A stretch of 64,000 nt of DNA from a virus: positions 1 to 64,000 of IMG/VR virus record IMGVR_UViG_3300035698_022838; one strand, given 5' to 3'. Positions 1 to 64,000 of this stretch are shown one piece after another. Numbering within the stretch: the stretch's first letter is position 1; every line of letters begins with the position of its first letter. The translations under genes and the position numbers were made by a program. Under the pieces are notes generated by a model. That model saw only the letters and a program-made list of their open reading frames with translations. It was not told the origin of the DNA and searched no databases.

Positions 1-512
1 CTTCAGGGACAAGTGGTTCTAGTGGTTCTTCAGGATCTAGTGGTATTGCAGGTTCTTCAGGTTCTTCAGGAACAAGTGGTTCTAGTGGTTCTTCAGGATC
101 TAGTGGTATTGCTGGTAGTTCAGGGACAAGTGGTATGGATGGAGTAACAGGAGCAACAGGAGCGACAGGAGCAACAGGTCCTACAGGAGCAACTGGAGCA
201 ACTGGACCTGCTATAAGTTTAACTGTTGATGCTCAAGCTTCAACATCATATACTTTTGTGCTTGCTGATGCTGAAAAGTATATAAGATTTAATAATGCTG
301 CTGCGATGGCTGGAACGGTCCCGCCTAATAGTTCAGTAGCATTTACAACAGGTACAGCAATTAGTATAGAACAACAAGGAGCAGGAACAGTTACAATAGC
401 TGAAGGTTCAGGAGTAACGGTAAATGGAGGTTTAGATACTGGTGGGCAATATAAAGTTATCCAAATAATAAAAGTAGCAAGTGATATTTGGACTTGCGTA
501 GGGGGAGTGTAA
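1..512 (+). CDS. Collagen-like tail fibre protein, C-terminal part (cut by window edge)
   Basis: The frame is open from base 3, so the gene starts left of the window; 169 residues are visible. The first ~44 are Ser/Gly-rich triplets (SSG, TSG, IAG), then a collagen-like stretch of GAT/GPT triplets (residues ~50-70), then a ~95-residue non-repetitive domain ending in WTCVGGV. Gly-X-Y repeats in phage tail proteins typically form trimeric stalks, and the terminal domain would be the distal tip; that role is inferred. The next gene starts on the last base of its stop codon (TAATG), so the two are co-translated. An internal ATG at 135 is not needed as a start because the repeat continues upstream in the same frame. 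Confidence 0.75.
   Translation, partial: SGTSGSSGSSGSSGIAGSSGSSGTSGSSGSSGSSGIAGSSGTSGMDGVTGATGATGATGPTGATGATGPAISLTVDAQASTSYTFVLADAEKYIRFNNAAAMAGTVPPNSSVAFTTGTAISIEQQGAGTVTIAEGSGVTVNGGLDTGGQYKVIQIIKVASDIWTCVGGV
6..134 (+). repeat. In-frame tandem repeats coding for the Ser/Gly stalk
   Basis: Copies begin at 6, 69 and 123 (spacings 63 and 54 bases) and share the core GG(G/A)ACAAGTGGT. All units are multiples of three, so gain or loss of a unit would change fibre length without breaking the frame. Confidence 0.8.
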
Positions 513-1282
513 TGAGGAAATTATTAATAGGAATTTTGAATCAATTTAATTATGAAGCAGAATCTATAGCATTATTTGCTAGGATGGCTACGGCAGGAAG
601 TGAACCAGATGATACCCGAAAGCTTATTATTAATAATCTTATAATTAGTTTAAAAGGATATGGCATATGGTCTAAATTAGACTTTCTTTATATGTTAGCT
701 GCTCATAACCAAGCATGTGCTAGACTTAATTGGTTAGCAAATGAATTTAATCTCACAGAAGTTAATAGTCCTACGTTTACAGTAGATGTAGGTTTTGTGG
801 GTAATGGCTCTGATAAGTCATTGAATACAAATTATAGACCAACTGTAGATGGTGTTAATGTATCACAGAATAGTATGAGTATGGGGATATATAGAAATGC
901 TGCTGGTGGAAAGAGCTATGATAGCTTAATAGGGGCTATATCTACATATGACTTATATATGTATGGTAGTGTTACTGCTGCGGGATTAACTTGGAGAATA
1001 AACTGTTCGGGTAACAATAGTACAACATATAATCCAACTACTAAATTATTACACACCAATAGATTAGATAGCACGGATTCGGATTTATTTGTAGACGGGA
1101 CTAAACGACAAGACAATTCAACAGCATCAGCAAGTGAATCTTCTAGTTATATTTATTTATTTAGAAGTTGGCTTAGTCATGGACAAACATCTACGCAGAT
1201 GGCTTTTATGGGAGCAGGATTAACTACTACTGAGGCTAGTAATTTCGCCACAGCGATAAATACTTATATAAACGCATTATAA
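512..1282 (+). CDS. Probable tail fibre/distal tail protein
   Basis: 256 residues if started at the ATG overlapping the upstream stop; this start is preferred over an upstream in-frame one at 488 because of the TAATG coupling. The C-terminal two thirds (beta-rich, Asn/Ser/Thr-rich, closing with TTTEASNFATAINTYINAL) resembles the concanavalin-like receptor-binding domains at the C-terminus of many phage tail proteins. Its place between a collagen-like fibre and other fibre-type genes fits an adhesion role. The exact family is not certain. Confidence 0.55.
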   Translation: MRKLLIGILNQFNYEAESIALFARMATAGSEPDDTRKLIINNLIISLKGYGIWSKLDFLYMLAAHNQACARLNWLANEFNLTEVNSPTFTVDVGFVGNGSDKSLNTNYRPTVDGVNVSQNSMSMGIYRNAAGGKSYDSLIGAISTYDLYMYGSVTAAGLTWRINCSGNNSTTYNPTTKLLHTNRLDSTDSDLFVDGTKRQDNSTASASESSSYIYLFRSWLSHGQTSTQMAFMGAGLTTTEASNFATAINTYINAL

Positions 1283-1566
1283 TGGGAAATAAAAGAGATA
1301 TGATAGAAATAAAACCTTCTGATAAACATTTATTTGAGGGCACTTATAATAATGGAGCGGCAGCTATAGAATTAGTTACTTTCTACAATAATAGATATTA
1401 CCTAGATTTAGATGTAGTTGATGACCCTAATTTTTCTTCTATAGAAAGTGAACTTAAAAAATTAAAGATAAAACAAATAGACCCTGATGATTTGGAAACT
1501 GAGTATATTATAGATATCATTAATAATACAAAAATACCTAATCCAAACTGGCCCACAGAAGATTAA
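1282..1566 (+). CDS. Small protein of unknown function in the fibre operon
   Basis: 94 residues, acidic, beginning on the last base of the upstream stop codon. No family recognised. The C-terminal half (SIESELKKLKIKQIDPDD) is predicted helical and charged. Position directly behind a fibre gene makes a fibre chaperone or accessory virion protein possible, but nothing in the sequence proves it. Confidence 0.6.
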   Translation: MGNKRDMIEIKPSDKHLFEGTYNNGAAAIELVTFYNNRYYLDLDVVDDPNFSSIESELKKLKIKQIDPDDLETEYIIDIINNTKIPNPNWPTED

Positions 1567-1569
1567 TTT

Positions 1570-1648
1570 ATGAGTATATTATCTTTCTCCTTTAGGGATT
1601 GATGACATCCTAAGTTCATTAGAAAGTCTATTAGCATTAACCAAATAG
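1570..1648 (+). pseudogene. Possible broken 25-codon mini-gene
   Basis: This stretch between two fibre genes has an ATG at 1570 that runs into a stop after ten codons, while another frame reads LSPLGIDDILSSLESLLALT and ends at TAG 1646-1648. A single-base indel near 1581-1583 would join them. It may equally be chance coding in spacer DNA. Confidence 0.25.
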
Positions 1649-1680
1649 TTTAAATATTGAAATTTAATATATAAAATGAA

Positions 1681-2310
1681 ATGGGCACAAGATTATACAA
1701 TTATTCACAATTAAGAGGAGCAAGCATTAAAATACCATGTTTAGTAACTACTACTGAAGATATAGCATTAGCAGGAATACAAACTATTGATGGGATTAGC
1801 GGTGCAACAGGTAATAGGATACTGGTTAAAGAGCAAATAACAGCTTCAGAAAATGGGATTTATGATGTTGGTGCTACTGGATGGAATAGATCAATAGATC
1901 TTTCAACAAACGATGATGTTTTTAATGGTATTATTGTATTAGTTACTTCAGGTACATCAAATGCAGGTAAATTATTTAATTTATCGACTGCAAATCCAAT
2001 TATATTGGATACTACTAATTTAACTTTCGAGGAAATTACAGGAATCAGAGAGATCATTGAAATCTCTGCAGCATATACAGTTACTGAAAATGATTTTACC
2101 ATTGATTGCATAGAAAACACATTTGCTGTAACTTTACGTAGTGCAGTAGGGATTAAGGGTAAAATATTCGTTATAAAAAATTCAGGACCTGGAATTATAA
2201 CAGTAGATACCACAGGAACTGAAACCATAGATTTTGAATTAACTCAAACTCTTAAATCTCCTAATGCTATGACAGTTCAATCAACTGGAAGTAGATATAT
2301 AATAATATAA
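1681..2310 (+). CDS. Phage tail fibre-type structural protein
   Basis: 209 residues. The N-terminal half contains the pattern ALAGIQTIDGISGATGNRIL followed by VKEQITASENGIYDV, a module recurrent in phage tail-fibre and virion proteins (beta-rich, ILVKxQ...ENGIY). The C-terminal half is beta-rich with TVTENDFTIDC and ends in RYIII. Preceded by an AATATATAAAATG sequence close to the start. Likely a virion component of the tail tip; which component is unknown. Confidence 0.6.
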   Translation: MGTRLYNYSQLRGASIKIPCLVTTTEDIALAGIQTIDGISGATGNRILVKEQITASENGIYDVGATGWNRSIDLSTNDDVFNGIIVLVTSGTSNAGKLFNLSTANPIILDTTNLTFEEITGIREIIEISAAYTVTENDFTIDCIENTFAVTLRSAVGIKGKIFVIKNSGPGIITVDTTGTETIDFELTQTLKSPNAMTVQSTGSRYIII

Positions 2311-2318
2311 GATATATA
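2311..2318 (+). promoter_or_regulatory. GATATATA box (late-type promoter candidate)
   Basis: GATATATA five bases before the ATG at 2324; this spacing would place the transcription start at or next to the start codon (leaderless mRNA). Confidence 0.4.
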
Positions 2319-2323
2319 ATAAC

Positions 2324-2503
2324 ATGACATATCTAAAATCAATACAGGTAGAAAATGAAGTTGGTGACATAATAAGTCCTAATACAGAACAATCAACTGA
2401 AATGTTATTAGAAGGAATATTAAAAGAATTGAGAAGATTAAATCTTCAAATGTCTATATTAACCGATACAATTTTAGGTGACGAAGACATTATAGATAAT
2501 TAA
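2324..2503 (+). CDS. Small protein in the tail fibre operon
   Basis: 59 residues read directly from the sequence (MTYLKSIQVENEVGDIIS ... GDEDIIDN). A Gln/Leu-rich helix (residues ~26-48, ILKELRRLNLQMSILTD) could form a coiled coil. No family recognised. It fills the gap between two structural genes, with the next ATG ten bases downstream, and the codon usage matches its neighbours. Confidence 0.6.
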   Translation: MTYLKSIQVENEVGDIISPNTEQSTEMLLEGILKELRRLNLQMSILTDTILGDEDIIDN

Positions 2504-2512
2504 AAGATAAAT

Positions 2513-3103
2513 ATGACACAAATAAGAGACGGAAAGGGAAGAGGGTTTTCTGCTGGAGTAAATAATGATAATCAATTAATGACAAGAGCCACTTCACTTG
2601 AGCAGAGATTAGAATCATCGATTGATGGACATTATTATGAAGCGACAACTGAAGAAATTACTTTAACAGATGCTGTTGAAACCCCAATGATTTGGATTAA
2701 AAATGATGATACGGATACAAATAATAGAATCGTTATTGATAGGGTATTCTTTGATGTATGGGAAAGTACTGGCGGTACTGGAGGCGGAACATTAGAATAT
2801 TATAAAAACTCAACAATTACAGGTGGAACAGATATTGTTCCAGTAAATAGTAATTTCGGAAATGGAGATACTATGGTTGGAACTTTTAAGAAAAGTATGA
2901 CAACACAAGTTGATGGTGGGGGAACCCATTGGTGGTGGGCTTATGTTACACCAGGAACAAGCAATACTATAGAAGAAGGGAGAATTGTAATACCACCAGG
3001 GTATTCTTTTGGTATAAATTATACAGCACCTTCAGGAAATACTAGTCAAAAGATTTCAATTAATGTTGCTATGTTCGACTTTGACATTACAAAAATAATA
3101 TAA
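2513..3103 (+). CDS. Virion structural protein with shared N-terminal module (paralogue 1)
   Basis: 196 residues. It begins with IRDGKGRGFSAGVNNDNQL, a ~20-residue module repeated in the next gene (IEDGKGSGKIAAVNSENRL). The rest is beta-rich with Gly/Thr-rich loops (STGGTGGGTLEYY, DGGGTHWWWAYVTPG). The shared start and different bodies suggest proteins docking to the same site on the virion. Tandem position with its paralogue points to duplication. Confidence 0.55.
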   Translation: MTQIRDGKGRGFSAGVNNDNQLMTRATSLEQRLESSIDGHYYEATTEEITLTDAVETPMIWIKNDDTDTNNRIVIDRVFFDVWESTGGTGGGTLEYYKNSTITGGTDIVPVNSNFGNGDTMVGTFKKSMTTQVDGGGTHWWWAYVTPGTSNTIEEGRIVIPPGYSFGINYTAPSGNTSQKISINVAMFDFDITKII

Positions 3104-3106
3104 AAT

Positions 3107-3685
3107 ATGGGAATACAAATAGAAGACGGTAAAGGTAGTGGAAAAATAGCAGCAGTCAATTCTGAAAATAGATTAACGGTAGTTTCTGAAACCCATTCTT
3201 TACAATATCATATATCAAGAACCTATGGTCATGCTTACCAGGTTCAAAGTATTGATACAGGGATAACTGCAAAGACACAAACAATATTACATTTAAAAAA
3301 TATATCAAATACACAAGACCTAATTATAACTTATATTAGAATGCAACCTGTAGTAACTGGAACAGTGCCAGTAATAGGTACTTACTTCGAAATTGGAGTA
3401 GGTGCAACTTTAACAAGTGGTGGATCAACGGTAACCCCAATTAATATGAACCAGAGTTCAGGAAATGTAGCACCTGTGATAGCAACAGGGGTAGACCCAA
3501 CAATGGGTGGTACTTTTACAGTTATAGATAAACAATATATTGAAAGTAACGGTAAAGAAATTGTTTATAATAAAGAGGGTTCATTTATATTAGGATCAAA
3601 TGATACAATGGGTATTAGATTCACAACAGGAGGAACAGGCGAGACGAAAGCGAGAGTATCATTTTTAATGGTAGATAGAACTTAA
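3107..3685 (+). CDS. Virion structural protein with shared N-terminal module (paralogue 2)
   Basis: 192 residues, starting three bases after the previous stop. Same N-terminal module as the preceding gene (DGKGxGxxAxVNxxNxL), then a beta-rich body with conserved positions such as GGSTVTPINMNQSSGN and a closing KARVSFLMVDRT that parallels the other paralogue's ISINVAMFDFD. Presumed tail or head decoration component. Confidence 0.55.
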   Translation: MGIQIEDGKGSGKIAAVNSENRLTVVSETHSLQYHISRTYGHAYQVQSIDTGITAKTQTILHLKNISNTQDLIITYIRMQPVVTGTVPVIGTYFEIGVGATLTSGGSTVTPINMNQSSGNVAPVIATGVDPTMGGTFTVIDKQYIESNGKEIVYNKEGSFILGSNDTMGIRFTTGGTGETKARVSFLMVDRT

Positions 3686-3691
3686 TTAATA

Positions 3692-4795
3692 ATGCCAATA
3701 AAATCACATATAACAGACCCAGCAACTGGACTAAAAGCTCAAGTTGTTACTACTGATAACATAAAAACTAATGCTTTAGTTGTAACTACAGTACCTTATC
3801 GGGAGTTTGAGAATGAATTATTATTCTTTTCAAATGATACCGAAGGTATTGATATGAATGTTAATGCTGCATTTGGTGGAACCGCTGCAAGTATTTATAA
3901 TGCAGATGATATATTATGGACTGCTTCGGATATTGTAGGTGGTGTTAAAACAACTTTTATAAGTAGCGACCAAAACCATACTCTTGCCGGAGCAAATAGT
4001 TTAAAAGTTGATAATGCACCAATAGATGATGTTTATCAATTATTAAGTTCTGTCCCAATTAATATGACTGGATATGTTGCTTTAACAATATGGGTTTATG
4101 TCGATAAAGATTGGAAGGCTGGTGATAGCATAATTCTTTATGGTTGGGACACAAATACAAATCTACAAGTTGGAACATCAGTCGATCTATCTAATTATTT
4201 TTCTTATAATATTTATGATGTTTGGCATAATATAGTTATTCCTTTAACAGACATGGGTGACTTATCTGCTTCAACAACACTTGATGCTTTAAGAGTAATA
4301 CAAGGAATATCAGTGGGTAAAGCTCCTAAATATTATCTTGATGATATTCAATTTAAACAAACAGGAACCCCACTTAGATATTCAATAAAACCAGAAAAAG
4401 GTACTTGGTTACTTGTTGATGAATTTAAAATAAGTATGGTAGATGCTATGGCCGGAACACTTGCAGATGCAACAATGCCTTACTTGCCTTATGATCAATT
4501 CTTAGGGGTTACATTAATATCTGGATTAGGTTACAAAAGAGAGATTAACGGTGAAATATTATTTTCAACTACCATTTTGAATATGATGGAAATGATACAA
4601 ATAGCAGGTACAGAAATTTCAGCAAGTGGCAGTGATGGAACGAATACATGGGTTACTATTAGAGCAACACATAATGAACCTTTATTATTAAAACCTGAGA
4701 GTGGAGATGAATTAAGCTTTACAGTAAGTGATAATCTAAGCGGGCTATTACATTTTAGAATATCTGCTGGATGTAGGAAAGAAATAAGACCTTAA
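3692..4795 (+). CDS. Virion protein with probable jelly-roll/carbohydrate-binding-like domain
   Basis: 367 residues. The N-terminus (SHITDPATGLKAQVVTTDN) is a looser variant of the docking module of the two upstream genes. Residues ~95-225 (NSLKVDNAP ... MTGYVALTIWVYVDKDW ... YYLDDIQF) have the beta-sandwich pattern of carbohydrate-binding modules, ending in the typical YYLDDI strand. A surface-binding role is inferred. Its stop overlaps the 3' end of the convergent Nudix gene by four bases. Confidence 0.5.
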   Translation: MPIKSHITDPATGLKAQVVTTDNIKTNALVVTTVPYREFENELLFFSNDTEGIDMNVNAAFGGTAASIYNADDILWTASDIVGGVKTTFISSDQNHTLAGANSLKVDNAPIDDVYQLLSSVPINMTGYVALTIWVYVDKDWKAGDSIILYGWDTNTNLQVGTSVDLSNYFSYNIYDVWHNIVIPLTDMGDLSASTTLDALRVIQGISVGKAPKYYLDDIQFKQTGTPLRYSIKPEKGTWLLVDEFKISMVDAMAGTLADATMPYLPYDQFLGVTLISGLGYKREINGEILFSTTILNMMEMIQIAGTEISASGSDGTNTWVTIRATHNEPLLLKPESGDELSFTVSDNLSGLLHFRISAGCRKEIRP

Positions 4796-5361
4796 TTTAC
4801 CATATCCACATAGTAACGTATAACATCATCATGATTGAATGCAAACTCATAATCTTCAACCTCATCTAAAGTTATCCACGCATATCCATCTACCTCATTC
4901 GGTTCTGAATTTTCCCAGGTTAATGGATTTTTTTTAATGAAATCCTCTATTGATTCAACCCTTATATGTACACCATGTCTAAGTCCAACATTTTCATTAT
5001 TTTCTGATGGATCAGTATTAACATAAAAAGGCTGGTCCATATGATTACTTAATACATATTCAGTCTCTATAAGTTCCTTAAGATCTAAACCAGTTTCCTC
5101 CCAGACTTCTCTATAACAGCCATTTGTGGCATTTTCATGCCAATCAAGATATCCACACACCAGATTCCATTTTCCTATATGGTCAGGTGAACCTTTACCC
5201 CTACGTGAAATTAATATATAATCAATAGAATGACCAGGAACCGGGCATTCTCTTACTATAATAGCACATATTACAGAAGGTGAACGTCCGAACCATATTT
5301 TTTTACCATCTATGATTCTAGATGGATTTGGCTTATTGTTAAATACTAATTTCTTTTTCAT
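4792..5361 (-). CDS. Nudix hydrolase
   Basis: 189 residues from the ATG at 5361; a longer in-frame extension is rejected because it would overlap the upstream gene's end. The Nudix box GX5EX7REXXEEXG is complete: G-YLDWH-E-NATNGCY-REVWEETGL (~residues 89-111), so metal-dependent pyrophosphohydrolase activity is expected. Candidate substrates are (d)NTPs, nucleotide sugars, NAD(H) or 5'-capped RNA, and the sequence alone does not decide. First gene on the minus strand block's 3' end, eight bases behind a YqeY-like gene. Confidence 0.85.
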   Translation of the reverse strand: MKKKLVFNNKPNPSRIIDGKKIWFGRSPSVICAIIVRECPVPGHSIDYILISRRGKGSPDHIGKWNLVCGYLDWHENATNGCYREVWEETGLDLKELIETEYVLSNHMDQPFYVNTDPSENNENVGLRHGVHIRVESIEDFIKKNPLTWENSEPNEVDGYAWITLDEVEDYEFAFNHDDVIRYYVDMVN

Positions 5362-5368
5362 AATAAAA

Positions 5369-5833
5369 TTATTTTGTAACGCTTTCAATAATAGCCTTGA
5401 TTTTACTAGGATCAAATTGCCCGGTATATTCTTTGTTGAACATACCCATTGTTTTACCTATAATTGCTTGTGTAGGTAAAGCCTTAGTTTGTGGAATTGA
5501 GCATAGCTCTTTTATGAACTTTCTAGCTATTAACTCAGTTTCAAAAATAGTTAGCTTACTTGGTAAATATTTTTCCATCTCAACCATTTCAGCATATTCA
5601 ACAAGAGCTAATTCCTGACGTCCAGCTTCTTGATATGCATCATAAGACTGTTTACGTTGTTTTATCGCAGAAGCTATAACCTTTAAAACCTCTGATTCCT
5701 CCAAGGAATCCATCTTTTCTTTCTCAGCGTCAAGAATTTTTGCTTTAAGACTAATTAATGCAGCCTTAGGTGTTTGGTTTTTTTCTTTCATCGCTATGAT
5801 GAAATCTTTTTGTATTTTTTCTTTCAATTCCAT
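5369..5833 (-). CDS. YqeY/GatB C-terminal-like protein
   Basis: 154 residues from the ATG at 5833, four bases after the upstream stop. Matches the YqeY family pattern: MELKEKIQKDFIIAMK at the start, then LKAKILDAEK, IKQRKQSYDAYQEAGR, EKYLPSKL and a C-terminal GKTMGMFNKEYTGQFD. YqeY proteins share the GatB tail domain that binds tRNA, but their cellular role is poorly defined. An amidotransferase-related role in the phage is speculative. Confidence 0.8.
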   Translation of the reverse strand: MELKEKIQKDFIIAMKEKNQTPKAALISLKAKILDAEKEKMDSLEESEVLKVIASAIKQRKQSYDAYQEAGRQELALVEYAEMVEMEKYLPSKLTIFETELIARKFIKELCSIPQTKALPTQAIIGKTMGMFNKEYTGQFDPSKIKAIIESVTK

Positions 5834-5837
5834 TTTC

Positions 5838-6203
5838 TTATTCTTTAAATATTTCATCAAAATCAAGCTCCTCATATGTGTGAAACTCACACTCCCTAGG
5901 CATTGGTTTATTCGAGACTGGATCTGTTTCGTACCAATTCTTCTTATGTTCTACCTTTGGTGGATATAAAAAGGAATTAACTTTTTGACAAAATAATATT
6001 TCTACCTCATAATCATATGCTCCAGCATAACTATCACTATGGAGTGTTGTTTTTTTCATTTTCAGATTATCACAACCAAAGCAAGGCCTTCTATTGTCTG
6101 GATTCTTGGTACATGACTTCTCATGCTTTTCTGCATAATGCTTTATCTGGTATATCTTGCTACAATGATCGCATCTATAAATAGTTATAGTTTCGGTTTT
6201 CAT
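5838..6203 (-). CDS. Zinc-finger protein of unknown function
   Basis: 121 residues. N-terminal C2H2-like arrangement (YRCDHCSKIY, then H..KHEKSC) followed by CFGC and further Cys/His residues (EILFCQ, RECEFH), consistent with zinc binding and nucleic acid or protein contact. No specific family assigned. Within the minus strand operon ending in yqeY and the Nudix gene. Confidence 0.6.
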   Translation of the reverse strand: MKTETITIYRCDHCSKIYQIKHYAEKHEKSCTKNPDNRRPCFGCDNLKMKKTTLHSDSYAGAYDYEVEILFCQKVNSFLYPPKVEHKKNWYETDPVSNKPMPRECEFHTYEELDFDEIFKE

Positions 6204-6214
6204 AATAATTAATA

Positions 6215-6433
6215 TTATTTACTAAACCAAACAACATGTGTTGCATCATCTGGAACTGATGAAAAATACTCTTCGTCTCTACACATCTTATTATCTTTAA
6301 CATAATAAGCACTACCATTATCATTTATGAAAAGGCCTTTTTTTACACATTTATCAAATACCTTTATTGTAAATATTTCACATCCATATTCTGGAATAGT
6401 TTGTCCATAAATTCTTTTTTCTATAGTTCCCAT
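6215..6433 (-). CDS. Small hypothetical protein
   Basis: 72 residues, beginning MGTIEKRIYGQTIPEYGC and ending DATHVVWFSK. No motif recognised. It sits one base from the upstream SEC-C gene and twelve from the downstream zinc-finger gene, so it is almost certainly co-transcribed. Confidence 0.6.
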   Translation of the reverse strand: MGTIEKRIYGQTIPEYGCEIFTIKVFDKCVKKGLFINDNGSAYYVKDNKMCRDEEYFSSVPDDATHVVWFSK

Positions 6434-6434
6434 T

Positions 6435-6920
6435 TTAATATCTTAGTGATCCAACTCTATGAAGACAGCATTTTTTATATTTTATACCTGATCCGCATCG
6501 ACAAATGTCGTTTCGCTTAAGCCCTTTATATTTTAATACTTCTTCTTTATTTTCTACTCTTATTCTTTCCGCATTCATGCGTTTATCAGAATCAATCTTA
6601 TCTTGCCCAGCATCATGTTCAATAATTTCAACAGGAACATCTTCTCTAAATAAATCCAGAAACTGACTCGTCTGATTATAAGGCCTCATGTACGTATTCA
6701 TGGTTTTCCGAAACCTTTGACCTCTATACTCAGCATATCTCTTTCTCTGCTCAAGGATTTTCTCGTCAGGAACATCACCAAACTTTAGTCCGTCTGGTGC
6801 TGGATTCCCACACACCTCACAAGCTCTTTCTTTCTTTTCCTTGTCCAATAAGGGTGCACTAAATAGTTCCCATTCTTGACAAGTAACACACCAATATCGA
6901 TATTTATAGATTGTAGGCAT
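6435..6920 (-). CDS. SEC-C motif protein
   Basis: 161 residues. An N-terminal zinc ribbon (WCVTCQEWE ... CEVCGNPAPDG) is followed by a charged helical middle and a C-terminal SEC-C motif (KRNDICRCGSGIKYKKCC), the zinc module found at the end of SecA and many stand-alone proteins. The tag FGDVPDEKILEQRKRYAEYR looks helical. Likely a small zinc protein that contacts nucleic acid or ribosome/translocase partners; no enzyme domain seen. Stop codon of the upstream gene overlaps its start. Confidence 0.75.
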   Translation of the reverse strand: MPTIYKYRYWCVTCQEWELFSAPLLDKEKKERACEVCGNPAPDGLKFGDVPDEKILEQRKRYAEYRGQRFRKTMNTYMRPYNQTSQFLDLFREDVPVEIIEHDAGQDKIDSDKRMNAERIRVENKEEVLKYKGLKRNDICRCGSGIKYKKCCLHRVGSLRY

Positions 6921-7117
6921 TAGCTTTTAATTTTCATTATTGCAAATTCACTATATCCTCCATTTCCTGGACTAGTCACAAATTGATGAAATTTATAACT
7001 AGGATTTTCATTTTCTAATATCTTAATTACTAACGGGACATTTGCTGGATTCCACCATGCAACATAATTTCCATCCTTATCATGACATGGTATATCACAA
7101 CATACATATTCGTTCAT
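6920..7117 (-). CDS. Small hypothetical protein
   Basis: 65 residues, MNEYVCCDIPCHDKDGNY ..., with three early Cys and a His that might bind metal. No family recognised. Its stop overlaps the start of the SEC-C gene by one base, implying translational coupling. Confidence 0.6.
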   Translation of the reverse strand: MNEYVCCDIPCHDKDGNYVAWWNPANVPLVIKILENENPSYKFHQFVTSPGNGGYSEFAIMKIKS

Positions 7118-7128
7118 AATATTAAGTT

Positions 7129-7497
7129 TTAATAATATTCAGTTCCGCTATCATATGTCTCAGTTTCAGACTCTTGATATTCAGTTCCGTTACTTTCATT
7201 ATACTTTTTGAAATTATATTCATCCTTATTCAATGCAAGATCATTATAGACATTTACATTTACAGTTCTGCCATCCTCCAATTCCAGGGTACTATTAAGT
7301 ATTGAATAATCAATAATTATTAACGTATCCTTACTTAAAACAATTTTCTCACCAACCAACTCCTTATAAGCTTCATTGTTGGATCTAAGATCTTTAATTT
7401 CATCAGCTGCAAATTTCTTTGCTATATAATAAACAATTACTATAGCAATAGCTACTTTAACAAACCACCATACTATTCCACTTATTGATACCCTCAT
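7129..7497 (-). CDS. Membrane-anchored small protein
   Basis: 122 residues with one N-terminal membrane helix (about residues 8-26, IVWWFVKVAIAIVIVYYIA) and a soluble acidic C-terminal part ending in a Ser/Thr/Glu/Tyr-rich tail (ESETETYDSGTEYY). The orientation suggests a cytoplasmic or periplasmic tail anchored in the inner membrane. Function unknown. Overlaps the preceding RNA ligase piece's stop by one base. Confidence 0.6.
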   Translation of the reverse strand: MRVSISGIVWWFVKVAIAIVIVYYIAKKFAADEIKDLRSNNEAYKELVGEKIVLSKDTLIIIDYSILNSTLELEDGRTVNVNVYNDLALNKDEYNFKKYNESNGTEYQESETETYDSGTEYY

Positions 7498-8264
7498 TAT
7501 TCCTTATTTTCAATTAAAAATTTATTACTAATTGCTTTGAATGATATTACTGAATCAACACTTCTAACGACAACACCTTCTCTTTCTATTTGGGTATTTA
7601 TTCTGGATTTGCTTTCAGCATATGCTAATATACCTTCTATGGTCTTAGGAAGAGTAAAGTATTCATCAATTACAGGAACCATTATTAAATCCATAGAATT
7701 AGTAATACCTATAAGTTCATCAAGATTTCCATATTCATAGGTAACAATGTTGAAGTAACTAAAAACCCTTAATGTTTGTCCTTTAATTTTATATTTATTA
7801 CTTTGAATTCCTTCACCTATAATTTCTCCCTGTACCATAAAATTTCCGCCGATTGCACGCATTTTAGCTTCGATATCTAATTCCCTTGCAACTTTCCAAT
7901 ATGTGTTTTCTTGTACCAGTCTTTCAATACCATCATCACATATTATAGTAGCACCTTTTTCAATTGGAGTAGGTCTTTGCATATCCCAATTTCTAGAACA
8001 TACACCAAACTCCCCATCATATAGGTAATAAGTTGCGGAGGTACCATCGAGTTTTTCAGTGGCATAGAAAAGAATCCCATATTCAACCCATTTCATATAA
8101 TCTTTTACAAGATTCTGAACGCGTTCTTCATCGGTCTTCCTAATGAACGAAGGAAAGTTACCCTTTACTTTACCACCCAATTGTGCTGGAATAGGTGGTT
8201 CGTATTTCTGAATTCCTAAAAGTTCAGTAACATCAGTTCCTTCATTTAATATAATTTCTTTCAT
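7497..8264 (-). CDS. RNA ligase, catalytic C-terminal piece of a split gene
   Basis: 255 residues carrying the nucleotidyltransferase motifs of the RNA ligase superfamily: motif I ATEKLDGTS (Lys as AMP acceptor, ~residue 72), a downstream FGVCSRNWD (motif Ia/III region), GNFMVQGEIIGEGIQ (motif IIIa/IV region), EREGVVVRS (motif IV) and ISFKAISNKFL (motif V). The first residues EGTDVTELLGIQKYEPP correspond to the usual junction between the N-terminal domain and the ligase domain. That N-terminal domain is encoded separately at 9188-9559, with a homing endonuclease gene between. The protein would seal RNA ends, for example after host tRNA cleavage; whether the pieces assemble is untested. Confidence 0.8.
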   Translation of the reverse strand: MKEIILNEGTDVTELLGIQKYEPPIPAQLGGKVKGNFPSFIRKTDEERVQNLVKDYMKWVEYGILFYATEKLDGTSATYYLYDGEFGVCSRNWDMQRPTPIEKGATIICDDGIERLVQENTYWKVARELDIEAKMRAIGGNFMVQGEIIGEGIQSNKYKIKGQTLRVFSYFNIVTYEYGNLDELIGITNSMDLIMVPVIDEYFTLPKTIEGILAYAESKSRINTQIEREGVVVRSVDSVISFKAISNKFLIENKE

Positions 8265-9169
8265 GTTTTTAATATATTAGCAATTAAAGTTTTAAATTCC
8301 AATTTTCGTTTTTCAATCTGAAGGTTTTTAATACCAAAAGACCTGATAACTTTTCTAATTCTCGATTCAGAAATATTTATCTTTTTAGAAATCTCTTTGA
8401 GTGTATGTAAATCTAATAATAATTCAAAAATAGATCTGATTTCGATATCAGTTAGATCTGGCTTTGAATTTGGATTTTGTTTACCCTTCCATAATTCAGA
8501 TTTTTTAGCCTTTAATTCATCTGATTTTTCTTTACCATATATTTCATCATACCCCTTTCCTTTACGAACATTAGACATTTTTTTCCGACTTTCCTCGGTG
8601 TGGGTTTTACCTAACATCGGATGATTTCCCCTTTCCCAGTGGTTTATTGGGGGTTTTATTCCAAGTGCTTTTATCGAATTACTGATTTTACTTTTAGCAT
8701 TTTGAGCTTTTTCCTTTCCCCATCGTTCTTCTAATGATTTCCCTTTACAATAAATAGATAATGATTTTGAAACTTTCTTATATGCTTCATTCTTTATTCT
8801 TTGTGCTTCTTCCTCTCCTTTATTTTCTTTAATCCATTCATATGGAGATTTACTATAATATTTTCCAGTATTTCCCCCGTCTCCGCCTATAGTCATATTA
8901 TATCCATTCTCACTAAATGAATTATATGCCTTTATATAATGAATTTCCAATACATCACCTTTCTCATTCGAGCATACTTCCAATTCGGTGACAATAAAAA
9001 AATCATACCCGTACTTATTCATTGCATCATATAATTTTCTATTAATCTTATTTCTAGCATTTCTTATATGCACTTGAAAGCGAGTTTTTATTGAATTTGA
9101 GGTTTTACCTATGTAACATTTACCATTTATAGTATTTGTTATTTTATATATGGTTATATCTGGCTTCAT
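8261..9169 (-). CDS. GIY-YIG homing endonuclease interrupting the RNA ligase gene
   Basis: 302 residues. N-terminal GIY-YIG nuclease domain (ITIYKITNTINGKCYIGKT, then a catalytic Arg in KTRFQVH and Glu in DVLEIHYIKAYN), a NUMOD3-type DNA-binding motif (NHPMLGKTHTEESRKKMS), and a C-terminal helix-turn-helix (LKEISKKINISESRIRKVI). This is the architecture of free-standing phage homing endonucleases of the Seg/Mob kind. Its stop overlaps the start of the catalytic ligase piece by four bases and its ATG is 19 bases after the stop of the N-terminal piece, leaving no room for an intron. A GATATATA box lies 19 bases upstream. Confidence 0.9.
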   Translation of the reverse strand: MKPDITIYKITNTINGKCYIGKTSNSIKTRFQVHIRNARNKINRKLYDAMNKYGYDFFIVTELEVCSNEKGDVLEIHYIKAYNSFSENGYNMTIGGDGGNTGKYYSKSPYEWIKENKGEEEAQRIKNEAYKKVSKSLSIYCKGKSLEERWGKEKAQNAKSKISNSIKALGIKPPINHWERGNHPMLGKTHTEESRKKMSNVRKGKGYDEIYGKEKSDELKAKKSELWKGKQNPNSKPDLTDIEIRSIFELLLDLHTLKEISKKINISESRIRKVIRSFGIKNLQIEKRKLEFKTLIANILKT

Positions 9170-9187
9170 AAATATATAGTTTTTATT

Positions 9188-9559
9188 CTATATATCATTT
9201 TCAATAACTAGTTTCGTTGCATCTCCATCTTTAACGATTTTTCCTTTTGTAATTACAGCTAAAGTATCTAAATTTAATATTAAACCTTGACTAATAGTAT
9301 TACGTAATTTAATTGTGCGTATTCTAAATCCTTCTTTGTCACCCATTTTTTTAAATGAGCTTTTTCTTAAGAATTCAAATTCTGGTTCAACAGGTAGAAA
9401 AGAATCAACTTCACAATAAACAACCAAATCACCAATTTCATGACCAACATCCTTTCCGATTACTACTTTCCAACCATCTATGGTTGCGACCTCAATCATA
9501 TCAGCACCTTCGATAGGTTGGATATCTGAGATTTTTCTAATTGTTGCTAATTTTCTCAT
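9188..9559 (-). CDS. RNA ligase, N-terminal domain piece of a split gene
   Basis: 123 residues from the ATG at 9559 (MRKLATIRKISDIQPIEGAD). The sequence (IEVATIDGWKVVIGK, GDLVVYCEVDSFLP, KKMGDKEGFRIRTIKLR, ISQGLILNL) is the N-terminal OB-like domain found ahead of the catalytic domain in Deinococcus-type (DRB0094/Rnl5-like) RNA ligases. It stops at KDGDATKLVIENDI, which aligns loosely with the NEGTDVTELLGIQ at the start of the catalytic piece, so the junction seems to have been duplicated and diverged when the endonuclease gene was inserted. The start overlaps the end of the HD-domain gene by four bases. Confidence 0.8.
   Translation of the reverse strand: MRKLATIRKISDIQPIEGADMIEVATIDGWKVVIGKDVGHEIGDLVVYCEVDSFLPVEPEFEFLRKSSFKKMGDKEGFRIRTIKLRNTISQGLILNLDTLAVITKGKIVKDGDATKLVIENDI
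9189..9196 (-). promoter_or_regulatory. GATATATA box upstream of the homing endonuclease
   Basis: Exact GATATATA on the minus strand, 19 bases before the endonuclease ATG and embedded in the last codons of the ligase N-terminal piece, so the endonuclease may have its own late transcript. Confidence 0.45.
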
Positions 9560-10050
9560 GCTATTATTTTTTCTAATTCTACCCAAGCAATAGATATTTC
9601 TCTTTTCTTGTGTTCTGGATTTGTAATCTCCTTACGAAAAGTAGCATATTCCTTAGTGTACATTTTAAATTTATCTTTGTTATAAGATTTTGAATGTGTC
9701 ATATTACCAATTCTATCACAAATCTTTACAACAACTGCTTTCCAGTTATTTCTTATTTTTGGTAAGGTTTTTCCCTTTCTTTCTTTTCTGTTTCTTCCAA
9801 GTTCGTCGGTAACCGCATATACAATTTCAGCAATTTCTTCATTGAAAGCTTTTTTGATATCATTATAAGTAATGTCAGTATCCTCTATGGTATCATGAAG
9901 AATACAAGCAATAATAATGATTTCATCAAAACCAAGGGATTCAGCAATACCAGCAACCATTCTGATATGAAACATATACGTATAAATGTCATAAGACTGG
10001 TTTCTGTGTGCCTTTTCGGCGATCATGTATGCTCTTTCTATATTTGTCAT
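9556..10050 (-). CDS. HD-domain hydrolase resembling (p)ppGpp hydrolase (MESH1/SpoT type)
   Basis: 164 residues. The order of motifs follows RelA/SpoT hydrolase domains: AEKAHRNQSYDIYTYMFHIRMVA with the first His, ACILHDTIEDTD (HD plus ED), and KICDRIGNMTHSKSY in place of the typical KLADRLHNM. Small single-domain members (MESH1-like) hydrolyse (p)ppGpp or NADPH. The synthetase, TGS and ACT domains of SpoT are absent. A phage could use this to cancel the stringent response; function is inferred. Its start lies only four bases after a strong -7 box, so the mRNA may be leaderless. Confidence 0.75.
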   Translation of the reverse strand: MTNIERAYMIAEKAHRNQSYDIYTYMFHIRMVAGIAESLGFDEIIIIACILHDTIEDTDITYNDIKKAFNEEIAEIVYAVTDELGRNRKERKGKTLPKIRNNWKAVVVKICDRIGNMTHSKSYNKDKFKMYTKEYATFRKEITNPEHKKREISIAWVELEKIIA

Positions 10051-10052
10051 AT

Positions 10053-10085
10053 CGCAAAGTAGATATTTTTTACGTAATAAAAAAA
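10053..10085 (-). promoter_or_regulatory. Promoter, TTTTTATTACG ... CTACTTTG type
   Basis: Minus strand: poly-T then TATTACG, 14 bases, then TTTG (CTACTTTG), four bases before the HD gene's ATG. One of five matching elements in the window. Confidence 0.65.
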
Positions 10086-10086
10086 T

Positions 10087-10944
10087 TTATAATTCACTAA
10101 GTAAAATCATTTCTTCATCCCAAGCACCTAATATTTGCCAATAGAATCCAAATGGACTTTGTACAAGTAAAATAGGATCTCTTTTCTCATCAGCTTTCTT
10201 GAACTCTTCCTTTTCTGCAATAACATAAAAAACTGGCTTTTTATCACATACCTTTTTCATTACTCTTGTGTAATCCTTCATTATCTTAATAGCTTCATCA
10301 GGGAATTCAGGAACAAAAAGATCAGATATTTCCATTGTTAAATTTTCATACTTATCGATCAAAACTTTGATTTTCTCATCAGTAGTATTTTGAAATCCAT
10401 GGAAGAATTTATTATGTTCAGCATATTTTTTCCTGTTTTCAAGTCTTTCTATGAGTGCTACAACCTCGCGTCTAGAGTATTTTTGTACAATTAATTCCTT
10501 TTTCTGTCTTAATATCGCAATTTTATCATCAAGATTAATTAGATTCCATGGGGTTGGGATAGTTTCCAATTCATGTAAAACATCCTTTGGTTTAACAGAA
10601 ATCTTAACTGGAACCTCTGTTACCTCACCAATACCTTCAACTACAGAATTACCATTCTCATCAGTTATAGGCGATACATTTCTTATAATATTACCATCAG
10701 CACCAACAAAGGATGGACTTATAAAAGTTCTGCCATTGGTTCTAGAATAACCTGAGCCATAATTCTTAAAGTCAAAAAGGAAATTATCATTTAAACCATC
10801 TTCCTCATCTAATGCTTCTGTAGCATATTCATTATATTTGGAAGCTTCTTTTAATATACTTAGATCTTCAATTTTAAATCCAGTAAGCGAAGAAAAGAAT
10901 TTTCTCTTAAGTTTGGTGATCGCACTAATTTTTTTCTCTTTCAT
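10087..10944 (-). CDS. Hypothetical phage protein
   Basis: 285 residues. A basic N-terminus (KEKKISAITKLKRKFFSS), a Gly-rich segment (NYGSGYSRTNGRTFISPSFV) and a long helical, coiled-coil-prone middle (ILRQKKELIVQKYSRRE, LIERLENRKKYAEHNKF) are visible. No catalytic motif found. It is the last gene of a three-gene minus strand group (10087-11747). Confidence 0.6.
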   Translation of the reverse strand: MKEKKISAITKLKRKFFSSLTGFKIEDLSILKEASKYNEYATEALDEEDGLNDNFLFDFKNYGSGYSRTNGRTFISPSFVGADGNIIRNVSPITDENGNSVVEGIGEVTEVPVKISVKPKDVLHELETIPTPWNLINLDDKIAILRQKKELIVQKYSRREVVALIERLENRKKYAEHNKFFHGFQNTTDEKIKVLIDKYENLTMEISDLFVPEFPDEAIKIMKDYTRVMKKVCDKKPVFYVIAEKEEFKKADEKRDPILLVQSPFGFYWQILGAWDEEMILLSEL

Positions 10945-10957
10945 ATTTTATAATCTT

Positions 10958-11341
10958 CTAAATGCATAACAACTGTTTTGGCCCTTCGGGCTCATCTTTA
11001 AAGATCCTTAATATCGTTCCCTGTCCATTAACCCAATTAAAGATATGGTTTCTGTATGTTACCGAACCAGTCCCAAATTTGACATCAAATTCATCCAATG
11101 CATCAGTATAAGGTTCACCATAATGATCGGCAACATCAAATAGTAATGATGCAGGTAATGGTGATTTATCACTAAGTTTATTGATATGTAAATCGAATTC
11201 CTCGTTACTTAGTTTTTCAATTTTTTCATGTTCAGATTTAGCCTTTTCGATTTTTCGATCCAAGCCTTTACTCATTTCCATTAAAAATTCTTTACCTCTC
11301 TCCGATTCAGCCCAAGCTGAAAAATCTCCCGTAATCCCCAT
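10958..11341 (-). CDS. Hypothetical protein
   Basis: 127 residues: helical charged N-terminal half (KGLDRKIEKAKSEHEKIE) and a more globular C-terminal half with aromatic residues (GSVTYRNHIFNWVNGQGT). No family recognised. Thirteen bases upstream of the next gene in the operon. Confidence 0.6.
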   Translation of the reverse strand: MGITGDFSAWAESERGKEFLMEMSKGLDRKIEKAKSEHEKIEKLSNEEFDLHINKLSDKSPLPASLLFDVADHYGEPYTDALDEFDVKFGTGSVTYRNHIFNWVNGQGTILRIFKDEPEGPKQLLCI

Positions 11342-11369
11342 AACTTAAAGATTTAATGGTGTTAATATA

Positions 11370-11747
11370 CTATTTACTTTCGAATCTTGAATTGTTCTGT
11401 GTCTCATATGATTTTTTCCTTTTTTTGTTAATTCGATATTCGGAATACACAGTTCTATCTGAAGTATATGACCAGATAATACAACTTTCAATCTCGCTTA
11501 ATATACACCAAAATTCTCCATTTGGTAATACAATAATGACGGGTTTAATTTGATTGTATAAAGTATCTTCTGTCCATACTTTAACTATACCAGGAGTGGC
11601 ATAATTTGACATATCCAAATATAATGTGTCCTTTTGGATTGTATGAAAAGCAAATTCTGAGGTTTGCTTATATACGTTATTTTCTTGTGCTAAAGCTAAT
11701 ATTGGTATAAATAATAGCAAGGTAAAAAACAGCTTTTTCATATTCAT
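11370..11747 (-). CDS. Secreted/periplasmic protein with signal peptide
   Basis: 125 residues with a classical signal peptide: MNMKK, hydrophobic core LFFTLLLFIPILALA, cleavage most likely after ALA before QENN, a Bacteroidetes-like pattern. No lipobox Cys. The mature part is ~100 residues, beta-rich (DTLYLDMSNYATPGIVKVW, PVIIVLPNGEFWC) and ends in a basic tail. Being led by its own promoter, it is likely expressed early and exported to the periplasm, perhaps for exclusion or envelope modification; function unknown. Confidence 0.65.
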   Translation of the reverse strand: MNMKKLFFTLLLFIPILALAQENNVYKQTSEFAFHTIQKDTLYLDMSNYATPGIVKVWTEDTLYNQIKPVIIVLPNGEFWCILSEIESCIIWSYTSDRTVYSEYRINKKRKKSYETQNNSRFESK

Positions 11748-11762
11748 TTTTGTTTAATTTCA

Positions 11763-11794
11763 CAAATATAATCATTCCTTTCGTAATAAAAAAA
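11763..11794 (-). promoter_or_regulatory. Promoter, TTTTTATTACG ... TATATTTG type
   Basis: Poly-T/TATTACG, 15 bases, TTTG in a perfect TAnnTTTG box; 15 bases from the ATG of the signal-peptide gene. Confidence 0.7.
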
Positions 11795-12295
11795 TTAAGC
11801 CATTCTAAATTGGCTTAAAAATTTTCTTATCTCAACAATACGATCTGCTTCATCCTCGTCATCAGAGAATTTCATTTTCCATTCATAAAATTGAGATCCG
11901 TAATGAGTATCATAATGCTCGTCATATTTAAAATTTGGATATTCACCTTTGTGATCCCAAACTCTTTCATCAACCAAAAACGTAATTGCAGTTAATTGGT
12001 CACCAAGATCTGGTTCATAAAAATGTGAATGTTTAACCTCCATATCATCCAATGTAATACTATGTTGGTTTAGAGTACCGAATGGAATTCCCTCCTCAGT
12101 AATTCTCATATTCGTGGTTCCACCATTGAGAGCCATAACGGTCATATCTTTAGTTGCCCATTGTTTATAATCTTCATCCTCACCAAACTCGATTTGATAT
12201 GCATTGTGTATACCATGACCAAATTGGATCATTTTTTGCTCACCTGAAAGACTATATGGTACTAGCCCATACATTCTATAAACTCTTTTTTTCAT
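11795..12295 (-). CDS. Conserved phage-type hypothetical protein (PTH2-like start?)
   Basis: 166 residues. The beginning (MYGLVPYSLSGEQKMIQFGH) followed by an acidic segment, VMALNGGTTNM, and later LTAITFLVDERVWDHKGEYP, is a pattern I recall from uncharacterised phage proteins. The first segment faintly recalls peptidyl-tRNA hydrolase 2, but I would not assign that function. The start overlaps the stop of the next upstream gene (ATGA overlap). Confidence 0.55.
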   Translation of the reverse strand: MKKRVYRMYGLVPYSLSGEQKMIQFGHGIHNAYQIEFGEDEDYKQWATKDMTVMALNGGTTNMRITEEGIPFGTLNQHSITLDDMEVKHSHFYEPDLGDQLTAITFLVDERVWDHKGEYPNFKYDEHYDTHYGSQFYEWKMKFSDDEDEADRIVEIRKFLSQFRMA

Positions 12296-12528
12296 ATAAT
12301 AATTTTTATTAATTCAACAAATCCCCAAATTATCAAACCACCAAGCCATCCAGTTCCGATCATAACTATCGCATAATAAAATACTCCATGTTCATCACCA
12401 GTACCACAATTTGGACAAATTGGTTCACCCTCTTCATTATGATTATAGAAATGATGGATATAATTATCAGCATTACTGGCTTCACCAATAACTCTATGAC
12501 AATTTGGACATTCTAAATTTAGTGACAT
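12292..12528 (-). CDS. Zinc-ribbon membrane protein
   Basis: 78 residues from the ATG at 12528. The longer frame to 12594 is rejected because it would run into the upstream gene. Two CxxC pairs (LECPNCHRV, PICPNCGTG) form a zinc ribbon, followed by one C-terminal membrane helix (AIVMIGTGWLGGLIIWGFVE). Function unknown. Confidence 0.6.
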   Translation of the reverse strand: MSLNLECPNCHRVIGEASNADNYIHHFYNHNEEGEPICPNCGTGDEHGVFYYAIVMIGTGWLGGLIIWGFVELIKIII

Positions 12529-12529
12529 A

Positions 12530-12856
12530 TTATTCTTTATAGTTTTTACATTTTGGGTGTATGCATTCTCCTTTTCTATTCGCACTACTTCCACAAATTT
12601 TACACCAACGGGTCATTCCTTCATGTGTCCAAACATCGTGGGGGAATTCAGGTTCGTTGATTTCTGGTTCTATAACATCTTCTTGGATTCCTAATTCTTT
12701 TTTAAGTCTGCTTTTATGACTCTCAAAGACTTCCTTATCCGAGGTAGTACAAAAAGCAGGTCTATCGCTCTGTAAATGTTCTTCATTCTCATAAATATAG
12801 AACGTTGTCTGAGCAATGAATATTTTATCCCCTATTTGTTCTCTGCTATCAATCAT
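12530..12856 (-). CDS. Small protein with C-terminal zinc-binding Cys cluster
   Basis: 108 residues. The C-terminus holds RWCKICGSSANRKGEC and HPKC, a four-cysteine zinc-binding set. N-terminal part is beta-rich (DKIFIAQTTFYIYENEEHL). Function not recognised. First gene after a TATTACG-type promoter, so probably made early. Confidence 0.6.
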   Translation of the reverse strand: MIDSREQIGDKIFIAQTTFYIYENEEHLQSDRPAFCTTSDKEVFESHKSRLKKELGIQEDVIEPEINEPEFPHDVWTHEGMTRWCKICGSSANRKGECIHPKCKNYKE

Positions 12857-12879
12857 TTCATTAGAAAATTTATTTTAAA

Positions 12880-12910
12880 CAAAAGTATGAATAATACTCG
12901 TAATAAAAAA
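12880..12910 (-). promoter_or_regulatory. Promoter, TTTTTTATTACG ... TACTTTTG type
   Basis: Poly-T/TATTACG, 15 bases, then TTTG in a perfect TAnnTTTG box (TACTTTTG), about 23 bases before the ATG at 12856. Confidence 0.7.
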
Positions 12911-12912
12911 AA

Positions 12913-13320
12913 TTATAGTATTACTTCAAAACGCTCACGCATTTTATCGATAGTTTCTTCTGGTACAGCATGTTCATTTTCCCCACCATGACGGTTTTCA
13001 ACGACTAATGAATATACTCTATAACCATACTTCTCAGCTAATTCAAGGTATGGTTTGATTTCCCACTCCTGTGTAGATGTATTAGATACAGCTATTCTTT
13101 CGAACATAGGATTATCTTTTGATCCAATCATACTAGCTTCAACACTTTCTTTACACCACGCGTGTGATTTCTTTATATTTTCAGCCTTCCAGTTATAAAC
13201 TCCATTCGCATCTACGTGATACATGTCTGCCTCAAAATGCAAAGCGTTTAATGACTTGGCAACTGTACTTTTTCCAGACCCAGGAAGGCCACGTAAAATC
13301 CACAATTCTTTTTTATTCAT
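12913..13320 (-). CDS. P-loop kinase-like protein (AAA_33 / N4BP2-like)
   Basis: 135 residues. Walker A motif LRGLPGSGKST at residues ~9-19; downstream features of the N4BP2-like polynucleotide-kinase branch are visible: VDANGVYNW, SHAWCKESVEASM, IAVSNTSTQEWEIKPY and LAEKYGYRVYSLVVE. Members are P-loop kinases or ATPases, some acting on RNA/DNA 5' ends. With an RNA ligase 3-4 kb downstream and a metallophosphoesterase nearby, end-healing of nucleic acid is a reasonable guess, not shown. Confidence 0.75.
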   Translation of the reverse strand: MNKKELWILRGLPGSGKSTVAKSLNALHFEADMYHVDANGVYNWKAENIKKSHAWCKESVEASMIGSKDNPMFERIAVSNTSTQEWEIKPYLELAEKYGYRVYSLVVENRHGGENEHAVPEETIDKMRERFEVIL

Positions 13321-13331
13321 AATTAATATTT

Positions 13332-14228
13332 TTAAAATCCATTACTTTTATACTTATTATTATACTTTATTTCGCATATTTTTGTAAATTTTATCTTATC
13401 TGTATTAAAAAGCTCTGCTATCTCTTGATCTGTTAAGATTCTACAACTAGTTATTTTGTATATCAACCCAGTATTTTTACAAAAACTAATAGCTGCATTC
13501 TTTTTTAATATATTAATTTCAGTATTCCGTAATGCAACTGGTTTTATTTCTAGCATATATTTACTGTTTATGATAAAATCAGCTCTATATGTTCTATCAA
13601 AATTATTGATTTTATAAGGAACTTTATATTTGGCTATTTCTGCATTCTCCCATTTAAGCTTGAATCGTTCAATTATATTAATCATATAGGAAAGTTCTAA
13701 TATACTTCTAAAGAACCAACCATTATACCAACCAGACCATCCATTACCAGAACCTTTTGGAGATGTTTTACCAAACATAGGATTATTATTACCCTTAGAT
13801 AATTTTGATTGTTTTTCTTTAAATCCTATTAATTTTAAATTAGCTATATCTTCTCCATATTTTTCAACCCAGCATTCATGCATGCTACGATTATACATTG
13901 GATTATTTTTACCTATGGTTACATTACTTATCTTCTTTCTGAATTCATCGGTTTTAGTATATGATCGATCTACATTCTTAAAAATATCTATTGTTTCAGC
14001 AGAGTGTTTTTTACCATAGAACGGGTTTTCTTCCCCTGTTTTTCCATGCATAGGATTGTTTTTACCACTAAACCTCTCTTTCTTTTTTATTCTTTCTTCT
14101 TCAGTAATTCCAGATTTAACTGCACAACTTTTACAAAAACTATTTTTTTCTTCTGCATTTTTAAGATTGTATTTATTTGCATATATAATTTCTTTATTAC
14201 ATTTAGGACAATTTCTTTTGTATATCAT
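13332..14228 (-). CDS. Homing endonuclease: zinc ribbon, NUMOD3 repeats, PD-(D/E)XK-like nuclease
   Basis: 298 residues. N-terminal zinc ribbon (RNCPKCNKEI ... FCKSCAVKSG), then four NUMOD3-like repeats with the core GKNNPMHGKT, EENPFYGKKH, GKNNPMYNR and GNNNPMFGKT (residues ~55-160), then a C-terminal domain with SILELSY, YRADFIINSKYMLEIKP, fitting the E...D...ExK residues of PD-(D/E)XK nucleases. NUMOD3 motifs are DNA-binding parts of homing endonucleases. It lies between a P-loop kinase gene and a terminator and interrupts no recognisable gene. GATATATA box 19 bases upstream. Confidence 0.8.
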   Translation of the reverse strand: MIYKRNCPKCNKEIIYANKYNLKNAEEKNSFCKSCAVKSGITEEERIKKKERFSGKNNPMHGKTGEENPFYGKKHSAETIDIFKNVDRSYTKTDEFRKKISNVTIGKNNPMYNRSMHECWVEKYGEDIANLKLIGFKEKQSKLSKGNNNPMFGKTSPKGSGNGWSGWYNGWFFRSILELSYMINIIERFKLKWENAEIAKYKVPYKINNFDRTYRADFIINSKYMLEIKPVALRNTEINILKKNAAISFCKNTGLIYKITSCRILTDQEIAELFNTDKIKFTKICEIKYNNKYKSNGF

Positions 14229-14246
14229 AGCATAAAATATTTTATT

Positions 14247-14254
14247 TATATATC
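14247..14254 (-). promoter_or_regulatory. GATATATA box upstream of the second homing endonuclease
   Basis: GGATATATAAATA on the minus strand, 18 bases before the ATG at 14228; same spacing as at the GIY-YIG gene. Confidence 0.45.
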
Positions 14255-14300
14255 CACACTATCTGACAATTCCCTTAGTAAATAGAATTTAACCACCAAA

Positions 14301-14324
14301 AATTCCCGAAATTATTCGGGAATT
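14301..14324 (-). terminator. Rho-independent terminator
   Basis: Perfect 10-bp stem AATTCCCGAA/TTCGGGAATT with a 4-base loop, followed on the minus strand by TTTTT. Placed just after the stop of the gene at 14328-14513. Confidence 0.85.
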
Positions 14325-14327
14325 AAA

Positions 14328-14513
14328 TTATAATTGTTTTGGTCTTTTAAAGACTAATTTACAATAGAGCTCTTTGGTATATTTGGGCTCTGTGGGTTCA
14401 AACATCTTAACTAATTCCCAACCATTTTCATACATCTGTTCCAGTTTGATTTGTAATTCTGGTACATCATTAAGTTTGGAATCGAATTTGCAGGAGGTTA
14501 CCTTAAACTCCAT
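14328..14513 (-). CDS. Small DUF4177-like protein
   Basis: 61 residues. The layout MEFKVTSCKFDSK ... MYENGWELVKMFEP ... YCKLVFKRP matches the small 'NGWELV ... VFKR' domain family (DUF4177) of unknown function. Last gene of its operon, one base after the upstream stop and directly followed by a terminator. Confidence 0.6.
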   Translation of the reverse strand: MEFKVTSCKFDSKLNDVPELQIKLEQMYENGWELVKMFEPTEPKYTKELYCKLVFKRPKQL

Positions 14514-14993
14514 TTACCCCATAGATGCTTCTATATCCCATTGAATTCTATCCAATGGACTTTCGTCACCACCATCATTATTAATTTTCTTCTTAACAAA
14601 ATCAACTAAACCAGGTTCATGCATTGCATTTTGAGCCATTTCATAACCATAATCAGATTCAACTTCACCTTCAGACCATGCCATGCTATCAATCCACTCT
14701 TGATATGATTCATCAGTCCACTGGGGAGAATTGCTAACACTAGTAGTACTAGTTGTTTTTTCATCAGGAACAAATAAATCTGGCCCATCATAATCAATGC
14801 TCTCACGATATTTCCTTAACATATGATCAACATCACTTTTTCCCCAAGATGCTTTTTGGCTAAGTTCTTTTCTTATCTTATCAACTTCTTCTTCAGTTTG
14901 TGCAAGATGCAGTTTCCTGATCAATTGAGCTCCTGGTGTACTTGGATCGTTGAATTCATTTATGAACTCTTCATATAATCTTAAATTTTCCAT
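14514..14993 (-). CDS. Unknown protein with capsid-targeting-like N-terminus
   Basis: 159 residues. Residues 1-13 (MENLRLYEEFINE) match the tag shared by at least eleven proteins here, with a possible protease cut after E13. The rest is acidic and helical (ATPGAQ-like linker, then LAQTEEEVDKIRKELSQKA) and contains many Trp/Tyr/Asp residues (SYQEWIDSMAWSEGEVESDY). No enzyme motif seen. Inferred to be packaged inside the head. Confidence 0.6.
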   Translation of the reverse strand: MENLRLYEEFINEFNDPSTPGAQLIRKLHLAQTEEEVDKIRKELSQKASWGKSDVDHMLRKYRESIDYDGPDLFVPDEKTTSTTSVSNSPQWTDESYQEWIDSMAWSEGEVESDYGYEMAQNAMHEPGLVDFVKKKINNDGGDESPLDRIQWDIEASMG

Positions 14994-15014
14994 TCTTTGA
15001 TATATTGTTTTTTG

Positions 15015-15022
15015 TATATATC
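15015..15022 (-). promoter_or_regulatory. GATATATA box
   Basis: GATATATACAAAA on the minus strand, 21 bases ahead of the tagged gene starting at 14993. Confidence 0.45.
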
Positions 15023-15023
15023 A

Positions 15024-15707
15024 CTAAAGATTAGCAAGATTCGCCTCATGGTGATCTAAACCTAAACGAATACCTACCCTAGGTCTACCTCTCATATGAC
15101 TTATGATTTCTCTTAGTCTATAAGGATCCAGATTGTTACCATCTAGACCTGCATCCATAGCTTTTCCTGGATGGAACTTACTATGTTCATTCGAATGTAA
15201 ATGACCATGTAAATGGATTACATAATCACCAATACCTGACCAGCTAGCAATAGGACAATGGAATAAAACAAATCTAGTTTTAATATGCTTATCATTTCTT
15301 TTTTCCCCAGGCTTAACTGTGGTCAGAGGTAAGTAATATTGAACTGATGAGAATAGATCCTGCACTCCACCTTTATTTCTAGCAATATGGTGATCATGAT
15401 TTCCTAAAATTAGATGAATATTTTTACAAACAATTCTATCTCTAAATTCTCCTATTGAATCAAATCCACCAAAACTCCAATCACCTAAGTGAAATAGAAT
15501 ATCATCTTGGCCCACCATATTATTAATATTATTAACAATTGTGTTGTTCATATGTTCGACTGAAGAGAAATCCCTTCTTGTACCACCCTCAGTCCACTTG
15601 GTAGTACCACTACATATATTCGGGTGATTATAGTGTGTATCTGATGTAAAGAATACATTTTGCTCGTTATTTAATAATAACTTCATTTCAGGGTTTATCA
15701 TGTTCAT
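15024..15707 (-). CDS. Calcineurin-like metallophosphoesterase
   Basis: 227 residues with the full motif series of the family: FFTSDTHYNH (DxH), LFHLGDWSFGG (GDxx), HLILGNHDHH (GNHD), FVLFHCPI and VIHLHGHLHSN (GHxH). Members are binuclear-metal phosphomonoesterases or diesterases; phage and bacterial relatives of this short type act on nucleotides or nucleic acid ends. Substrate not predictable. Two near start codons (15707 and 15701); the first lies only five bases from the -7 box, so the second or a leaderless transcript must be considered. Confidence 0.85.
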   Translation of the reverse strand: MNMINPEMKLLLNNEQNVFFTSDTHYNHPNICSGTTKWTEGGTRRDFSSVEHMNNTIVNNINNMVGQDDILFHLGDWSFGGFDSIGEFRDRIVCKNIHLILGNHDHHIARNKGGVQDLFSSVQYYLPLTTVKPGEKRNDKHIKTRFVLFHCPIASWSGIGDYVIHLHGHLHSNEHSKFHPGKAMDAGLDGNNLDPYRLREIISHMRGRPRVGIRLGLDHHEANLANL

Positions 15708-15712
15708 AGTTG

Positions 15713-15744
15713 CAAATATAGATAATATTTACGTAATAAAAAAA
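15713..15744 (-). promoter_or_regulatory. Promoter, TTTTTTTATTACG ... TATATTTG type
   Basis: Poly-T/TATTACG, 15 bases, perfect TATATTTG box directly ahead of the phosphoesterase start; overlaps nothing but the end of the clpP gene's 3' flank. Confidence 0.7.
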
Positions 15745-16410
15745 TTATTTTTTCTTTGTTATAACCTCATCGATTATACCATATGCTTTTGCTGCTTCAG
15801 CATTTAACCAAAAATCTCTAGTTGCATCTTCTTTTACTTGTTTTGCATCTTTACCACAATATCCACCAAGTAATTCAAAAAGTAATTCGTTATACTTTTC
15901 GAGCTCATCAATATTAACCTTAGCATCTTGTATATTTCCACTAAACCCACCAGAAGCCTGATGTAACATAACACGAGAGAATCTTAATGAATATCTTTTA
16001 CCTTTGGTTCCTGCACCAAGTAATACAGATCCCATAGAAGCTGCCATTCCTGTATTAACTGTAATAATATCAGATTTAATGTAATCCATTACATCAACCA
16101 TTGATAGACCACATTTGATGTATCCACCAGGACTATCAATGTGCATAGTAATATCTTTTTCATCTACTGAATCCAAGAACATCAACTGTGCTTGTACTAT
16201 TGTTGACATCATATCATCAACTGGACCAGATATCCATAAAAGTCTATCCATCATCAACCTTGAGAATATATCCATTTGAGTAACTCTCATTTCCCTTTCT
16301 TCCAAGATATATGGAGTCATTGAATCTTCAATATGTTGGTTGTAGCGATGCATTGATAGTGAACTTATATTATGTTCACTTTTTGCGTATTTGTTAAATT
16401 CATTTATCAT
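15745..16410 (-). CDS. clpP: ClpP-like serine protease
   Basis: 221 residues. The ClpP catalytic triad is readable: Ser in MAASMGSVLLGAG, His in RVMLHQASGG, Asp in EDATRDFWLNAEAAKAYG. The N-terminal region (ISGPVDDMMSTIVQAQLMFL, ITMHIDSPGGYI) has the ClpP fold signature. ClpP assembles into a self-compartmentalised protease working with Clp ATPases, so the phage enzyme could join or compete with host ClpX/ClpA, or mature virion proteins as in some other phages. It lies among non-structural genes, which favours the first idea. The N-terminus is somewhat extended relative to mature ClpP. Confidence 0.85.
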   Translation of the reverse strand: MINEFNKYAKSEHNISSLSMHRYNQHIEDSMTPYILEEREMRVTQMDIFSRLMMDRLLWISGPVDDMMSTIVQAQLMFLDSVDEKDITMHIDSPGGYIKCGLSMVDVMDYIKSDIITVNTGMAASMGSVLLGAGTKGKRYSLRFSRVMLHQASGGFSGNIQDAKVNIDELEKYNELLFELLGGYCGKDAKQVKEDATRDFWLNAEAAKAYGIIDEVITKKK

Positions 16411-16469
16411 ATTTATTATATGGTATTTTTTATTTTTGATTCGTATTTTTTGGTAAAATTCTCCATTAA

Positions 16470-16580
16470 TTGCCTGACGTTGCCACCTAATACAAACCAG
16501 ATATTATTAAGTATCTGGTTTTAATATGTTTATAGATTAGTAGAGTGACTTAGAATTGCCACCTATTGCCTGAGATTGCC
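16470..16580. repeat. TTGCC-rich short repeats in an intergenic region
   Basis: TTGCCTGACGTTGCCACCTA at 16470-16489 and the related TTGCCACCTATTGCC plus TGAGATTGCC at 16556-16580 contain five TTGCC words in two mirrored arrangements on either side of a terminator hairpin. The 173-base gap (16411-16583) otherwise holds no gene. Confidence 0.5.
16495..16520 (-). terminator. Hairpin terminator after the thioredoxin operon
   Basis: Stem AACCAGATA/TATCTGGTT (9 bp) with an 8-base loop. Short T-tracts occur on both sides, so it may act in both directions; it lies downstream of the minus strand genes 16584-17417. Confidence 0.6.
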
Positions 16581-16583
16581 CGA

Positions 16584-16784
16584 TTATATAATTTGCCAAG
16601 AGATACTTTTCTCTCCCGACATAGCTTTATATTCAGAATACATTCGATGTCTTGCCTTGTCACAATTCTTACATGGTTGTATATAGTGATCTTTTTTGTC
16701 CCACCTATGTCCAACAATCTTACATGGGATACGTTTCATTTTTGTTCCAAATGTAACTGGAAGACCAAATTCATTAAATTTCAT
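16584..16784 (-). CDS. Small zinc-binding protein (DUF1660-like)
   Basis: 66 residues with RIPCKIVGHRWDKKDHY followed by CKNCDKARH, the C...GHxW...CxxC pattern of small prophage/phage proteins. Likely binds one zinc ion. Function unknown. Four bases after the upstream stop. Confidence 0.55.
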   Translation of the reverse strand: MKFNEFGLPVTFGTKMKRIPCKIVGHRWDKKDHYIQPCKNCDKARHRMYSEYKAMSGEKSISWQII

Positions 16785-16788
16785 AAGC

Positions 16789-17115
16789 TTAAATTAAAGA
16801 TCTATTAACTCCTCTATTTGCAACCCCAGAAACTCCAGGGATGCTAGAAAAAACAGTATAAACACTCTTTATAGTGCTATCCCATGGATATGCACTATTC
16901 TCATTAAATCTTTTCATAGGTTTAGCAGAGACTAAACTAACATCACCAAGTCTATTAGCTAACTTGCATCTTATTCTTGCGTTACCGTACTCAGGATGTT
17001 GAAACTCAACATACATAACACCATTTCCATTAGGATTCCATTTAGGTTCGGAAAACTGTGGATTTTCTTCATGTTCGCTAAATAATTCAGTCAAAGTCTC
17101 TATTAAATTTTCCAT
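16789..17115 (-). CDS. Hypothetical protein
   Basis: 108 residues; acidic N-terminal helix (LIETLTELFSEHEE) then a beta-rich part (GVMYVEFQHPEYGNARIRCK) and a Gly/Val/Arg-rich end. No family recognised. Its first base overlaps the stop of the thioredoxin gene, so the two are translated together. Confidence 0.6.
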   Translation of the reverse strand: MENLIETLTELFSEHEENPQFSEPKWNPNGNGVMYVEFQHPEYGNARIRCKLANRLGDVSLVSAKPMKRFNENSAYPWDSTIKSVYTVFSSIPGVSGVANRGVNRSLI

Positions 17116-17417
17116 TATTCTTTTCTATTCTTTTCTATGATTTTAAGCAACTGAGGTTCTGGTATTACACCAGAGATTCGATCAATCTCTTTTTCGTCCT
17201 TCATAAATATCATTGTTGGTATACTACGGATTCCAAATTGCGCTGCTAATTCCTTTGATTCATCAACGTTAACCTTCAAAATTTTCAATTCAGTATCTTT
17301 TTCGTTAATACTATCTAATATTGGTGATAGTGTTTTACATGGGCCACACCAAGGTGCCCAAAAATCAACTATTGTTAAATCTTTATCTATTATTTTTACA
17401 AATTCTAATGCGTCCAT
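17115..17417 (-). CDS. trx: Thioredoxin
   Basis: 100 residues with the thioredoxin fold pattern and active site DFWAPWCGPCKTLSPIL (CGPC at ~residues 24-27), the buried Asp in DLTIVDFW, the cis-proline in IRSIPTMIFMKD and a Gly-rich end ISGVIPEPQ. A cytoplasmic dithiol reductant; in phages it can feed ribonucleotide reductase or serve as a polymerase cofactor. No nrd genes are visible in this window. Confidence 0.93.
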   Translation of the reverse strand: MDALEFVKIIDKDLTIVDFWAPWCGPCKTLSPILDSINEKDTELKILKVNVDESKELAAQFGIRSIPTMIFMKDEKEIDRISGVIPEPQLLKIIEKNRKE

Positions 17418-17465
17418 AATTTATTATTTTAAATAGTTATAGTATTGATTTACGGATTAATTTCA

Positions 17466-17786
17466 CTATCCAACGATAGTTTGTACCATATCTGGATTTT
17501 TTCTATAAATCAAATGAGGATCTGGTGTCATAACAACTGATATTCCATCAGATAGTGTATGTAAACTAGTAATATATTCTTCAACAGCATCTTTTAAACT
17601 TGTTGATATAGAAAGTTTTGACATAATATCATCAGCTATCTGCCCTATTGACTCTTCAAACTTAGCAGAATCATGAAAATTAAAATATTTTTCATATTTC
17701 TTTACAAAAGCCCTTATCATCGATTGCTGTTCTTCTGATAAAGAAGCTTCGTCTATAAAATCATCAAACTCCAAAAGTATTCTCAT
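17466..17786 (-). CDS. Unknown protein with capsid-targeting-like N-terminus
   Basis: 106 residues starting MRILLEFDDFIDE|A, where F7-x-x-F10 and I11-x-E13 fit the shared tag. The remainder is helical (EEQQSMIRAFVKKYEKYF, ADDIMSKLSISTSLKDAVEE). No known domain. Inferred internal head protein. Confidence 0.6.
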   Translation of the reverse strand: MRILLEFDDFIDEASLSEEQQSMIRAFVKKYEKYFNFHDSAKFEESIGQIADDIMSKLSISTSLKDAVEEYITSLHTLSDGISVVMTPDPHLIYRKNPDMVQTIVG

Positions 17787-17790
17787 ATAC

Positions 17791-17798
17791 TATATATC
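17791..17798 (-). promoter_or_regulatory. GATATATA box, leaderless spacing
   Basis: GGATATATAGTATATG on the minus strand: the box ends four bases before the ATG at 17786. Confidence 0.4.
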
Positions 17799-17830
17799 CG
17801 GAACATTTTAAAAGAAGACAATATAATATT

Positions 17831-17838
17831 GATATATA
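17831..17838 (+). promoter_or_regulatory. GATATATA box, divergent
   Basis: Plus strand copy 24 bases ahead of the acidic gene at 17863; together with the minus strand box at 17791 it makes a divergent promoter pair within 50 bases. Confidence 0.45.
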
Positions 17839-17862
17839 GATTTATAAATTTAATATAAAATA

Positions 17863-18252
17863 ATGACAGAAAAACTTAACGAAGAAACATTAGATAATCA
17901 GGTTGAAGATGACTTAGATTACACACCGCAAGAAACTGGAATAGAAGAGGCTACACCAACAGTAGATAACTTTGGAGATCATAACAGTGAAGTCGTGGAA
18001 AGCCCCGAAACAACAGCAACTGATACAACTGCAGAAGTTTCTACTGAAGAAACACCTGCTGAAGCTACAATACCTGCTGAAATAGTATCTGATGAACCAG
18101 AAGGTGTAGAACCCGAAGGTGCATATAGTGATGATGACGAGGATGAAACCCATGTTGCAGATGACGATCATGTTGAGGATACCCATCCACAAGAAGAAAC
18201 CCCATCATCATTTAGAGTAATGGGGTATGAAGATTTTATAAAAAATAGTTAA
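17863..18252 (+). CDS. Very acidic protein, possible head core/scaffold component
   Basis: 129 residues dominated by Glu, Asp, Thr, Pro and Ala (e.g. DDDEDETHVADDDHVED), low complexity and probably disordered, ending RVMGYEDFIKNS. The only plus strand gene in a 32-kb minus strand stretch. T4's small acidic core proteins are a possible analogue, but the sequence is too biased for homology. Its C-terminal YEDFI resembles the aromatic core of the tag seen elsewhere. Flanked by divergent promoters and a bidirectional terminator, so it forms its own unit. Confidence 0.6.
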   Translation: MTEKLNEETLDNQVEDDLDYTPQETGIEEATPTVDNFGDHNSEVVESPETTATDTTAEVSTEETPAEATIPAEIVSDEPEGVEPEGAYSDDDEDETHVADDDHVEDTHPQEETPSSFRVMGYEDFIKNS

Positions 18253-18261
18253 TTAACTATT
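18244..18261. terminator. Bidirectional terminator between convergent genes
   Basis: Perfect palindrome AATAGTTAA/TTAACTATT with A-tract upstream and T-tract downstream; it overlaps the stop of the acidic gene and abuts the stop of the convergent gene at 18262. Confidence 0.65.
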
Positions 18262-18444
18262 CTATTTTTTAACACCAGAAGCTCTTCCAAGGTCCTTACG
18301 TATTAATTCACCAACATAATGTGATATAGATACTGGAGGCTCACCTTTGGTAAGAGCTTTTTTTGATATCTTTTTACTTAATTCTCCCAATTCTTCTGTC
18401 GAGAGTAATACCTGAATTTTTTCAGTTTTTCCTTCTTTTCCCAT
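18262..18444 (-). CDS. Ribbon-helix-helix-like small protein
   Basis: 60 residues: basic N-terminus, beta-strand EKIQVLLSTEELGELSKKIS, then a second helix VSISHYVGELIRKDL. This is the pattern of RHH/CopG-type DNA-binding proteins. It might regulate phage or host promoters. Eleven bases after the upstream ATP-grasp gene. Confidence 0.6.
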   Translation of the reverse strand: MGKEGKTEKIQVLLSTEELGELSKKISKKALTKGEPPVSISHYVGELIRKDLGRASGVKK

Positions 18445-18455
18445 TTTATTATAAT

Positions 18456-19898
18456 TTATTTATTTTTCATCATGAATTCAACACCAGAACGTGGATTGCC
18501 TTTAGATTTTTTAGGATCATAATCTGGATCAAAACATTTAGTTACCATAAAAATTTCATTTGAATTGATCATTAATTTCAAATGTTTTATTAGTTTTCTA
18601 TTAAATAAGAATGGTGCAGATTTTTTCCCTCTATCAACAACAGAAACATCAATTGGTAATTTTGTACCATTGAAATCAACATTTAATTTAATAATAGGTC
18701 TTTTTTCGGTTATTCTACTATTATTTGCTCCTGGATAAACAACGACCTCTCTTACTAGCTTATTCTTAAATTTCTTATTGCCAATTTTCCAGTATACATA
18801 TCCATTTTTAACTTTAATCTCATCACAGTGTATAGAAGACGTAAGTCCACCATTTCCGCTGTCTAAAAGACCAACAACTTTACCAATACCTTCAATATCA
18901 ATAACTTCTAGGTATCCAGCTTCGGTTAGTGTATATTTCCAATTTTCCTTGTCAATAAGGAAACCTATAATCTTATTAACAATAGGAGAACCTAAAACTT
19001 TAGATATTCCCTCAACACCTGGTGAAGAGTTTACTTCTAAGAGATAAGGTTTTTTGGTTTTTTTATCTATCATTATATCAACACCACACCAAATACATCC
19101 GACTACGCTTGCAGCTTTTATTGCAATATCTTCAATTTCTTTAGAAATCTTGATTTTTGAAACACTTCCACCTAAAGAATAATTCGTTCTAAAATCATCA
19201 CTTCCTGTAGTTCTTTGCATTAAACCGATTATCTTTCCATTTAAAACATGAATTCGTATATCTGAATCAGAATCTATCATTTCCTGAATAATAACCTCAT
19301 TATCAGGATCTAGTTTTTTAAGTGTTTGGTATACTGATTTGAATGAATTTTGTGACTCGACTATAGAAACCCCGATCCCTCTAGATCCATTTAGAAGTTT
19401 CATTATTATTGGAAACTTACCACCTATTTTTTTAACTATTATATCGAGATCAATATCCTCGTTTGATAATAAAACTGTTCTAGGAACTGGAAGTCCTGCC
19501 CTTTCTAGGTATTCTCCACTAATGTATTTATTAGTACAGATTTGCATCGATTTTAAACTATTAACAATAAAATAACCAGAAGCAGTAAGCTCTTCTACTA
19601 TAGCTTCACTATGTACGCTCTTTATCATTCCTGCTCTGAGTAAAATAGCTGATGTTTCTGGATCTATCTTAACTTTCCCATCAGGAGTTATTATGGTATG
19701 TCCGAGGTCACTTTTCTCCATTTCGGATTCAGTAGTATTAACAAAATGGAATCCAATTTTTCTTTTTTTACATTCTTTTGCTAGCGGTTCACTTATACTA
19801 CCCTTAAATTCACCACCACTAAGCATAATTATTTTTACCTTAGGCTGGTTTTCGGATTCATATAAAAACCCCTTGAAATTTAATACTCGATCGGTCAT
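18456..19898 (-). CDS. RimK-type ATP-grasp ligase fused to a retropepsin-like (RimB/DUF785) domain, tagged
   Basis: 480 residues. Residues 1-14 (MTDRVLNFKGFLYE) are the capsid-targeting-like tag. Residues ~20-310 form a RimK/LysX-type ATP-grasp domain: FPIIMKLLNGSRGIGVSIVE (ATP-binding lysine and Gly loop), EVIIQEMIDSDSDIRIHVLNG, and PYLLEVNSSPGVEGI (metal-binding E and N). Residues ~335-460 match the RimB/DUF785 aspartic protease-like domain: VVGLLDSGNGGLTSSIH in place of the usual DTGA, VREVVVYPG, RPIIKLNV and VSVVDRGKKSAPFLFNR. RimK adds amino acids, often glutamate, to protein C-termini, and RimB-type partners are linked to RimK. Fusing both in a packaged protein suggests modification of host proteins at infection, inferred. 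Confidence 0.8.
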   Translation of the reverse strand: MTDRVLNFKGFLYESENQPKVKIIMLSGGEFKGSISEPLAKECKKRKIGFHFVNTTESEMEKSDLGHTIITPDGKVKIDPETSAILLRAGMIKSVHSEAIVEELTASGYFIVNSLKSMQICTNKYISGEYLERAGLPVPRTVLLSNEDIDLDIIVKKIGGKFPIIMKLLNGSRGIGVSIVESQNSFKSVYQTLKKLDPDNEVIIQEMIDSDSDIRIHVLNGKIIGLMQRTTGSDDFRTNYSLGGSVSKIKISKEIEDIAIKAASVVGCIWCGVDIMIDKKTKKPYLLEVNSSPGVEGISKVLGSPIVNKIIGFLIDKENWKYTLTEAGYLEVIDIEGIGKVVGLLDSGNGGLTSSIHCDEIKVKNGYVYWKIGNKKFKNKLVREVVVYPGANNSRITEKRPIIKLNVDFNGTKLPIDVSVVDRGKKSAPFLFNRKLIKHLKLMINSNEIFMVTKCFDPDYDPKKSKGNPRSGVEFMMKNK

Positions 19899-19930
19899 AT
19901 CGTGTTACGTGAATTATTTTATCTATATAT

Positions 19931-20200
19931 TCACTTACGTTCAGGCATTCCGTATTTTTCGCCCATTTGTGTACAAACCCCCCCAATTTTACGCAACATA
20001 TTCATAGTACCCTCATAATTGTTCTCTGGACTTTCTGTATACCATATATTACCAGCGACTCCTAGCATCACATTTAAAGCTTGCATTGCTGTTCCCATAT
20101 TAAATTCTTCGATCATATCTGGGCGATTTGGGTTCGAGGTTTCTTTTTCCTGATACTCTCTTTCAGTATCAAATGCTTTATAAACTTCTTTTCTTTCCAT
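19931..20200 (-). CDS. Hypothetical protein
   Basis: 89 residues, helical, with YKAFDTEREYQEKE near the start and a Met-rich C-terminal part (TAMQALNVMLGVAGNIWY). No family recognised with confidence. Preceded by one copy of the 45-base terminator/promoter repeat. Confidence 0.55.
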   Translation of the reverse strand: MERKEVYKAFDTEREYQEKETSNPNRPDMIEEFNMGTAMQALNVMLGVAGNIWYTESPENNYEGTMNMLRKIGGVCTQMGEKYGMPERK

Positions 20201-20209
20201 AATTATTTA

Positions 20210-20254
20210 GTTAATGTATATATCTGTTTTATTCTTTACAAAAAAGGCAATCTA
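20210..20254 (-). repeat. 45-base exact repeat, copy 1 (contains GATATATA box)
   Basis: Identical over 45 bases to 41346-41390. It contains GATATATACATTAAC (box at 20217-20224, 16 bases before the ATG at 20200) and half of the terminator seen complete at copy 2. Here the left part is read as the last codons of the membrane protein gene. Confidence 0.9.
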
Positions 20255-20784
20255 TTTCTGTTTTCATACTTGATTTCAGCATCGGTTGGTTTTCCAAATC
20301 CCCAGTCGAATATCGATGTAAAGAATATGCTGACCTTTCCCCAAAGAAAAGCCCAAATATCTCTAAATAAATCAGAGAATATCCAATATACTAAAGAAAT
20401 AGGCCAGATAAACCACCAGCGGAATACATTACCTTTAAGATCTTCTATAGCTCTTTCTCGCTTATATTTATATGATGTATGTTCATCAGTCAATGACTTG
20501 GCTCGTTGCTTCTTTGCATATACGTACGTCTTAAACAAAGCATAAACTAATCCAATACCAAAATAAGCTCCAATATTAGCCCATGAAAAATAAGCTAAAA
20601 CATTAAAGTCACCCCAATAATAGTTTACAATACTAAATATTAAGAATCCAAAGAATGCAATAAATCCATTTTCTTTACTCTCTGCTATGAACAGAAACAT
20701 AAAGAAGATAACTACTGACGTGATAAACCACCAGATACTACCCAATAGGATAAATTGTGGTAATAGGTTTAATAAGTTTTCCAT
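20236..20784 (-). CDS. Polytopic membrane protein
   Basis: 182 residues with about four hydrophobic segments: FILLGSIWWFITSVVIFFMF (res ~11-31), GFIAFFGFLIFSIVNYYWG, ANIGAYFGIGLVYALF, and RWWFIWPISLVYWIFSDLF after a basic loop (KKQRAKSLTDEHTSYKYKRE). No transporter or holin family recognised. Its last codons lie within the 45-base repeat, suggesting the C-terminus was reshaped by recombination. Confidence 0.6.
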   Translation of the reverse strand: MENLLNLLPQFILLGSIWWFITSVVIFFMFLFIAESKENGFIAFFGFLIFSIVNYYWGDFNVLAYFSWANIGAYFGIGLVYALFKTYVYAKKQRAKSLTDEHTSYKYKRERAIEDLKGNVFRWWFIWPISLVYWIFSDLFRDIWAFLWGKVSIFFTSIFDWGFGKPTDAEIKYENRNRLPFL

Positions 20785-20786
20785 AT

Positions 20787-21008
20787 TTATTTTTTTATAA
20801 TATTTTTATGTAATGATTCTATTCTTCTTTTAACTAAATTACTGTTTATAGTTTCGCCACTTTTAAACTTAATTATTAATTCATCAATCCCAATAGATTT
20901 ATCTAGCATAAAACTTTGATAATTATGAGTATTATGCATCATTAAGTATATTAATTCATCACGTTTAATTATCTCTGATTCAAGAAGTTTAATATATTTA
21001 TTATTCAT
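20787..21008 (-). CDS. Small hypothetical protein
   Basis: 73 residues, basic and helical, no motif recognised. Its start overlaps the end of the next upstream gene by eight bases and its stop is two bases from the membrane protein start, so it is part of a tight operon. Confidence 0.55.
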   Translation of the reverse strand: MNNKYIKLLESEIIKRDELIYLMMHNTHNYQSFMLDKSIGIDELIIKFKSGETINSNLVKRRIESLHKNIIKK

Positions 21009-21282
21009 TTATTGATACCCTTTCGTGTGTAGTGTGTGTATCTCCACATTTTGTACATCCGCATTTATTCAGATCCATATATTTTTCCTTATCATACATA
21101 TTCTCTATATACGCAACAAGAGTAGTTGTATGTCCAGTTGAACCGCATTTAGGACATGCTTTATGTTCTTTATCATACCAGTCCATAAATTCTTTGTATT
21201 CCTTAGATGGTCCATCTGTACTTTCTACCATTATATACGGAGCATAAATAATACCTTGTTCGTTATTTTTTAATTTGTCCAT
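21001..21282 (-). CDS. Zinc-ribbon protein
   Basis: 93 residues from the ATG at 21282 (MDKLKNNEQG). It carries ACPKCGSTGHTTT and NKCGCTKCGDTHTTHE, i.e. two CxxC pairs plus His residues, consistent with a zinc ribbon. The longer frame upstream is rejected because it would overlap a small membrane-protein gene. Function unknown. Confidence 0.6.
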   Translation of the reverse strand: MDKLKNNEQGIIYAPYIMVESTDGPSKEYKEFMDWYDKEHKACPKCGSTGHTTTLVAYIENMYDKEKYMDLNKCGCTKCGDTHTTHERVSINE

Positions 21283-21283
21283 T

Positions 21284-21448
21284 TTATTTAGTATTTTGTG
21301 GTAGACTTGAAAATACTGATGCAGCAAATGTTGATATAATTAAAATATCGTACCACGCAGTATTTGGATCAATTCCCATTATTTCAATTAGTATTAAAGC
21401 AATTATCATTTTATATAATGATTTGCTTGCCCATATTACAGTATCCAT
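21284..21448 (-). CDS. Tiny two-helix membrane protein
   Basis: 54 residues read directly: MDTVIWASKSLYK, hydrophobic MIIALILIEIMGI, a short polar loop (DPNTAW), hydrophobic YDILIISTFAASVFSSL, end PQNTK. The ATG overlaps the upstream stop (TAATG) and its stop is one base before the next ATG, which supports real translation. Two short membrane helices recall pinholin-like peptides, but there is no lysis context, so function is open. Confidence 0.6.
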   Translation of the reverse strand: MDTVIWASKSLYKMIIALILIEIMGIDPNTAWYDILIISTFAASVFSSLPQNTK

Positions 21449-21711
21449 TATTTTAATAGGTTTTGTATTTCTATAGCTTCTCTAATCTTTCTTAGTTCTT
21501 TGCACTTCTCATATTCTTCTTCCAATACAAAGAAATCAATAAGTTCCTGTATTCGTTCAAACTTAAAAGCATGACTAAAATACGGATCTACCATAAAACT
21601 TCTTTTTTCTTTAAGAATCATATTATAGGTTTCAGTTAGAAGTTTTTTATAATCCTCATAATCCTCACCATAAATGTCTTCGTACTCGTATTGTTGTTTA
21701 GTGTTTTCCAT
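21448..21711 (-). CDS. Small protein with UVR-like helical motif
   Basis: 87 residues. The C-terminal part IDFFVLEEEYEKCKELRKI resembles the UvrB/UvrC interaction (UVR) motif, a helical hairpin also found in McsA-type proteins. N-terminal part is acidic and Tyr-rich. A protein-protein adaptor is likely. Confidence 0.55.
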   Translation of the reverse strand: MENTKQQYEYEDIYGEDYEDYKKLLTETYNMILKEKRSFMVDPYFSHAFKFERIQELIDFFVLEEEYEKCKELRKIREAIEIQNLLK

Positions 21712-21877
21712 TTATTTTCTTATGTAAATCTTCTAAATATTGCATTGAAATATCTGATCCTATAAGAGCATCGGGCTTATATAAATAAACCCGAAGAAAT
21801 TCCTTATCGTCATTGTATGATTCTCTTATTAATTTTAGTTTTTCAAGTTCAGGAATATATTTCTTATTAAAGCTCAT
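21698..21877 (-). CDS. Small hypothetical protein behind the polymerase piece
   Basis: 59 residues read directly (MSFNKKYIPELEKLKLIRES ...). Its ATG overlaps the polymerase stop (TAATG) and its end runs 14 bases into the next gene. Charged, helical, no motif recognised. The coupling suggests it is translated with the polymerase C-terminal piece. Confidence 0.6.
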   Translation of the reverse strand: MSFNKKYIPELEKLKLIRESYNDDKEFLRVYLYKPDALIGSDISMQYLEDLHKKINGKH

Positions 21878-23019
21878 TAAAATAATATGTTTAACATAAA
21901 TAGGTTTGGACTAATTGGATTATGACCCATTACGACGATAAAGCGATTTATAGGATCCAATATGGTCTTAGTAAATTGCATATCAAAGTCAATTGGTGGA
22001 GCAAATTCATAAGGGAATTTACCTTGTGGATATGCAAAAACATTATTATCTTTGATGCTTTTTGTTTTAACAAAATAATATCTAACTTTGTTTCCACTAC
22101 CTATAAGTGGATATTTATCTTTATATTGTGAACCATTCAATAAAAAATTATGATATCCAGCAGCTCGTACATGTATAGGACAACCTTTACCAACTTCCAA
22201 TGCTGTAGTGTCGTTAACAATACCTTTCTCATAATTATTAAGACCTATTGCTGCAGCTATATTTTCAGGTTCTTGTGCTTTGAAATCGCGTTTGATGATC
22301 TTTAACTCCTGTACAAATTCACGAAGCTGAAATCCTCTACCCTTTTCGAAAATAAATTTAGTAAGATATAATAATTTTTCTCTTACGAAAGATGGTGTTC
22401 CACCTTTGATCATCTCAACCCCAGTGGTCTTAATTGCTGTTAATGGATCACTATGTACACCATCAGAATAAACTATGTTGGTTACATATTTCTTTTTACC
22501 TAAAAAGATTCCATTTATAGAAAGTGTTTCTAGTTCAAAATCTTGATAATTATCGGTTCCCCATTTTTCAGCATAAATATCAAAACATTTCTTTAGATAT
22601 CCAACTAATCTATGTTCATTTATCTGTAGAATTAATTCCTTAGGATCTCCTTCCCAATCACACGAAGCGACAACATCTTGAAAAGTAATATAATTAGAAT
22701 CAGTATCACCGTAAACAACCATTGGTTTATGGATTATACCAACTTTAGTTAACCCAAGTATATCATGTAATTCTTTATCTTTATGCCAGAATTCATGGAA
22801 GTATTTATGTAAAAGCTTCTCTGAATGCTTTATTAAATCCTGACCTTGTAGAGTAACCGCTTCAGCAACTGCAGGATTGAAACAAACAAACCAATTATTC
22901 CCTACCGCTCCATAGATAGAATTCATGGTTAGTTTAATTGCTTGCTCCTCATTCTTTAGTTCATTCTTTATAGCAGTTAAATCTTCTATTTTCTTTTTTA
23001 GTTCTTCCTTTTCTGTCAT
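21877..23019 (-). CDS. 43B: DNA polymerase (T4 gp43-like), C-terminal piece of a split gene
   Basis: 380 residues. It starts with a charged helix (TEKEELKKKIEDLTAIKNEL) then motif B IKLTMNSIYGAVGNNWF, motif C VYGDTDSNYITF, and the thumb region ending in a C-terminal peptide (SPNLFMLNILF) that in T4-type polymerases binds the sliding clamp. The exonuclease domain and motif A are missing; they are on a separate gene at 35803-37203. Together the pieces give about 846 residues, near T4 gp43. The gap lies in the fingers helices. Located one base after the clamp gene. Confidence 0.88.
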   Translation of the reverse strand: MTEKEELKKKIEDLTAIKNELKNEEQAIKLTMNSIYGAVGNNWFVCFNPAVAEAVTLQGQDLIKHSEKLLHKYFHEFWHKDKELHDILGLTKVGIIHKPMVVYGDTDSNYITFQDVVASCDWEGDPKELILQINEHRLVGYLKKCFDIYAEKWGTDNYQDFELETLSINGIFLGKKKYVTNIVYSDGVHSDPLTAIKTTGVEMIKGGTPSFVREKLLYLTKFIFEKGRGFQLREFVQELKIIKRDFKAQEPENIAAAIGLNNYEKGIVNDTTALEVGKGCPIHVRAAGYHNFLLNGSQYKDKYPLIGSGNKVRYYFVKTKSIKDNNVFAYPQGKFPYEFAPPIDFDMQFTKTILDPINRFIVVMGHNPISPNLFMLNILF

Positions 23020-23020
23020 G

Positions 23021-23782
23021 TTATTCCTCTATTACTCCAACTGCGGTAGAAGTCTCACTTTGTTCAGAGAAGAATATAATCCTATTCTCGTGGATATAAC
23101 AATCACTAGATTCGCTATCTACATAATTAAGATGTGATTTATAAATGGATACATCCATATCTGAGCTTGTAGTTATTTCATTACTATTTATATTCAGTTT
23201 ATAATCAAAAGAATCCCCAGTTATTCTTACATCTTTTGAATTTATTCTACAAACCAATAGTTCTTCCGAGTTGGTTTCAAGCCCACATAGCGACACCACT
23301 GCAGCAAAGTCTGAATTGTAAATCTTGAATTTACCCATTGGTGCTTCTTTTGAATGCACTATTTTAAGAACCTCATCATCAACATATGACAACAACGAAA
23401 GGTCTGCACAACGAATTCGAATTTTTAGTGAATTTGAAATCACCTTTAATTCAGAAGTAATAGTTCCATCCTCGCCCTCATATAATTTAAGATCTAAGAA
23501 AATCTCTTCTTCTGTTCTAAAATGTTTAAAACAATCAATAAATTTACCTATGTCCATTAGACCTATCTTGATTCTATCCCCGTGGATATCATCTATTCCT
23601 TTTATTTCATCGAATATTTCCGAAATATTTATTGAAGCATACTTCATAACGGATTTATCTGGCGTATGAACCTTTGAAAAAAGTTTATTTTTAGTAAGTT
23701 CTAATAATACGCTTCGATCAACAACTTTTAGCTTTTTTAAAAAAGCAATCAGATTTGTGGTGCTTGTTACTCTAATTTTCAT
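23021..23782 (-). CDS. 45: Sliding clamp (T4 gp45-like)
   Basis: 253 residues. The fold pattern is that of PCNA-like clamps: strand/helix start (STTNLIAFLKKLKVVDRSVL), MDIGKFIDCFKHF, SNSLKIRIRCADLSLLSY in the middle, FAAVVSLCGLETNSEELLVC, and a closing IIFFSEQSETSTAVGVIEE. Adjacent to the polymerase C-terminal piece, the typical T4 neighbourhood. The sequence is divergent, so identity rests on fold pattern, length and context. It would tether the polymerase and, in T4, also activates late transcription. Confidence 0.7.
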   Translation of the reverse strand: MKIRVTSTTNLIAFLKKLKVVDRSVLLELTKNKLFSKVHTPDKSVMKYASINISEIFDEIKGIDDIHGDRIKIGLMDIGKFIDCFKHFRTEEEIFLDLKLYEGEDGTITSELKVISNSLKIRIRCADLSLLSYVDDEVLKIVHSKEAPMGKFKIYNSDFAAVVSLCGLETNSEELLVCRINSKDVRITGDSFDYKLNINSNEITTSSDMDVSIYKSHLNYVDSESSDCYIHENRIIFFSEQSETSTAVGVIEE

Positions 23783-23855
23783 TTATTCTATTTTTCTGTC
23801 TTTATTCTTCTATTGTAAAACACTAAATTGTTTTCGGTTAAGTTGAATAAATAAT

Positions 23856-25250
23856 TTATATTTCGTCTTCTATTAATTCGTTATCCTCGTCCTCGTCCTC
23901 TACCTCAAATATCTCAACCTCAGAATCTATGATTATCGGTCTCTCTGATATGGATCTAGGTATAAGAGAGGCTGCTTTGTTTTTCTTTAGAGCAGTAGTA
24001 ACTTTCTTAACTACTTTTTCCTGCTTAGTGATCAATTTTTTGTTTTTGATCATCTCAAGTTTTACTGTCTTTATCTCAGCTTGAGTTTCTTTTATGTATT
24101 CAGGAGATAGTTTTACTATCTCAATCTTAGAAAGTTTCTGCCCGATCCATTTTTTAAACCCACTAATGAAGCTAATGATCTCTGCATTCTTTCTCTTTTT
24201 CTCCCTCATGAAAATAAGAAACTTTAATTTTGCTTCTAAAAATTCAAGGTCCAATGAAAGATTTGATGCATCCTTCATAAGTCTCCTAAGTTTAACATTT
24301 TCTAAATGCACTTTAAATGAATCAAGATACTCCTTAACAGAATCGAACTGAGCTACTATTCCATCCTTTATAAAAACTACATCCTCTTTTACTGCAATTT
24401 GTGTTTGTTTTTTTATCAATGCAACAGCATCTTTAAAATCTTTATCACTAAGTTTTCTTAGCGATACTGTTATATCACATTTACTTTGTGAGCTATCTGT
24501 CAAATGTGCATTATAATCATTAATTTCAAGCTTAATTAAAAGCTTTTTCATGAATGATTCATATTTCATAACTGGAGGAAGATCAAAGATTCTTATAGTT
24601 TTCTTTTTAGCATCAACAGTAAATCCACTTTCAAAAAGCCAAACATTATCAGACTGATCAAATTTATAGATTTTACCATCGAAATCCCTAAAGTATGGTT
24701 TTAATAGTTTATTCTTACCATCTAAATATTCAATGATATCCTCAAACTTTCTAGGTAAGATATTAGTCCTGTAACCAACTGCAATACCAATTATATGGGT
24801 TAACAAGCCAATTGGGAGCTCAAGGTGTAACCAATCATGACCTCCTTCCTCATTCTTCTCATTTAGATCTGCATGTTTCTGGACTATATTTCTAACTGTT
24901 GAATTTATACGAACTGATGTGTATCTCGGAGCTGATGGGTTTGGATTTACTGGTGACCCAAAGAATCCATCACCATCTAATATATGCGCAGAACAACCAA
25001 ATGGCCTAGCTAGTTTGGATATTGCTCCAGCTAATGATGAATCACCATGATGATAAAGACCTGTCCTTATTACTTCACCAACAATACCTACAGTTTTCTG
25101 ATATGAATTTGGTGCATTCTCGAGAATTATCCTTTGTACTGGGGTAAGGGAATCATAGAAATTTGGAATCCCCCTGGACTGTAACACATACAGAGCATAG
25201 TCTCTGTATTTATTATTTATCTGATTTGTTATACTTAAAACTTTTTCCAC
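23856..25250 (-). CDS. 52: DNA topoisomerase II medium subunit (T4 gp52-like)
   Basis: 464 residues from a GTG start. The breakage-reunion domain shows LTPVQRIILENAPN, KTVGIVGEVIRTGLYHHGD, LLDGDGFFGSPVNPNPSAPRY-type sequence with the active-site Tyr in SAPRYTSVRI, and PIGLLTHIIGIAVGYRTNI. A coiled-coil region (residues ~310-420) and an acidic tail (EVEDEDEDNELIEDEI) follow. It pairs with the gp39-like subunit at 29692-31473 to form a type II topoisomerase used in replication. Length matches T4 gp52 (~442). Confidence 0.9.
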   Translation of the reverse strand: MEKVLSITNQINNKYRDYALYVLQSRGIPNFYDSLTPVQRIILENAPNSYQKTVGIVGEVIRTGLYHHGDSSLAGAISKLARPFGCSAHILDGDGFFGSPVNPNPSAPRYTSVRINSTVRNIVQKHADLNEKNEEGGHDWLHLELPIGLLTHIIGIAVGYRTNILPRKFEDIIEYLDGKNKLLKPYFRDFDGKIYKFDQSDNVWLFESGFTVDAKKKTIRIFDLPPVMKYESFMKKLLIKLEINDYNAHLTDSSQSKCDITVSLRKLSDKDFKDAVALIKKQTQIAVKEDVVFIKDGIVAQFDSVKEYLDSFKVHLENVKLRRLMKDASNLSLDLEFLEAKLKFLIFMREKKRKNAEIISFISGFKKWIGQKLSKIEIVKLSPEYIKETQAEIKTVKLEMIKNKKLITKQEKVVKKVTTALKKNKAASLIPRSISERPIIIDSEVEIFEVEDEDEDNELIEDEI

Positions 25251-25306
25251 ATAATTATTTTTGTCTATAAATTCTATAGCATTATGTGATAAAAGGTTTC
25301 TATAAT

Positions 25307-26404
25307 TTAATCATTTTCAAGCTCTGATATATCTGAAACATTGATTAAAGCTAGTTTAATATCTTGTTGTCCTGCGCGTTTTAATTTTGTTAATACTTCT
25401 TCGAGTCCACTAGCACGACTAAATACTAAACAGCCACCAGAGAAAGAATTAACTAGATCTGTTTTCCCGTATTTTTTAGCTCTGTGAATATTAATTCCAT
25501 AATCACCTACTCCTCCATTACCTGGTGAAAATGTATCGAAATTACAATCTTTTGGATCTGCTACTGGTTGGTATCTATCAACTTTAACTGGACCAGCTTC
25601 AACTATAGCAGTATATTTCTTATGCTGCCCTATTTTATAATCATAAACACCAGGCTGTAAAATAGCTAATCCATTTTTATTTATATTTCTAGCTGCTCCA
25701 CTTGCAATATACCAATTTCTAAATGCTATAGGTAAATATATTAAACCAGGAACAGTAGTTCCTTTATATTTATAAACTTTTTTATTCTTTTTTGGTGACA
25801 TTAAAACGAATAAATCTATGAAATGGTTTGGTGATTTTCTCTTGTTTTCTAACGTATTCCTAATTGCAATAAAGTTATATTTACTCCAATCCATTTTCTG
25901 TGCATAATTAAGATTTTCTAAAGCTTTATATAAAACTTTCCATGTTATTTCATCGGTTTTCTGGAACTTAAAAGGTGAACTATTTGGCAACATTCTCCAA
26001 TCTGGTTTGATTGCTGCTTTTGTTGAACCACTACTAAATCTATTGAATAATGCTAGGTTAGATTTTAGTTTATCTTCGCCTCCACTAGTACTCTTAATAC
26101 CAGATTCTATCTCTTCAACACTATCTGGAGAATCAGTAAACATTATTCCTCCTGCTACTAAGCCAGCTATTAAAGTCGGATCTTTCAACAAAGTTTCTTT
26201 TAAGCCTTTTCCTGCCTCAGTAGCAAGAAAAAGATCCAAACCAGTGATCCCATCTATGCCATTACTTTTATCTTTTTTTTCTAGTTCATCATTTATTACT
26301 TTAGAATTCGCAAGAGCTTTTGCAACTACATCAGGTACAACCTTTGCTGCTTGTTCTTCATTTAGTACATTTTCTCTGAAGTTATTAAAATTTAGAATAT
26401 CCAT
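25307..26404 (-). CDS. L,D-transpeptidase-like (murein-active) protein, tagged
   Basis: 365 residues. It starts with MDILNFNNFRENVLNE, the capsid-targeting-like tag. The C-terminal half (residues ~225-340) has a YkuD-related pattern: GLAILQPGVYDYKIGQHKK, GDYGINIHRAKKYGK and NSFSGGCLVFSRASGLEEVL, in which the His and Cys of the 'IHR ... SxGC' motif are catalytic in L,D-transpeptidase relatives. The N-terminal part (residues ~20-120) is helical and Lys/Glu/Asp-rich. A head-packaged cell-wall enzyme that acts on entry is plausible. Confidence 0.6.
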   Translation of the reverse strand: MDILNFNNFRENVLNEEQAAKVVPDVVAKALANSKVINDELEKKDKSNGIDGITGLDLFLATEAGKGLKETLLKDPTLIAGLVAGGIMFTDSPDSVEEIESGIKSTSGGEDKLKSNLALFNRFSSGSTKAAIKPDWRMLPNSSPFKFQKTDEITWKVLYKALENLNYAQKMDWSKYNFIAIRNTLENKRKSPNHFIDLFVLMSPKKNKKVYKYKGTTVPGLIYLPIAFRNWYIASGAARNINKNGLAILQPGVYDYKIGQHKKYTAIVEAGPVKVDRYQPVADPKDCNFDTFSPGNGGVGDYGINIHRAKKYGKTDLVNSFSGGCLVFSRASGLEEVLTKLKRAGQQDIKLALINVSDISELEND

Positions 26405-26451
26405 TTAATCAATTATTTTACCCTATATTTATCTAACTTTAATAATGCTTT

Positions 26452-26787
26452 TTAATCCTTACGACTAAAGTATATTAATAGTGAATTTATAATAACAGAA
26501 ACTCCGCTATTTAATGTGCCATAAAAGAAAAGGACAAGTATATCGATAAAAAATGAATTACCAATCTTCATATTAAAAAGCTCACAAATTGGGTTTATAG
26601 TGATATTGAATACCGACAATAGCCCTAATAAAACCCCAACCCAAAAACCACTACATTGCATACACGTCATTAAATTCGATAATTTGGGTAATTTAACGAT
26701 TGTATAGTTTCTTAATGAATTAAATATGATGCCATTAACTAAGATTGATGTAATTGACCATCCAATTAGAAGAAAAATAATTATCAT
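26452..26787 (-). CDS. DUF1360-like membrane protein
   Basis: 111 residues, three hydrophobic segments (residues ~2-22, ~48-62 and ~82-105) and the motif NLMTCMQCSGFWVGVLLGL, which fits the CxxCxGFW pattern of DUF1360 proteins. Function unknown. Its start overlaps the stop of dnaJ by four bases. Confidence 0.55.
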   Translation of the reverse strand: MIIIFLLIGWSITSILVNGIIFNSLRNYTIVKLPKLSNLMTCMQCSGFWVGVLLGLLSVFNITINPICELFNMKIGNSFFIDILVLFFYGTLNSGVSVIINSLLIYFSRKD

Positions 26788-27809
26788 TGAAATAGTTTAT
26801 TGTATTTTTTCAAGAATTCTAATTGTTCATTATTAAGTTCCTTTGGTGTTTTGATCTTAACCCGAACTAGAATATCACCATAAAACGAGGTACCAAATTC
26901 AGCCATACCCTTTCCGCTAAGTCTAAATATTTTACCTGCATCAGTTCCAGGAGGAATGCTTATTTTATATTCACCACCTGATGTTAAATTTGGTATATTA
27001 ATTGTTGTGCCTAAACAAGCATCACCAAAACTTATCTCTGCTTCACATATTAGATTTATTCCATCTCTTATGAAAAAATCATGCTTTTTATCAAAAATAC
27101 CAACGATTAAATCACCAAGATCTGATGGAGCTTTTGCCATATCTCCCTTATTAGGTACACTAAATCTTATACCAGTAACAGAACCTCTTGGTATATTTAT
27201 TTCTAATGTATCTATTTCTCTTACCGTACCATTACCATGACACACCATACAATTAGATTCTGGTATATTACCTGTACCTTGACAATCTATACAATGTTCC
27301 TCCATTACCATTTGCCCAAGTCCAGTGTTTATAGCAGATCTTTTAACTCCTAGGCCTCCACAAGATACACATTGCTTAATCTTTGCTTCGTACGCTCCAG
27401 TACCCTCACAAGAAGAACATTGCATTCTGCGGTATACATTAATTTTTTTCGTAACCCCATTTATAGCATCTTCCAATGATATTTCTATTTTAGCATTGAT
27501 ATTTTTACCTTTTTGGACAACATTCCTCTCACGGTATACTCTGCTACCAAATCCACTATTAGCGAATGGATCGAATCCTCCGCCAAAACCACCGCCAAAA
27601 GGATGGGGGTTATCGTATTTTTGACGACTTTCAGGAGTTCCTATTGATTCATATGCCTTAGCAATATCTTTGAATCTTTCCTCTGCCTTTTTATCATCTG
27701 GATTTTTATCAGGATGATGTTTTATAGCTAGTTTTCTGTATGCTTTTTTTATATCTTCCTGTGTAGCATCTCGTTTAACACCAAGTAGCACATAAGCATC
27801 TTGTTCCAT
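26784..27809 (-). CDS. dnaJ: DnaJ (type I Hsp40 co-chaperone)
   Basis: 341 residues with all DnaJ domains in order: J-domain (YVLLGVKRDATQEDIKKAYR ... IKHHPDKNPDDKKAE, HPD at ~34-36), Gly/Phe-rich linker (FGGGFGGGFDPFANSGFGS), four CxxCxGxG zinc repeats (CSSCEGTG, CVSCGGLG, CIDCQGTG, CMVCHGNG), then the C-terminal substrate-binding domain. J-domains stimulate DnaK ATPase; no DnaK is in the window, so host DnaK is the probable partner. A complete DnaJ is uncommon in phages. It heads its own promoter of the TATTACG class. Confidence 0.95.
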   Translation of the reverse strand: MEQDAYVLLGVKRDATQEDIKKAYRKLAIKHHPDKNPDDKKAEERFKDIAKAYESIGTPESRQKYDNPHPFGGGFGGGFDPFANSGFGSRVYRERNVVQKGKNINAKIEISLEDAINGVTKKINVYRRMQCSSCEGTGAYEAKIKQCVSCGGLGVKRSAINTGLGQMVMEEHCIDCQGTGNIPESNCMVCHGNGTVREIDTLEINIPRGSVTGIRFSVPNKGDMAKAPSDLGDLIVGIFDKKHDFFIRDGINLICEAEISFGDACLGTTINIPNLTSGGEYKISIPPGTDAGKIFRLSGKGMAEFGTSFYGDILVRVKIKTPKELNNEQLEFLKKYNKLFQ

Positions 27810-27831
27810 AAATATTTATTTAATTATGCAG

Positions 27832-27862
27832 CTAATATAAGATTATTTTCGTAGTAAAAAAA
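27832..27862 (-). promoter_or_regulatory. Promoter, TTTTTTTACTACG ... TATATTAG type
   Basis: The most divergent of the five copies: TACTACG and TATATTAG; 14 bases between them; 22 bases to the dnaJ ATG. Confidence 0.55.
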
Positions 27863-27869
27863 TATATTC

Positions 27870-28205
27870 TTAAAATGATGATTTAAGCCATTCTCTTAAT
27901 AAAGTTCCATCTACTGGCTTTTTTTCTATTGTTGCTAGTTTATTTATTAATGATTCTTTAAGTATAACTATTTCAGCACACTTTTCATAAACCTCTTCTG
28001 TAACCCAATATTCAGTCATTCGATCACAAAAAACATTTATTTTTTCCTCGTTATTAAAAATATAGATAAACGTTTCATTTTGTGATCTTAATGCTTTTAA
28101 AAACAAATCCTGTATAGAACGCTCTACATGTTTCTTTAAAATATCTGCTTGTGGATGTTCAGTATATTCAGTTCTCCAATCACCAAAGTAATTATTATTT
28201 TGCAT
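27870..28205 (-). CDS. Hypothetical protein
   Basis: 111 residues, helical, with Glu/Lys/Asn-rich segments (PQADILKKHVERSIQDLF, TIEKKPVDGTLLREWLKSS). No family recognised. Stop lies close to the dnaJ promoter, start overlaps the upstream stop by one base. Confidence 0.55.
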   Translation of the reverse strand: MQNNNYFGDWRTEYTEHPQADILKKHVERSIQDLFLKALRSQNETFIYIFNNEEKINVFCDRMTEYWVTEEVYEKCAEIVILKESLINKLATIEKKPVDGTLLREWLKSSF

Positions 28206-28453
28206 TATATTCTATTTAAAAATTCATAGATGGCATTGTAATTCTCGTCCTTACCTAGGTCATCTATACTATAGCCAAATTTATCCATCGTAAACTCAAA
28301 ATGTTCCTTACCAAATAATGAAGTTAATGCATCATTTCTAACTATTGCATTAATCTCGTCATCAGCTTTGTATTTTACACCATCCTCTTGGTTTAAAAGG
28401 CTATTCTCAAAGTTTTTGAATTCTTTGTAGTCTTCTTCGTTCAATGTCTTCAT
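28205..28453 (-). CDS. Hypothetical acidic protein
   Basis: 82 residues, acidic; overlaps the 3' end of the upstream gene by 47 bases, which is more than usual here, so a later start cannot be excluded, though none leaves a sensible length. No motif recognised. Confidence 0.5.
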   Translation of the reverse strand: MKTLNEEDYKEFKNFENSLLNQEDGVKYKADDEINAIVRNDALTSLFGKEHFEFTMDKFGYSIDDLGKDENYNAIYEFLNRI

Positions 28454-28844
28454 ATTTTTCTTTATTTTTCTTTAGCTCTTGTATGTATTCATATCCAGCT
28501 GGATCACCAAATACTGCAGCATTCAAAGCAATTTTAAACTCACCAACTAATGCATTGATAACTTCTTCTTTAAGACTATCATGCTCTATACCAATGGAAC
28601 TAAGATCATCTATTGATTCCAGCCATTGGGTGTTCACAAATTCATACACATAATGGCATCTGGCTGGCATTTGCCAATCCACACTAACTCTTTTAATATT
28701 ATGCGTTAATTTTATTTTTTCTTCCATTACCTTGTATTTTAATACACACTCTAAAGCAGTATCTCGTAGATTTTGAGTGTATTCATCACTATCTAATATT
28801 GCATTTGCAACTAAATACCTACCTTTATCGTGATGTATTTCCAT
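28407..28844 (-). CDS. Hypothetical protein
   Basis: 145 residues, mixed helix/strand, e.g. LTHNIKRVSVDWQMPARCHY and a C-terminal basic helix (KNKEKYEDIERRRLQRIQKL). No family recognised. Its start base overlaps the stop of the glycosyltransferase gene. Confidence 0.55.
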   Translation of the reverse strand: MEIHHDKGRYLVANAILDSDEYTQNLRDTALECVLKYKVMEEKIKLTHNIKRVSVDWQMPARCHYVYEFVNTQWLESIDDLSSIGIEHDSLKEEVINALVGEFKIALNAAVFGDPAGYEYIQELKKNKEKYEDIERRRLQRIQKL

Positions 28845-29596
28845 TATCTTTTGATCAGCTTATTGTTATCTTCATCCCAAATATAACCACAACCATCACT
28901 ATAATATCTCTTTTGATATTCGATTTTATCCTTTATGTGTGCTGGTCCTGTTACTATGGCATCATTATTCCATGTGTAATGTAACGGATTTGCTATTGAC
29001 TTTGGAATTTCACCAGTCTCAACCCAGCGATATTCAATATTCTTATCTCCCTTTTCTTTATCTGGATTATTATTACCAATAAAGCTCCAATGTGCATCAA
29101 AATAATAATGGCTTATTCCACCATTTCGTTTAATCCATCCGGCAGAAAACCTTAACCAATCATCGTAAACACCCTCACTGATAACACCTTTAAGATATGT
29201 TGAATAACAATCCCATTTTCGATTGTCCATTATCCACCCAAGATATCCTTCAGCTTGGTGCCCATAGAACTCATCAGCATCAACTTGTACCATTAAATCT
29301 ATATCATTCTCAATCATCCAAGGGATACATTTATCTCTCGTTGAATGATCAGCTAATAGATCATCAGGTTCAGGTTGGAAAAGATAATCAATTTGCTTAT
29401 CGTCCAATAGTTTTTTTAATAATTCAATAGTTGGGCCATTCAAATTCTCATAGCCCATTTCATTATAAAGTTTGAATTGTCCGCTTCCGACCCAAATTTT
29501 AAGGTCATACTTTTCCTTAAGCTTTACCCAAGGGGTAATCAACTCAATAAAAGTATCTGCACAATTATAAGCTAATACCTGTAATCCTATCTTCAT
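28844..29596 (-). CDS. Glycosyltransferase-like protein (GT-A fold)
   Basis: 250 residues. The start MKIGLQVLAYNCADTF is the first strand of a GT-A nucleotide-sugar domain and MVQVDADEFYGH contains the DxD metal-binding motif (residue ~105). A His/Trp-rich C-terminal section (HYYFDAHWSFIG, NPLHYTWNNDAIVTGPAH) follows. The sequence is typical of short phage family-2-like enzymes of unknown acceptor. Possible targets are phage DNA, capsid or host surface glycan. Upstream 95 bases (29597-29691) hold no gene. Confidence 0.7.
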   Translation of the reverse strand: MKIGLQVLAYNCADTFIELITPWVKLKEKYDLKIWVGSGQFKLYNEMGYENLNGPTIELLKKLLDDKQIDYLFQPEPDDLLADHSTRDKCIPWMIENDIDLMVQVDADEFYGHQAEGYLGWIMDNRKWDCYSTYLKGVISEGVYDDWLRFSAGWIKRNGGISHYYFDAHWSFIGNNNPDKEKGDKNIEYRWVETGEIPKSIANPLHYTWNNDAIVTGPAHIKDKIEYQKRYYSDGCGYIWDEDNNKLIKR

Positions 29597-29691
29597 ATTT
29601 TTGTTATTTCATTATCTCCTTTGATTGCAATTAAATGTCTATCCCGGTCTCTGTGTACTTTCTTTATATGTTAATTAACTAGGATGTTTCG

Positions 29692-31473
29692 CTAGACATT
29701 AAAGCTAGATAACCATACTTTTCTTGCATCTGCAGATTTACCAAATGCCATCTCAAGCATAGCTGCTGATTTGCGATCCCTTACAATATTGATCATTCTT
29801 TTGTTTTTCATAACAAAATCCCAGTCATCCAATGATAGTGAACCAAGACCTTTTAGATATCTGATCTTACCAAATCTTTTACCTACACTCTCTTTCTTAA
29901 ATTCATCCATTGAATAGAAATAAGTCTTACTTCGTTCACCAACAGAAACTAATGGGGTTTCAAGGAAATAAAGCATTTTACTATTTACAATCCAAGGAAA
30001 CCATTTGAAGAATAGGTTTATTAACAAAGATGTTATATGTGCACCATCCGGATCCTGGTCTGTAGCAATTACTACGTTTTCATATGGGCATTTTAGATCT
30101 GGTCTTTCAATATCAAGATTTAGAATCTGCATAAGTTCTAATATCTCTTTGTTATCTGCAAGACTAGATAAACTACGTGCATTTTTGATCTTACCTTTTA
30201 AAGCATATACACCATCATTAGCAGGATTTCTCTTCTGTAATATTGAACCCATCGCACTTAATCCTTCTACTATGAATAAATTTTTTGCTACTCTTGATGT
30301 TGGTGGAAAATATTTCCTAGAAAATTTAATATTAACTTTCTTCTTATCTTTTCTAATTTGTTTTAAACTCTCTTCGTCTTTCCTTTCTTCAACTTTGGTC
30401 CTGATTTTCTTAAATAACTTTGTAGTATAGAATTTCTTTAGCGAGGATTTGAATGTTGTAACTATTATATTTTCAATCTCTTCCCTCTTTGTTACAAATC
30501 TTGTTTTATTTTGGTCTCTAAATATTACCTTTTTAGGAGGAAGGTTTAGAATCAAACAGAAATCATAAAAGTGATGACCCAAACTATCTTCTAATATACC
30601 ATTGATTTGATCTATTATTATTTTTTGGTGTATTCCTGTACAGTATGCGGAATTTACAAATGATATAGATCCAGAATCCCCGGTCTTTTCCCAAATTAAC
30701 AATTCGCCAATTTTGGTTTTATATGATAACTGTTTAAGTACACTAGTATCAATTGGGATTTCATTACCGTCCCATATGAATTTTACTTTAAGATCCTTTG
30801 TGTTTAACTCAGATTCAAGAACACGTTTCTTTAATATTAATAAAGAGGTGAGTATTCCCTTATCCCATTTACAATTATCAAAAATCTTAGGTAACGGAGA
30901 AAATGTAATGACCGTACCCATTTTATTTCTACCTCTTTTGAGAACCTTTGGCTTAGTTGGTTTGAAATTGTTCCATTCTTGAGAATAATATTCTGTTGGG
31001 TTTGTTGTAGTAACTGAAAAATAGCTGGATAGTGCGTTTACTAAGCTAACACCCATTCCATTGGTACCAATAAGAGTTTCTGATATCTCTTCGTTTTTAA
31101 AATTTGAACCTGCCCTCAATAGTGATAATGCACTAGCAACATTTGTTAATCCACTTTTTTTATTAATTTTAGCTGGATTTACAAAACCTTCCCCTGTATC
31201 ACTTATCTTTATTCTATTTGTCTTAGAATCAACTTCAACTGTTATTGAAGACATTTTCTTCTTCATCCTCTTTGCTTCATCAACAGAATTGGAAAAAACC
31301 TCATCAATAAGTTTATACATGCCAACAGATATTTTATTATCTATTAATGATATTTTATCCTCACTGATAATAGGTGAATGTTCTTCGGTAAGTGTAACTG
31401 AGCCAACATAAATAGTTGGTCTTTGTAGAATGTGTTCAAAGTCACTTAAAACTTCAATATCTTTATTTGTCAT
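29692..31473 (-). CDS. 39: DNA topoisomerase II large subunit (T4 gp39/60-like, fused)
   Basis: 593 residues. GHKL ATPase motifs are visible (KLIDEVFSNSVDEAKRM, ISDTGEGFVNP, ISETLIGTNGMGVSLVNALS), followed by transducer and a TOPRIM domain (LFIVEGLSAMGSI, ATDQDPDGAHITSLLIN). In T4 the same functions are divided between gp39 and gp60; here they are in one chain, as in most relatives. Partner of the gp52-like subunit at 23856. Confidence 0.93.
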   Translation of the reverse strand: MTNKDIEVLSDFEHILQRPTIYVGSVTLTEEHSPIISEDKISLIDNKISVGMYKLIDEVFSNSVDEAKRMKKKMSSITVEVDSKTNRIKISDTGEGFVNPAKINKKSGLTNVASALSLLRAGSNFKNEEISETLIGTNGMGVSLVNALSSYFSVTTTNPTEYYSQEWNNFKPTKPKVLKRGRNKMGTVITFSPLPKIFDNCKWDKGILTSLLILKKRVLESELNTKDLKVKFIWDGNEIPIDTSVLKQLSYKTKIGELLIWEKTGDSGSISFVNSAYCTGIHQKIIIDQINGILEDSLGHHFYDFCLILNLPPKKVIFRDQNKTRFVTKREEIENIIVTTFKSSLKKFYTTKLFKKIRTKVEERKDEESLKQIRKDKKKVNIKFSRKYFPPTSRVAKNLFIVEGLSAMGSILQKRNPANDGVYALKGKIKNARSLSSLADNKEILELMQILNLDIERPDLKCPYENVVIATDQDPDGAHITSLLINLFFKWFPWIVNSKMLYFLETPLVSVGERSKTYFYSMDEFKKESVGKRFGKIRYLKGLGSLSLDDWDFVMKNKRMINIVRDRKSAAMLEMAFGKSADARKVWLSSFNV

Positions 31474-31524
31474 TTATAATTTATTTAGCATTATACTATG
31501 ATGTCGATATTTAATTTCACAAAA

Positions 31525-31547
31525 AAAGTGGGTATTTATCCCACTTT
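31525..31547 (-). terminator. Rho-independent terminator
   Basis: Stem AAAGTGGG/CCCACTTT (8 bp), 7-base loop, followed on the minus strand by TTTTTTT. Ends the transcript of the gene at 31577-32098, upstream of the gp39-like gene. Confidence 0.85.
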
Positions 31548-31576
31548 GCTGTATTATTTCGTTTATAATCAATTAT

Positions 31577-32098
31577 TTACTTATTCGTATAATAGATTTC
31601 TTCGATTTGTTCTGGTTTAATCTTTGCCTTATATTCATCACCCTTTCCTTTAAGAGAATGTGGAATCCCTATAATTAATCCATCTTCAACACCAACTATT
31701 TCAAATTCTGAATCGAAAAAGAGGTTTCGTTTTTCACCAAATCTATTTATGTCAAAGTTAAAATCTCCATCATCTGTGTCCATTTCACTATCTTTTCCAA
31801 TCTTAGCTTTATGTATACTGGCTAATCTTTCTCTTTCCTTTGATATAACCTCTTTTATATAATCAGGAGCACCCTTTCCTTGTGTTGGTATATCAGCAAC
31901 TACTGTTATTTTTGTAATTATACCAGCTTTTTTATCTGCTAATAACTCTGTTATTTTAGCAGCTACTTTAGAATATGGTAATTCAACATCAGATGTAGCC
32001 TTTATATTTTTCTGGGATTCAACCTCATTATAAACAGGAACCTTAGATGATTCATTTATATAGTTAGAAAAATCCTCGAATTCTTTTAAATTATCCAT
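31577..32098 (-). CDS. Unknown protein with capsid-targeting-like N-terminus
   Basis: 173 residues. Tag: MDNLKEFEDFSNYINE|S (F7, F10, I14-N-E16). After it comes a beta-rich body (TKITVVADIPTQGKGAPDYI, KEVISKERERLASIHKAKI, EFEIVGVEDGLIIGIPHS). The last lines hint at a small Lys-rich domain (KGKGDEYKAKIKPEQIEE). Inferred internal head protein; monocistronic, with a GATATATA box at 32117-32124 and a terminator behind. Confidence 0.6.
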   Translation of the reverse strand: MDNLKEFEDFSNYINESSKVPVYNEVESQKNIKATSDVELPYSKVAAKITELLADKKAGIITKITVVADIPTQGKGAPDYIKEVISKERERLASIHKAKIGKDSEMDTDDGDFNFDINRFGEKRNLFFDSEFEIVGVEDGLIIGIPHSLKGKGDEYKAKIKPEQIEEIYYTNK

Positions 32099-32116
32099 AT
32101 TGTAATTTATTTTATC

Positions 32117-32124
32117 TATATATC
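32117..32124 (-). promoter_or_regulatory. GATATATA box
   Basis: GATATATAGATAAAATAAAT on the minus strand, 18 bases before the ATG at 32098, next to a tagged gene. Confidence 0.5.
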
Positions 32125-32142
32125 ATAAACAACATTTAGCTT

Positions 32143-33420
32143 TTACCTCTTTTTCGTTAGTTTACTAGCGGCCTTCTGTTGTTTGATTGCTTCTGCTTTT
32201 TTTGCTGCAGCTTGTTTATAATGAGTATAGTTTTTTGAAAGTCTTTCCCTTTCTCCCTCTTGTATATATTGGAAAAAATCAGCTTTTATAACATCTTGCA
32301 TTTTTTCAGCACCAATTTCAGGATTACCAGTTTTAAATGCAGCAATAGAATATTCATCAAGTAATCTCCATTGCCATATTTCAGGTTCAACAAAAAGGAT
32401 ATCAGATGTTCCTGGATTTTTAATCGCCATACTAGCATAGGTAAAAGCTAAAACGAATCTATCTTGTTCTCTTAATTTTCTAACTACATGGAAAGCTGCT
32501 TCGAGTCTTTCTGGTCTATATTCCCATGCTTTTGAATATGCCATTACAACCTCATCAGGATGTCTTCCCAATTGTTCTTTTAGTCTCCCTATCATATAAA
32601 GTGAATAGTAAACCTCTTCTGCCCATCCACCAGCATCAACTCTTCTCTGGTAGTTTTCTATGGACTTTAACTTTTGATTAGAATCTCTGTAACTTTGAGC
32701 CAAATAAAACATATATCTACTATTTGTTGGCTCTTTCTCTAATGCATCTTCTAATGTCTTAGCATCATTAGCATATTTTTCCTCAAGACTATTAGCTCTT
32801 TTTAGTGGACTGATATTAGCATTAACTAAACAAATATCACCTGGTAGTTGATATTGCTGTATATTAGGCTTACCTGGTAAATCAAGATATTCATGCAAAA
32901 CTCCGCAATAAACCCAATCTTGATCAGATCTAATTATCTGTGCTCTGTGATACTGAAGGCTATTTAATCTGTATAATATTTGCAAACAATCTGCATGCTC
33001 TGGTACATAATGAAATGGATTTACGTTTGGATCTTGTACTTCAAAAGTATCATCAGCATCAATAATCCATCGATAATCGCATTTTCCTTTAGATAGTTCT
33101 AAGCTTTCCGTTCTATTTGTCCCAAAATCAACCCAAGGTCTTTCGTGAATTTCACCCTTTAGACCAAGTTCTTCAGTAACTGCCTTTAATTCGTCGAGTG
33201 TATTATCAGTTGACCCGGTGTCAACTATTACATATTCTGAAATATATGGTGCAACTTTAGTTATACATTTTCTGATTGTATCTTCTTCATCCTTGATAAT
33301 CATAACCAAACAAAGACTTATAGCTTGTTTAGTTTTATCGATTTTTGGGGTGTTTGTCGGTCTAGTTTGTTTTTGGAAACTAGTATTTTTCTTTTTCTTA
33401 TTGCTTTTCTTAGAGCCCAT
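32143..33420 (-). CDS. Family 2 glycosyltransferase with C-terminal TPR-like repeats
   Basis: 425 residues. After a Lys-rich N-terminus (KKSNKKKKNTSFQKQ), residues ~33-180 are a GT2 domain: LCLVMIIKDEEDTIRKCI, EYVIVDTGSTDNTLDELK and YRWIIDADDTFEVQ (DxD). Residues ~215-370 are helical repeats of TPR type (EPTNSRYMFYLAQSYRDSNQ, EVYYSLYMIGRLKEQLG). The C-terminal ~20 residues are Lys/Ala-rich. Acceptor unknown; the TPR part might bind a protein target. Confidence 0.8.
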   Translation of the reverse strand: MGSKKSNKKKKNTSFQKQTRPTNTPKIDKTKQAISLCLVMIIKDEEDTIRKCITKVAPYISEYVIVDTGSTDNTLDELKAVTEELGLKGEIHERPWVDFGTNRTESLELSKGKCDYRWIIDADDTFEVQDPNVNPFHYVPEHADCLQILYRLNSLQYHRAQIIRSDQDWVYCGVLHEYLDLPGKPNIQQYQLPGDICLVNANISPLKRANSLEEKYANDAKTLEDALEKEPTNSRYMFYLAQSYRDSNQKLKSIENYQRRVDAGGWAEEVYYSLYMIGRLKEQLGRHPDEVVMAYSKAWEYRPERLEAAFHVVRKLREQDRFVLAFTYASMAIKNPGTSDILFVEPEIWQWRLLDEYSIAAFKTGNPEIGAEKMQDVIKADFFQYIQEGERERLSKNYTHYKQAAAKKAEAIKQQKAASKLTKKR

Positions 33421-33480
33421 TACTAATATTGATTAATAAATATTTATACTTATAGAGAAATGATCCGAAAAGATTTCATA

Positions 33481-34164
33481 TTACATTGGGTTAACAGATA
33501 TTATACGTTCAAGTATAATATCACTATTATAAGCGATTGAAAACTCCCCGATAATTTTGATATTTTTACGTTTTAAGGTAGAATATAGCTCGATATTCAG
33601 AAGACCTGATTCGTTACTTAAATATGTTTCATCTATAACTTCATCAGTTTTAGTAACAAACTTAGATCTACTCATATTTTTACCGTTCCAATAAACAAGT
33701 GTTAAACCATCAAGATTTCCATCTAATATTTTAATTACGTGATTATCCCTTAAACATTCTATTTTCATAGTACATTTCCCATCTATATCACTTGTAAATG
33801 ATAACATAGAATAACCTCTACCTTCTAGTAAACCTGAGATTGTATTATTTTGGATTGAAAAAATTGATAGTGAACCAATAAACCTATGCTTTTTGAATTT
33901 AACGTTAAGATCATTAAGTATTTTTTCAGCTATAGTAATTAATATATCTATATTATATTTTTTATTAAAGTAAAAATGTAGGAATGCTTGTGGCTTTTTG
34001 ATAAATTTACACATAGGAGTTTCTAACTTCTCCTCTACTATTCTATCACTTAACAATGAGCTTATTGTGAAAATTTGATTTACTTCAGATTCATTAACCT
34101 TTTCTCTATCTGCAAGCTCAGTTTCAAAATTTAAGATGAAATCATCTAATAAATTCTCTTTCAT
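33481..34164 (-). CDS. Hypothetical protein
   Basis: 227 residues: an acidic helical N-terminal third and a beta-rich remainder (SLSIFSIQNNTISGLLEGRG, MKIECLRDNHVIKILDGNL). N-terminus MKENLLDDFILNF is only a weak match to the tag. No family recognised. Sixty bases of gap on the promoter side of the next gene. Confidence 0.55.
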   Translation of the reverse strand: MKENLLDDFILNFETELADREKVNESEVNQIFTISSLLSDRIVEEKLETPMCKFIKKPQAFLHFYFNKKYNIDILITIAEKILNDLNVKFKKHRFIGSLSIFSIQNNTISGLLEGRGYSMLSFTSDIDGKCTMKIECLRDNHVIKILDGNLDGLTLVYWNGKNMSRSKFVTKTDEVIDETYLSNESGLLNIELYSTLKRKNIKIIGEFSIAYNSDIILERIISVNPM

Positions 34165-34186
34165 TTTCAGTATACGTTAATTAAAA

Positions 34187-34822
34187 TTAGGCTTTCTTAC
34201 TTGATTTTGATACACCAAGTATTTTAGTAGCTTCTTTATATACATCTCTTATTTTTTGGGATGCATCTAATTTTATTAAGCGTCTACTTTTTTTGTATTT
34301 TTCTATGATTGGTACAGTTTTTTCACGATATTCTTTAAATCTTCTTTCTATAGTTTCTTCGTTCTTATCATCTTCTCTTCCTTCTCTTTCTGCTCGTCCC
34401 ATTATTCTTTTTTTAGCAGTTTCTTCCCCAACCTCTAAATAGATACAATGGTTTAAAGAAACCCCTAACTTACCAAAGATAGAGTCAAGGAGTTTAGTTT
34501 GTTTTACTGTTCTTGGAAATCCATCTATAATTATATTTTTAGAAAAATCTATTTTTCTGAGTCTTTTTCTTAGTAATCTACCTATTGCACGATCAGAAAC
34601 TAATCCTCCACTAGAACTAGTTTTTTTTAATTCTTTATCTTCTGATGATCTTATTAGATCACCTGTAGAAATATGCACAAAACCATTGTTATCTGCAAGC
34701 TTCTCTGAAATAGTACCTTTACCAGAACCCGGAGGTCCTAACATAATTATAATTTTGCCCTGTTTATCCGGAATCTGCATTTCATTAAGAAATGTTGAAA
34801 AATCCACTGCTTTATCTACCAT
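34187..34822 (-). CDS. adk: Adenylate kinase-like enzyme with capsid-targeting-like tag
   Basis: 211 residues. Tag MVDKAVDFSTFLNE|M precedes an adenylate kinase: P-loop IIMLGPPGSGKGTISEKL (residues ~24-41), AMP site GFVHISTGDLIR, NIIIDGFPRTVKQT, YLEVGEETAKKRIMGRAERE with a shortened, Zn-free lid, and EYREKTVPIIEKYKKSRRL. It would interconvert AMP/ATP and ADP. A tagged, possibly packaged adenylate kinase is unusual; it may replenish nucleotides at infection. Box at 34866-34873. Confidence 0.85.
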   Translation of the reverse strand: MVDKAVDFSTFLNEMQIPDKQGKIIIMLGPPGSGKGTISEKLADNNGFVHISTGDLIRSSEDKELKKTSSSGGLVSDRAIGRLLRKRLRKIDFSKNIIIDGFPRTVKQTKLLDSIFGKLGVSLNHCIYLEVGEETAKKRIMGRAEREGREDDKNEETIERRFKEYREKTVPIIEKYKKSRRLIKLDASQKIRDVYKEATKILGVSKSSKKA

Positions 34823-34865
34823 CTATGTTTTAATAATTTTAAGCTTTAAAACTCTTTCGATGGCT

Positions 34866-34873
34866 TATATATC
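34866..34873 (-). promoter_or_regulatory. GATATATA box
   Basis: GGATATATAAGCC on the minus strand, 43 bases before the ATG of the adenylate kinase gene. Confidence 0.4.
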
Positions 34874-34908
34874 CTTGGTAATAGTAAAAATTAATAATTA
34901 TGTCCGTA

Positions 34909-35268
34909 TTACATCAGGGGTATAAATTGACCACAAGCTACATCCTTTTCAAGCCGTAATATTGGATCGGGGTTATACATACATTTGCCATTTTGATTTT
35001 CTTTGATAACATCACCAGGTCTATGATATCCTCGTTGCCAATAGTCACAATTAGCACAAATTCTTTCAAGTGGTTTAGTGTTACAGTTCTTCGGCCAATG
35101 TAGTTCATCTTTCAACTTATTACCCATATCAGCAGCTTGCTTTGCATGAAACTTACTTTTACCATGTGTAGCAACATGTTGTTTTCCATCATCATCAATA
35201 CCCAATATTACTAAGTGGGTAAAATCAAACTGTTCTCTAATTTCCTTTACATCATTAATTTTTATCAT
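34909..35268 (-). CDS. Small Cys-rich metal-binding protein
   Basis: 119 residues. C-terminal Cys pattern ICANCDYWQRG ... GKCMYNPD ... VACGQFIPLM, four cysteines likely binding zinc or iron. N-terminal half has a beta-alpha fold (THLVILGIDDDGKQHVAT). No family assigned. Confidence 0.6.
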   Translation of the reverse strand: MIKINDVKEIREQFDFTHLVILGIDDDGKQHVATHGKSKFHAKQAADMGNKLKDELHWPKNCNTKPLERICANCDYWQRGYHRPGDVIKENQNGKCMYNPDPILRLEKDVACGQFIPLM

Positions 35269-35293
35269 TTTAATATTTTTAGAAAATTTGAAA

Positions 35294-35797
35294 TTAATAA
35301 TTACCTCTTACCTGACGCTCGCGATTTTCTTTGTTTTTAGCCGCGTACATATTGGTTATTAATTCTGGGGTTAAACCAATAGCAATAGCTTCATTGAACA
35401 TAAAGTGCATCTTATCAATCCACTCATACTGTAATTCAATAACTTCTTCCTTAGTAAGATCCGAAAAAGATCTATTCATCGCCTCATCATGTTTTGCTTT
35501 CCAGGGTTTCCAGCATCTTGGGTAACTATGAATACCTGTTATAGCATCTTGCAATTCTCTATCCTCATCTCTGATTGCCTCTTCGTTCCAGTCAACAAAA
35601 GCTTTTAATGATCTAATTGATGATCTGATTACATCAAAATCGTACCCATAAATTTGTTCTTGTATACCTTTTTGCATATTGAATAAAAATGCTAAAGCAT
35701 CTTTACCGTTACTTTTTAATTCTAAGTATTCATCATCTACTTTAAGATGCGCACATTGTGTTATTCCACTCATTCCTGTTATATTTTCTTTTTCCAT
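35294..35797 (-). CDS. Hypothetical protein next to the polymerase N-terminal piece
   Basis: 167 residues, acidic and helical (e.g. YLELKSNGKDALAFLFNMQK, SIRSLKAFVDWNEEAIRDED). It starts six bases after the stop of the polymerase N-terminal piece. No motif recognised; nothing in it resembles the missing polymerase fingers. Confidence 0.55.
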   Translation of the reverse strand: MEKENITGMSGITQCAHLKVDDEYLELKSNGKDALAFLFNMQKGIQEQIYGYDFDVIRSSIRSLKAFVDWNEEAIRDEDRELQDAITGIHSYPRCWKPWKAKHDEAMNRSFSDLTKEEVIELQYEWIDKMHFMFNEAIAIGLTPELITNMYAAKNKENRERQVRGNY

Positions 35798-35802
35798 TTT
35801 AT

Positions 35803-37203
35803 TTACATTTTTTCATATTCTCTTTCCATTAGATCTATATCGATTTGCATTTTAAGCATTCGTTTTTTTGTAGCTTTTCTTTGTGCATATAAATCTTTAA
35901 CTATAATCTTTAGGATTGGTTTTTCATTGTCACCGCCAAATACTGCACCAGAACAAGTTTTAATCCAGCCATCCTTAATACTTTCAAAGTTTTTCCCTTT
36001 ATATACTTCTGGTGATATTCCCCATTGAACAATTACATTTGGGTATAGCGAAGCAAAATCATAACAAGCAACCCACTCATGCAGACCTCTTATCGGTTCT
36101 TTAACATATCCACCAGTAAATTTCACATGTGTTTCATCCTTCCGTTCGTTTACAAAAACCTGTTTACGTTCTAAGAATTTTTTAAGCATCATTACTTCTG
36201 TAGACCAAACAGGTGAAAGAGCTCTACTAATTTCCACTGTATTTAGGTTTGCTATTTTGAAGTAAGTTAGCATTGTTTTTAGCTTAACATCTATATAATG
36301 CACCAATGCACAGTCAATAACATTATAAAGAATAAACTTAGGAAAATCTGACTGATAAAGATCTCTTAATGAACCATCATATGATATTTTCTTTAACCCC
36401 GTAGCTTTTTCAGCAACATAATCTAATCTATTACTTTCCTTAATCTTAATTACTCTGTCCCATTTTTTATAAATCTCCAGATAATCGACCATTGTTAAGT
36501 GCATAGGTAAACTATTTTTACCAATTAGATATTTACCAGGGGATACTATTTTAGGATCTATACCTAATTTTCTAGCTCTATTGATAAGATATGGCCAGTC
36601 ATATCCAAACCAATTCCAGCCTGTAATCAAAGCCATTTTAGGAGCAAAATCTTTGAAAAATGTATATAGCATATCATATTCACTTTCAAATTGCTTATAT
36701 TTAAACGTCCACTCATCACCCATAGGTTCCAAGTATTTATTTATTCTCTTGTAGATATCACCTTGTTCTTCTGCTGTTAACGGATCTAGCCCAAACACTA
36801 TAGATTTACATTTATCAGTTGCTACTGCTATCGAGAGTACCTTATTCGGGGTATTTACAGTATCTAATGCATCCTTCATCTCATTGGTCATCTCAACCTC
36901 AATATCAATAAAGTATTTTTTAGGTGTTTGGTATTCCCATAATGGTTTAGTTAGTTCAGGATCTGCCTCGTTTAACATCTGGACCATTCGATATTTATCA
37001 TATCTTTGAGTTGGGACTTTACGAATCGGAAAACCATTCCAAGTTTTCCATTCTGGATCCCTTCTTCGGTCTGATTGTGAACATACTTCCCATATAAATC
37101 TTTCTTCTTCCGGTATTGGGATCTGTATGAATATACGATCTCCTTCTTCAGAAAATGAAGAAACTCTTAAATAAGTTCCTTTGTTTTCAATGTCTGTTAT
37201 CAT
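35803..37203 (-). CDS. 43A: DNA polymerase (T4 gp43-like), N-terminal piece of a split gene
   Basis: 466 residues. It contains the 3'-5' exonuclease motifs KYFIDIEVEMTN (Exo I), LITGWNWFGYDWPYLIN (Exo II), FILYNVIDCALVHYIDV (Exo III), and polymerase motif A VACYDFASLYPNVIV near the end. It stops in a Lys/Met-rich helix (KATKKRMLKMQIDIDLMERE) that should be the first fingers helix. The rest of the polymerase is a separate gene 12.8 kb downstream (21877-23019). Confidence 0.9.
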   Translation of the reverse strand: MITDIENKGTYLRVSSFSEEGDRIFIQIPIPEEERFIWEVCSQSDRRRDPEWKTWNGFPIRKVPTQRYDKYRMVQMLNEADPELTKPLWEYQTPKKYFIDIEVEMTNEMKDALDTVNTPNKVLSIAVATDKCKSIVFGLDPLTAEEQGDIYKRINKYLEPMGDEWTFKYKQFESEYDMLYTFFKDFAPKMALITGWNWFGYDWPYLINRARKLGIDPKIVSPGKYLIGKNSLPMHLTMVDYLEIYKKWDRVIKIKESNRLDYVAEKATGLKKISYDGSLRDLYQSDFPKFILYNVIDCALVHYIDVKLKTMLTYFKIANLNTVEISRALSPVWSTEVMMLKKFLERKQVFVNERKDETHVKFTGGYVKEPIRGLHEWVACYDFASLYPNVIVQWGISPEVYKGKNFESIKDGWIKTCSGAVFGGDNEKPILKIIVKDLYAQRKATKKRMLKMQIDIDLMEREYEKM

Positions 37204-37245
37204 CTATTATTTTTTAATTGAATCCGATTCTGGGTTATTCGGATT

Positions 37246-37253
37246 GATATATA
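37246..37253 (+). promoter_or_regulatory. GATATATA box, leaderless spacing
   Basis: Plus strand GATATATAAGTATATG: the box ends five bases before the ATG at 37259. Confidence 0.5.
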
Positions 37254-37258
37254 AGTAT

Positions 37259-37582
37259 ATGAATGAAAAGATCAAAAGTTTCGAGAATTTTCTCCTTGAG
37301 TTCTACACATCAGATGCTCCGGGGAGTGTAGTAGTACCAGGAAATTGGTATAAAGATACCGTTAACTCACGTAATTATAAGCCTGCACATAGTCAAACAC
37401 CACAGGTAGTAGATGCAATGTATCAAACAACAGATTTATATAATTATCTTGATACTTTAGAAGAAGAAGAAGAATTTAATAATATATTAAAAGACGGAAA
37501 AAAAGGACCGAAGGAATTAATCAAATATTTAAAGCAAAGAATACACGACGAACTTTCTCCAACAGCAAAGACATCAAAATAA
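37259..37582 (+). CDS. Small protein with capsid-targeting-like N-terminus
   Basis: 107 residues from the ATG at 37259. Tag MNEKIKSFENFLLE|F (F8, F11, L12-x-E14). After the tag come a Ser/Gly/Pro-rich linker, VDAMYQTTDLYNYLDTLEEE and a basic end (GPKELIKYLKQRIHDEL). Ends TAA, then twelve bases, then the amidase in the same frame. The pair may function together. Confidence 0.65.
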   Translation: MNEKIKSFENFLLEFYTSDAPGSVVVPGNWYKDTVNSRNYKPAHSQTPQVVDAMYQTTDLYNYLDTLEEEEEFNNILKDGKKGPKELIKYLKQRIHDELSPTAKTSK

Positions 37583-37594
37583 AGACAATTTACA

Positions 37595-38425
37595 TTGAAA
37601 ATCAACAAAGTCCCTTTAATAAAGGAATCTTACTACGCGGAAGCGCACCCAAAAGATTCCATATTCTTACACCATACCCAAGGCCATAATAGACCCGATT
37701 GGGTAATAAAATCATGGGGAAGAGAAAGAGCAACATCAACAAACAAGATAAGATCCGGAGTTTCCTATGTAATAGGGGGCACTGATATTCTTACGTTAGA
37801 TGAAAACTATGATGGAATAATAGCAGAAGCATTTAAGCCCAATTTCTGGTCACACCACCTTTACATTAAAGCAAAAAGTAATACATTCTTAAACCAAAAA
37901 AGTATTGGTATTGAGATTTGTAATTATGGAGATCTGATTAATACGTTAGATGGTGAATTTTACACATCAACAAATATACCAATCGATCCAAAATATGTGA
38001 TAGAATTAAATGAACCATTTAGAGGTTCTAAATATTTCCACTCATATACAGAAAGTCAAATAGAATCATTAAGGTTACTATTATTGAAATTAGCTAAAGA
38101 GTTTGAGATAGATTTAGCTAAAGGATTAAAAAGGGAATTGAATAAAACGATTAAAGAAATGCCTAAATTCCATACTGTATTCGAAGGTAAAAAATGGTTA
38201 AACCATAACGGATTTACTGATAACAGAGGTAAAAGACTACATGAGAACAACAGGGAGGATTCTAATTATACACAGGCAGCAGCATCTGTTGGTAAAAGTG
38301 CATTCGATTTAGCACCAAATGCATTAAAAGGCTACCCAGGCCTCTGGTCACATACTAATGTAAGAATAGATAAAAAAGGTATTTATCCACACCCATTAAT
38401 TATAGAACTTATTAACTCTTTTTAA
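37595..38425 (+). CDS. N-acetylmuramoyl-L-alanine amidase (endolysin-type)
   Basis: 276 residues. Amidase_2-like catalytic pattern: SIFLHHTQG (first zinc His), NQKSIGIEICNYGD (conserved strand and Glu), PKFHTVFEGKKWLNHNG and the final GLWSHTNVRIDKKGIYPHP, giving His and Lys positions of the active site. There is no ATG or GTG near the start: it must begin at a TTG at 37595, or be read together with the preceding gene. Expected role: cell-wall cleavage for lysis or entry. Confidence 0.75.
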   Translation: MKINKVPLIKESYYAEAHPKDSIFLHHTQGHNRPDWVIKSWGRERATSTNKIRSGVSYVIGGTDILTLDENYDGIIAEAFKPNFWSHHLYIKAKSNTFLNQKSIGIEICNYGDLINTLDGEFYTSTNIPIDPKYVIELNEPFRGSKYFHSYTESQIESLRLLLLKLAKEFEIDLAKGLKRELNKTIKEMPKFHTVFEGKKWLNHNGFTDNRGKRLHENNREDSNYTQAAASVGKSAFDLAPNALKGYPGLWSHTNVRIDKKGIYPHPLIIELINSF

Positions 38426-38634
38426 TCTGAGTTAAACCTATTCTTATATTTTTTTACTGTTTTATCAAACAATTCAGAGGTTTTTGTTCGATCTTTATCT
38501 AAGATAATAGATAATTTTCGTATACATTCTTCCTTTTTTAGAACTCCTCTATATTCAGGATCTTTAGATCTCATATCCAATTCAGATGCAAATTCTTTTG
38601 CGACCCTATGTAGCATTTCTTCGTTTCTATCCAT
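38422..38634 (-). CDS. Small helical protein
   Basis: 70 residues, highly charged (DRNEEMLHRVAKEFASELDM, RTKTSELFDKTVKKYKNRF). No family recognised. Its end overlaps the amidase stop by four bases (convergent), and the terminator at 38639-38668 lies just before its start. Confidence 0.5.
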   Translation of the reverse strand: MDRNEEMLHRVAKEFASELDMRSKDPEYRGVLKKEECIRKLSIILDKDRTKTSELFDKTVKKYKNRFNSD

Positions 38635-38638
38635 AAAA

Positions 38639-38668
38639 AAGCTCGATTTAATTATTTAAGTCGAGCTT
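38639..38668 (-). terminator. Rho-independent terminator after hsp20
   Basis: Stem AAGCTCGA/TCGAGCTT (8 bp) with a 14-base loop, followed on the minus strand by TTTTTT. Lies downstream of the hsp20 gene. Confidence 0.75.
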
Positions 38669-38699
38669 CTTAGTGTAATGAGGTTATATTATTTCACCA

Positions 38700-39050
38700 T
38701 TACTTGATCTTTATTTTCTTAGATTGTGATTCCGGTCTTCGTTCGAATGTTACCTTAAGAATACCATTCTCAATTGTTGCATCAACCTTACTAGGATCTA
38801 ATGAATTTGGCATTCTAAACTTCTTAGTGAAATCTTCAGTCCATCTTGAGTCTTCATTCGCACCATCAATGATTAGAACTCCATCTATAGTCTCGATTGT
38901 TATGTCCTCTTTGGTAAATCCAGGAACTGGCATTTCCAATGTTGTTTTGTCGTCTAACTCCTCAACATGATAATCTTTATTATAGATTACTGAAAGATTG
39001 TTTTCGAGTATGCGATCTAGCATAGTTAATGTATTGTTAATTCTATTCAT
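38700..39050 (-). CDS. Small heat shock protein (Hsp20/alpha-crystallin)
   Basis: 116 residues, mostly one alpha-crystallin domain: KTTLEMPVPGFTKEDITIET at the start, DGVLIIDG, and the typical VDATIENGILKVTFERR near the end, followed by a Lys/Ile C-terminal tail (KKIKIK). Such proteins hold unfolding clients in an ATP-independent way. Phage versions are known in T4-like cyanophages; role in virion assembly is possible. Confidence 0.9.
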   Translation of the reverse strand: MNRINNTLTMLDRILENNLSVIYNKDYHVEELDDKTTLEMPVPGFTKEDITIETIDGVLIIDGANEDSRWTEDFTKKFRMPNSLDPSKVDATIENGILKVTFERRPESQSKKIKIK

Positions 39051-39107
39051 AATATAAATTTATTTATAATTTATATTAATAATTGCAATAAATGTTCCAT
39101 AAATAAA

Positions 39108-39136
39108 AATGCCAATATGTAAGACATATTGGCATT
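39108..39136 (-). terminator. Rho-independent terminator
   Basis: Stem AATGCCAATATGT/ACATATTGGCATT (13 bp), loop AAG, followed on the minus strand by TTTTT. Ends the transcript running through 39163-41330. Confidence 0.9.
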
Positions 39137-39162
39137 AATTATATATTTATATGACAAAATGT

Positions 39163-39645
39163 CTACTTTCCTTGTAAATTCTTCATAGCAGATAAGAAAT
39201 CTAAGTAGGTTTTAACTTTTCTTACTTTTTTCTTTTTCTTACCTTTCTTTTTAGCTGCTGGGGTTCCAGCAGTTAATGATGGAAACTTATCACCAGATCC
39301 GGTTTTACTTGAATTATGGAAATCTGTATTGGTTCCATTTCCGGTTGGTGTTGATACTGGACCCATTCCTGGTGTAGTACTTAAAGATGCATGCGCACCG
39401 CCTCCATCCATTCCTCCATCCATTTCCATTAAATAATAATCTTCGTGCCCGCATTCGTACATAGCTTCATCCATTTGCCATTGCTCCACACAATAATCAT
39501 TCTTATCTAACCATTCCTTAAGAGATCTTTCAATCTCATTAGGTGTTTCTATTGATTCTAATACTGGTTTATCATTTTCACAACAAAGACAAACTACTGT
39601 TCTTCCTTTTGTTGTTTCTCCGGTTGGGTAATATAAATTTTCCAT
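39163..39645 (-). CDS. Small protein with Lys-rich linker and C-terminal aromatic motif
   Basis: 160 residues. N-terminal domain with Cys/His (VVCLCCENDKPV, AMYECGHEDYYL), then a Gly/Ser/Thr/Pro linker (GGGAHASLSTTPGMGPVST), a Lys-rich block (AAKKKGKKKKKVRK), and the end VKTYLDFLSAMKNLQGK. The linker and tail recall uncharacterised virion-associated proteins of T4-like cyanophages. The C-terminal KTYLDFL resembles the tag core at the opposite end. Confidence 0.6.
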   Translation of the reverse strand: MENLYYPTGETTKGRTVVCLCCENDKPVLESIETPNEIERSLKEWLDKNDYCVEQWQMDEAMYECGHEDYYLMEMDGGMDGGGAHASLSTTPGMGPVSTPTGNGTNTDFHNSSKTGSGDKFPSLTAGTPAAKKKGKKKKKVRKVKTYLDFLSAMKNLQGK

Positions 39646-39646
39646 T

Positions 39647-39871
39647 TTAATCTAATACTTTTATTACGTTTTTAGCAAATATTCTAACAACTTTTCCATC
39701 TCGATCTTTTGCTATATATCCTATAATATCTTTATATACATCATATATAGGTGCATTTATCAAAAGTATATTATTATTTATATCTAAAACGTTCTTTCCT
39801 GCTAATTTATCAGGCTCTTTTTTATGATCTATTTTGGGTCTATTTGGACCCTTACTGCAGCCACACCCCAT
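39647..39871 (-). CDS. Small protein with Cys-rich N-terminus
   Basis: 74 residues, MGCGCSKGPNRPKIDHK then a ~50-residue body (DIIGYIAKDRDGKVVRIFAKN). MGCGC starts are seen in small T4-like phage proteins of unknown role. Part of a five-gene co-directional cluster with one- to five-base spacings. Confidence 0.55.
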   Translation of the reverse strand: MGCGCSKGPNRPKIDHKKEPDKLAGKNVLDINNNILLINAPIYDVYKDIIGYIAKDRDGKVVRIFAKNVIKVLD

Positions 39872-39873
39872 AA

Positions 39874-40284
39874 TTATCTATAATCCTCTCTTTTTTCTTT
39901 TCTTACAAGATATTCATATAGATATTTTAAACCTTTAATATATGCTTTGGATGTTCTAAAATGTCCTTTAAAGCTTTTTATAGCATTACCTTGTCCCTCT
40001 GACATCTCAGTATCTTTTTTGGGATTATACCTTTTAACAACTCCTGTTGGGTGTATAGTATAGAAAACGTTACCATATCCCCTTTCTTCTGGTTGCTTCT
40101 TTCTTTCGAATTTTATAGTATTGTTACCTGCTTGTTGATCTGACGTAATATCTTTAAATCCAAGGCCTAAAATATTCTCGTATTCCTGACTTTTCTTAAT
40201 TTTTGCTAAATCAAGATCTCTCCTAGAATCCTCTTTGTATTCTTCCTTAGGATCATATTTATCATATTCTAAAAGGTTATTCAT
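39874..40284 (-). CDS. Small protein, weak tag-like N-terminus
   Basis: 136 residues. The N-terminus MNNLLEYDKYDPKEEY has the aromatic-x-x-aromatic spacing of the tag but lacks the [IL]-x-E cleavage-type end. The body is basic and charged (RKKQPEERGYGNVFYTIHPT, GHFRTSKAYIKGLKYLYEY). Start overlaps the upstream stop by one base. Confidence 0.55.
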   Translation of the reverse strand: MNNLLEYDKYDPKEEYKEDSRRDLDLAKIKKSQEYENILGLGFKDITSDQQAGNNTIKFERKKQPEERGYGNVFYTIHPTGVVKRYNPKKDTEMSEGQGNAIKSFKGHFRTSKAYIKGLKYLYEYLVRKEKREDYR

Positions 40285-40850
40285 TATTTCTTATTACCTT
40301 TTATCCAGTCGCGATAGTCTTTTAGATTCTCCAAATTCTTTTTCCCTTTCTTTTTCTTCTTTGAATCTGGATCTAATTGAGGAATAATAGTTGGTATTTT
40401 ACCTTCACTAACGTCTTCCTTCTTTTCTTTTTTACCCTTTATTGGAAGTCCATCCAATTTAGTCTTAGCAAAATCTTTAAGTTCCTTATTTGCCATCTTA
40501 CTAAAAGCAATTTTCTTAACTGATCTACGATACTTAGGACTGATATCATCAAGTTCAATTTGTCCTGTTCTTAAGGCCCAAGCTTGTCCCATTAATGCTT
40601 GTTGTGCTTTTGAAACCGATTTCTCATTTATGTCCATATTAAATTCTATATTTTCTTTTATTGCCTCCGTATACTTTCCGGGTTTACCAAGCATACCTGC
40701 TGTAAGATCATCATCACTCATATCACTATTAGCAACCTCTTTAACTACTTCTCTAAATATTTCTCCGACGCTTGATATCTCAAGAGTTCCTCCTCTAACA
40801 CCTAACGCAAATCCCGCAATCATTTGGGGCATTCTATTCATTGATGGCAT
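40284..40850 (-). CDS. Hypothetical protein, cyanophage-like, with C-terminal aromatic motif
   Basis: 188 residues. Middle: SDDDLTAGMLGKPGKYTEAI and AFSKMANKELKDFAKTKLDG, a pattern shared with uncharacterised proteins of large T4-like phages ('LKDFA.TK..GLP'). Then a Lys-rich linker (SKKKKKGKKNLEN) and the end LKDYRDWIKGNKK. No enzyme motif. Same linker-plus-tail design as the 39163 and 40856 genes. Confidence 0.6.
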   Translation of the reverse strand: MPSMNRMPQMIAGFALGVRGGTLEISSVGEIFREVVKEVANSDMSDDDLTAGMLGKPGKYTEAIKENIEFNMDINEKSVSKAQQALMGQAWALRTGQIELDDISPKYRRSVKKIAFSKMANKELKDFAKTKLDGLPIKGKKEKKEDVSEGKIPTIIPQLDPDSKKKKKGKKNLENLKDYRDWIKGNKK

Positions 40851-40855
40851 AATAC

Positions 40856-41122
40856 TTAATTATCTTCATTAAAAAATTCATCCCATTCTTTCAAATGTAA
40901 CGTTTTCATCTTTTTCTTTATCTCTTTAGGAGACATAGGTTTAGCATTCAATCCCCAATTGGTCTTAGGATCAATTATGGTTTTCTTTTTCTTTTTCTTC
41001 TTCCATTTGGAAAAATCCCACATCCATCGGTTGTATGCTTTACCAACGGTTTCGAATCCTTTATCACCTGGTTGTATTGCAATCGGTGATTGTGGTGGTA
41101 TGTAACTACCTGTTTCTGCCAT
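40856..41122 (-). CDS. Small Lys-rich protein with C-terminal tag-like motif
   Basis: 88 residues: PPQSPIAIQPGDKGFETVG, then KWKKKKKKKTIID, and the end LHLKEWDEFFNEDN, which mirrors the N-terminal tag (L-K-x-aromatic-x-x-F-[IF]-N-E). No known domain. One base from the next gene. Confidence 0.55.
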   Translation of the reverse strand: MAETGSYIPPQSPIAIQPGDKGFETVGKAYNRWMWDFSKWKKKKKKKTIIDPKTNWGLNAKPMSPKEIKKKMKTLHLKEWDEFFNEDN

Positions 41123-41123
41123 A

Positions 41124-41330
41124 TTATTCTAACACTGCTTCTATTTTAGATTTTGAAACCCGAACAACTTCATAGTGACCAGTGCTTCCCTCCATGTGTT
41201 CTGCAACTTTAACTTCTACGTCTGTTACTGATTCTGCCGGAACTAAGAATTCTGATTTAATAATTACAGGATCTCCGTTTCTTTTCTGTTCTACTGATTC
41301 ATAATCTACTTTTGCTACCCAATAAGCCAT
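41124..41330 (-). CDS. DUF4494-like protein
   Basis: 68 residues (MAYWVAKVDYESVEQKRNGD ... HYEVVRVSKSKIEAVLE). The pattern 'K.Y E ... FLVPAESVTDVEVKVAEHM' matches a family common in Bacteroidetes and their phages (DUF4494), function unknown. Preceded by the second copy of the 45-base repeat. Confidence 0.65.
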   Translation of the reverse strand: MAYWVAKVDYESVEQKRNGDPVIIKSEFLVPAESVTDVEVKVAEHMEGSTGHYEVVRVSKSKIEAVLE

Positions 41331-41345
41331 ATTTAAAAATTTAAA

Positions 41346-41390
41346 GTTAATGTATATATCTGTTTTATTCTTTACAAAAAAGGCAATCTA
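41346..41390 (-). repeat. 45-base exact repeat, copy 2 (with complete terminator and GATATATA box)
   Basis: Identical to 20210-20254. The box GATATATA (41353-41360) is 22 bases before the ATG at 41330. The other end forms one arm of the terminator at 41377-41404. The repeat thus is a terminator/promoter junction between two transcription units. Confidence 0.9.
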
Positions 41391-41404
41391 ATGATTGCCT
41401 TTTT
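41377..41404 (-). terminator. Rho-independent terminator after the histone-like gene
   Basis: Perfect 12-bp stem AAAAAGGCAATC/GATTGCCTTTTT with a 4-base loop; T-tracts on both strands allow bidirectional use. It follows the stop of the gene 41426-41599. Confidence 0.9.
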
Positions 41405-41425
41405 ATATTTTCTCTTTCTTTTATC

Positions 41426-41599
41426 CTAAGCGTTTTTTGCTTCTTGGATTTCTATTCTAACTTCTTGTGCAAGTCTTTTTAATTGCTGCATTGCTTGTCT
41501 TACTCTTGTACCTGCTGCGTTATTGCCTTTATCAGCAAATTTTTCAACGTCGTCTTCAGTATTTAAAATAAGATCTTTAATTTCTTCGAATGATTCCAT
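41426..41599 (-). CDS. Histone H1-like (Hc1-type) small DNA-binding protein
   Basis: 57 residues: MESFEEIKDLILNTEDDVEK, then FADKGNNAAGTRVRQAMQQL and KRLAQEVRIEIQEAKNA. The core 'KGNxAAGTRxRxAxQxxKxLAQExRxEIQ' is that of histone H1-like proteins of Bacteroidetes (Hc1 family), usually short basic/helical nucleoid proteins. TAG stop, followed by a terminator. This gene accounts for the 320-base region 41331-41652. Possible role: DNA compaction or alteration of the host nucleoid. Confidence 0.8.
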   Translation of the reverse strand: MESFEEIKDLILNTEDDVEKFADKGNNAAGTRVRQAMQQLKRLAQEVRIEIQEAKNA

Positions 41600-41652
41600 A
41601 ATTTTGTTTTAATATTTATTAAATTATATGAATATGTATCGTTTTGTTTCGT

Positions 41653-42177
41653 TTATCTGCTTATAATGTATGTTTTCTCTTCTGAACCTTCTTGCATTGA
41701 CCATTCATTACCTAACTCGGCGACAATCACAGATTTAACCTTTTCCATGTAATTCTCTGCTTTACAATTTAAGTTCATTTCGTCAAATATTCTAACCACA
41801 CTTGGATTCTTTTCAAGATAACTCATTAAAGCTTTTGAAGCCTGATTGAATAATCTAACTAAATCATTACCTTCTATATTGAATGTTATATCATTTAACT
41901 CTGGTAGTTCGTTATTATTAACTGCTATATCCTGTATCTCTTCAGGTGCTATTTCATTCAAATTTAAAACTGCATAAGAATTCTTAGGCCCTTCAGTTGT
42001 TTCGTATTGTGAATATTTACCTATTATAAAAGAAAATCCTTTTGTTTCTCCACTTTCAAGCCCAAGGTTAAACATATAATAACAAAGGTCTCCGTCTTTC
42101 CTAAATAGAAAAGGCATGCTACCAAAGCCATCTGCTTCATTTATAAATTCTATAAAATTTCTAATCTTTCTTTCCAC
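41653..42177 (-). CDS. Unknown protein with capsid-targeting-like N-terminus
   Basis: 174 residues from a GTG start. Tag MERKIRNFIEFINE|A (F8, F11, I12-N-E14). The rest is a mixed alpha/beta domain (DGDLCYYMFNLGLESGET, SFIIGKYSQYETTEGPKNSY, LVRLFNQASKALMSYLEK). No family recognised. Inferred internal head protein. Confidence 0.6.
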   Translation of the reverse strand: MERKIRNFIEFINEADGFGSMPFLFRKDGDLCYYMFNLGLESGETKGFSFIIGKYSQYETTEGPKNSYAVLNLNEIAPEEIQDIAVNNNELPELNDITFNIEGNDLVRLFNQASKALMSYLEKNPSVVRIFDEMNLNCKAENYMEKVKSVIVAELGNEWSMQEGSEEKTYIISR

Positions 42178-42192
42178 TATATTAATTTATTT

Positions 42193-44127
42193 TTATACCT
42201 CTGTTACGAGACTATTAAATAGATTACTAACCTCTTTAGGTACTAATTTTTTGAACGTCGAAAAATCTTCGTCCTTTAGTGCTGCTCTAACTCTAGTTGC
42301 TGATGTCAATCTTGGGGTTTTTTCTAGTGAAAAGGACTTATGTAAATTATCCTTCAAATCGGATACCTTAATGTAGTCCATCTGCTTCTTATAATCGTCG
42401 CTACGGTCATCCCCAGTACCAACTAAGCGCGGATCGTAACCATCTTTAACTAACTTATTTATTGCAGAACCCAATAGTCCTCTAGATACTATAAAATATC
42501 CTTCTATCTCATTATTATTCGATACGACAGCATCCATATAATGTTTGATTGTATTCTCATTAAATGGTGATTTACCGGATTTATTATGACCTGGATAAAC
42601 TACGATTACGAATGTTGGTAGATCATTCTTTTTCTTCATTACTCTTGCCATCTTCAAATGTCCATTATGAAATGGTTGAAATCTACCAATTATTACATTA
42701 ACTTTGACTCTTTTTTGCGTAGTCTCATTCTCAGTTAATAATATAGCTTCTTGTTGTGGTTGCGATTCAGGTTGGGTTTCCTCATTTGAGCTTTCCTCTA
42801 TGGTTTCGAGTTTACTTCTAAAATTATCATAAGATTGTAATGGATTTTCTAGGTCTTCTTCCTCACTTTCAGTTTGTATATAATCAACACTTGGTACAAA
42901 ATCCTTTTTAAAATCAGCAAATGAAATAAACGTTGATTCACTTATTACTTCTTTGGGTTTTTTAATGTACTTTTTAATGTGGTTGATTAACCCATTTAAT
43001 TGTTTTAGCATACCATCGGTAACAATTCCACTAGTTCTAGATTTGATTTTTCTAAATGAGTTTAGAATTAGCTTAAAAAGAGATTCGTATGCATCATCTT
43101 TCTTAAGATATTTTAAAACTTTTCTATCATTTATTATTTCCTTATTTAATCTAAATTCATCTCTTTTAAGATATTCGGGTTCTTCGAAATCAGTACCTTT
43201 ATATTTATCAGCATATTCATCTAAAAATTTCACAAACACGCTTGATATAAAGGAAATATACCTTTCATCGTCTGTTGATCCTTCAATTTCGAATTTATCT
43301 AAACCTCTTTCAAGTATGAAGTTCATTACATCTAATAAAGTTATACCTAAAAAATCACTAGGCTTTTTAGACTCTTTCTTAGCAGATTTATGTTTAGCTA
43401 TTTCAGTAAATATTGGATCAACCATTTTTGCTAATACTGTTTCGTCCTTATCTTGACCACCAAACTTGAATACAACACCCTCGACATCCTTATCAAGATC
43501 GTCATTTAATGCGGTTTTAGATAACTTAGGATTAAGTGTTTTAATTATAAATCTAACAAAACTTGAGGTCTTAAACTTCTCGATTAGCTCTTTATTTGGG
43601 GTATTTAAAAAATCCATCAATTCAGATTTCTGATCCTCATCCAATTTACCTTGGAAAATTATAGGAGGTCTTTCAACATCCAGTAAATCAGCCCAATCAT
43701 TTAACTCATTTTTATCATGTATTATTTTAGTGATCTTCTTAGAATTATCTAAGCGGTGTATAAATGAAAGGATAAGATTATTTTTAGGTAATCTGTCGTA
43801 TGTTATCTCAACTGGTTTAGTTGAGGCAAAATATTCAAAACCAAACCTAACCCCTCTTGGGATTTGCTCTATTATATTCGGTTGTAAAGATTCTATATAC
43901 TGTATTGGTTTCTCATAATATTTCATGAGTGTTCTATCAACCAATGTAATTGGATGTCTTTGATCTCTTCGGTAAAACTCAAATTTACCGGTGCTTCTAT
44001 TCCTTTCGAACGAAAACGCTGAACCATCCATTTTTTCATTAATAGTCACAAACTTATTGAAAAGTTGTTCTATAAAATCTGATCCCTTCTTATTATAAAT
44101 ATCATATAAATGATTTATTCCTGCCAT
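42193..44127 (-). CDS. Fusion of a KxDG nucleotidyltransferase (RNA ligase-like) and an NMNAT-like HxGH adenylyltransferase
   Basis: 644 residues. Residues ~25-245: FVTINEKMDGSAFSFER (KxDG motif I, Lys as AMP acceptor), GVRFGFEYFAS, LDKDVEGVVFKFGG and TVLAKMVDP, consistent with an RNA/DNA ligase fold. Residues ~250-470 are helical, less conserved, with an acidic linker. Residues ~480-644: VNVIIGRFQPFHNGHLKMAR (HxGH nucleotidylyltransferase motif), FVIVVYPGHNKSGKSPFNEN and TPRLTSATRVRAALKDED (SxTxxR), as in NMN adenylyltransferases. Two AMP-transfer chemistries in one chain suggest NAD or RNA-end metabolism; see findings. Confidence 0.8.
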   Translation of the reverse strand: MAGINHLYDIYNKKGSDFIEQLFNKFVTINEKMDGSAFSFERNRSTGKFEFYRRDQRHPITLVDRTLMKYYEKPIQYIESLQPNIIEQIPRGVRFGFEYFASTKPVEITYDRLPKNNLILSFIHRLDNSKKITKIIHDKNELNDWADLLDVERPPIIFQGKLDEDQKSELMDFLNTPNKELIEKFKTSSFVRFIIKTLNPKLSKTALNDDLDKDVEGVVFKFGGQDKDETVLAKMVDPIFTEIAKHKSAKKESKKPSDFLGITLLDVMNFILERGLDKFEIEGSTDDERYISFISSVFVKFLDEYADKYKGTDFEEPEYLKRDEFRLNKEIINDRKVLKYLKKDDAYESLFKLILNSFRKIKSRTSGIVTDGMLKQLNGLINHIKKYIKKPKEVISESTFISFADFKKDFVPSVDYIQTESEEEDLENPLQSYDNFRSKLETIEESSNEETQPESQPQQEAILLTENETTQKRVKVNVIIGRFQPFHNGHLKMARVMKKKNDLPTFVIVVYPGHNKSGKSPFNENTIKHYMDAVVSNNNEIEGYFIVSRGLLGSAINKLVKDGYDPRLVGTGDDRSDDYKKQMDYIKVSDLKDNLHKSFSLEKTPRLTSATRVRAALKDEDFSTFKKLVPKEVSNLFNSLVTEV

Positions 44128-44131
44128 CTTC

Positions 44132-44539
44132 TTAGTTAAGTAAAAATTTATTCTGCAAACTAGCCATTAATAACGGATTACTATCTACTACTATATGTGC
44201 TATACCTTCTAGTATATTTTTTAAAAGAATTTTCGATTTATCATGCAAATCTTCTTCGCCTAATTCAATAACTCTTTCTACTAATTCCTCCATATTTGGT
44301 GCATCGTTCTCTTGTGTAATTAACTCGAATACTGAATTTTCGATAGTATAGACTATTGACCTTTCTACTATTATATCCCAATTACCATCAGAATTCTCTA
44401 TAATGTCACCATGAAACCCTAATACTGTAACAAAATGTATATTTTTTTCCGCTCTTCTAACAATACTTGGAGAATCATTCTCTAAGAATATCTCTAAAGC
44501 TCCATATATTAGGTCGTTATGTTTTTGTGTAAATGCCAT
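44132..44539 (-). CDS. Hypothetical protein
   Basis: 135 residues, helical, acidic, with a beta segment (NIHFVTVLGFHGDIIENSDG). It begins one base from the nucleotidyltransferase gene and ends four bases before the ligase/NMNAT fusion. No family recognised. Confidence 0.55.
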   Translation of the reverse strand: MAFTQKHNDLIYGALEIFLENDSPSIVRRAEKNIHFVTVLGFHGDIIENSDGNWDIIVERSIVYTIENSVFELITQENDAPNMEELVERVIELGEEDLHDKSKILLKNILEGIAHIVVDSNPLLMASLQNKFLLN

Positions 44540-44540
44540 A

Positions 44541-45452
44541 TTATTTTATTTCATTAGGAATTTCATAATCCCCATTTGTTAAATATCTAATTAAATCTTT
44601 TTTTATTTCTTCAATTTTGTCTTTGTGTTTAAAATCATCTTTAATAACTAATTTCCATGCGCTTTCGAACGTTTTAACATCCTCTGGCTTAACCCCATTA
44701 CCGAATAATAAATTTACAAGATCTCTTGGATCATTTGTTATAAGTGTTCCCTTCTTAGAAATTATCTTTGGTTTAGCTAATCTTTTTTTAATCCCCTTGT
44801 ATGTTTTCTTATTTCTATATACTCCATCACTTAATCTTAATACATAAGCATTATAATCTTCAATTTCACCATTTTCATCTTTTGATATTATAGCTTTCAT
44901 AGATGATAATATTGCTTGAAATAACCAATTTCTATGTGCGGATTTATACTTACTTTCACTAATTTTATAATCTGGTGAATAAAATATAAATTTTGCCCAG
45001 TCCATATCACTAATCGGAATCAAATCTAATTGAACCAGCCCATTCTTCTCTTCGCCTTCTATTGGCCAACCTACCGACAATACATTAATACCCTTCATTA
45101 ATCGTATCTCTGTATCAAATCCTAATTTCTTTGGCAATTCGTTGGTTAATATTTTTTCCAGAAAATCTAATACCTCGCTCTTTTTAATCTTGAATTTATT
45201 TGCAATAAATGCTTTATTTATACCAAGATCTATATCGCCAGACGTTTCGTTTGGATCTTTTTTCTTACCAACACTTCCTATAATAATGTATGCACTATCT
45301 AACTTACCATTCCCAATAATTGGAAATAATGTATCCTCTATTGACTTTATAGTTTGCGGAACCTCACCTTCCTTTATTCTTCTGGATTTAGTAATTGCAT
45401 TACCACCCTCAAACAAAGATGTAAACTGATTATATTTAAGCAAATTACTCAC
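44541..45452 (-). CDS. Nucleotidyltransferase (pol beta/MNT-type) with capsid-targeting-like N-terminus
   Basis: 303 residues from a GTG that overlaps the upstream TAG. Tag MSNLLKYNQFTSLFE|G. Then the nucleotidyltransferase motif AYIIIGSVGKKKDPNETSGD followed by IDLGI (GS ... DxD, residues ~58-80), with a third acidic residue in GLVQLDLIPISD (residue ~135). Middle and C-terminal helical region. Such enzymes transfer NMPs to RNA, drugs or proteins; the target here is unknown. Confidence 0.75.
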   Translation of the reverse strand: MSNLLKYNQFTSLFEGGNAITKSRRIKEGEVPQTIKSIEDTLFPIIGNGKLDSAYIIIGSVGKKKDPNETSGDIDLGINKAFIANKFKIKKSEVLDFLEKILTNELPKKLGFDTEIRLMKGINVLSVGWPIEGEEKNGLVQLDLIPISDMDWAKFIFYSPDYKISESKYKSAHRNWLFQAILSSMKAIISKDENGEIEDYNAYVLRLSDGVYRNKKTYKGIKKRLAKPKIISKKGTLITNDPRDLVNLLFGNGVKPEDVKTFESAWKLVIKDDFKHKDKIEEIKKDLIRYLTNGDYEIPNEIK

Positions 45453-45940
45453 TATTTAAAATTGAAATATTTTGAAGCATTATTAACATATTCAGCATAA
45501 ATACTTTGTTCTTTACCTTCAGGATTCTCAGGATCAAACTTACCACCGAAAGATTTTCTACCTTTTAATATTGCATCTCTATAAAACTTCTCATAATCAG
45601 CTTCTTTGTTATTACCCTTTCTTCTTATATCATCACCCCATTTAGAAAGTATCTCATCTTGACTCCCACGTAGAGCATCTGCTGACATGCTTGATGTTCT
45701 CCCATTATTAAATAAATCACTTATCCCGCTTGTGAGTCCTGCTAAACTATTAATAGCACCCTTAAGTAATCTCTTTAATGCACCAGCTTCATCATATGTC
45801 GTTTGATATATCTTTTCTTGTGGGGTTTCTGCAGAAATCCTACTTCTAATCTCCTTAATCTTTCTTTCGGCATCACTATAATTAGTATAATAGCGCTTTG
45901 ATTCATTTAAGAAATCATCAAAAGTTTTTAAATTGTCCAT
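45452..45940 (-). CDS. Unknown protein with capsid-targeting-like N-terminus
   Basis: 162 residues. Tag MDNLKTFDDFLNE|S, the clearest example (F7, F10, L11-N-E13). The rest is helical and charged (TYDEAGALKRLLKGAINSLA, DDIRRKGNNKEADYEKFYRD) and ends NNASKYFNFK. No family recognised. Confidence 0.65.
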   Translation of the reverse strand: MDNLKTFDDFLNESKRYYTNYSDAERKIKEIRSRISAETPQEKIYQTTYDEAGALKRLLKGAINSLAGLTSGISDLFNNGRTSSMSADALRGSQDEILSKWGDDIRRKGNNKEADYEKFYRDAILKGRKSFGGKFDPENPEGKEQSIYAEYVNNASKYFNFK

Positions 45941-45960
45941 AGCATGGGTTTTATTTATGC

Positions 45961-45968
45961 TATATATC
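45961..45968 (-). promoter_or_regulatory. GATATATA box
   Basis: GATATATAGCATAAATAAAA on the minus strand, 20 bases before the ATG of the tagged gene at 45940; also downstream of uvsW. Confidence 0.5.
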
Positions 45969-45975
45969 TCGTAAA

Positions 45976-47514
45976 TTAAAGTTTTACTTTATAAATCTTG
46001 TAGATAAACTTCTCATTCTCGTATATTTGAATACGTGCGCTACTATGCTTCATAAGATAATTTACATATTTTGAAGTACTGAAATCATCTACGAAGTCAA
46101 TGACTATTACTTTATCCTTTCCTTCCATTAACCTCATACCTCTACCTAAACTCTGTTTTATTAAAACTTCGCTTTTATAGGATTCTACTAGAAAAATGTT
46201 ATGTAGATTATCTATAGAAATTCCAGTTGAGAATGTACCGTATGTAGCGATCAACACCTTATTCTCACCTACCGCCATTCTTGACTTATACTCTTCTCTC
46301 CTATTTTCATCAATATCGCCATCTACATAGAAAACCTCTTTTTCACCGTTTATTTCACGAAGTTCATTCCAAATTTTCTTACCATATTCATCCTTTACTG
46401 ATTGGAAAAGAACTAACGAATTCTTGGTTGTTCTATTTATAAAGTCAACTATATAATCAAACCTTTTTTTACTTTCGATAACAAGTCTTCTCTCTATATT
46501 ATAGATTTCAGTACTATCGGTTTTCTCTTTATCTTTTTTATTCCTGTTTTTTAGCTCAGCTAACTTCAGTTTTAATTCTTCATCTAACCAATCTAATACA
46601 ACTACTTTAATCTCAACAGGTGTTGCATATTTGTTTTGAAATAAAAATTCGGGTGGGATTTCAACTAATAATGGACCTAGGTACTGCTGAATAGTTAAAT
46701 GATCTGCTGAATCCCTCTTTGTTAGTGTTCCAGACATACCAAATCTCCATTTACTGTTCGTGCACTTAGATAAGATCTTCTTGATTGACATCGTGTCAGT
46801 ATGGTGTGCCTCATCAACGAAAACAGCATCTACATCATCGAAAAATTCTTCGTCTCTTTTCACTAAGGATTGAAATGTACCAATAATAACATTACATCCT
46901 TCTCTTAATTTACTTCCGCCGCCAATTTGCTGAACCTTACAATCCTCAAGTCTACCAATTCCATATTCTATAAAATCATCATTACCTTGAAATACTAGGT
47001 TTGTCTTTGGTGCTACCATTAGGAATTTTCTAATGTAGCCTTGGCTTTTAAGGAACGCAAGTATCATAAAAGCTATGAGCGTTTTACCAGAAGATGTAGC
47101 TATTTCTGAAATTGAATATCTAAATTTTATAATTCTCCATGCTGCTTCTATCTGATAATCTCTTGGTTTCTTCTCGTTATTCTTAAAAAATTCATTAGCC
47201 CATCCAGTAAATGCTACTAACGTTAGGTCAGTTAAAAATATTTCAGTAAGACCATTTACTTCAATCTGTATATCATATTTTTTACCAACATTCATAACCT
47301 CATTCCATAGTCCTATTGGAACTTTCCAGAATGAACTTTTCTTTTCTATAAAGCAAATGTTACCATCCCAGAGCTTTTTCTTAACTAATGGATGGAAAAA
47401 CCACTTATCTATTTTTTTGGTCAGAGATATTTCAAGTTGTCTCTTCTCGATCTCATCATTGGCTTCGATCAAGATCAACCACTTTTTATCTTCTGAAACA
47501 TTAAACTTTAACAT
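45976..47514 (-). CDS. uvsW: DNA helicase UvsW (SF2)
   Basis: 512 residues, near T4 UvsW (~503). Helicase motifs: PRDYQIEAAWRIIKF (Q region), SEIATSSGKTLIAFMIL (Walker A), DAVFVDEAHHTDT (DEAH), FGMSGTLTKRD (III), VLIATYGTFSTGISIDNL (V) and IKQSLGRGMRLMEGKDK (VI). UvsW unwinds R-loops and branched DNA and switches T4 replication from origin- to recombination-dependent. Followed by the UvsY-like gene, as in T4. Confidence 0.92.
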   Translation of the reverse strand: MLKFNVSEDKKWLILIEANDEIEKRQLEISLTKKIDKWFFHPLVKKKLWDGNICFIEKKSSFWKVPIGLWNEVMNVGKKYDIQIEVNGLTEIFLTDLTLVAFTGWANEFFKNNEKKPRDYQIEAAWRIIKFRYSISEIATSSGKTLIAFMILAFLKSQGYIRKFLMVAPKTNLVFQGNDDFIEYGIGRLEDCKVQQIGGGSKLREGCNVIIGTFQSLVKRDEEFFDDVDAVFVDEAHHTDTMSIKKILSKCTNSKWRFGMSGTLTKRDSADHLTIQQYLGPLLVEIPPEFLFQNKYATPVEIKVVVLDWLDEELKLKLAELKNRNKKDKEKTDSTEIYNIERRLVIESKKRFDYIVDFINRTTKNSLVLFQSVKDEYGKKIWNELREINGEKEVFYVDGDIDENRREEYKSRMAVGENKVLIATYGTFSTGISIDNLHNIFLVESYKSEVLIKQSLGRGMRLMEGKDKVIVIDFVDDFSTSKYVNYLMKHSSARIQIYENEKFIYKIYKVKL

Positions 47515-47523
47515 TGTATATCT

Positions 47524-47973
47524 TTATTTTATGGTACTACCTCTCAAATACTCCTCAAGTGCAATTCTTTGTTTTATTCCATATAACATATGATCAACGG
47601 TCTGTACTGTTTGATCCACATATTTACGGTGACCCTCGACTAGTTCCATTTTTTCAGTTATCTCTGATAGATCTGATTCAATTAGAGTTTTCATTTCGGT
47701 TGAGTTATATCGAACATCGCGTTTCTCTGTATATTCTTTTAACTTAACTGCTCTTTTCTGACGTTCTTTTGTAGAAAGTTTAGATATTATTTGAGCAAGC
47801 TTAAATCCATATTCTATTAATACCTGTCTAGTTGAAAATAATTCAACCTGTGCAGGTGCTACTGTTCTAATGTCTTTAAGTTTTAGAGCTATAGCCTGAA
47901 TTTTTTCTCTCCATTCAGTTCGTTCATTCTCGAAAACTTTAGCATAGTCTATTTTCTTTTTTTCTTCTGACAT
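47524..47973 (-). CDS. uvsY: UvsY-like recombination mediator
   Basis: 149 residues. T4 UvsY (137 aa) has SEMKTVLSADKDVLKV ... LDAIKSRGFAIKHI; here TEMKTLIESDLSEITEKM ... HMLYGIKQRIALEEY is in the matching order, with a helical, Lys/Glu-rich N-terminal part. Placed directly beside UvsW. UvsY loads the UvsX recombinase onto gp32-coated DNA. Assignment rests on local similarity and context. Confidence 0.65.
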   Translation of the reverse strand: MSEEKKKIDYAKVFENERTEWREKIQAIALKLKDIRTVAPAQVELFSTRQVLIEYGFKLAQIISKLSTKERQKRAVKLKEYTEKRDVRYNSTEMKTLIESDLSEITEKMELVEGHRKYVDQTVQTVDHMLYGIKQRIALEEYLRGSTIK

Positions 47974-47974
47974 A

Positions 47975-48193
47975 TTAAAATAGTTTAGTACCCTTTACCT
48001 TTGGTTGTTTCTTATTAATATCAACTTCAGTAAACTTCGTTTCTTTCAATCTTGGTTCCTCTAATTCAAAATCCTCTTTAATCTCTCCTAAAGCCACTAA
48101 GTCCTCTGTGATAAACAAAGTAACTGGAAATTTAATTCTTCCACCCTTATCTTTCTTTTTTGGGTGTTCTCCCCACATCATTTGCTCAGCCAT
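47975..48193 (-). CDS. Small hypothetical protein in the replication block
   Basis: 72 residues, basic N-terminal half and an acidic segment (EIKEDFELEEPRLKETKF), ending KVKGTKLF. No family recognised. Overlaps the primase stop by eight bases, so it is coupled to primase. Confidence 0.55.
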   Translation of the reverse strand: MAEQMMWGEHPKKKDKGGRIKFPVTLFITEDLVALGEIKEDFELEEPRLKETKFTEVDINKKQPKVKGTKLF

Positions 48194-49247
48194 CTATAAA
48201 ATCTAATAAATCAAGTACTTCTTCTGTGAAATAACCATCAAACCTTTGTATCTTTATTCTTTTAGCTCTTAGATAATTGACAAGATCGTTTAAATCCCAC
48301 TTCCTATTTATCGGTAAGTCATGATCAACCAAAAACTTCTTCCAATTAAACACAGTTGCCCCTTGAGTTAATAGTTCAGAATTCTTCTCCCTACCTGCAT
48401 TGTCCCAGTCATACCAATATTGAATATTTTCAATCTCGAATGGGAATTTGTTCTCAATAGAACAAAGTGCTACTGAGTTTGGCCAGAACCAAGAATCCAT
48501 TGGACCTTCAAATATAGTTATTTGTCGATCAAATGCTACTGTACCGATATTAAAAACGTGTGAAACTGGGTCTATTTTTCGTGCCTCTGTTAGGAAAGCT
48601 TCATCTGTTATTTTATAAAGTTTTTCCCAAATCCCACTAAGCTTATATGTATAATACTTAGAACCAAATTTACTGTTCATATTTCTGAACTGTAAACCTA
48701 TAATCTCATTATTTCTAGTTAGATTAAAAAGATATAATTTTCCATTTTTCTTATCCCATGCAAACCTATTATCTAACGGTTGATTTCTTCTTATTAAATA
48801 TGTTTCTATACTTGAACCCTTTACATTTTCTAAACCAAACCTTTCAACAAAGGAGTTTCTAGGGATAACAACTTTTGAAAAATCAGTATTGAATAACATA
48901 GAAATATCAACGTCACCGTATATAGTTCTCCGTTTTTCTTTACCTTCTTTTATTATTGTAAACACTTCAGATTTTTCCTCTGAAGTTAATTTATTGGTTA
49001 GACCATAGTCATCTAACATTGAATAAATATCCTTAAATATCCCACAACCCCCATTATAACACTTATATGCTAATGTAGTGAAGTAGAAATTTCCTCTCTT
49101 CTTTCTTGGATTTTTACTATCACCACAATATGGGCAAGAAAAATTTAACCTACTATCTGCTGGGTAAATTTCTTGTTTAGCGAAATCTCCTGGGAATTCC
49201 TTTTTGAGAATATCTTTTAGAAGTCCTTCTATTTTTACTAGATCCAT
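48186..49247 (-). CDS. 61: DNA primase (T4 gp61-like)
   Basis: 353 residues, near T4 gp61 (~342). N-terminal zinc-binding domain (NFSCPYCGDSKNPRKKRG, YKCYNGGCGIFKD) and a TOPRIM core (RQITIFEGPMDSWFWPNS, NIQYWYDWDNAGREKN) are present. Synthesises RNA primers with the gp41 helicase, which is not in the window. Next to gp32 and UvsW/UvsY-like genes. Confidence 0.9.
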   Translation of the reverse strand: MDLVKIEGLLKDILKKEFPGDFAKQEIYPADSRLNFSCPYCGDSKNPRKKRGNFYFTTLAYKCYNGGCGIFKDIYSMLDDYGLTNKLTSEEKSEVFTIIKEGKEKRRTIYGDVDISMLFNTDFSKVVIPRNSFVERFGLENVKGSSIETYLIRRNQPLDNRFAWDKKNGKLYLFNLTRNNEIIGLQFRNMNSKFGSKYYTYKLSGIWEKLYKITDEAFLTEARKIDPVSHVFNIGTVAFDRQITIFEGPMDSWFWPNSVALCSIENKFPFEIENIQYWYDWDNAGREKNSELLTQGATVFNWKKFLVDHDLPINRKWDLNDLVNYLRAKRIKIQRFDGYFTEEVLDLLDFIDG

Positions 49248-49263
49248 ATACTTGGTTTTAATA

Positions 49264-49297
49264 AAAAGGGATAGAATATAATAATCCTATCCCTTTT
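49264..49297 (-). terminator. Rho-independent terminator after gp32
   Basis: Perfect 11-bp stem AAAAGGGATAG/CTATCCCTTTT with a 12-base loop, T-tract on the minus strand; 16 bases after the gp32-like stop. Confidence 0.85.
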
Positions 49298-49312
49298 AGT
49301 ATTTAATGGATT

Positions 49313-50338
49313 TTAAAGGTCTTTGTATAGATCATCTAATGATGATGCTGCGTTTCCAGTTGTTACCAGAGGTGCAACTGGAGGTGCAACTGGAGGCGTA
49401 GTATTTTCGCCGATCTTAGTTGCATTAACTTCTTCGTGAATTTTACCTATATCATTTCCAGCTGGTGGAACATGTGCAGGTATTTCTACTGGTGGTGTTT
49501 CCACTGGTGGTATTGATGCAGCTGTTGGCGTTGATGTAGCTGCTATATTTACACTACCAATTACTTCATTAACCATTCTACCATCAGGCACAGTAGCTTG
49601 GATGATACCCAAGACTCTTTCAGTTAATGCGCTATCCCAATCCTTATATTCGAAACTAGTCAAGTTATCAGGTCCAGTTTTTAGGAATTCCATAATAGTA
49701 TCCATATCTGTCTGATTTTTTGCCATTGATTTTCCTTCTACTGCAATCGCACAAGGATCACCTACGAACGAACACATATCATAATTATTCCATTCGCCAA
49801 CTTTCCTAGTGTGTATATTGAAAAGTTTACCTTCGAAAAGATCGAATGGATTACATGACTTAGAATAAGATGAGGTAGGCTTAATTTGTGCTTCTAGCAT
49901 CTCGTTGACTTTCTTTCCGTATTTGAAAATCATGATTTTGCCTTCGAATTCTGCATTGTTTTTATCTTCTACAATTTGTACTAGAGAATAATAATCCTCT
50001 TTCCTACCAAAATTCTTAGCTAAATCTTGGTCTGCTGCAGAATGCGAATTCTTAAGCTTCCAAAACATATCCTTTAATATAGATTTCTTACCAACTGTTG
50101 ACGGGCAATCCACTGGGAAGCTGTCTCCTGTAGCAGGGTCATCTAAATAAACGTAATACTTTTGGATTTTGGATTTGGAAACATCTGCGTGGTTTGGTAA
50201 AAACCTGATGATTGATTCGTAGATACCGTCTTTTCCGTTTTCTGGGTATGGCTTATAAAAGCCTGAATCCGTTCCTTCTCCTTTTGGTTTGTTTACAAAA
50301 TCTTGGGTGTCCAAGTTAAAAATGTCTAAATTACTCAT
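49313..50338 (-). CDS. 32: Single-stranded DNA-binding protein (T4 gp32-like)
   Basis: 341 residues. The core shows RFLPNHADVSKSKIQKYYVY, VDCPSTVGKKSILKDMFWKL, DYYSLVQIVEDKNNAEFEGK, MIFKYGKKVNEMLEAQI and the acidic C-terminus SSLDDLYKDL used in T4 to bind partners. The T4 zinc site is missing: only the first Cys of the triplet (DCPST) remains and the later CPVC is replaced. The Pro/Val-rich region (PPVETPPVEIP, TPPVAPPVAPLV) makes a longer flexible linker before the acidic tail than in T4 (301 aa). Confidence 0.9.
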   Translation of the reverse strand: MSNLDIFNLDTQDFVNKPKGEGTDSGFYKPYPENGKDGIYESIIRFLPNHADVSKSKIQKYYVYLDDPATGDSFPVDCPSTVGKKSILKDMFWKLKNSHSAADQDLAKNFGRKEDYYSLVQIVEDKNNAEFEGKIMIFKYGKKVNEMLEAQIKPTSSYSKSCNPFDLFEGKLFNIHTRKVGEWNNYDMCSFVGDPCAIAVEGKSMAKNQTDMDTIMEFLKTGPDNLTSFEYKDWDSALTERVLGIIQATVPDGRMVNEVIGSVNIAATSTPTAASIPPVETPPVEIPAHVPPAGNDIGKIHEEVNATKIGENTTPPVAPPVAPLVTTGNAASSLDDLYKDL

Positions 50339-50406
50339 ATTCCTTAAATTATTTTTGAATGTTTCTTAATATTATCTCTAAATTCCTTAAAAGTTTCCCT
50401 TAAAGT

Positions 50407-51084
50407 CTATATATCTTTTTTTTCTTCTGAAAAGTGTGATTTTAGGAATAAAGTTACCCAAAATGCGTCAATTAAATCATCTATAGGCTTATTGATAGCC
50501 AATGACTTAGTGATCCACTCTTCCTTATTATCAGCAAGTATAGTAGTGAAGATTTCCAAATTAGTTTCATCCTCTTTATGATTAATTATTACATCATATA
50601 ACTCATGCTTTTTAGCATTACCCTTAAATGCAAACTTCTTTACTGTAGTAGGAGAGAATACGTAAAAGTTTTCGCTACCTACCATTTCTATTATCTCTTT
50701 TCTCAATAAAGCAGTGGCCATTGATATGTCAATTAAAGCATTACCAGCGGAAGCAAAACTTAGTCCCTCTATAGCTACTACGAACTCATCATCACCTACA
50801 AGCTCTAAAATTCTAGACCAAAATTTATCAACTAATTCTATGAAATAATCAATCTTAATTCTTTCTCGCTCGACGTAATCCTTTGGTATAACTTTCTTAT
50901 CCATGAAGATAAGGTCCACCATATCAACATCATCTAAGATTGCAAAAGGCTTTACCTTAGTTTTTTTGAGTGACTCTGGTGTACGTTCGCTTCTAGTTAA
51001 AGAGCCAAAGTGAAATTGATTATCTTTTAATATGCAAAATGCAGGGGAATTTAACGAGAAGTCAATACCAACTAGTGTTTTCAA
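50407..51084 (-). CDS. RuvC-like Holliday junction resolvase
   Basis: 225 residues of RuvC/RNase H fold: LVGIDFSLNSPAFCIL (first Asp), VVAIEGLSFASAGNALIDIS (Glu), and IDDLIDAFWVTLFLKSHF (final acidic pair). This family replaces T4 endonuclease VII (gp49) in several phages and cuts branched DNA before packaging. Not similar to gp49. GATATATA box at 51111-51118. Confidence 0.8.
   Translation of the reverse strand: MKTLVGIDFSLNSPAFCILKDNQFHFGSLTRSERTPESLKKTKVKPFAILDDVDMVDLIFMDKKVIPKDYVERERIKIDYFIELVDKFWSRILELVGDDEFVVAIEGLSFASAGNALIDISMATALLRKEIIEMVGSENFYVFSPTTVKKFAFKGNAKKHELYDVIINHKEDETNLEIFTTILADNKEEWITKSLAINKPIDDLIDAFWVTLFLKSHFSEEKKDI
50408..50415 (-). promoter_or_regulatory. GATATATA box
   Basis: GATATATAGAC on the minus strand inside the 3' end of the resolvase gene, 70 bases before the gp32 ATG. 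Confidence 0.35.
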
Positions 51085-51110
51085 TGTATTAGTTTTAAAT
51101 GGTTATGGTG

Positions 51111-51118
51111 TATATATC
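51111..51118 (-). promoter_or_regulatory. GATATATA box
   Basis: GATATATACACC on the minus strand, 26 bases before the resolvase ATG. Confidence 0.5.
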
Positions 51119-51129
51119 ACCACAAAAAA

Positions 51130-51148
51130 AGAGGGAAATAATCCCTCT
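51130..51148 (-). terminator. Rho-independent terminator
   Basis: Stem AGAGGG/CCCTCT (6 bp), 7-base loop, followed on the minus strand by TTTTTTT; ends the transcript of the gene at 51171-51416. Confidence 0.8.
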
Positions 51149-51170
51149 CAAATAAATTATGTGGTTAATC

Positions 51171-51416
51171 TTAGATAGCAGGTTTTACCGCTTCTCCTTT
51201 TTTACCAGTGTAGTTGTATTCATTTGTTAGTTTATCATAACATTTTTTCATAGATTCTTCCGTTAAACAATCGACAATGTCATTTAAAACTCTTTGGTCG
51301 TTACCTGAAGCAGCAACTAAAAGATCTTTCATGTGTTGTTTTAGATCTGCTTTACCTGCCATAGGTTGGCCATATTTCATTTCGTTAATCTTTTCTAGGT
51401 CTGAATATGTTTTCAT
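51171..51416 (-). CDS. Small protein with T4-CTS-like N-terminus
   Basis: 81 residues. MKTYSDLEKINE|M shares MKTY and an aromatic/hydrophobic-x-x pattern with T4 internal proteins (MKTYQEFIAE), ending in I-N-E. The body is helical (ADLKQHMKDLLVAASGNDQR, EESMKKCYDKLTNEYNY). An internal head or prohead core protein is the best guess. Monocistronic, with a GATATATA box and its own terminator. Confidence 0.65.
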   Translation of the reverse strand: MKTYSDLEKINEMKYGQPMAGKADLKQHMKDLLVAASGNDQRVLNDIVDCLTEESMKKCYDKLTNEYNYTGKKGEAVKPAI

Positions 51417-51437
51417 AATATTATATTTTTTCTATCT

Positions 51438-51445
51438 TATATATC
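51438..51445 (-). promoter_or_regulatory. GATATATA box
   Basis: GATATATAAGATAG on the minus strand, 21 bases before the ATG at 51416. Confidence 0.5.
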
Positions 51446-52006
51446 TTACTCGTCTTTACCAATTTCGAGATCCACGTCCATATAGTTACATTTAAACATA
51501 ACATTGAATGTATGTACTGCTGGAGCATTCTGTGTATAGCTCAATTCTAGGTTAGACATTCCAGTAACTGTAACTTCTTTAAACATCAAAGTAGTTACGA
51601 TTACTCCATCATTATTAAGTATTCTAACTGGTAAATTTTGTATGAAAAGTTCCTTATTTTTGAAATTTAACTTATCTAGAATTGTTTCTAGCATTATAAA
51701 GTAATTTATAAAACCTGACGAAATTCTAAAAGAAACTTCGAAATCTCTACTAAATAAATCCTGTACCGGTGTAGCACTTTGATAATTAACTATTTTACCA
51801 AGGTTCCTAACTTGCTGAACAAGATCTATATTAATTGATGGAATAGCAACACTTTGTATAGTACTGTTCATATATGACGTTAATGTATCATAAGGATTCG
51901 GTGTTTTCTTTAGGTAGTCTATATATTTTTTATGCACCCTGTCAGGAAAAAATCCTTTTGGGAATACAAAATAAAAACTATTACCTCTTGCGTTTAATAT
52001 AGCCAT
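51446..52006 (-). CDS. Tail structural protein, tail tube-like
   Basis: 186 residues. The C-terminal part (FSRDFEVSFRISSGFINYFI ... ELSYTQNAPAVHTFNVMFKC) has the strand pattern of T4 tail tube (gp19)-fold proteins, including baseplate tube-initiation proteins gp48/gp54. Which of these it is cannot be told. It opens the structural gene block on the minus strand's 3' side. Confidence 0.55.
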   Translation of the reverse strand: MAILNARGNSFYFVFPKGFFPDRVHKKYIDYLKKTPNPYDTLTSYMNSTIQSVAIPSINIDLVQQVRNLGKIVNYQSATPVQDLFSRDFEVSFRISSGFINYFIMLETILDKLNFKNKELFIQNLPVRILNNDGVIVTTLMFKEVTVTGMSNLELSYTQNAPAVHTFNVMFKCNYMDVDLEIGKDE

Positions 52007-52015
52007 AATTTTCTA

Positions 52016-54577
52016 TTATACTTGATGTGGGAATCTCGGGTTTCCGCCAGGACGTCCTGAACCTCCGCTATCACTTCCGCTTTGATTTGATGAAGATCCT
52101 CCTTGTGAAGCAGAACCACCATTACTCTGTCCTCCTTCAGTATTCCCGTAATTATCTAAAAGAATCATATCTCTAGCACTAAATATACCAGAAACAGCTA
52201 CTTTAAATATTGCTTTATCTATACCTTCATATAATTTAAAACCAGGAGACGATGGATCTAAGAAATATTTTATAATTTCATTAGTTGTCCAACCTAACGC
52301 GATTTTTCCTTGTACATCAGATGCTATAGATGAAACTAGTTCTTTCATAGCAAGTTTAGCTGGTATCGGACTTGGTTTAACTGGATCTGCTGTTCCTGAA
52401 GTTCCTGATTTTTTACCACCTTTACTTCCACTTACTTGCCAAGAACTCTTACCAACGCCCTTTTTACTAGCTACTTCTGTAGTAGTTTTACTATCTAATA
52501 TTACTTTAGTTTCATCTAATATTGAGGTAACACTTGGTTCATCTTTACCTTCTCCTTCTTTAAGCCATTTACCCCAATAAATAGTAGATGTTGACTTAGA
52601 AGTTATTCTAGCACTATTTCTTGATATCTTCTTGGATGTACCAAAAACCGAACTCTCTTTAGCTGCCATAGTAATATCCTTGATTGAATCATCTAATGCA
52701 ACTGACTTTTTAGCAAGTCTCTCTTTAACTGAACTAACCTTAGATATGCCAAGAGGTGATTCAGGTAAAGTACTATCAGAAGGTCTATTACTGATATAGA
52801 AATTTCTGTTTGTAAATTGGAGTACCTGCGTGGAAAGAGATTCATCAACTTTAAAAGCAAGTTCTCCTTTACCTGGATTTGCTAGATTTTTATCAGTTAT
52901 ACTTGGTGCAGATACTTTGTTAGTTTTATTATCAATAAATACCATTGTATAATTTCCAGATGCTGATAGATCTAATTCTTTAGTACTCCCATCTCCACTT
53001 TTTTGGTATAATGTAAATTTATAATAGTTATCAAATGGGGATATTGTTATATGTGCTTTACCCATACCATATGAAATTGGTAATCTTCTTAAATTACCAT
53101 CATCTGAATTAGTGCTTATTCTTCTAGTTGGATCAGTATTTATTTCACTTAAACTGGTACCAATTTCTCTAGTATTAGCTCTTTCTGAACGAATACCGAT
53201 TTCCTTAATATCAGTTCCACCAATATTAAGATTTGATACTGTAGTATTAACAGAAACTTTATCTATAAACACATTAGAATATTTAACTATTTGCTCCACT
53301 AGTGGCACTTCCTCGGGTATTGATATATCTACTCGGTTTGCTACTTTATTATAAATCTTTTGTTGTTGGGGTAATATAGATAACGTCAATGGAGTTATAG
53401 TTAAACCATAGCTACTAGGATCACTAGATGTATATGTTGCTATTCTAATTAATCTGGATTGATCTTTTGAATTAATTAAAGTCATTGTATATCTTAATGT
53501 AAAACTTGTCGCAACTGATGCATATTGTACGATTGGTCTAAATAATAGAGGTACATCATAAGCACTTGTTTGTATACTCGTAAAGTTAGACGTTTCAATT
53601 AATGCTGCACCTATTTGCTCTAATACCTCTATTGCATGTTGAATATAATAGCTATTTCCTATAGAATTTTGAAATAAAATAAAATCTTCAGGAAATCCAC
53701 CATTATCAGTTGCAAAATACTCAAAGAAATCTCCAGTGTCAGCAGGACCTATATGTGCACCAAGATCGCTATATGGATCAGTAGTTTCTAATGATAGTAA
53801 TGCTGATAGTTGTGTACCATAAGTATCATAACCACTAGTCGGTGTTGTATTTAATATCTCATAAGCTTTTATTCTTATTGGTGGTCCCATGAGATAACCA
53901 TTTCCACTTTTACTTGTAAGAGCACTTAATGTTTTTGGTTTATTTGAAGCTGAAGCTGCCTGATATTTATTATTCATATCAGCTAAACTAGGTATTTTAA
54001 CTTCAAAATATTTATCATATATATTAGCTCCAATCGTTAATGGACTTGGATTTAATGTATATTCTTGAACAGAACCCTTAGAGATTTTAATCTGTGAAAC
54101 AGTAACGTATGATCCATCAGTATCTGGATATTGTATAGTTACAATTAAGCCATCTATATTATCCAGATTATAACCAGCTAAAATGTGATACCTAACGCTA
54201 TCGTAAATCACGCTAATATTACTTGGAAATGTGATTTCTAAATTTGCAGTAGATGTTAAACCACTATTAAAATCGTTATATGGTATAATTAAATTTGGAT
54301 TTAATGTTATGAACGAACTATCAGTTACCTTAACTACACTATTGAGACGTGTATTCTGAGTAATTGATGAATCCTCATCTAAGTTGAAAATTTGGGCATC
54401 ATTTGTAACTTCACCATTAGTATCGGTTAAAACGCCATTAATGAGTTTATTATACCCAACTGTTGTCACTCCAGTATTAACTGGATACGTCTCAGGATTT
54501 GGTTGATCTGCATACAAGTATTCCATTACCAGGTAAGGAGCTAATTGTACATATTTTGATGTGGTTGTGAAACTCAT
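52016..54577 (-). CDS. Large virion structural protein
   Basis: 853 residues. Beta-rich with repeated short strands and Ser/Thr/Asn-rich loops; ends in a Gly/Ser-rich low-complexity tail (GGQSNGGSASQGGSSSNQSG). An internal Lys/Ser-rich stretch (KKGVGKSSWQVSGSKGGKK, residues ~715-735) is notable. Probably a baseplate or tail-tip protein by position. Not recognised as a specific T4 gene product. Confidence 0.6.
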   Translation of the reverse strand: MSFTTTSKYVQLAPYLVMEYLYADQPNPETYPVNTGVTTVGYNKLINGVLTDTNGEVTNDAQIFNLDEDSSITQNTRLNSVVKVTDSSFITLNPNLIIPYNDFNSGLTSTANLEITFPSNISVIYDSVRYHILAGYNLDNIDGLIVTIQYPDTDGSYVTVSQIKISKGSVQEYTLNPSPLTIGANIYDKYFEVKIPSLADMNNKYQAASASNKPKTLSALTSKSGNGYLMGPPIRIKAYEILNTTPTSGYDTYGTQLSALLSLETTDPYSDLGAHIGPADTGDFFEYFATDNGGFPEDFILFQNSIGNSYYIQHAIEVLEQIGAALIETSNFTSIQTSAYDVPLLFRPIVQYASVATSFTLRYTMTLINSKDQSRLIRIATYTSSDPSSYGLTITPLTLSILPQQQKIYNKVANRVDISIPEEVPLVEQIVKYSNVFIDKVSVNTTVSNLNIGGTDIKEIGIRSERANTREIGTSLSEINTDPTRRISTNSDDGNLRRLPISYGMGKAHITISPFDNYYKFTLYQKSGDGSTKELDLSASGNYTMVFIDNKTNKVSAPSITDKNLANPGKGELAFKVDESLSTQVLQFTNRNFYISNRPSDSTLPESPLGISKVSSVKERLAKKSVALDDSIKDITMAAKESSVFGTSKKISRNSARITSKSTSTIYWGKWLKEGEGKDEPSVTSILDETKVILDSKTTTEVASKKGVGKSSWQVSGSKGGKKSGTSGTADPVKPSPIPAKLAMKELVSSIASDVQGKIALGWTTNEIIKYFLDPSSPGFKLYEGIDKAIFKVAVSGIFSARDMILLDNYGNTEGGQSNGGSASQGGSSSNQSGSDSGGSGRPGGNPRFPHQV

Positions 54578-54590
54578 TTAACTATATATT

Positions 54591-55409
54591 TTATTTTCCA
54601 AATTGAAGCCATTTAGGTGAATAATAAATACCTACACCTATCATAGGTCCACTTGAATATCCATTCTCACTGAAAAGAAGTCCATATCCAGCATTGAAAC
54701 CAATACCAAATGATTTTCTTTCATCTCTAAGTGCTTTTCTTGTTTCAGTATCTACTATATCCAATGCTTTTATATCATTAAATGTGATATTTGGATATTT
54801 GGTTGATATTCTAACATAAAGCATACCATCTTTAGGGTTTCTATATAAACCAGTAGTTAAACTAACTTTTTGCGATATATTCAACTGCGCTTTATCAGCA
54901 AACAACAGTGGTTTGAAATTAAACTTATTGGTTGATTCATCTAAAGTACTATCCAATTCTAAGGTGTATGGAATTTTCACGTCTATTTTTAGATCATTAT
55001 CACCAGGAAGATCTGGGTTATGTACGAACGAAAGACTAGTATCTGGGTTCATAAAGACAGGGATTTCCACTATACTATCAATATAGACATATTTATATTC
55101 AATTACTGTTTTTGGCTTCTTACCTTTTACTAATTCAAGTTCAGCAATTATTTTCTTCTGTTCCTTGGATAGTTCTTTATATTTTAACTCGAGTGCAGCT
55201 TTTTCAGAAATTGTACTTCCCATCTCAGATTTTATAGATTTTATGGAATCATTCTGAGCTATATAATTTCTATAATTTCTATCTGCTTCATCTTTAGCTT
55301 CAGCTGATACGTCACATTGTCTGAACAATAAGAATATAAGTCCTGCAATCACTATAAATAATGTTAATTTAGAACTTAAGATTTCTAATATTTTACTTAT
55401 TTTTATCAT
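54591..55409 (-). CDS. Membrane-anchored coiled-coil protein, spanin-like candidate
   Basis: 272 residues: one N-terminal membrane helix (LTLFIVIAGLIFLLF), then a Glu/Lys/Ser-rich coiled coil (residues ~35-90), a Pro/Lys-rich hinge (KGKKPKTVIEYKYVYI), a beta-rich middle, and a C-terminal Gly-rich segment (GIGFNAGYGLLFSENG, MIGVGIYY) resembling outer-membrane beta segments. This layout suits a spanin-like envelope bridge for lysis. Alternatively, a virion accessory protein. Partly overlaps the next gene (55393-55409). Confidence 0.45.
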   Translation of the reverse strand: MIKISKILEILSSKLTLFIVIAGLIFLLFRQCDVSAEAKDEADRNYRNYIAQNDSIKSIKSEMGSTISEKAALELKYKELSKEQKKIIAELELVKGKKPKTVIEYKYVYIDSIVEIPVFMNPDTSLSFVHNPDLPGDNDLKIDVKIPYTLELDSTLDESTNKFNFKPLLFADKAQLNISQKVSLTTGLYRNPKDGMLYVRISTKYPNITFNDIKALDIVDTETRKALRDERKSFGIGFNAGYGLLFSENGYSSGPMIGVGIYYSPKWLQFGK

Positions 55410-55641
55410 CTATTTTATATGTTAATTGGATAGGATCTAATACACCCTGACCGTATTTCTTACTTAACTTCTCTACAAAAGTTCTCTCTTCATTTCTTAT
55501 TTTTTCTAAATTATCCAATAATTCATTAATACGAATTGATAATCCTTCCATTTCATTCTGGGTAATTTGGATTTCTGATCTATTTGATCTGAAATCGTCC
55601 TTTATTCTATTTGCTTTCTCTATTTCTTTTTTTGTTAGCAT
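55393..55641 (-). CDS. Small coiled-coil protein
   Basis: 82 residues, almost all charged helix (EIEKANRIKDDFRSNRSEIQ, RINELLDNLEKIRNEERTF), short end. It lies directly upstream of the spanin-like gene and overlaps its start by 17 bases. Probable fibre-assembly or lysis accessory. Confidence 0.55.
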   Translation of the reverse strand: MLTKKEIEKANRIKDDFRSNRSEIQITQNEMEGLSIRINELLDNLEKIRNEERTFVEKLSKKYGQGVLDPIQLTYKIDDKNK

Positions 55642-55655
55642 ATTTATTTAATTAA

Positions 55656-57275
55656 TTAGCTTTTAGGTCCTATTGGGTCTGGATCAAATGGATCACTACT
55701 AGTTGACCCGCCAATTGGATCAATTGATCCGGGTATTACATAAACATAAGAAATCCAACCACATTTAAAATTACTATCTGGTCCGGTACCTCCGCCAGCA
55801 AATGTCCTATAGAAAGCTTCTGTTTTACCACTAAAAAATGTTAATTCGATATGTCTACATCCACCAGTAGCTCCAGTACCACCATCAGGAATACCAACAG
55901 TAATATCACTCCATGGGGGATATTGTTTCATTCTTATCCCACCAAAAGAATATTTATCACTATCCAAAAAGAAATTAAATGTTCTTTTCTTTGAACTTGA
56001 TACATCAACCCAAGAAAAATCATTACCTAGAGATAAATAAAATCTATCTGCATTACCATCAGATAAAGGAATTTTAGTATTTCCAATCTTTAAAGGGGTT
56101 ATTGTAACCTCATCACTAGATGGGACAGCTTCGACATAATTATTATTATAAGAACCTTTAGTAAATCTAGGTCCAATTACATAATCAACTAATTGTAAAT
56201 CTTTAACTATTAAACCGTTATCTGTGTCGCCAGTATTTCCAACAATAATTGGCCCATCATTTCTTACTTTAAAAATTGAATCCCCGCTAGCACCAATAGT
56301 ATTTAATAAAAATTTAGAACTATTTATATTATTAGTTTCTACAGATACACCATTACCCTTTGCTATTGTAAGTGTAATGATATTATCCCCTGTTGCAGAA
56401 GCAGTACAACCATCAGATACATTAACATCGAAGGAATTTGTACTTACATTAATATTATTTGATATTAGATTTAATTGTGAATTACTAACAAAACTCGCTG
56501 TTCCACCTTGCATAACAACATAAGTGCCAGTTTGGACATTCATATTACCATTTGAAATAAGAGAAGCAGTCCCACCCGTTGCTGATAATGTAATTTGATC
56601 CCCAGCAGATATAGTAAACTTATCACTACTAGTATATTTGATTGAATAATCGTTCGTCGAAGGAGAAGCCCAATATAAACCAGGTAAATTTGATTGTTGT
56701 TGAAAGGTCTTACCAAAAGCAATAAGAGGATTTTCTGAATCACTATTTGTCTCTATTAATAGCTTGGATAAATTTCGGTTTACATCTTCTATTCCAGCAC
56801 TTCTACTTAACAAAGCAAGACTATAATCTTGTGGTGTTCCTGGACTTCCTTTTATATGAATTGCATTATCTTCTGTTAATCCAGCAGGACCAGAGATTTC
56901 TTCTAGTATATCAAATATTGGAGTACTTAAAAGGCTATCAACTTCTTCCCATTCAAGTACACCATTATCCCATTCATATCTAAAAACTTTTTGATATCCA
57001 GTTGGTCCTAGATTAACCCATATATCGCCCTCATTAGAATCGGATGGTAATGGCTCAGTATAACTAAAATACCAATTAGAAGCTCTATCACCAGTAATCC
57101 CAAGGTTTCCGTCCCTACCAACCTGTCCCTTAATACCGGTTAAACCGGGTTCTCCAATCTCACCAGGTTTACCTATACCATTAAACAGTATTTGATCAAA
57201 GTTATAATTCGTTTTAAGAATTATTGCATCCTTGTTATCACCAGGTAACATATATTTTGTGTTAAAATTACTCAT
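55656..57275 (-). CDS. Collagen-like tail protein (paralogue of next gene)
   Basis: 539 residues from the ATG at 57275; the longer frame to 57371 would overlap the upstream gene. After KTNYNFDQILFNGIG comes a collagen-like stretch (GKPGEIGEPGLTGIKGQVGR ... GNLGITGD, residues ~30-58), then NWYFSYTEPLPSDSNEGDIW and a long beta-rich body with repeated Ser/Asn/Ile-rich strands typical of tail-fibre stems. The end is Gly/Pro/Asp-rich (PIGGSTSSDPFDPDPIGPKS). Shares design with the adjacent gene 57289-58815, so these are duplicates. Confidence 0.65.
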   Translation of the reverse strand: MSNFNTKYMLPGDNKDAIILKTNYNFDQILFNGIGKPGEIGEPGLTGIKGQVGRDGNLGITGDRASNWYFSYTEPLPSDSNEGDIWVNLGPTGYQKVFRYEWDNGVLEWEEVDSLLSTPIFDILEEISGPAGLTEDNAIHIKGSPGTPQDYSLALLSRSAGIEDVNRNLSKLLIETNSDSENPLIAFGKTFQQQSNLPGLYWASPSTNDYSIKYTSSDKFTISAGDQITLSATGGTASLISNGNMNVQTGTYVVMQGGTASFVSNSQLNLISNNINVSTNSFDVNVSDGCTASATGDNIITLTIAKGNGVSVETNNINSSKFLLNTIGASGDSIFKVRNDGPIIVGNTGDTDNGLIVKDLQLVDYVIGPRFTKGSYNNNYVEAVPSSDEVTITPLKIGNTKIPLSDGNADRFYLSLGNDFSWVDVSSSKKRTFNFFLDSDKYSFGGIRMKQYPPWSDITVGIPDGGTGATGGCRHIELTFFSGKTEAFYRTFAGGGTGPDSNFKCGWISYVYVIPGSIDPIGGSTSSDPFDPDPIGPKS

Positions 57276-57288
57276 ATAATTATTTGAT

Positions 57289-58815
57289 TTATGGTATGTA
57301 TAAATACCCAGAATCCCCATTACATGAATGGTAAAATACCTTGGATCTATCGGCTGCAACCCCGGCCACAAGTTTTATTATAGTAACATCTACAAACTTA
57401 ACTGGTTCTATAAAATGCACATAAGTGGTTGTTGAGCTCACTGGTAGTGGTGGACTTCCACTCGTATTAACACCCAGATCAGTAATTTTCTTAGTATCAG
57501 GAGCAAAAATTCTTATATTTAAAGATTGACCAACATCTAAATAATCGTCCCAAGTCCCTGCTACCGTAGATAACGGTATGCTAATTCCTCTTCTACCTGA
57601 TGCTGCGAAATCTGCGTATACTGTATTACCACTTCTCATTGCATTAGCACCAGTTACCCCAAATATCCACCAGTCTACATCTAGATCCGTTTCGCTATAT
57701 TTATTATATCCAGTATAGCTAGAATCCTTTATGCCATCAAGATCACTAAATGAATTAATCGTTCTAGCAATATTAATCCTTCCATCGTTTCTAATACCAA
57801 ATTTACTTGTACTACGTGATACAAAATTACCTAAATAATAAGAAGAACTGCTATTACTTGATACTACACGTAAGCCACCGCCATCCCCTGTATTAGTTAC
57901 AGTTAAACCAGGTAGAGATGTGCTTGCAACTATATTAATTGGCATGGATAAGGAAAATAGACTATTATTTACTTGGAATTTCTCTGAAATAAACGTCATA
58001 GTATTTGCACCGGAACTAAATGTCATACTACTGCCAGATGTAATTGACATATTACCATCACTCTGTGCTATAAACTTAGTGCTTGTATTAATATTTATTG
58101 CTCCACCTGTACTATTTAAAGTAAAATCGCCTCCAGTATTTATCGAAAAAGCATCTTGTGGTATGTTTAATAATAAACCATAGTTAGATGTACCGGTACC
58201 CATCCACTTAAAATGTGGATGTCTACCATAATCTTGAATTGTACCAATTCCTAATGCACTATCAGTTTTAGCAAATTCCAATAATGGATAATCGTTTGTC
58301 CCATTAGTAGATATTAATAATTTAGCATAAGTGGGATTAGCATTAGTTAATAATGGGGAATCACTTAAAACTAAAGTGTTTAAGGCTGGAAATGAGCTAT
58401 TGAAAACAATAGCATTTCTATTACTACTTGGACCCCATATATTATAAATGGTTTTAAATACCTCGGTAGCTTTCATATCGTGACCAGTTGATACCCAACC
58501 ACTAGCAGTATATTGAAAAATAGTATTATCACCAGCAACTGTTTGTACCCAATAATCACCATAATATATAGGATCACTACTACCACCAACAGGTTCATTA
58601 GGACTAACAAACCATCTAGTTCCACGTCTTCCTTGCTGTCCTTGATCACCTTTATCTCCCCCGCCACCAATAATCCCTCTTTTTCCTCTTAGCCCCTTTC
58701 TTCCTCTTGGTCCTCCTCCACTATATACTAATGAATCAAAGTTTTGATTCATTTTACTAGCGAGATTTTCCTGTGTATCTCCGGGATTTAATTTTATTAT
58801 ATTTAATTCAGACAT
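57289..58815 (-). CDS. Collagen-like tail protein (paralogue of 55656-57275)
   Basis: 508 residues. N-terminus LNIIKLNPGDTQENLASKMN then NQNFDSLVYSGGG and a collagen-like run (GPRGRKGLRGKRGIIGGGGD, residues ~34-65), TRWFVSPNEPVGGSSDPIYY, and a beta-rich stem. The N(Y/Q)NFDxL start before the Gly-X-Y stretch is shared with its neighbour. Presumed trimeric tail component. An AATATATA element precedes the gene. Confidence 0.65.
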   Translation of the reverse strand: MSELNIIKLNPGDTQENLASKMNQNFDSLVYSGGGPRGRKGLRGKRGIIGGGGDKGDQGQQGRRGTRWFVSPNEPVGGSSDPIYYGDYWVQTVAGDNTIFQYTASGWVSTGHDMKATEVFKTIYNIWGPSSNRNAIVFNSSFPALNTLVLSDSPLLTNANPTYAKLLISTNGTNDYPLLEFAKTDSALGIGTIQDYGRHPHFKWMGTGTSNYGLLLNIPQDAFSINTGGDFTLNSTGGAININTSTKFIAQSDGNMSITSGSSMTFSSGANTMTFISEKFQVNNSLFSLSMPINIVASTSLPGLTVTNTGDGGGLRVVSSNSSSSYYLGNFVSRSTSKFGIRNDGRINIARTINSFSDLDGIKDSSYTGYNKYSETDLDVDWWIFGVTGANAMRSGNTVYADFAASGRRGISIPLSTVAGTWDDYLDVGQSLNIRIFAPDTKKITDLGVNTSGSPPLPVSSTTTYVHFIEPVKFVDVTIIKLVAGVAADRSKVFYHSCNGDSGYLYIP

Positions 58816-58856
58816 TGGTTTAATTTCTTTCTTTATATATTCTTATTTTATTCACC

Positions 58857-61805
58857 TTAGATTTTTTCAATTTTAAAAGTAAATGTTGTGGAATAATTTT
58901 GTCCCTCCTCTAATTTAACCTCAAAATTATACATTAAAGAATTAATTCTTATCAATTTATAATTTGGCTCTAGATAATAAGAATATCTTATTCTGTCTGG
59001 GTTAATTAAATCTCCTCTCAATAATATTTGGGTAGAAGTTAATGGTTCACCTGATTTTTTCACATAGAGATCAAAATCAATACCTTGGTATATAGGTGAA
59101 ATATTTCTATCTATGTATGATTTAATATCATCATTTATATCATTAGGATTATCAACACCATATTCACTAATTATATTGTCAATAAATACTTTACTTACAC
59201 CATTATTTAATAGATATCTTCTTAAAATACGATCAAGTCTTATAGATCCATATAACATATTAGTTCTATCATCCTTTTGCCAAAATACTTCTACGTCAGG
59301 GTATACATCTTGATCAAAAACAGGTAAATCTACAGTACTGTAAACGGTACCAAGTTGGCCTATTCCAGTATTTGAAGTTGATGGTTTAATTTTCTGTACT
59401 ATAGGGATTGCAGATGTAGCTAAACTATTTATATTATTAATTGCAGTTGAGCCTTTCGTTCTGGAAATTTCTAATGTTGTAAACGTATAAGCTGTTATAG
59501 AATACGGGGTTTGCATAATTTTAGATCCTAAAAATGACTTATTTTCCTTCATACTTCTTGTACCAGCAACAGGAGTTCCTATAATCGCAGAAGTATACAT
59601 ATTATAATAGCCAGGATCCCATGATGAATAAAATACAGAAAAATCCTTATTTGCTATTGGAGTTTCGCCTATTAAAGGATATACTGGACCACTAGGGATA
59701 TTTTCAGATGCTTTAAGAATATCATTACCCAATGAAACTTTAGTATAACCGATATTTTTTATAAGACCGAACATTTCTCTTTCAGGAGCAAATGTACAAT
59801 TTCTATATTTAAGATCCGCTGTATTATAGCCTAAAATAGTATCAATTTTATCATTTTTAAATTTAAGTACTTTTCTAAATAGAGGTTCATATCCTCCTGG
59901 ATATCTTAAAATATCAGCTGCAAAGATAGTACCACCGCTTACAATATCATATCCAGTTGGTTGATTTTGACCAAGTGTTTGTGGACCAGAATAATCTGCT
60001 AATGGTCTTAATCCACTGCTTCTACGCATTGCAGTTGGTTGTACCATACTAATTTGAAATCTATCAGTTTCAGAAATTGTAGATGCTGTTGTTTCATCCC
60101 ATGAATATGTGGTGTAACTAATATATGGACTTTCCGTATTAACTCTATTAGAAATATCAGCAACAGAGATTCTTCTCATTATAAAGTCCATATAATTTTT
60201 ACCACCATTTATTTGGAATACTGGATTATTTCTATATATACTACTAGAACCTAATGGTACATTAGTCACAACTGCCGTACCAAATGTAAAAGAAAATGGG
60301 ATAGTAAAGTCATAATTAGAAACATCAAGCGGACCAAACAAAACAAGATTTTCAGATCTTCCAATAGGCCAAGGATACTGTGAATCTATGGCTGGAACAG
60401 AAAAACTACCAGGACCAGTTAGGCCAAGTGTTGAACTACCATCGACAGGATATAATAAATTTATTTCATCTCTTAAATCTGTATCATAATCGGGATTTGT
60501 TTCGATATAAACAAATCCTGGATTTGTTGTTGCTGTTACTGAACTATTAGAAGCAACAGATAAATTTAAAGCTGCACTTAATTTTATATCATCAATCTCG
60601 TATAATACAGATCCGGTTGGGCCAGATGCACCAGTTAAACCTATTAATGAATCTTTTTTCTTATCACTAAGAGAATATAGTAATGTATAATCTAGATATG
60701 GTGTTCCTCCCGTTCCGCCAGTATAGCCTAAAGGTAAAGCTCTATAATCCTTTATTACTACTTTACAAACAAAAAGTATGCATTTTTGTTCTATATTTTC
60801 AATAAATTCATATGTAACTGGTGCTTGGATTATACTATTATCTTCTGGTAAAACTCTTAATATTGCTGCAAATTTATAATCATCAAACCCCCTGTAGTTT
60901 GGTATGTATTTATCAGTACCATTATTTGTATTTTCAACAGTACTCTTTCTTTTTAGTGTAAGTTTAATCCCTCTAAAAACAGTATCATAAAACCCAGTTG
61001 ATTTATTATAAACCAAAGGTGTAAATAACTCCTTTGTTAAATTAGTAGAAATATTATATGGTGCATCATAATCCAATGGATCAACAGTAAAAAACGAGGA
61101 GAAATATAAAGAATCCCCGGAAGCACCACTAACAATTTTAGAAAGATCTATTTCACCAGGTAGATATCCTTTTTGTTCATCAATACTATTTATTGGATAT
61201 TCTCTAGGAATTCCCTCTAATAACATCCATTCATGTGTTAAATACTGGGGATCTGGCGTTTCTCTTTGAAAACTTGGTGAAAAGTTAGTTGGACTAAAAG
61301 CAGGGGATACATTAAGCCTATATGGGTTTCCTCTAGCATCCGTCCCATTAAAAAATCCCCATTTATTGATATACGGTACTATTCTGGATCTATTAGCTCT
61401 TTCAGAAGTGTAATTTTCTTCTAGATATAAATACTCATTATCCAATTTACCATATTCAAATAATAGTTCCTTATTATCTGATGGTAATATACTATTCTCA
61501 TTAATTGATTGTATACCATAAAAACCAGAGAACCCATCTAAATTCTCTTCTGCTAATTTTACGTGTTCATATTCAGTTGCTTCATCAACCCAGCCAAGTC
61601 GCATGAATATTGCAGGTACAACAATTACATTAACCCCAGTCGACACTAATCCAGCATCAGAAAAATAACTAACATTAGTTCCTATGAAAACTTTACCTGC
61701 AGAAAGAATACGCTCGCTACCAAGTCCTATATCGACTCTAGCTAATCCATCCTTTATTAGATATTTTACATTTTCTACTATTTGTCCTGGTTGATCTGGA
61801 ATCAA
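58857..61805 (-). CDS. Baseplate/tail protein, downstream segment of a frameshift-interrupted giant gene
   Basis: 982 residues from a TTG at 61805, the only near start; the open frame reaches back to about 61862. Directly upstream, the same frame reads LSSVYGITPTPETHRYFELI, natural protein sequence that continues the previous gene's LWY-rich region. A one-base frame difference at a T5 run (61858-61862) separates the two. Large, beta-rich, Pro/Tyr/Asn-rich structural protein with no recognised domain. Likely the C-terminal part of a >1,700-residue baseplate or tail-tip protein; see findings. Confidence 0.6.
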   Translation of the reverse strand: MIPDQPGQIVENVKYLIKDGLARVDIGLGSERILSAGKVFIGTNVSYFSDAGLVSTGVNVIVVPAIFMRLGWVDEATEYEHVKLAEENLDGFSGFYGIQSINENSILPSDNKELLFEYGKLDNEYLYLEENYTSERANRSRIVPYINKWGFFNGTDARGNPYRLNVSPAFSPTNFSPSFQRETPDPQYLTHEWMLLEGIPREYPINSIDEQKGYLPGEIDLSKIVSGASGDSLYFSSFFTVDPLDYDAPYNISTNLTKELFTPLVYNKSTGFYDTVFRGIKLTLKRKSTVENTNNGTDKYIPNYRGFDDYKFAAILRVLPEDNSIIQAPVTYEFIENIEQKCILFVCKVVIKDYRALPLGYTGGTGGTPYLDYTLLYSLSDKKKDSLIGLTGASGPTGSVLYEIDDIKLSAALNLSVASNSSVTATTNPGFVYIETNPDYDTDLRDEINLLYPVDGSSTLGLTGPGSFSVPAIDSQYPWPIGRSENLVLFGPLDVSNYDFTIPFSFTFGTAVVTNVPLGSSSIYRNNPVFQINGGKNYMDFIMRRISVADISNRVNTESPYISYTTYSWDETTASTISETDRFQISMVQPTAMRRSSGLRPLADYSGPQTLGQNQPTGYDIVSGGTIFAADILRYPGGYEPLFRKVLKFKNDKIDTILGYNTADLKYRNCTFAPEREMFGLIKNIGYTKVSLGNDILKASENIPSGPVYPLIGETPIANKDFSVFYSSWDPGYYNMYTSAIIGTPVAGTRSMKENKSFLGSKIMQTPYSITAYTFTTLEISRTKGSTAINNINSLATSAIPIVQKIKPSTSNTGIGQLGTVYSTVDLPVFDQDVYPDVEVFWQKDDRTNMLYGSIRLDRILRRYLLNNGVSKVFIDNIISEYGVDNPNDINDDIKSYIDRNISPIYQGIDFDLYVKKSGEPLTSTQILLRGDLINPDRIRYSYYLEPNYKLIRINSLMYNFEVKLEEGQNYSTTFTFKIEKI

Positions 61806-64000
61806 TTCAAAATATCTATGTGTTTCTGGGGTTGGTGTAATACCATATACAGAAGATAAAAATCAAAATCAAAATCTTTAATATCAAAAAATGAGAAAAC
61901 CCCACTATATAATGTGGCCATTTCAAATACATTGAATTTAGAATCACTACCAAGATCTATAATTGCTTTCTGGTCTACTAAATTAGCAACTAAAAGTTCA
62001 TCATATCCAGTAAAAGATGTTACTTCTCCTGTCTTATTATTTATATTATTATCATAGACTGGAGAATCAACATATCTAGTTATTGATCCTATCATAGCCA
62101 TACCTCCAGTTACTCCTCTTCCGCTTTCAACTTCTATCCAATCACCAGCAGTTATCTTATCAATCTCAGATATGTTAAATGCAACTCTACATAAACCATA
62201 GTCAGTTCCACCAGTAAAATTAACAGGTTGACTAACCAAAGATGCATCAATACCTCCGATTTCTAATATACCTGATGTTGAAAATGGAATATATATAGAC
62301 CAATAAGCTGGTTCTTCTGTAGGGATTTGACCCATGCTACTTCTTGCAATACATGTATAATAAGCACTATTATAATAAACTATATTATTAGTTTCATAAG
62401 TACTTTCCGTTATCCACTGACCAGCATAATTTGGACCAAAAGTATCATAATCGTCAAATACACCAATACTAAATGAATTATTTGGTTTATATCCACTTAA
62501 TTTGGATCTTATGATCGAGGTGTCATTATTAGGAACTGAATCCCAAACAACAGTACTTATATCTGATATACATTCACTGAATGAATTTGCAACATCACTA
62601 GTTTCACCTTGTATACTATTAAAATAGTGTTCATTATCTATGTTATATGAACTACCTGCTCGCCAACCAACTAATGTTCCACCAAATTCCCCGCTTTTAA
62701 CAAGGTCATATCTACCAGTAGAACTATTTATTGTGCCGTTTGGCCAAAATATCTTAAGTACTATTTTATTTGCATAATTAGTAGTATTAAGAAATTTAAT
62801 CCCTATATTTGCATATCCGTTTGTTTTCGGTAATAAACCTTTATATGAACCTATAATATCTCCATGTCCTGTAAAACTTAATAAATCTACAGATTTATTT
62901 GGAATTACTAAATCACCGGTATCTAATGCTATATTACCAGTTATACCAAATCCAGTACTAGCATATGGGCCATATGTACTATGTGATGGTGTCCAGGTAT
63001 CCCATGATTCAGTTTCAGATAAATAATTCTCTGTTCTCTTTAATGAATAAAAATTATCATTTTTATCAGTTATATAATATAATTTCTGTGCATCATTTAC
63101 ATTAACATCATAAGAACCTGGAATCCAACCAGAAGCACCTTCATAAAATAATCTTACCCCTCCAGTGCTACTTTGATATGACGAAACATTATTATTATAA
63201 TAACCAATATTGTTTCTAGTTGGTTTAGGTTCATTTAGATTGCCTTCCTTATTTTTAAATTCATGGAAATAATTACCATTTAATTTAAACTCTCCAAGAT
63301 CATTTCTAGATACATAACATCCATAATATCTATTGATTGTATATAAATCAGAATCCTTATCATCAAAAAGAAACTCAAGATTAAGTAAATTTGGACAAAT
63401 TATACCATTGCGTTCAAATCCTTCAGTTATTTTTTCTTCAAAATCTGATTGTATAGATGCATTTTCGCTAACAAGATATTCAGATAGAAGTTCACCCTTT
63501 TTAGTAAAAACCCCATCTTTTACACTTATACCATTATAATACGTATATGTATTTTGTTGAAATGAGAAATCGAGTGGGGTTTTAGAATAACCTTCTGCAT
63601 TTATAACAGATCTAATATATTTACCTATTGTCGTTTCAGATCTTAGATCAAAGGTCGATATAACCATCGAATTAGGTAATATTTTACCATTGAAAAGATC
63701 AGGTACATTATCAACATTAGACTTATACTTTAATTCATTCATTTCAACAACTTTACCAGTACCGGAAACTATTGTATATGTTGAATATAACGAATTACCT
63801 TCAAATATTGCATCATTAGTATATTGTATATTTTCACCAAGCTCATTTTTACTATAAAGAATAATAAAATCTTCTATAGAATCTGGATCTTCTATAACCT
63901 TATATTCAACATCACCAGTAATAATTGTCTGGTTTGTTATGTATGGGTAGCTCAACGGACCCGGAACCTTAAATATAACAAAGAATTCTGGAAGTTCATC
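61802..64000 (-). CDS. Baseplate/tail structural protein, upstream segment (cut by window edge)
   Basis: 732 residues are visible; the frame is open to the right edge (DELPEFFVIFKVPGP ...), so the start lies outside the window. Beta-rich with many Tyr/Asn/Ser/Gly residues (TQNTYTYYNGISVKDGVF-like loops, GGVRLFYEGASGWIPGSYDV). The last residues (LLYMVLHQPQKHIDILN) look unlike protein and differ in frame from the natural continuation, as expected if the frame is wrong after a T5 run. Specific T4 counterpart not identified. Confidence 0.6.
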   Translation of the reverse strand, partial: DELPEFFVIFKVPGPLSYPYITNQTIITGDVEYKVIEDPDSIEDFIILYSKNELGENIQYTNDAIFEGNSLYSTYTIVSGTGKVVEMNELKYKSNVDNVPDLFNGKILPNSMVISTFDLRSETTIGKYIRSVINAEGYSKTPLDFSFQQNTYTYYNGISVKDGVFTKKGELLSEYLVSENASIQSDFEEKITEGFERNGIICPNLLNLEFLFDDKDSDLYTINRYYGCYVSRNDLGEFKLNGNYFHEFKNKEGNLNEPKPTRNNIGYYNNNVSSYQSSTGGVRLFYEGASGWIPGSYDVNVNDAQKLYYITDKNDNFYSLKRTENYLSETESWDTWTPSHSTYGPYASTGFGITGNIALDTGDLVIPNKSVDLLSFTGHGDIIGSYKGLLPKTNGYANIGIKFLNTTNYANKIVLKIFWPNGTINSSTGRYDLVKSGEFGGTLVGWRAGSSYNIDNEHYFNSIQGETSDVANSFSECISDISTVVWDSVPNNDTSIIRSKLSGYKPNNSFSIGVFDDYDTFGPNYAGQWITESTYETNNIVYYNSAYYTCIARSSMGQIPTEEPAYWSIYIPFSTSGILEIGGIDASLVSQPVNFTGGTDYGLCRVAFNISEIDKITAGDWIEVESGRGVTGGMAMIGSITRYVDSPVYDNNINNKTGEVTSFTGYDELLVANLVDQKAIIDLGSDSKFNVFEMATLYSGVFSFFDIKDFDFDFYLLYMVLHQPQKHIDILN

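Follow-up and report, generated by a model that had tools for sequence, protein, structure and literature searches.

An RNA ligase gene split between its OB and catalytic domains by a free-standing GIY-YIG endonuclease gene in a virus and in many ligase lineages

The splitting of phage genes by free-standing endonucleases has been reported for few genes, for example nrdA of Aeh1 and gene 60 of T4 (PMC2988022, PMC10448857), and the split NrdA of Aeh1 is reported to be functional (review PMC2988022). Mobile ORFs of fungal mitochondria, known from atp6 of Allomyces and from atp6, atp9, cox2 and nad3 of Glomus, insert a foreign C-terminus into the host gene; the native C-terminus is replaced and stays behind, and it is absent from the mRNA of two of four genes (PMC3630166). 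The GIY-YIG endonuclease I-TevI of the T4 td intron represses itself at an operator that precedes its gene and resembles its homing site at 15 of 20 positions (PMC2988022). On the side of the enzyme, the Rnl5-type RNA ligase of Naegleria gruberi (5cot, 6vt series) carries an OB domain followed by a catalytic domain in a single polypeptide. In the fractured genes reportedly described by Dassa in 2009, a work cited in PMC10448857, a free-standing endonuclease is said to lie between two gene pieces that bear split inteins.

We analysed a window of 64,000 nucleotides (positions 1 to 64,000 of the 162,880-base viral record IMGVR_UViG_3300035698_022838) in which an RNA ligase gene had been predicted to be divided into pieces. 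ORF positions and domain matches bore out three ORFs on the minus strand, which in transcription order encode an OB domain (9188-9559), a GIY-YIG protein (8261-9169) and a nucleotidyltransferase (7497-8264). The features of the locus are as follows.

9188-9559, minus strand: N-terminal ligase half, 123 aa, OB-fold domain with a short C-terminal tail (PF21189, E 1.5e-36)
9284-9304, minus strand: R-N-T-I-S-Q-G codons at the position of R-G-Q-[VILY]-S-Q-G in intact ligases; putative endonuclease target region, altered here
9191-9271, minus strand: C-terminal tail of the N half, containing KDGDATKLVIE; predicted helix and beta-hairpin (AlphaFold)
9170-9189, minus strand: leader before the endonuclease ATG, AGAATAAAAACTATATATTT; read in a frame that is not used, it gives R-I-K-T-I-Y-(L), a degenerate version of the OB segment R-(L/I)-K-T-I-(K/R)-L
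8261-9169, minus strand: GIY-YIG homing endonuclease, 302 aa, with NUMOD3 and a C-terminal helix-turn-helix-like region (PF01541, 2e-9; NUMOD3 PF07460, 1.4e-6)
7497-8264, minus strand: C-terminal ligase half, 255 aa, nucleotidyltransferase (catalytic) domain (PF09414 RNA_ligase, 2e-20)

The likeness to mobE and nrdA of Aeh1 that the original prediction had drawn was apt as far as the architecture is concerned, since in both cases a free-standing endonuclease gene divides a phage enzyme gene into separate polypeptides. It did not extend to the class of endonuclease: mobE encodes an HNH enzyme and its host gene is nrdA, whereas the ligase was invaded by a GIY-YIG gene, recurrently in many lineages, and shows an altered motif and a copied target segment. 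As in the fungal mobile ORFs (PMC3630166), an endonuclease ORF would bring along, where it inserts, a divergent substitute for part of the host coding sequence; unlike there, the replacement would be confined to the end of the OB domain, and what remains of the gene forms a separate ORF. The domain order of the Naegleria ligase recurs in the window halves, but on two polypeptides. In contrast to the fractured genes, no intein was found in the window ligase pieces, which would not be joined. The phenomena of phage gene splitting and of a carried replacement of host sequence were known already; no split RNA ligase of such kind was described in the open-access papers searched. We estimate a probability of roughly three in four that a free-standing homing endonuclease specialised on the ligase cuts within the segment coding for the OB domain and brings with it a divergent replacement of that segment, which would confer self-immunity and leave a two-piece ligase.

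The two ligase pieces proved to be consecutive parts of one enzyme. A single PHROG, phrog_968, was matched by both, residues 1-105 of the N half aligning to profile positions 7-115 and residues 8-254 of the C half to positions 124-393. Likewise, complementary parts of the Naegleria gruberi RNA ligase were matched at the sequence level by the N half (4-111) and the C half (110-338). The match of the C half reached E 1.1e-41 with the KLDG, QGEIIGE, REG and FKAISN segments aligned, and the N half also matched this ligase by fold (6vt1, E 6.4e-9). By its sequence, the window ligase is of the Naegleria-like Rnl5 type, with an N-terminal OB and a C-terminal nucleotidyltransferase domain on two ORFs, and the split position corresponds to the linker between these domains. 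Each piece has its own start and stop, as predicted: the N half, whose ATG start shares 4 nt with an upstream HD-domain gene, ends at its own stop only 18 nt before the endonuclease start, and the C half begins with its own ATG in a 4-nt overlap with the endonuclease stop.

In the endonuclease, the residues Y8, Y19, G21, R30, H34 and E75 were conserved in 14 of 14 aligned relatives, and the predicted fold matched the catalytic domain of I-TevI (1mk0) with a TM of 0.85 on the target. The window enzyme thus appears to be a free-standing GIY-YIG homing endonuclease of the I-TevI/Seg kind with putative cutting and homing activity; I-TevI itself differs in being intron-borne, whereas the ligase element comes without an intron. 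It was the one GIY-YIG match in the 162,880-base record. With four of the endonucleases as queries, a scan returned 80 loci, and a ligase match adjoined the endonuclease in all 18 of the best-scoring new ones (L209-L226), so that the window endonuclease is best read as a member of a ligase-specialised lineage. Among the matches listed from 50,697 isolate phage records there was no split ligase, and the best matches of the endonuclease were less than 33% identical. At L216-L218, L223-L225, L229, L231, L232, L237 and L255, a related GIY-YIG gene was located directly upstream of the ligase gene and not within it.

Comparison with uninterrupted homologues, as proposed in the original prediction, was possible since most ligase-found IMG/VR relatives are encoded by a single ORF: 191 loci were intact among those read by script, with an OB-to-catalytic linker that varies in length and sequence. 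Phages related to the window at topoisomerase II (67% identical) encode an intact ligase in an open frame of 359 aa (L293-L298), and no endonuclease relative was found in them at the threshold used. The three-ORF arrangement was found in 14 distinct alleles, namely the window and 13 alleles from IMG/VR (L209, L210, L114, L120, L142, L179, L202, L219, L220, L221, L226, L233 and L275). A later scan of genome contigs added three more (L303, L304 and L305), giving 17 in all; the ligases of L304 and L305 are quite different, with catalytic halves 27% and 23% identical to the query. As the relatives were taken from metagenome-derived contigs, any single locus may carry an assembly error; two of the alleles were seen in more than one independent contig (L210-L212 and L114-L116).

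The last part of the OB domain of intact ligases carries the motif R-G-Q-[VILY]-S-Q-G, which was present in 110 of 130 unique intact ligases and in none of the 14 split alleles (Fisher 1.4e-10, with relatedness ignored). Among nine tree-independent intact/split pairs, the motif count stood at 9 to 0 (median of 200 pairings, p 0.004). The same 14 alleles served both to notice and to test the motif, the borders and the leader copy, which leaves L303-L305 as the only out-of-sample cases; the motif was absent from these as well (0 of 17). In its place, the split alleles carry widely varying sequences such as RNTISQG, RGTTSQG, RGQVSSG, RKQISCG and KGVTSQG. The best pairs revealed an abrupt border at this position. 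For instance, split L179 and intact L182 share 94% of their bases across the 266 nt that end at R-G, and none of the nine bases right after it. In L114/L134 homology is lost at these same codons, and in L120/L146 and L120/L124 a few codons further on, between the second and third residues of V-S-S-G. Among pairs of equal upstream identity, the 21 nt that follow were 50-55% identical in split-intact comparisons (43% in the top bin, which holds two pairs) versus 64-80% in intact-intact comparisons. The window alone showed a border effect in the same direction that was not significant, 13% of intact pairs being as low. At the opposite border, similarity is regained from the D of D-[VL]-T-E onward; as intact linkers also vary up to that point, this border says little. 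Two intact, endonuclease-free ligases (L187 and L192) have the RGTTSQG motif, which is characteristic of some split alleles, and may represent resistant alleles or endonuclease loss; alteration of the motif hence does not require the endonuclease.

The absence of the intact motif from all split alleles, whatever their lineage, would also be expected if the altered motif were a structural adaptation of a covalently unlinked OB domain rather than the loss of a cutting target. We consider this unlikely, since homology breaks off abruptly and silent changes contribute to the break: codons for the same residue after the motif were shared in 31-35% of cases between split and intact alleles and in 40-51% between intact pairs (two highest upstream bins). 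Moreover, the replacement sequences differ widely among split alleles.

The original prediction had further assumed a repair-created duplication of the junction residues, KDGDATKLVIE in the N half and NEGTDVTELLG in the C half. This was not upheld: the N tail compared with the head of its own C half gave a z of 0.07, and 43% of shuffles were as good. The window tail instead resembles the N tails of the split alleles L210 (z 5.7) and L209 (z 4.0), and a profile of other split tails did not recognise it above intact linkers or shuffles. In the AlphaFold model of the N half, the tail has a pLDDT of 75-78, falling to about 49 in the last three residues.

A different duplication was found in most of the related split loci, in which an OB-coding segment is copied directly upstream of the endonuclease start. 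The copied segment, R-(L/I)-(R/K)-T-(I/V)-(K/R)-L-R-G, comes from immediately before the motif on its 5' side, and the copy is read in a frame that the N half does not use. Scored with an OB-segment profile built from intact ligases, the leader was the top-ranked look-alike in the whole locus for L120, L142, L179, L202, L219, L220, L275, L209, L233 and L303. It ranked second in L114 and nineteenth in L226, while the copies of L210 (rank 17) and L221 (rank 71) were weak. Among the out-of-sample alleles only L303 had a leader copy; none was found in L304 (rank 391) and none was seen in L305. These ranks are non-independent tests because split loci share ancestry. The leader of the window, RIKTIYL, ranked 12-13 of 17,949 positions (p about 0.02); in the AT-rich group, the signal appeared only with a second profile from R-L-K-T-I ligases, so that the p values carry an extra choice. 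Comparison of leaders with their own OB segments by shuffling, which is less sensitive than the intact-ligase profile, gave mostly weak values. The window leader is nearly unchanged in L210-L212 and shares a long identical run with L210, while the window and L210 proteins are only about half identical. In viral_contigs, an exact 29-nt pattern of it matched only three contigs, each of them belonging to the L210-L212 locus. A target-like site upstream of the endonuclease gene is therefore strong in 10 related loci and degenerate in the window, whose border and leader signals are weak taken alone and lean on the relatives. With the I-TevI operator as a precedent, the leader copy could be a putative site of repression. 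A T4 late promoter was also considered, as TATAAATA is present upstream of the endonuclease in L142, L179, L202 and L226, and was dropped because the octamer showed no enrichment in the records tested, with 57 occurrences against 77 of the reversed control in the window record and 16 against 13 in that of L226.

These observations can be combined into a candidate mechanism. A GIY-YIG gene would invade an Rnl5-type ligase gene between the OB and catalytic domains and thereby give rise to two separately translated proteins. The most likely place for the endonuclease to cut an intact ligase gene would be near the R-G-Q-V-S-Q-G codons of the OB-coding segment, between R-G and Q-V-S-Q-G. Repair from the carrier genome would then copy in a whole block: the divergent replacement of Q-V-S-Q-G-L-L with a new C-terminal tail and a stop, the duplicate of the segment that precedes the motif, the endonuclease gene itself, and a start codon newly supplied to the catalytic half. 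With this replacement in place, the OB domain would be rebuilt and the target lost at the same time, resulting in self-immunity. Whether the locus represents a natural, splicing-independent 'home-and-rescue' phage element, in which one conversion rebuilds a domain, blocks cutting and makes two subunits, repeatedly across distant ligases, appears to us about evenly balanced. If the rescue reading is true, it would be a natural counterpart of engineered home-and-rescue drives (PMC7968924). Since many lineages were invaded at one domain boundary of a single enzyme family, they form natural replicates in which the choice of target, immunity and the rescue of the host gene can be compared, and the loci provide a testable set of two-piece RNA ligases together with a direct prediction of the cutting site.

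How often the split arose was addressed by a tree of the catalytic half with 106 rows (92 intact, 14 split). Split genes were scattered over the tree, requiring 11 changes on the best tree, of which at least nine were forced by well-supported (starred) branches; the nearest intact ligase of the window was only 60% identical. The same site is occupied in some lineages and empty in others, with the target motif altered in carriers. Counts of changes do not separate gain from loss, but repeated invasion seems likelier than repeated re-fusion. One ligase (L063:4677-5690) is interrupted in its linker by nothing more than an in-frame stop, with no endonuclease present, which may be a real fission or a sequencing error. 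It indicates that the ligase may tolerate fission, and fission might thus have come first, with the endonuclease moving later into the gap of an already two-gene ligase. This order of events is rather improbable, because the insert-free ligases were single ORFs among the loci read (191 intact), apart from L063 and the ambiguous L143, and the split alleles are dispersed over many intact lineages.

In the split pair L219/L220, dN/dS amounted to 0.10 for the N half, 0.21 for the endonuclease and 0.18 for the C half; both halves of this pair are under purifying selection, which argues that they were kept under selection while split. The alternative, a decaying pseudogene kept only as an endonuclease site, could explain the frameshift in the OB part of L142. 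It is hardly probable in view of these ratios and of the window halves, in which the OB domain and the aligned segments of the catalytic domain are preserved. Judging from the domain architecture and from the precedent of Aeh1 NrdA, the halves would probably work together as a ligase of two subunits. An intact ligase in the same genome, which would have spoken against the original prediction, was looked for in the 162,880-base record: it contained one copy each of the N and C halves and no second ligase.

The division by a free-standing gene and not by an intron, as originally predicted, was likewise supported. I-TevI-kind GIY-YIG endonucleases are commonly intron-borne, and a ligase of the same family, L206, seems to carry an intein with a separate endonuclease; yet joining of the window halves through a degenerate group I/II intron or a split intein is extremely unlikely, as the locus had no Rfam match at the gathering threshold and no plausible RNA family up to E 10, no intron body fits outside the ORFs between the 18-nt gap and the 4-nt overlap, and the intein-free pieces have a stop of their own in the N half and a start of their own in the C half. 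In L206 (963-3531), two apparent intein parts flank an endonuclease-like ORF (1830-2843) in a fractured-gene arrangement.

Two further observations concern the genome as a whole. A second divided enzyme is present in the window, where a phage DNA polymerase is encoded by two ORFs about 13 kb apart (35803-37203 and 21877-23019, both minus strand) that match positions 111-488 and 491-840 of the phrog_262 profile. Outside the window, the same record (G000) encodes a Gp23-like major capsid protein at 113948-115333 on the minus strand (PF07068, 4.6e-40), which points to a phage of the T4 superfamily.
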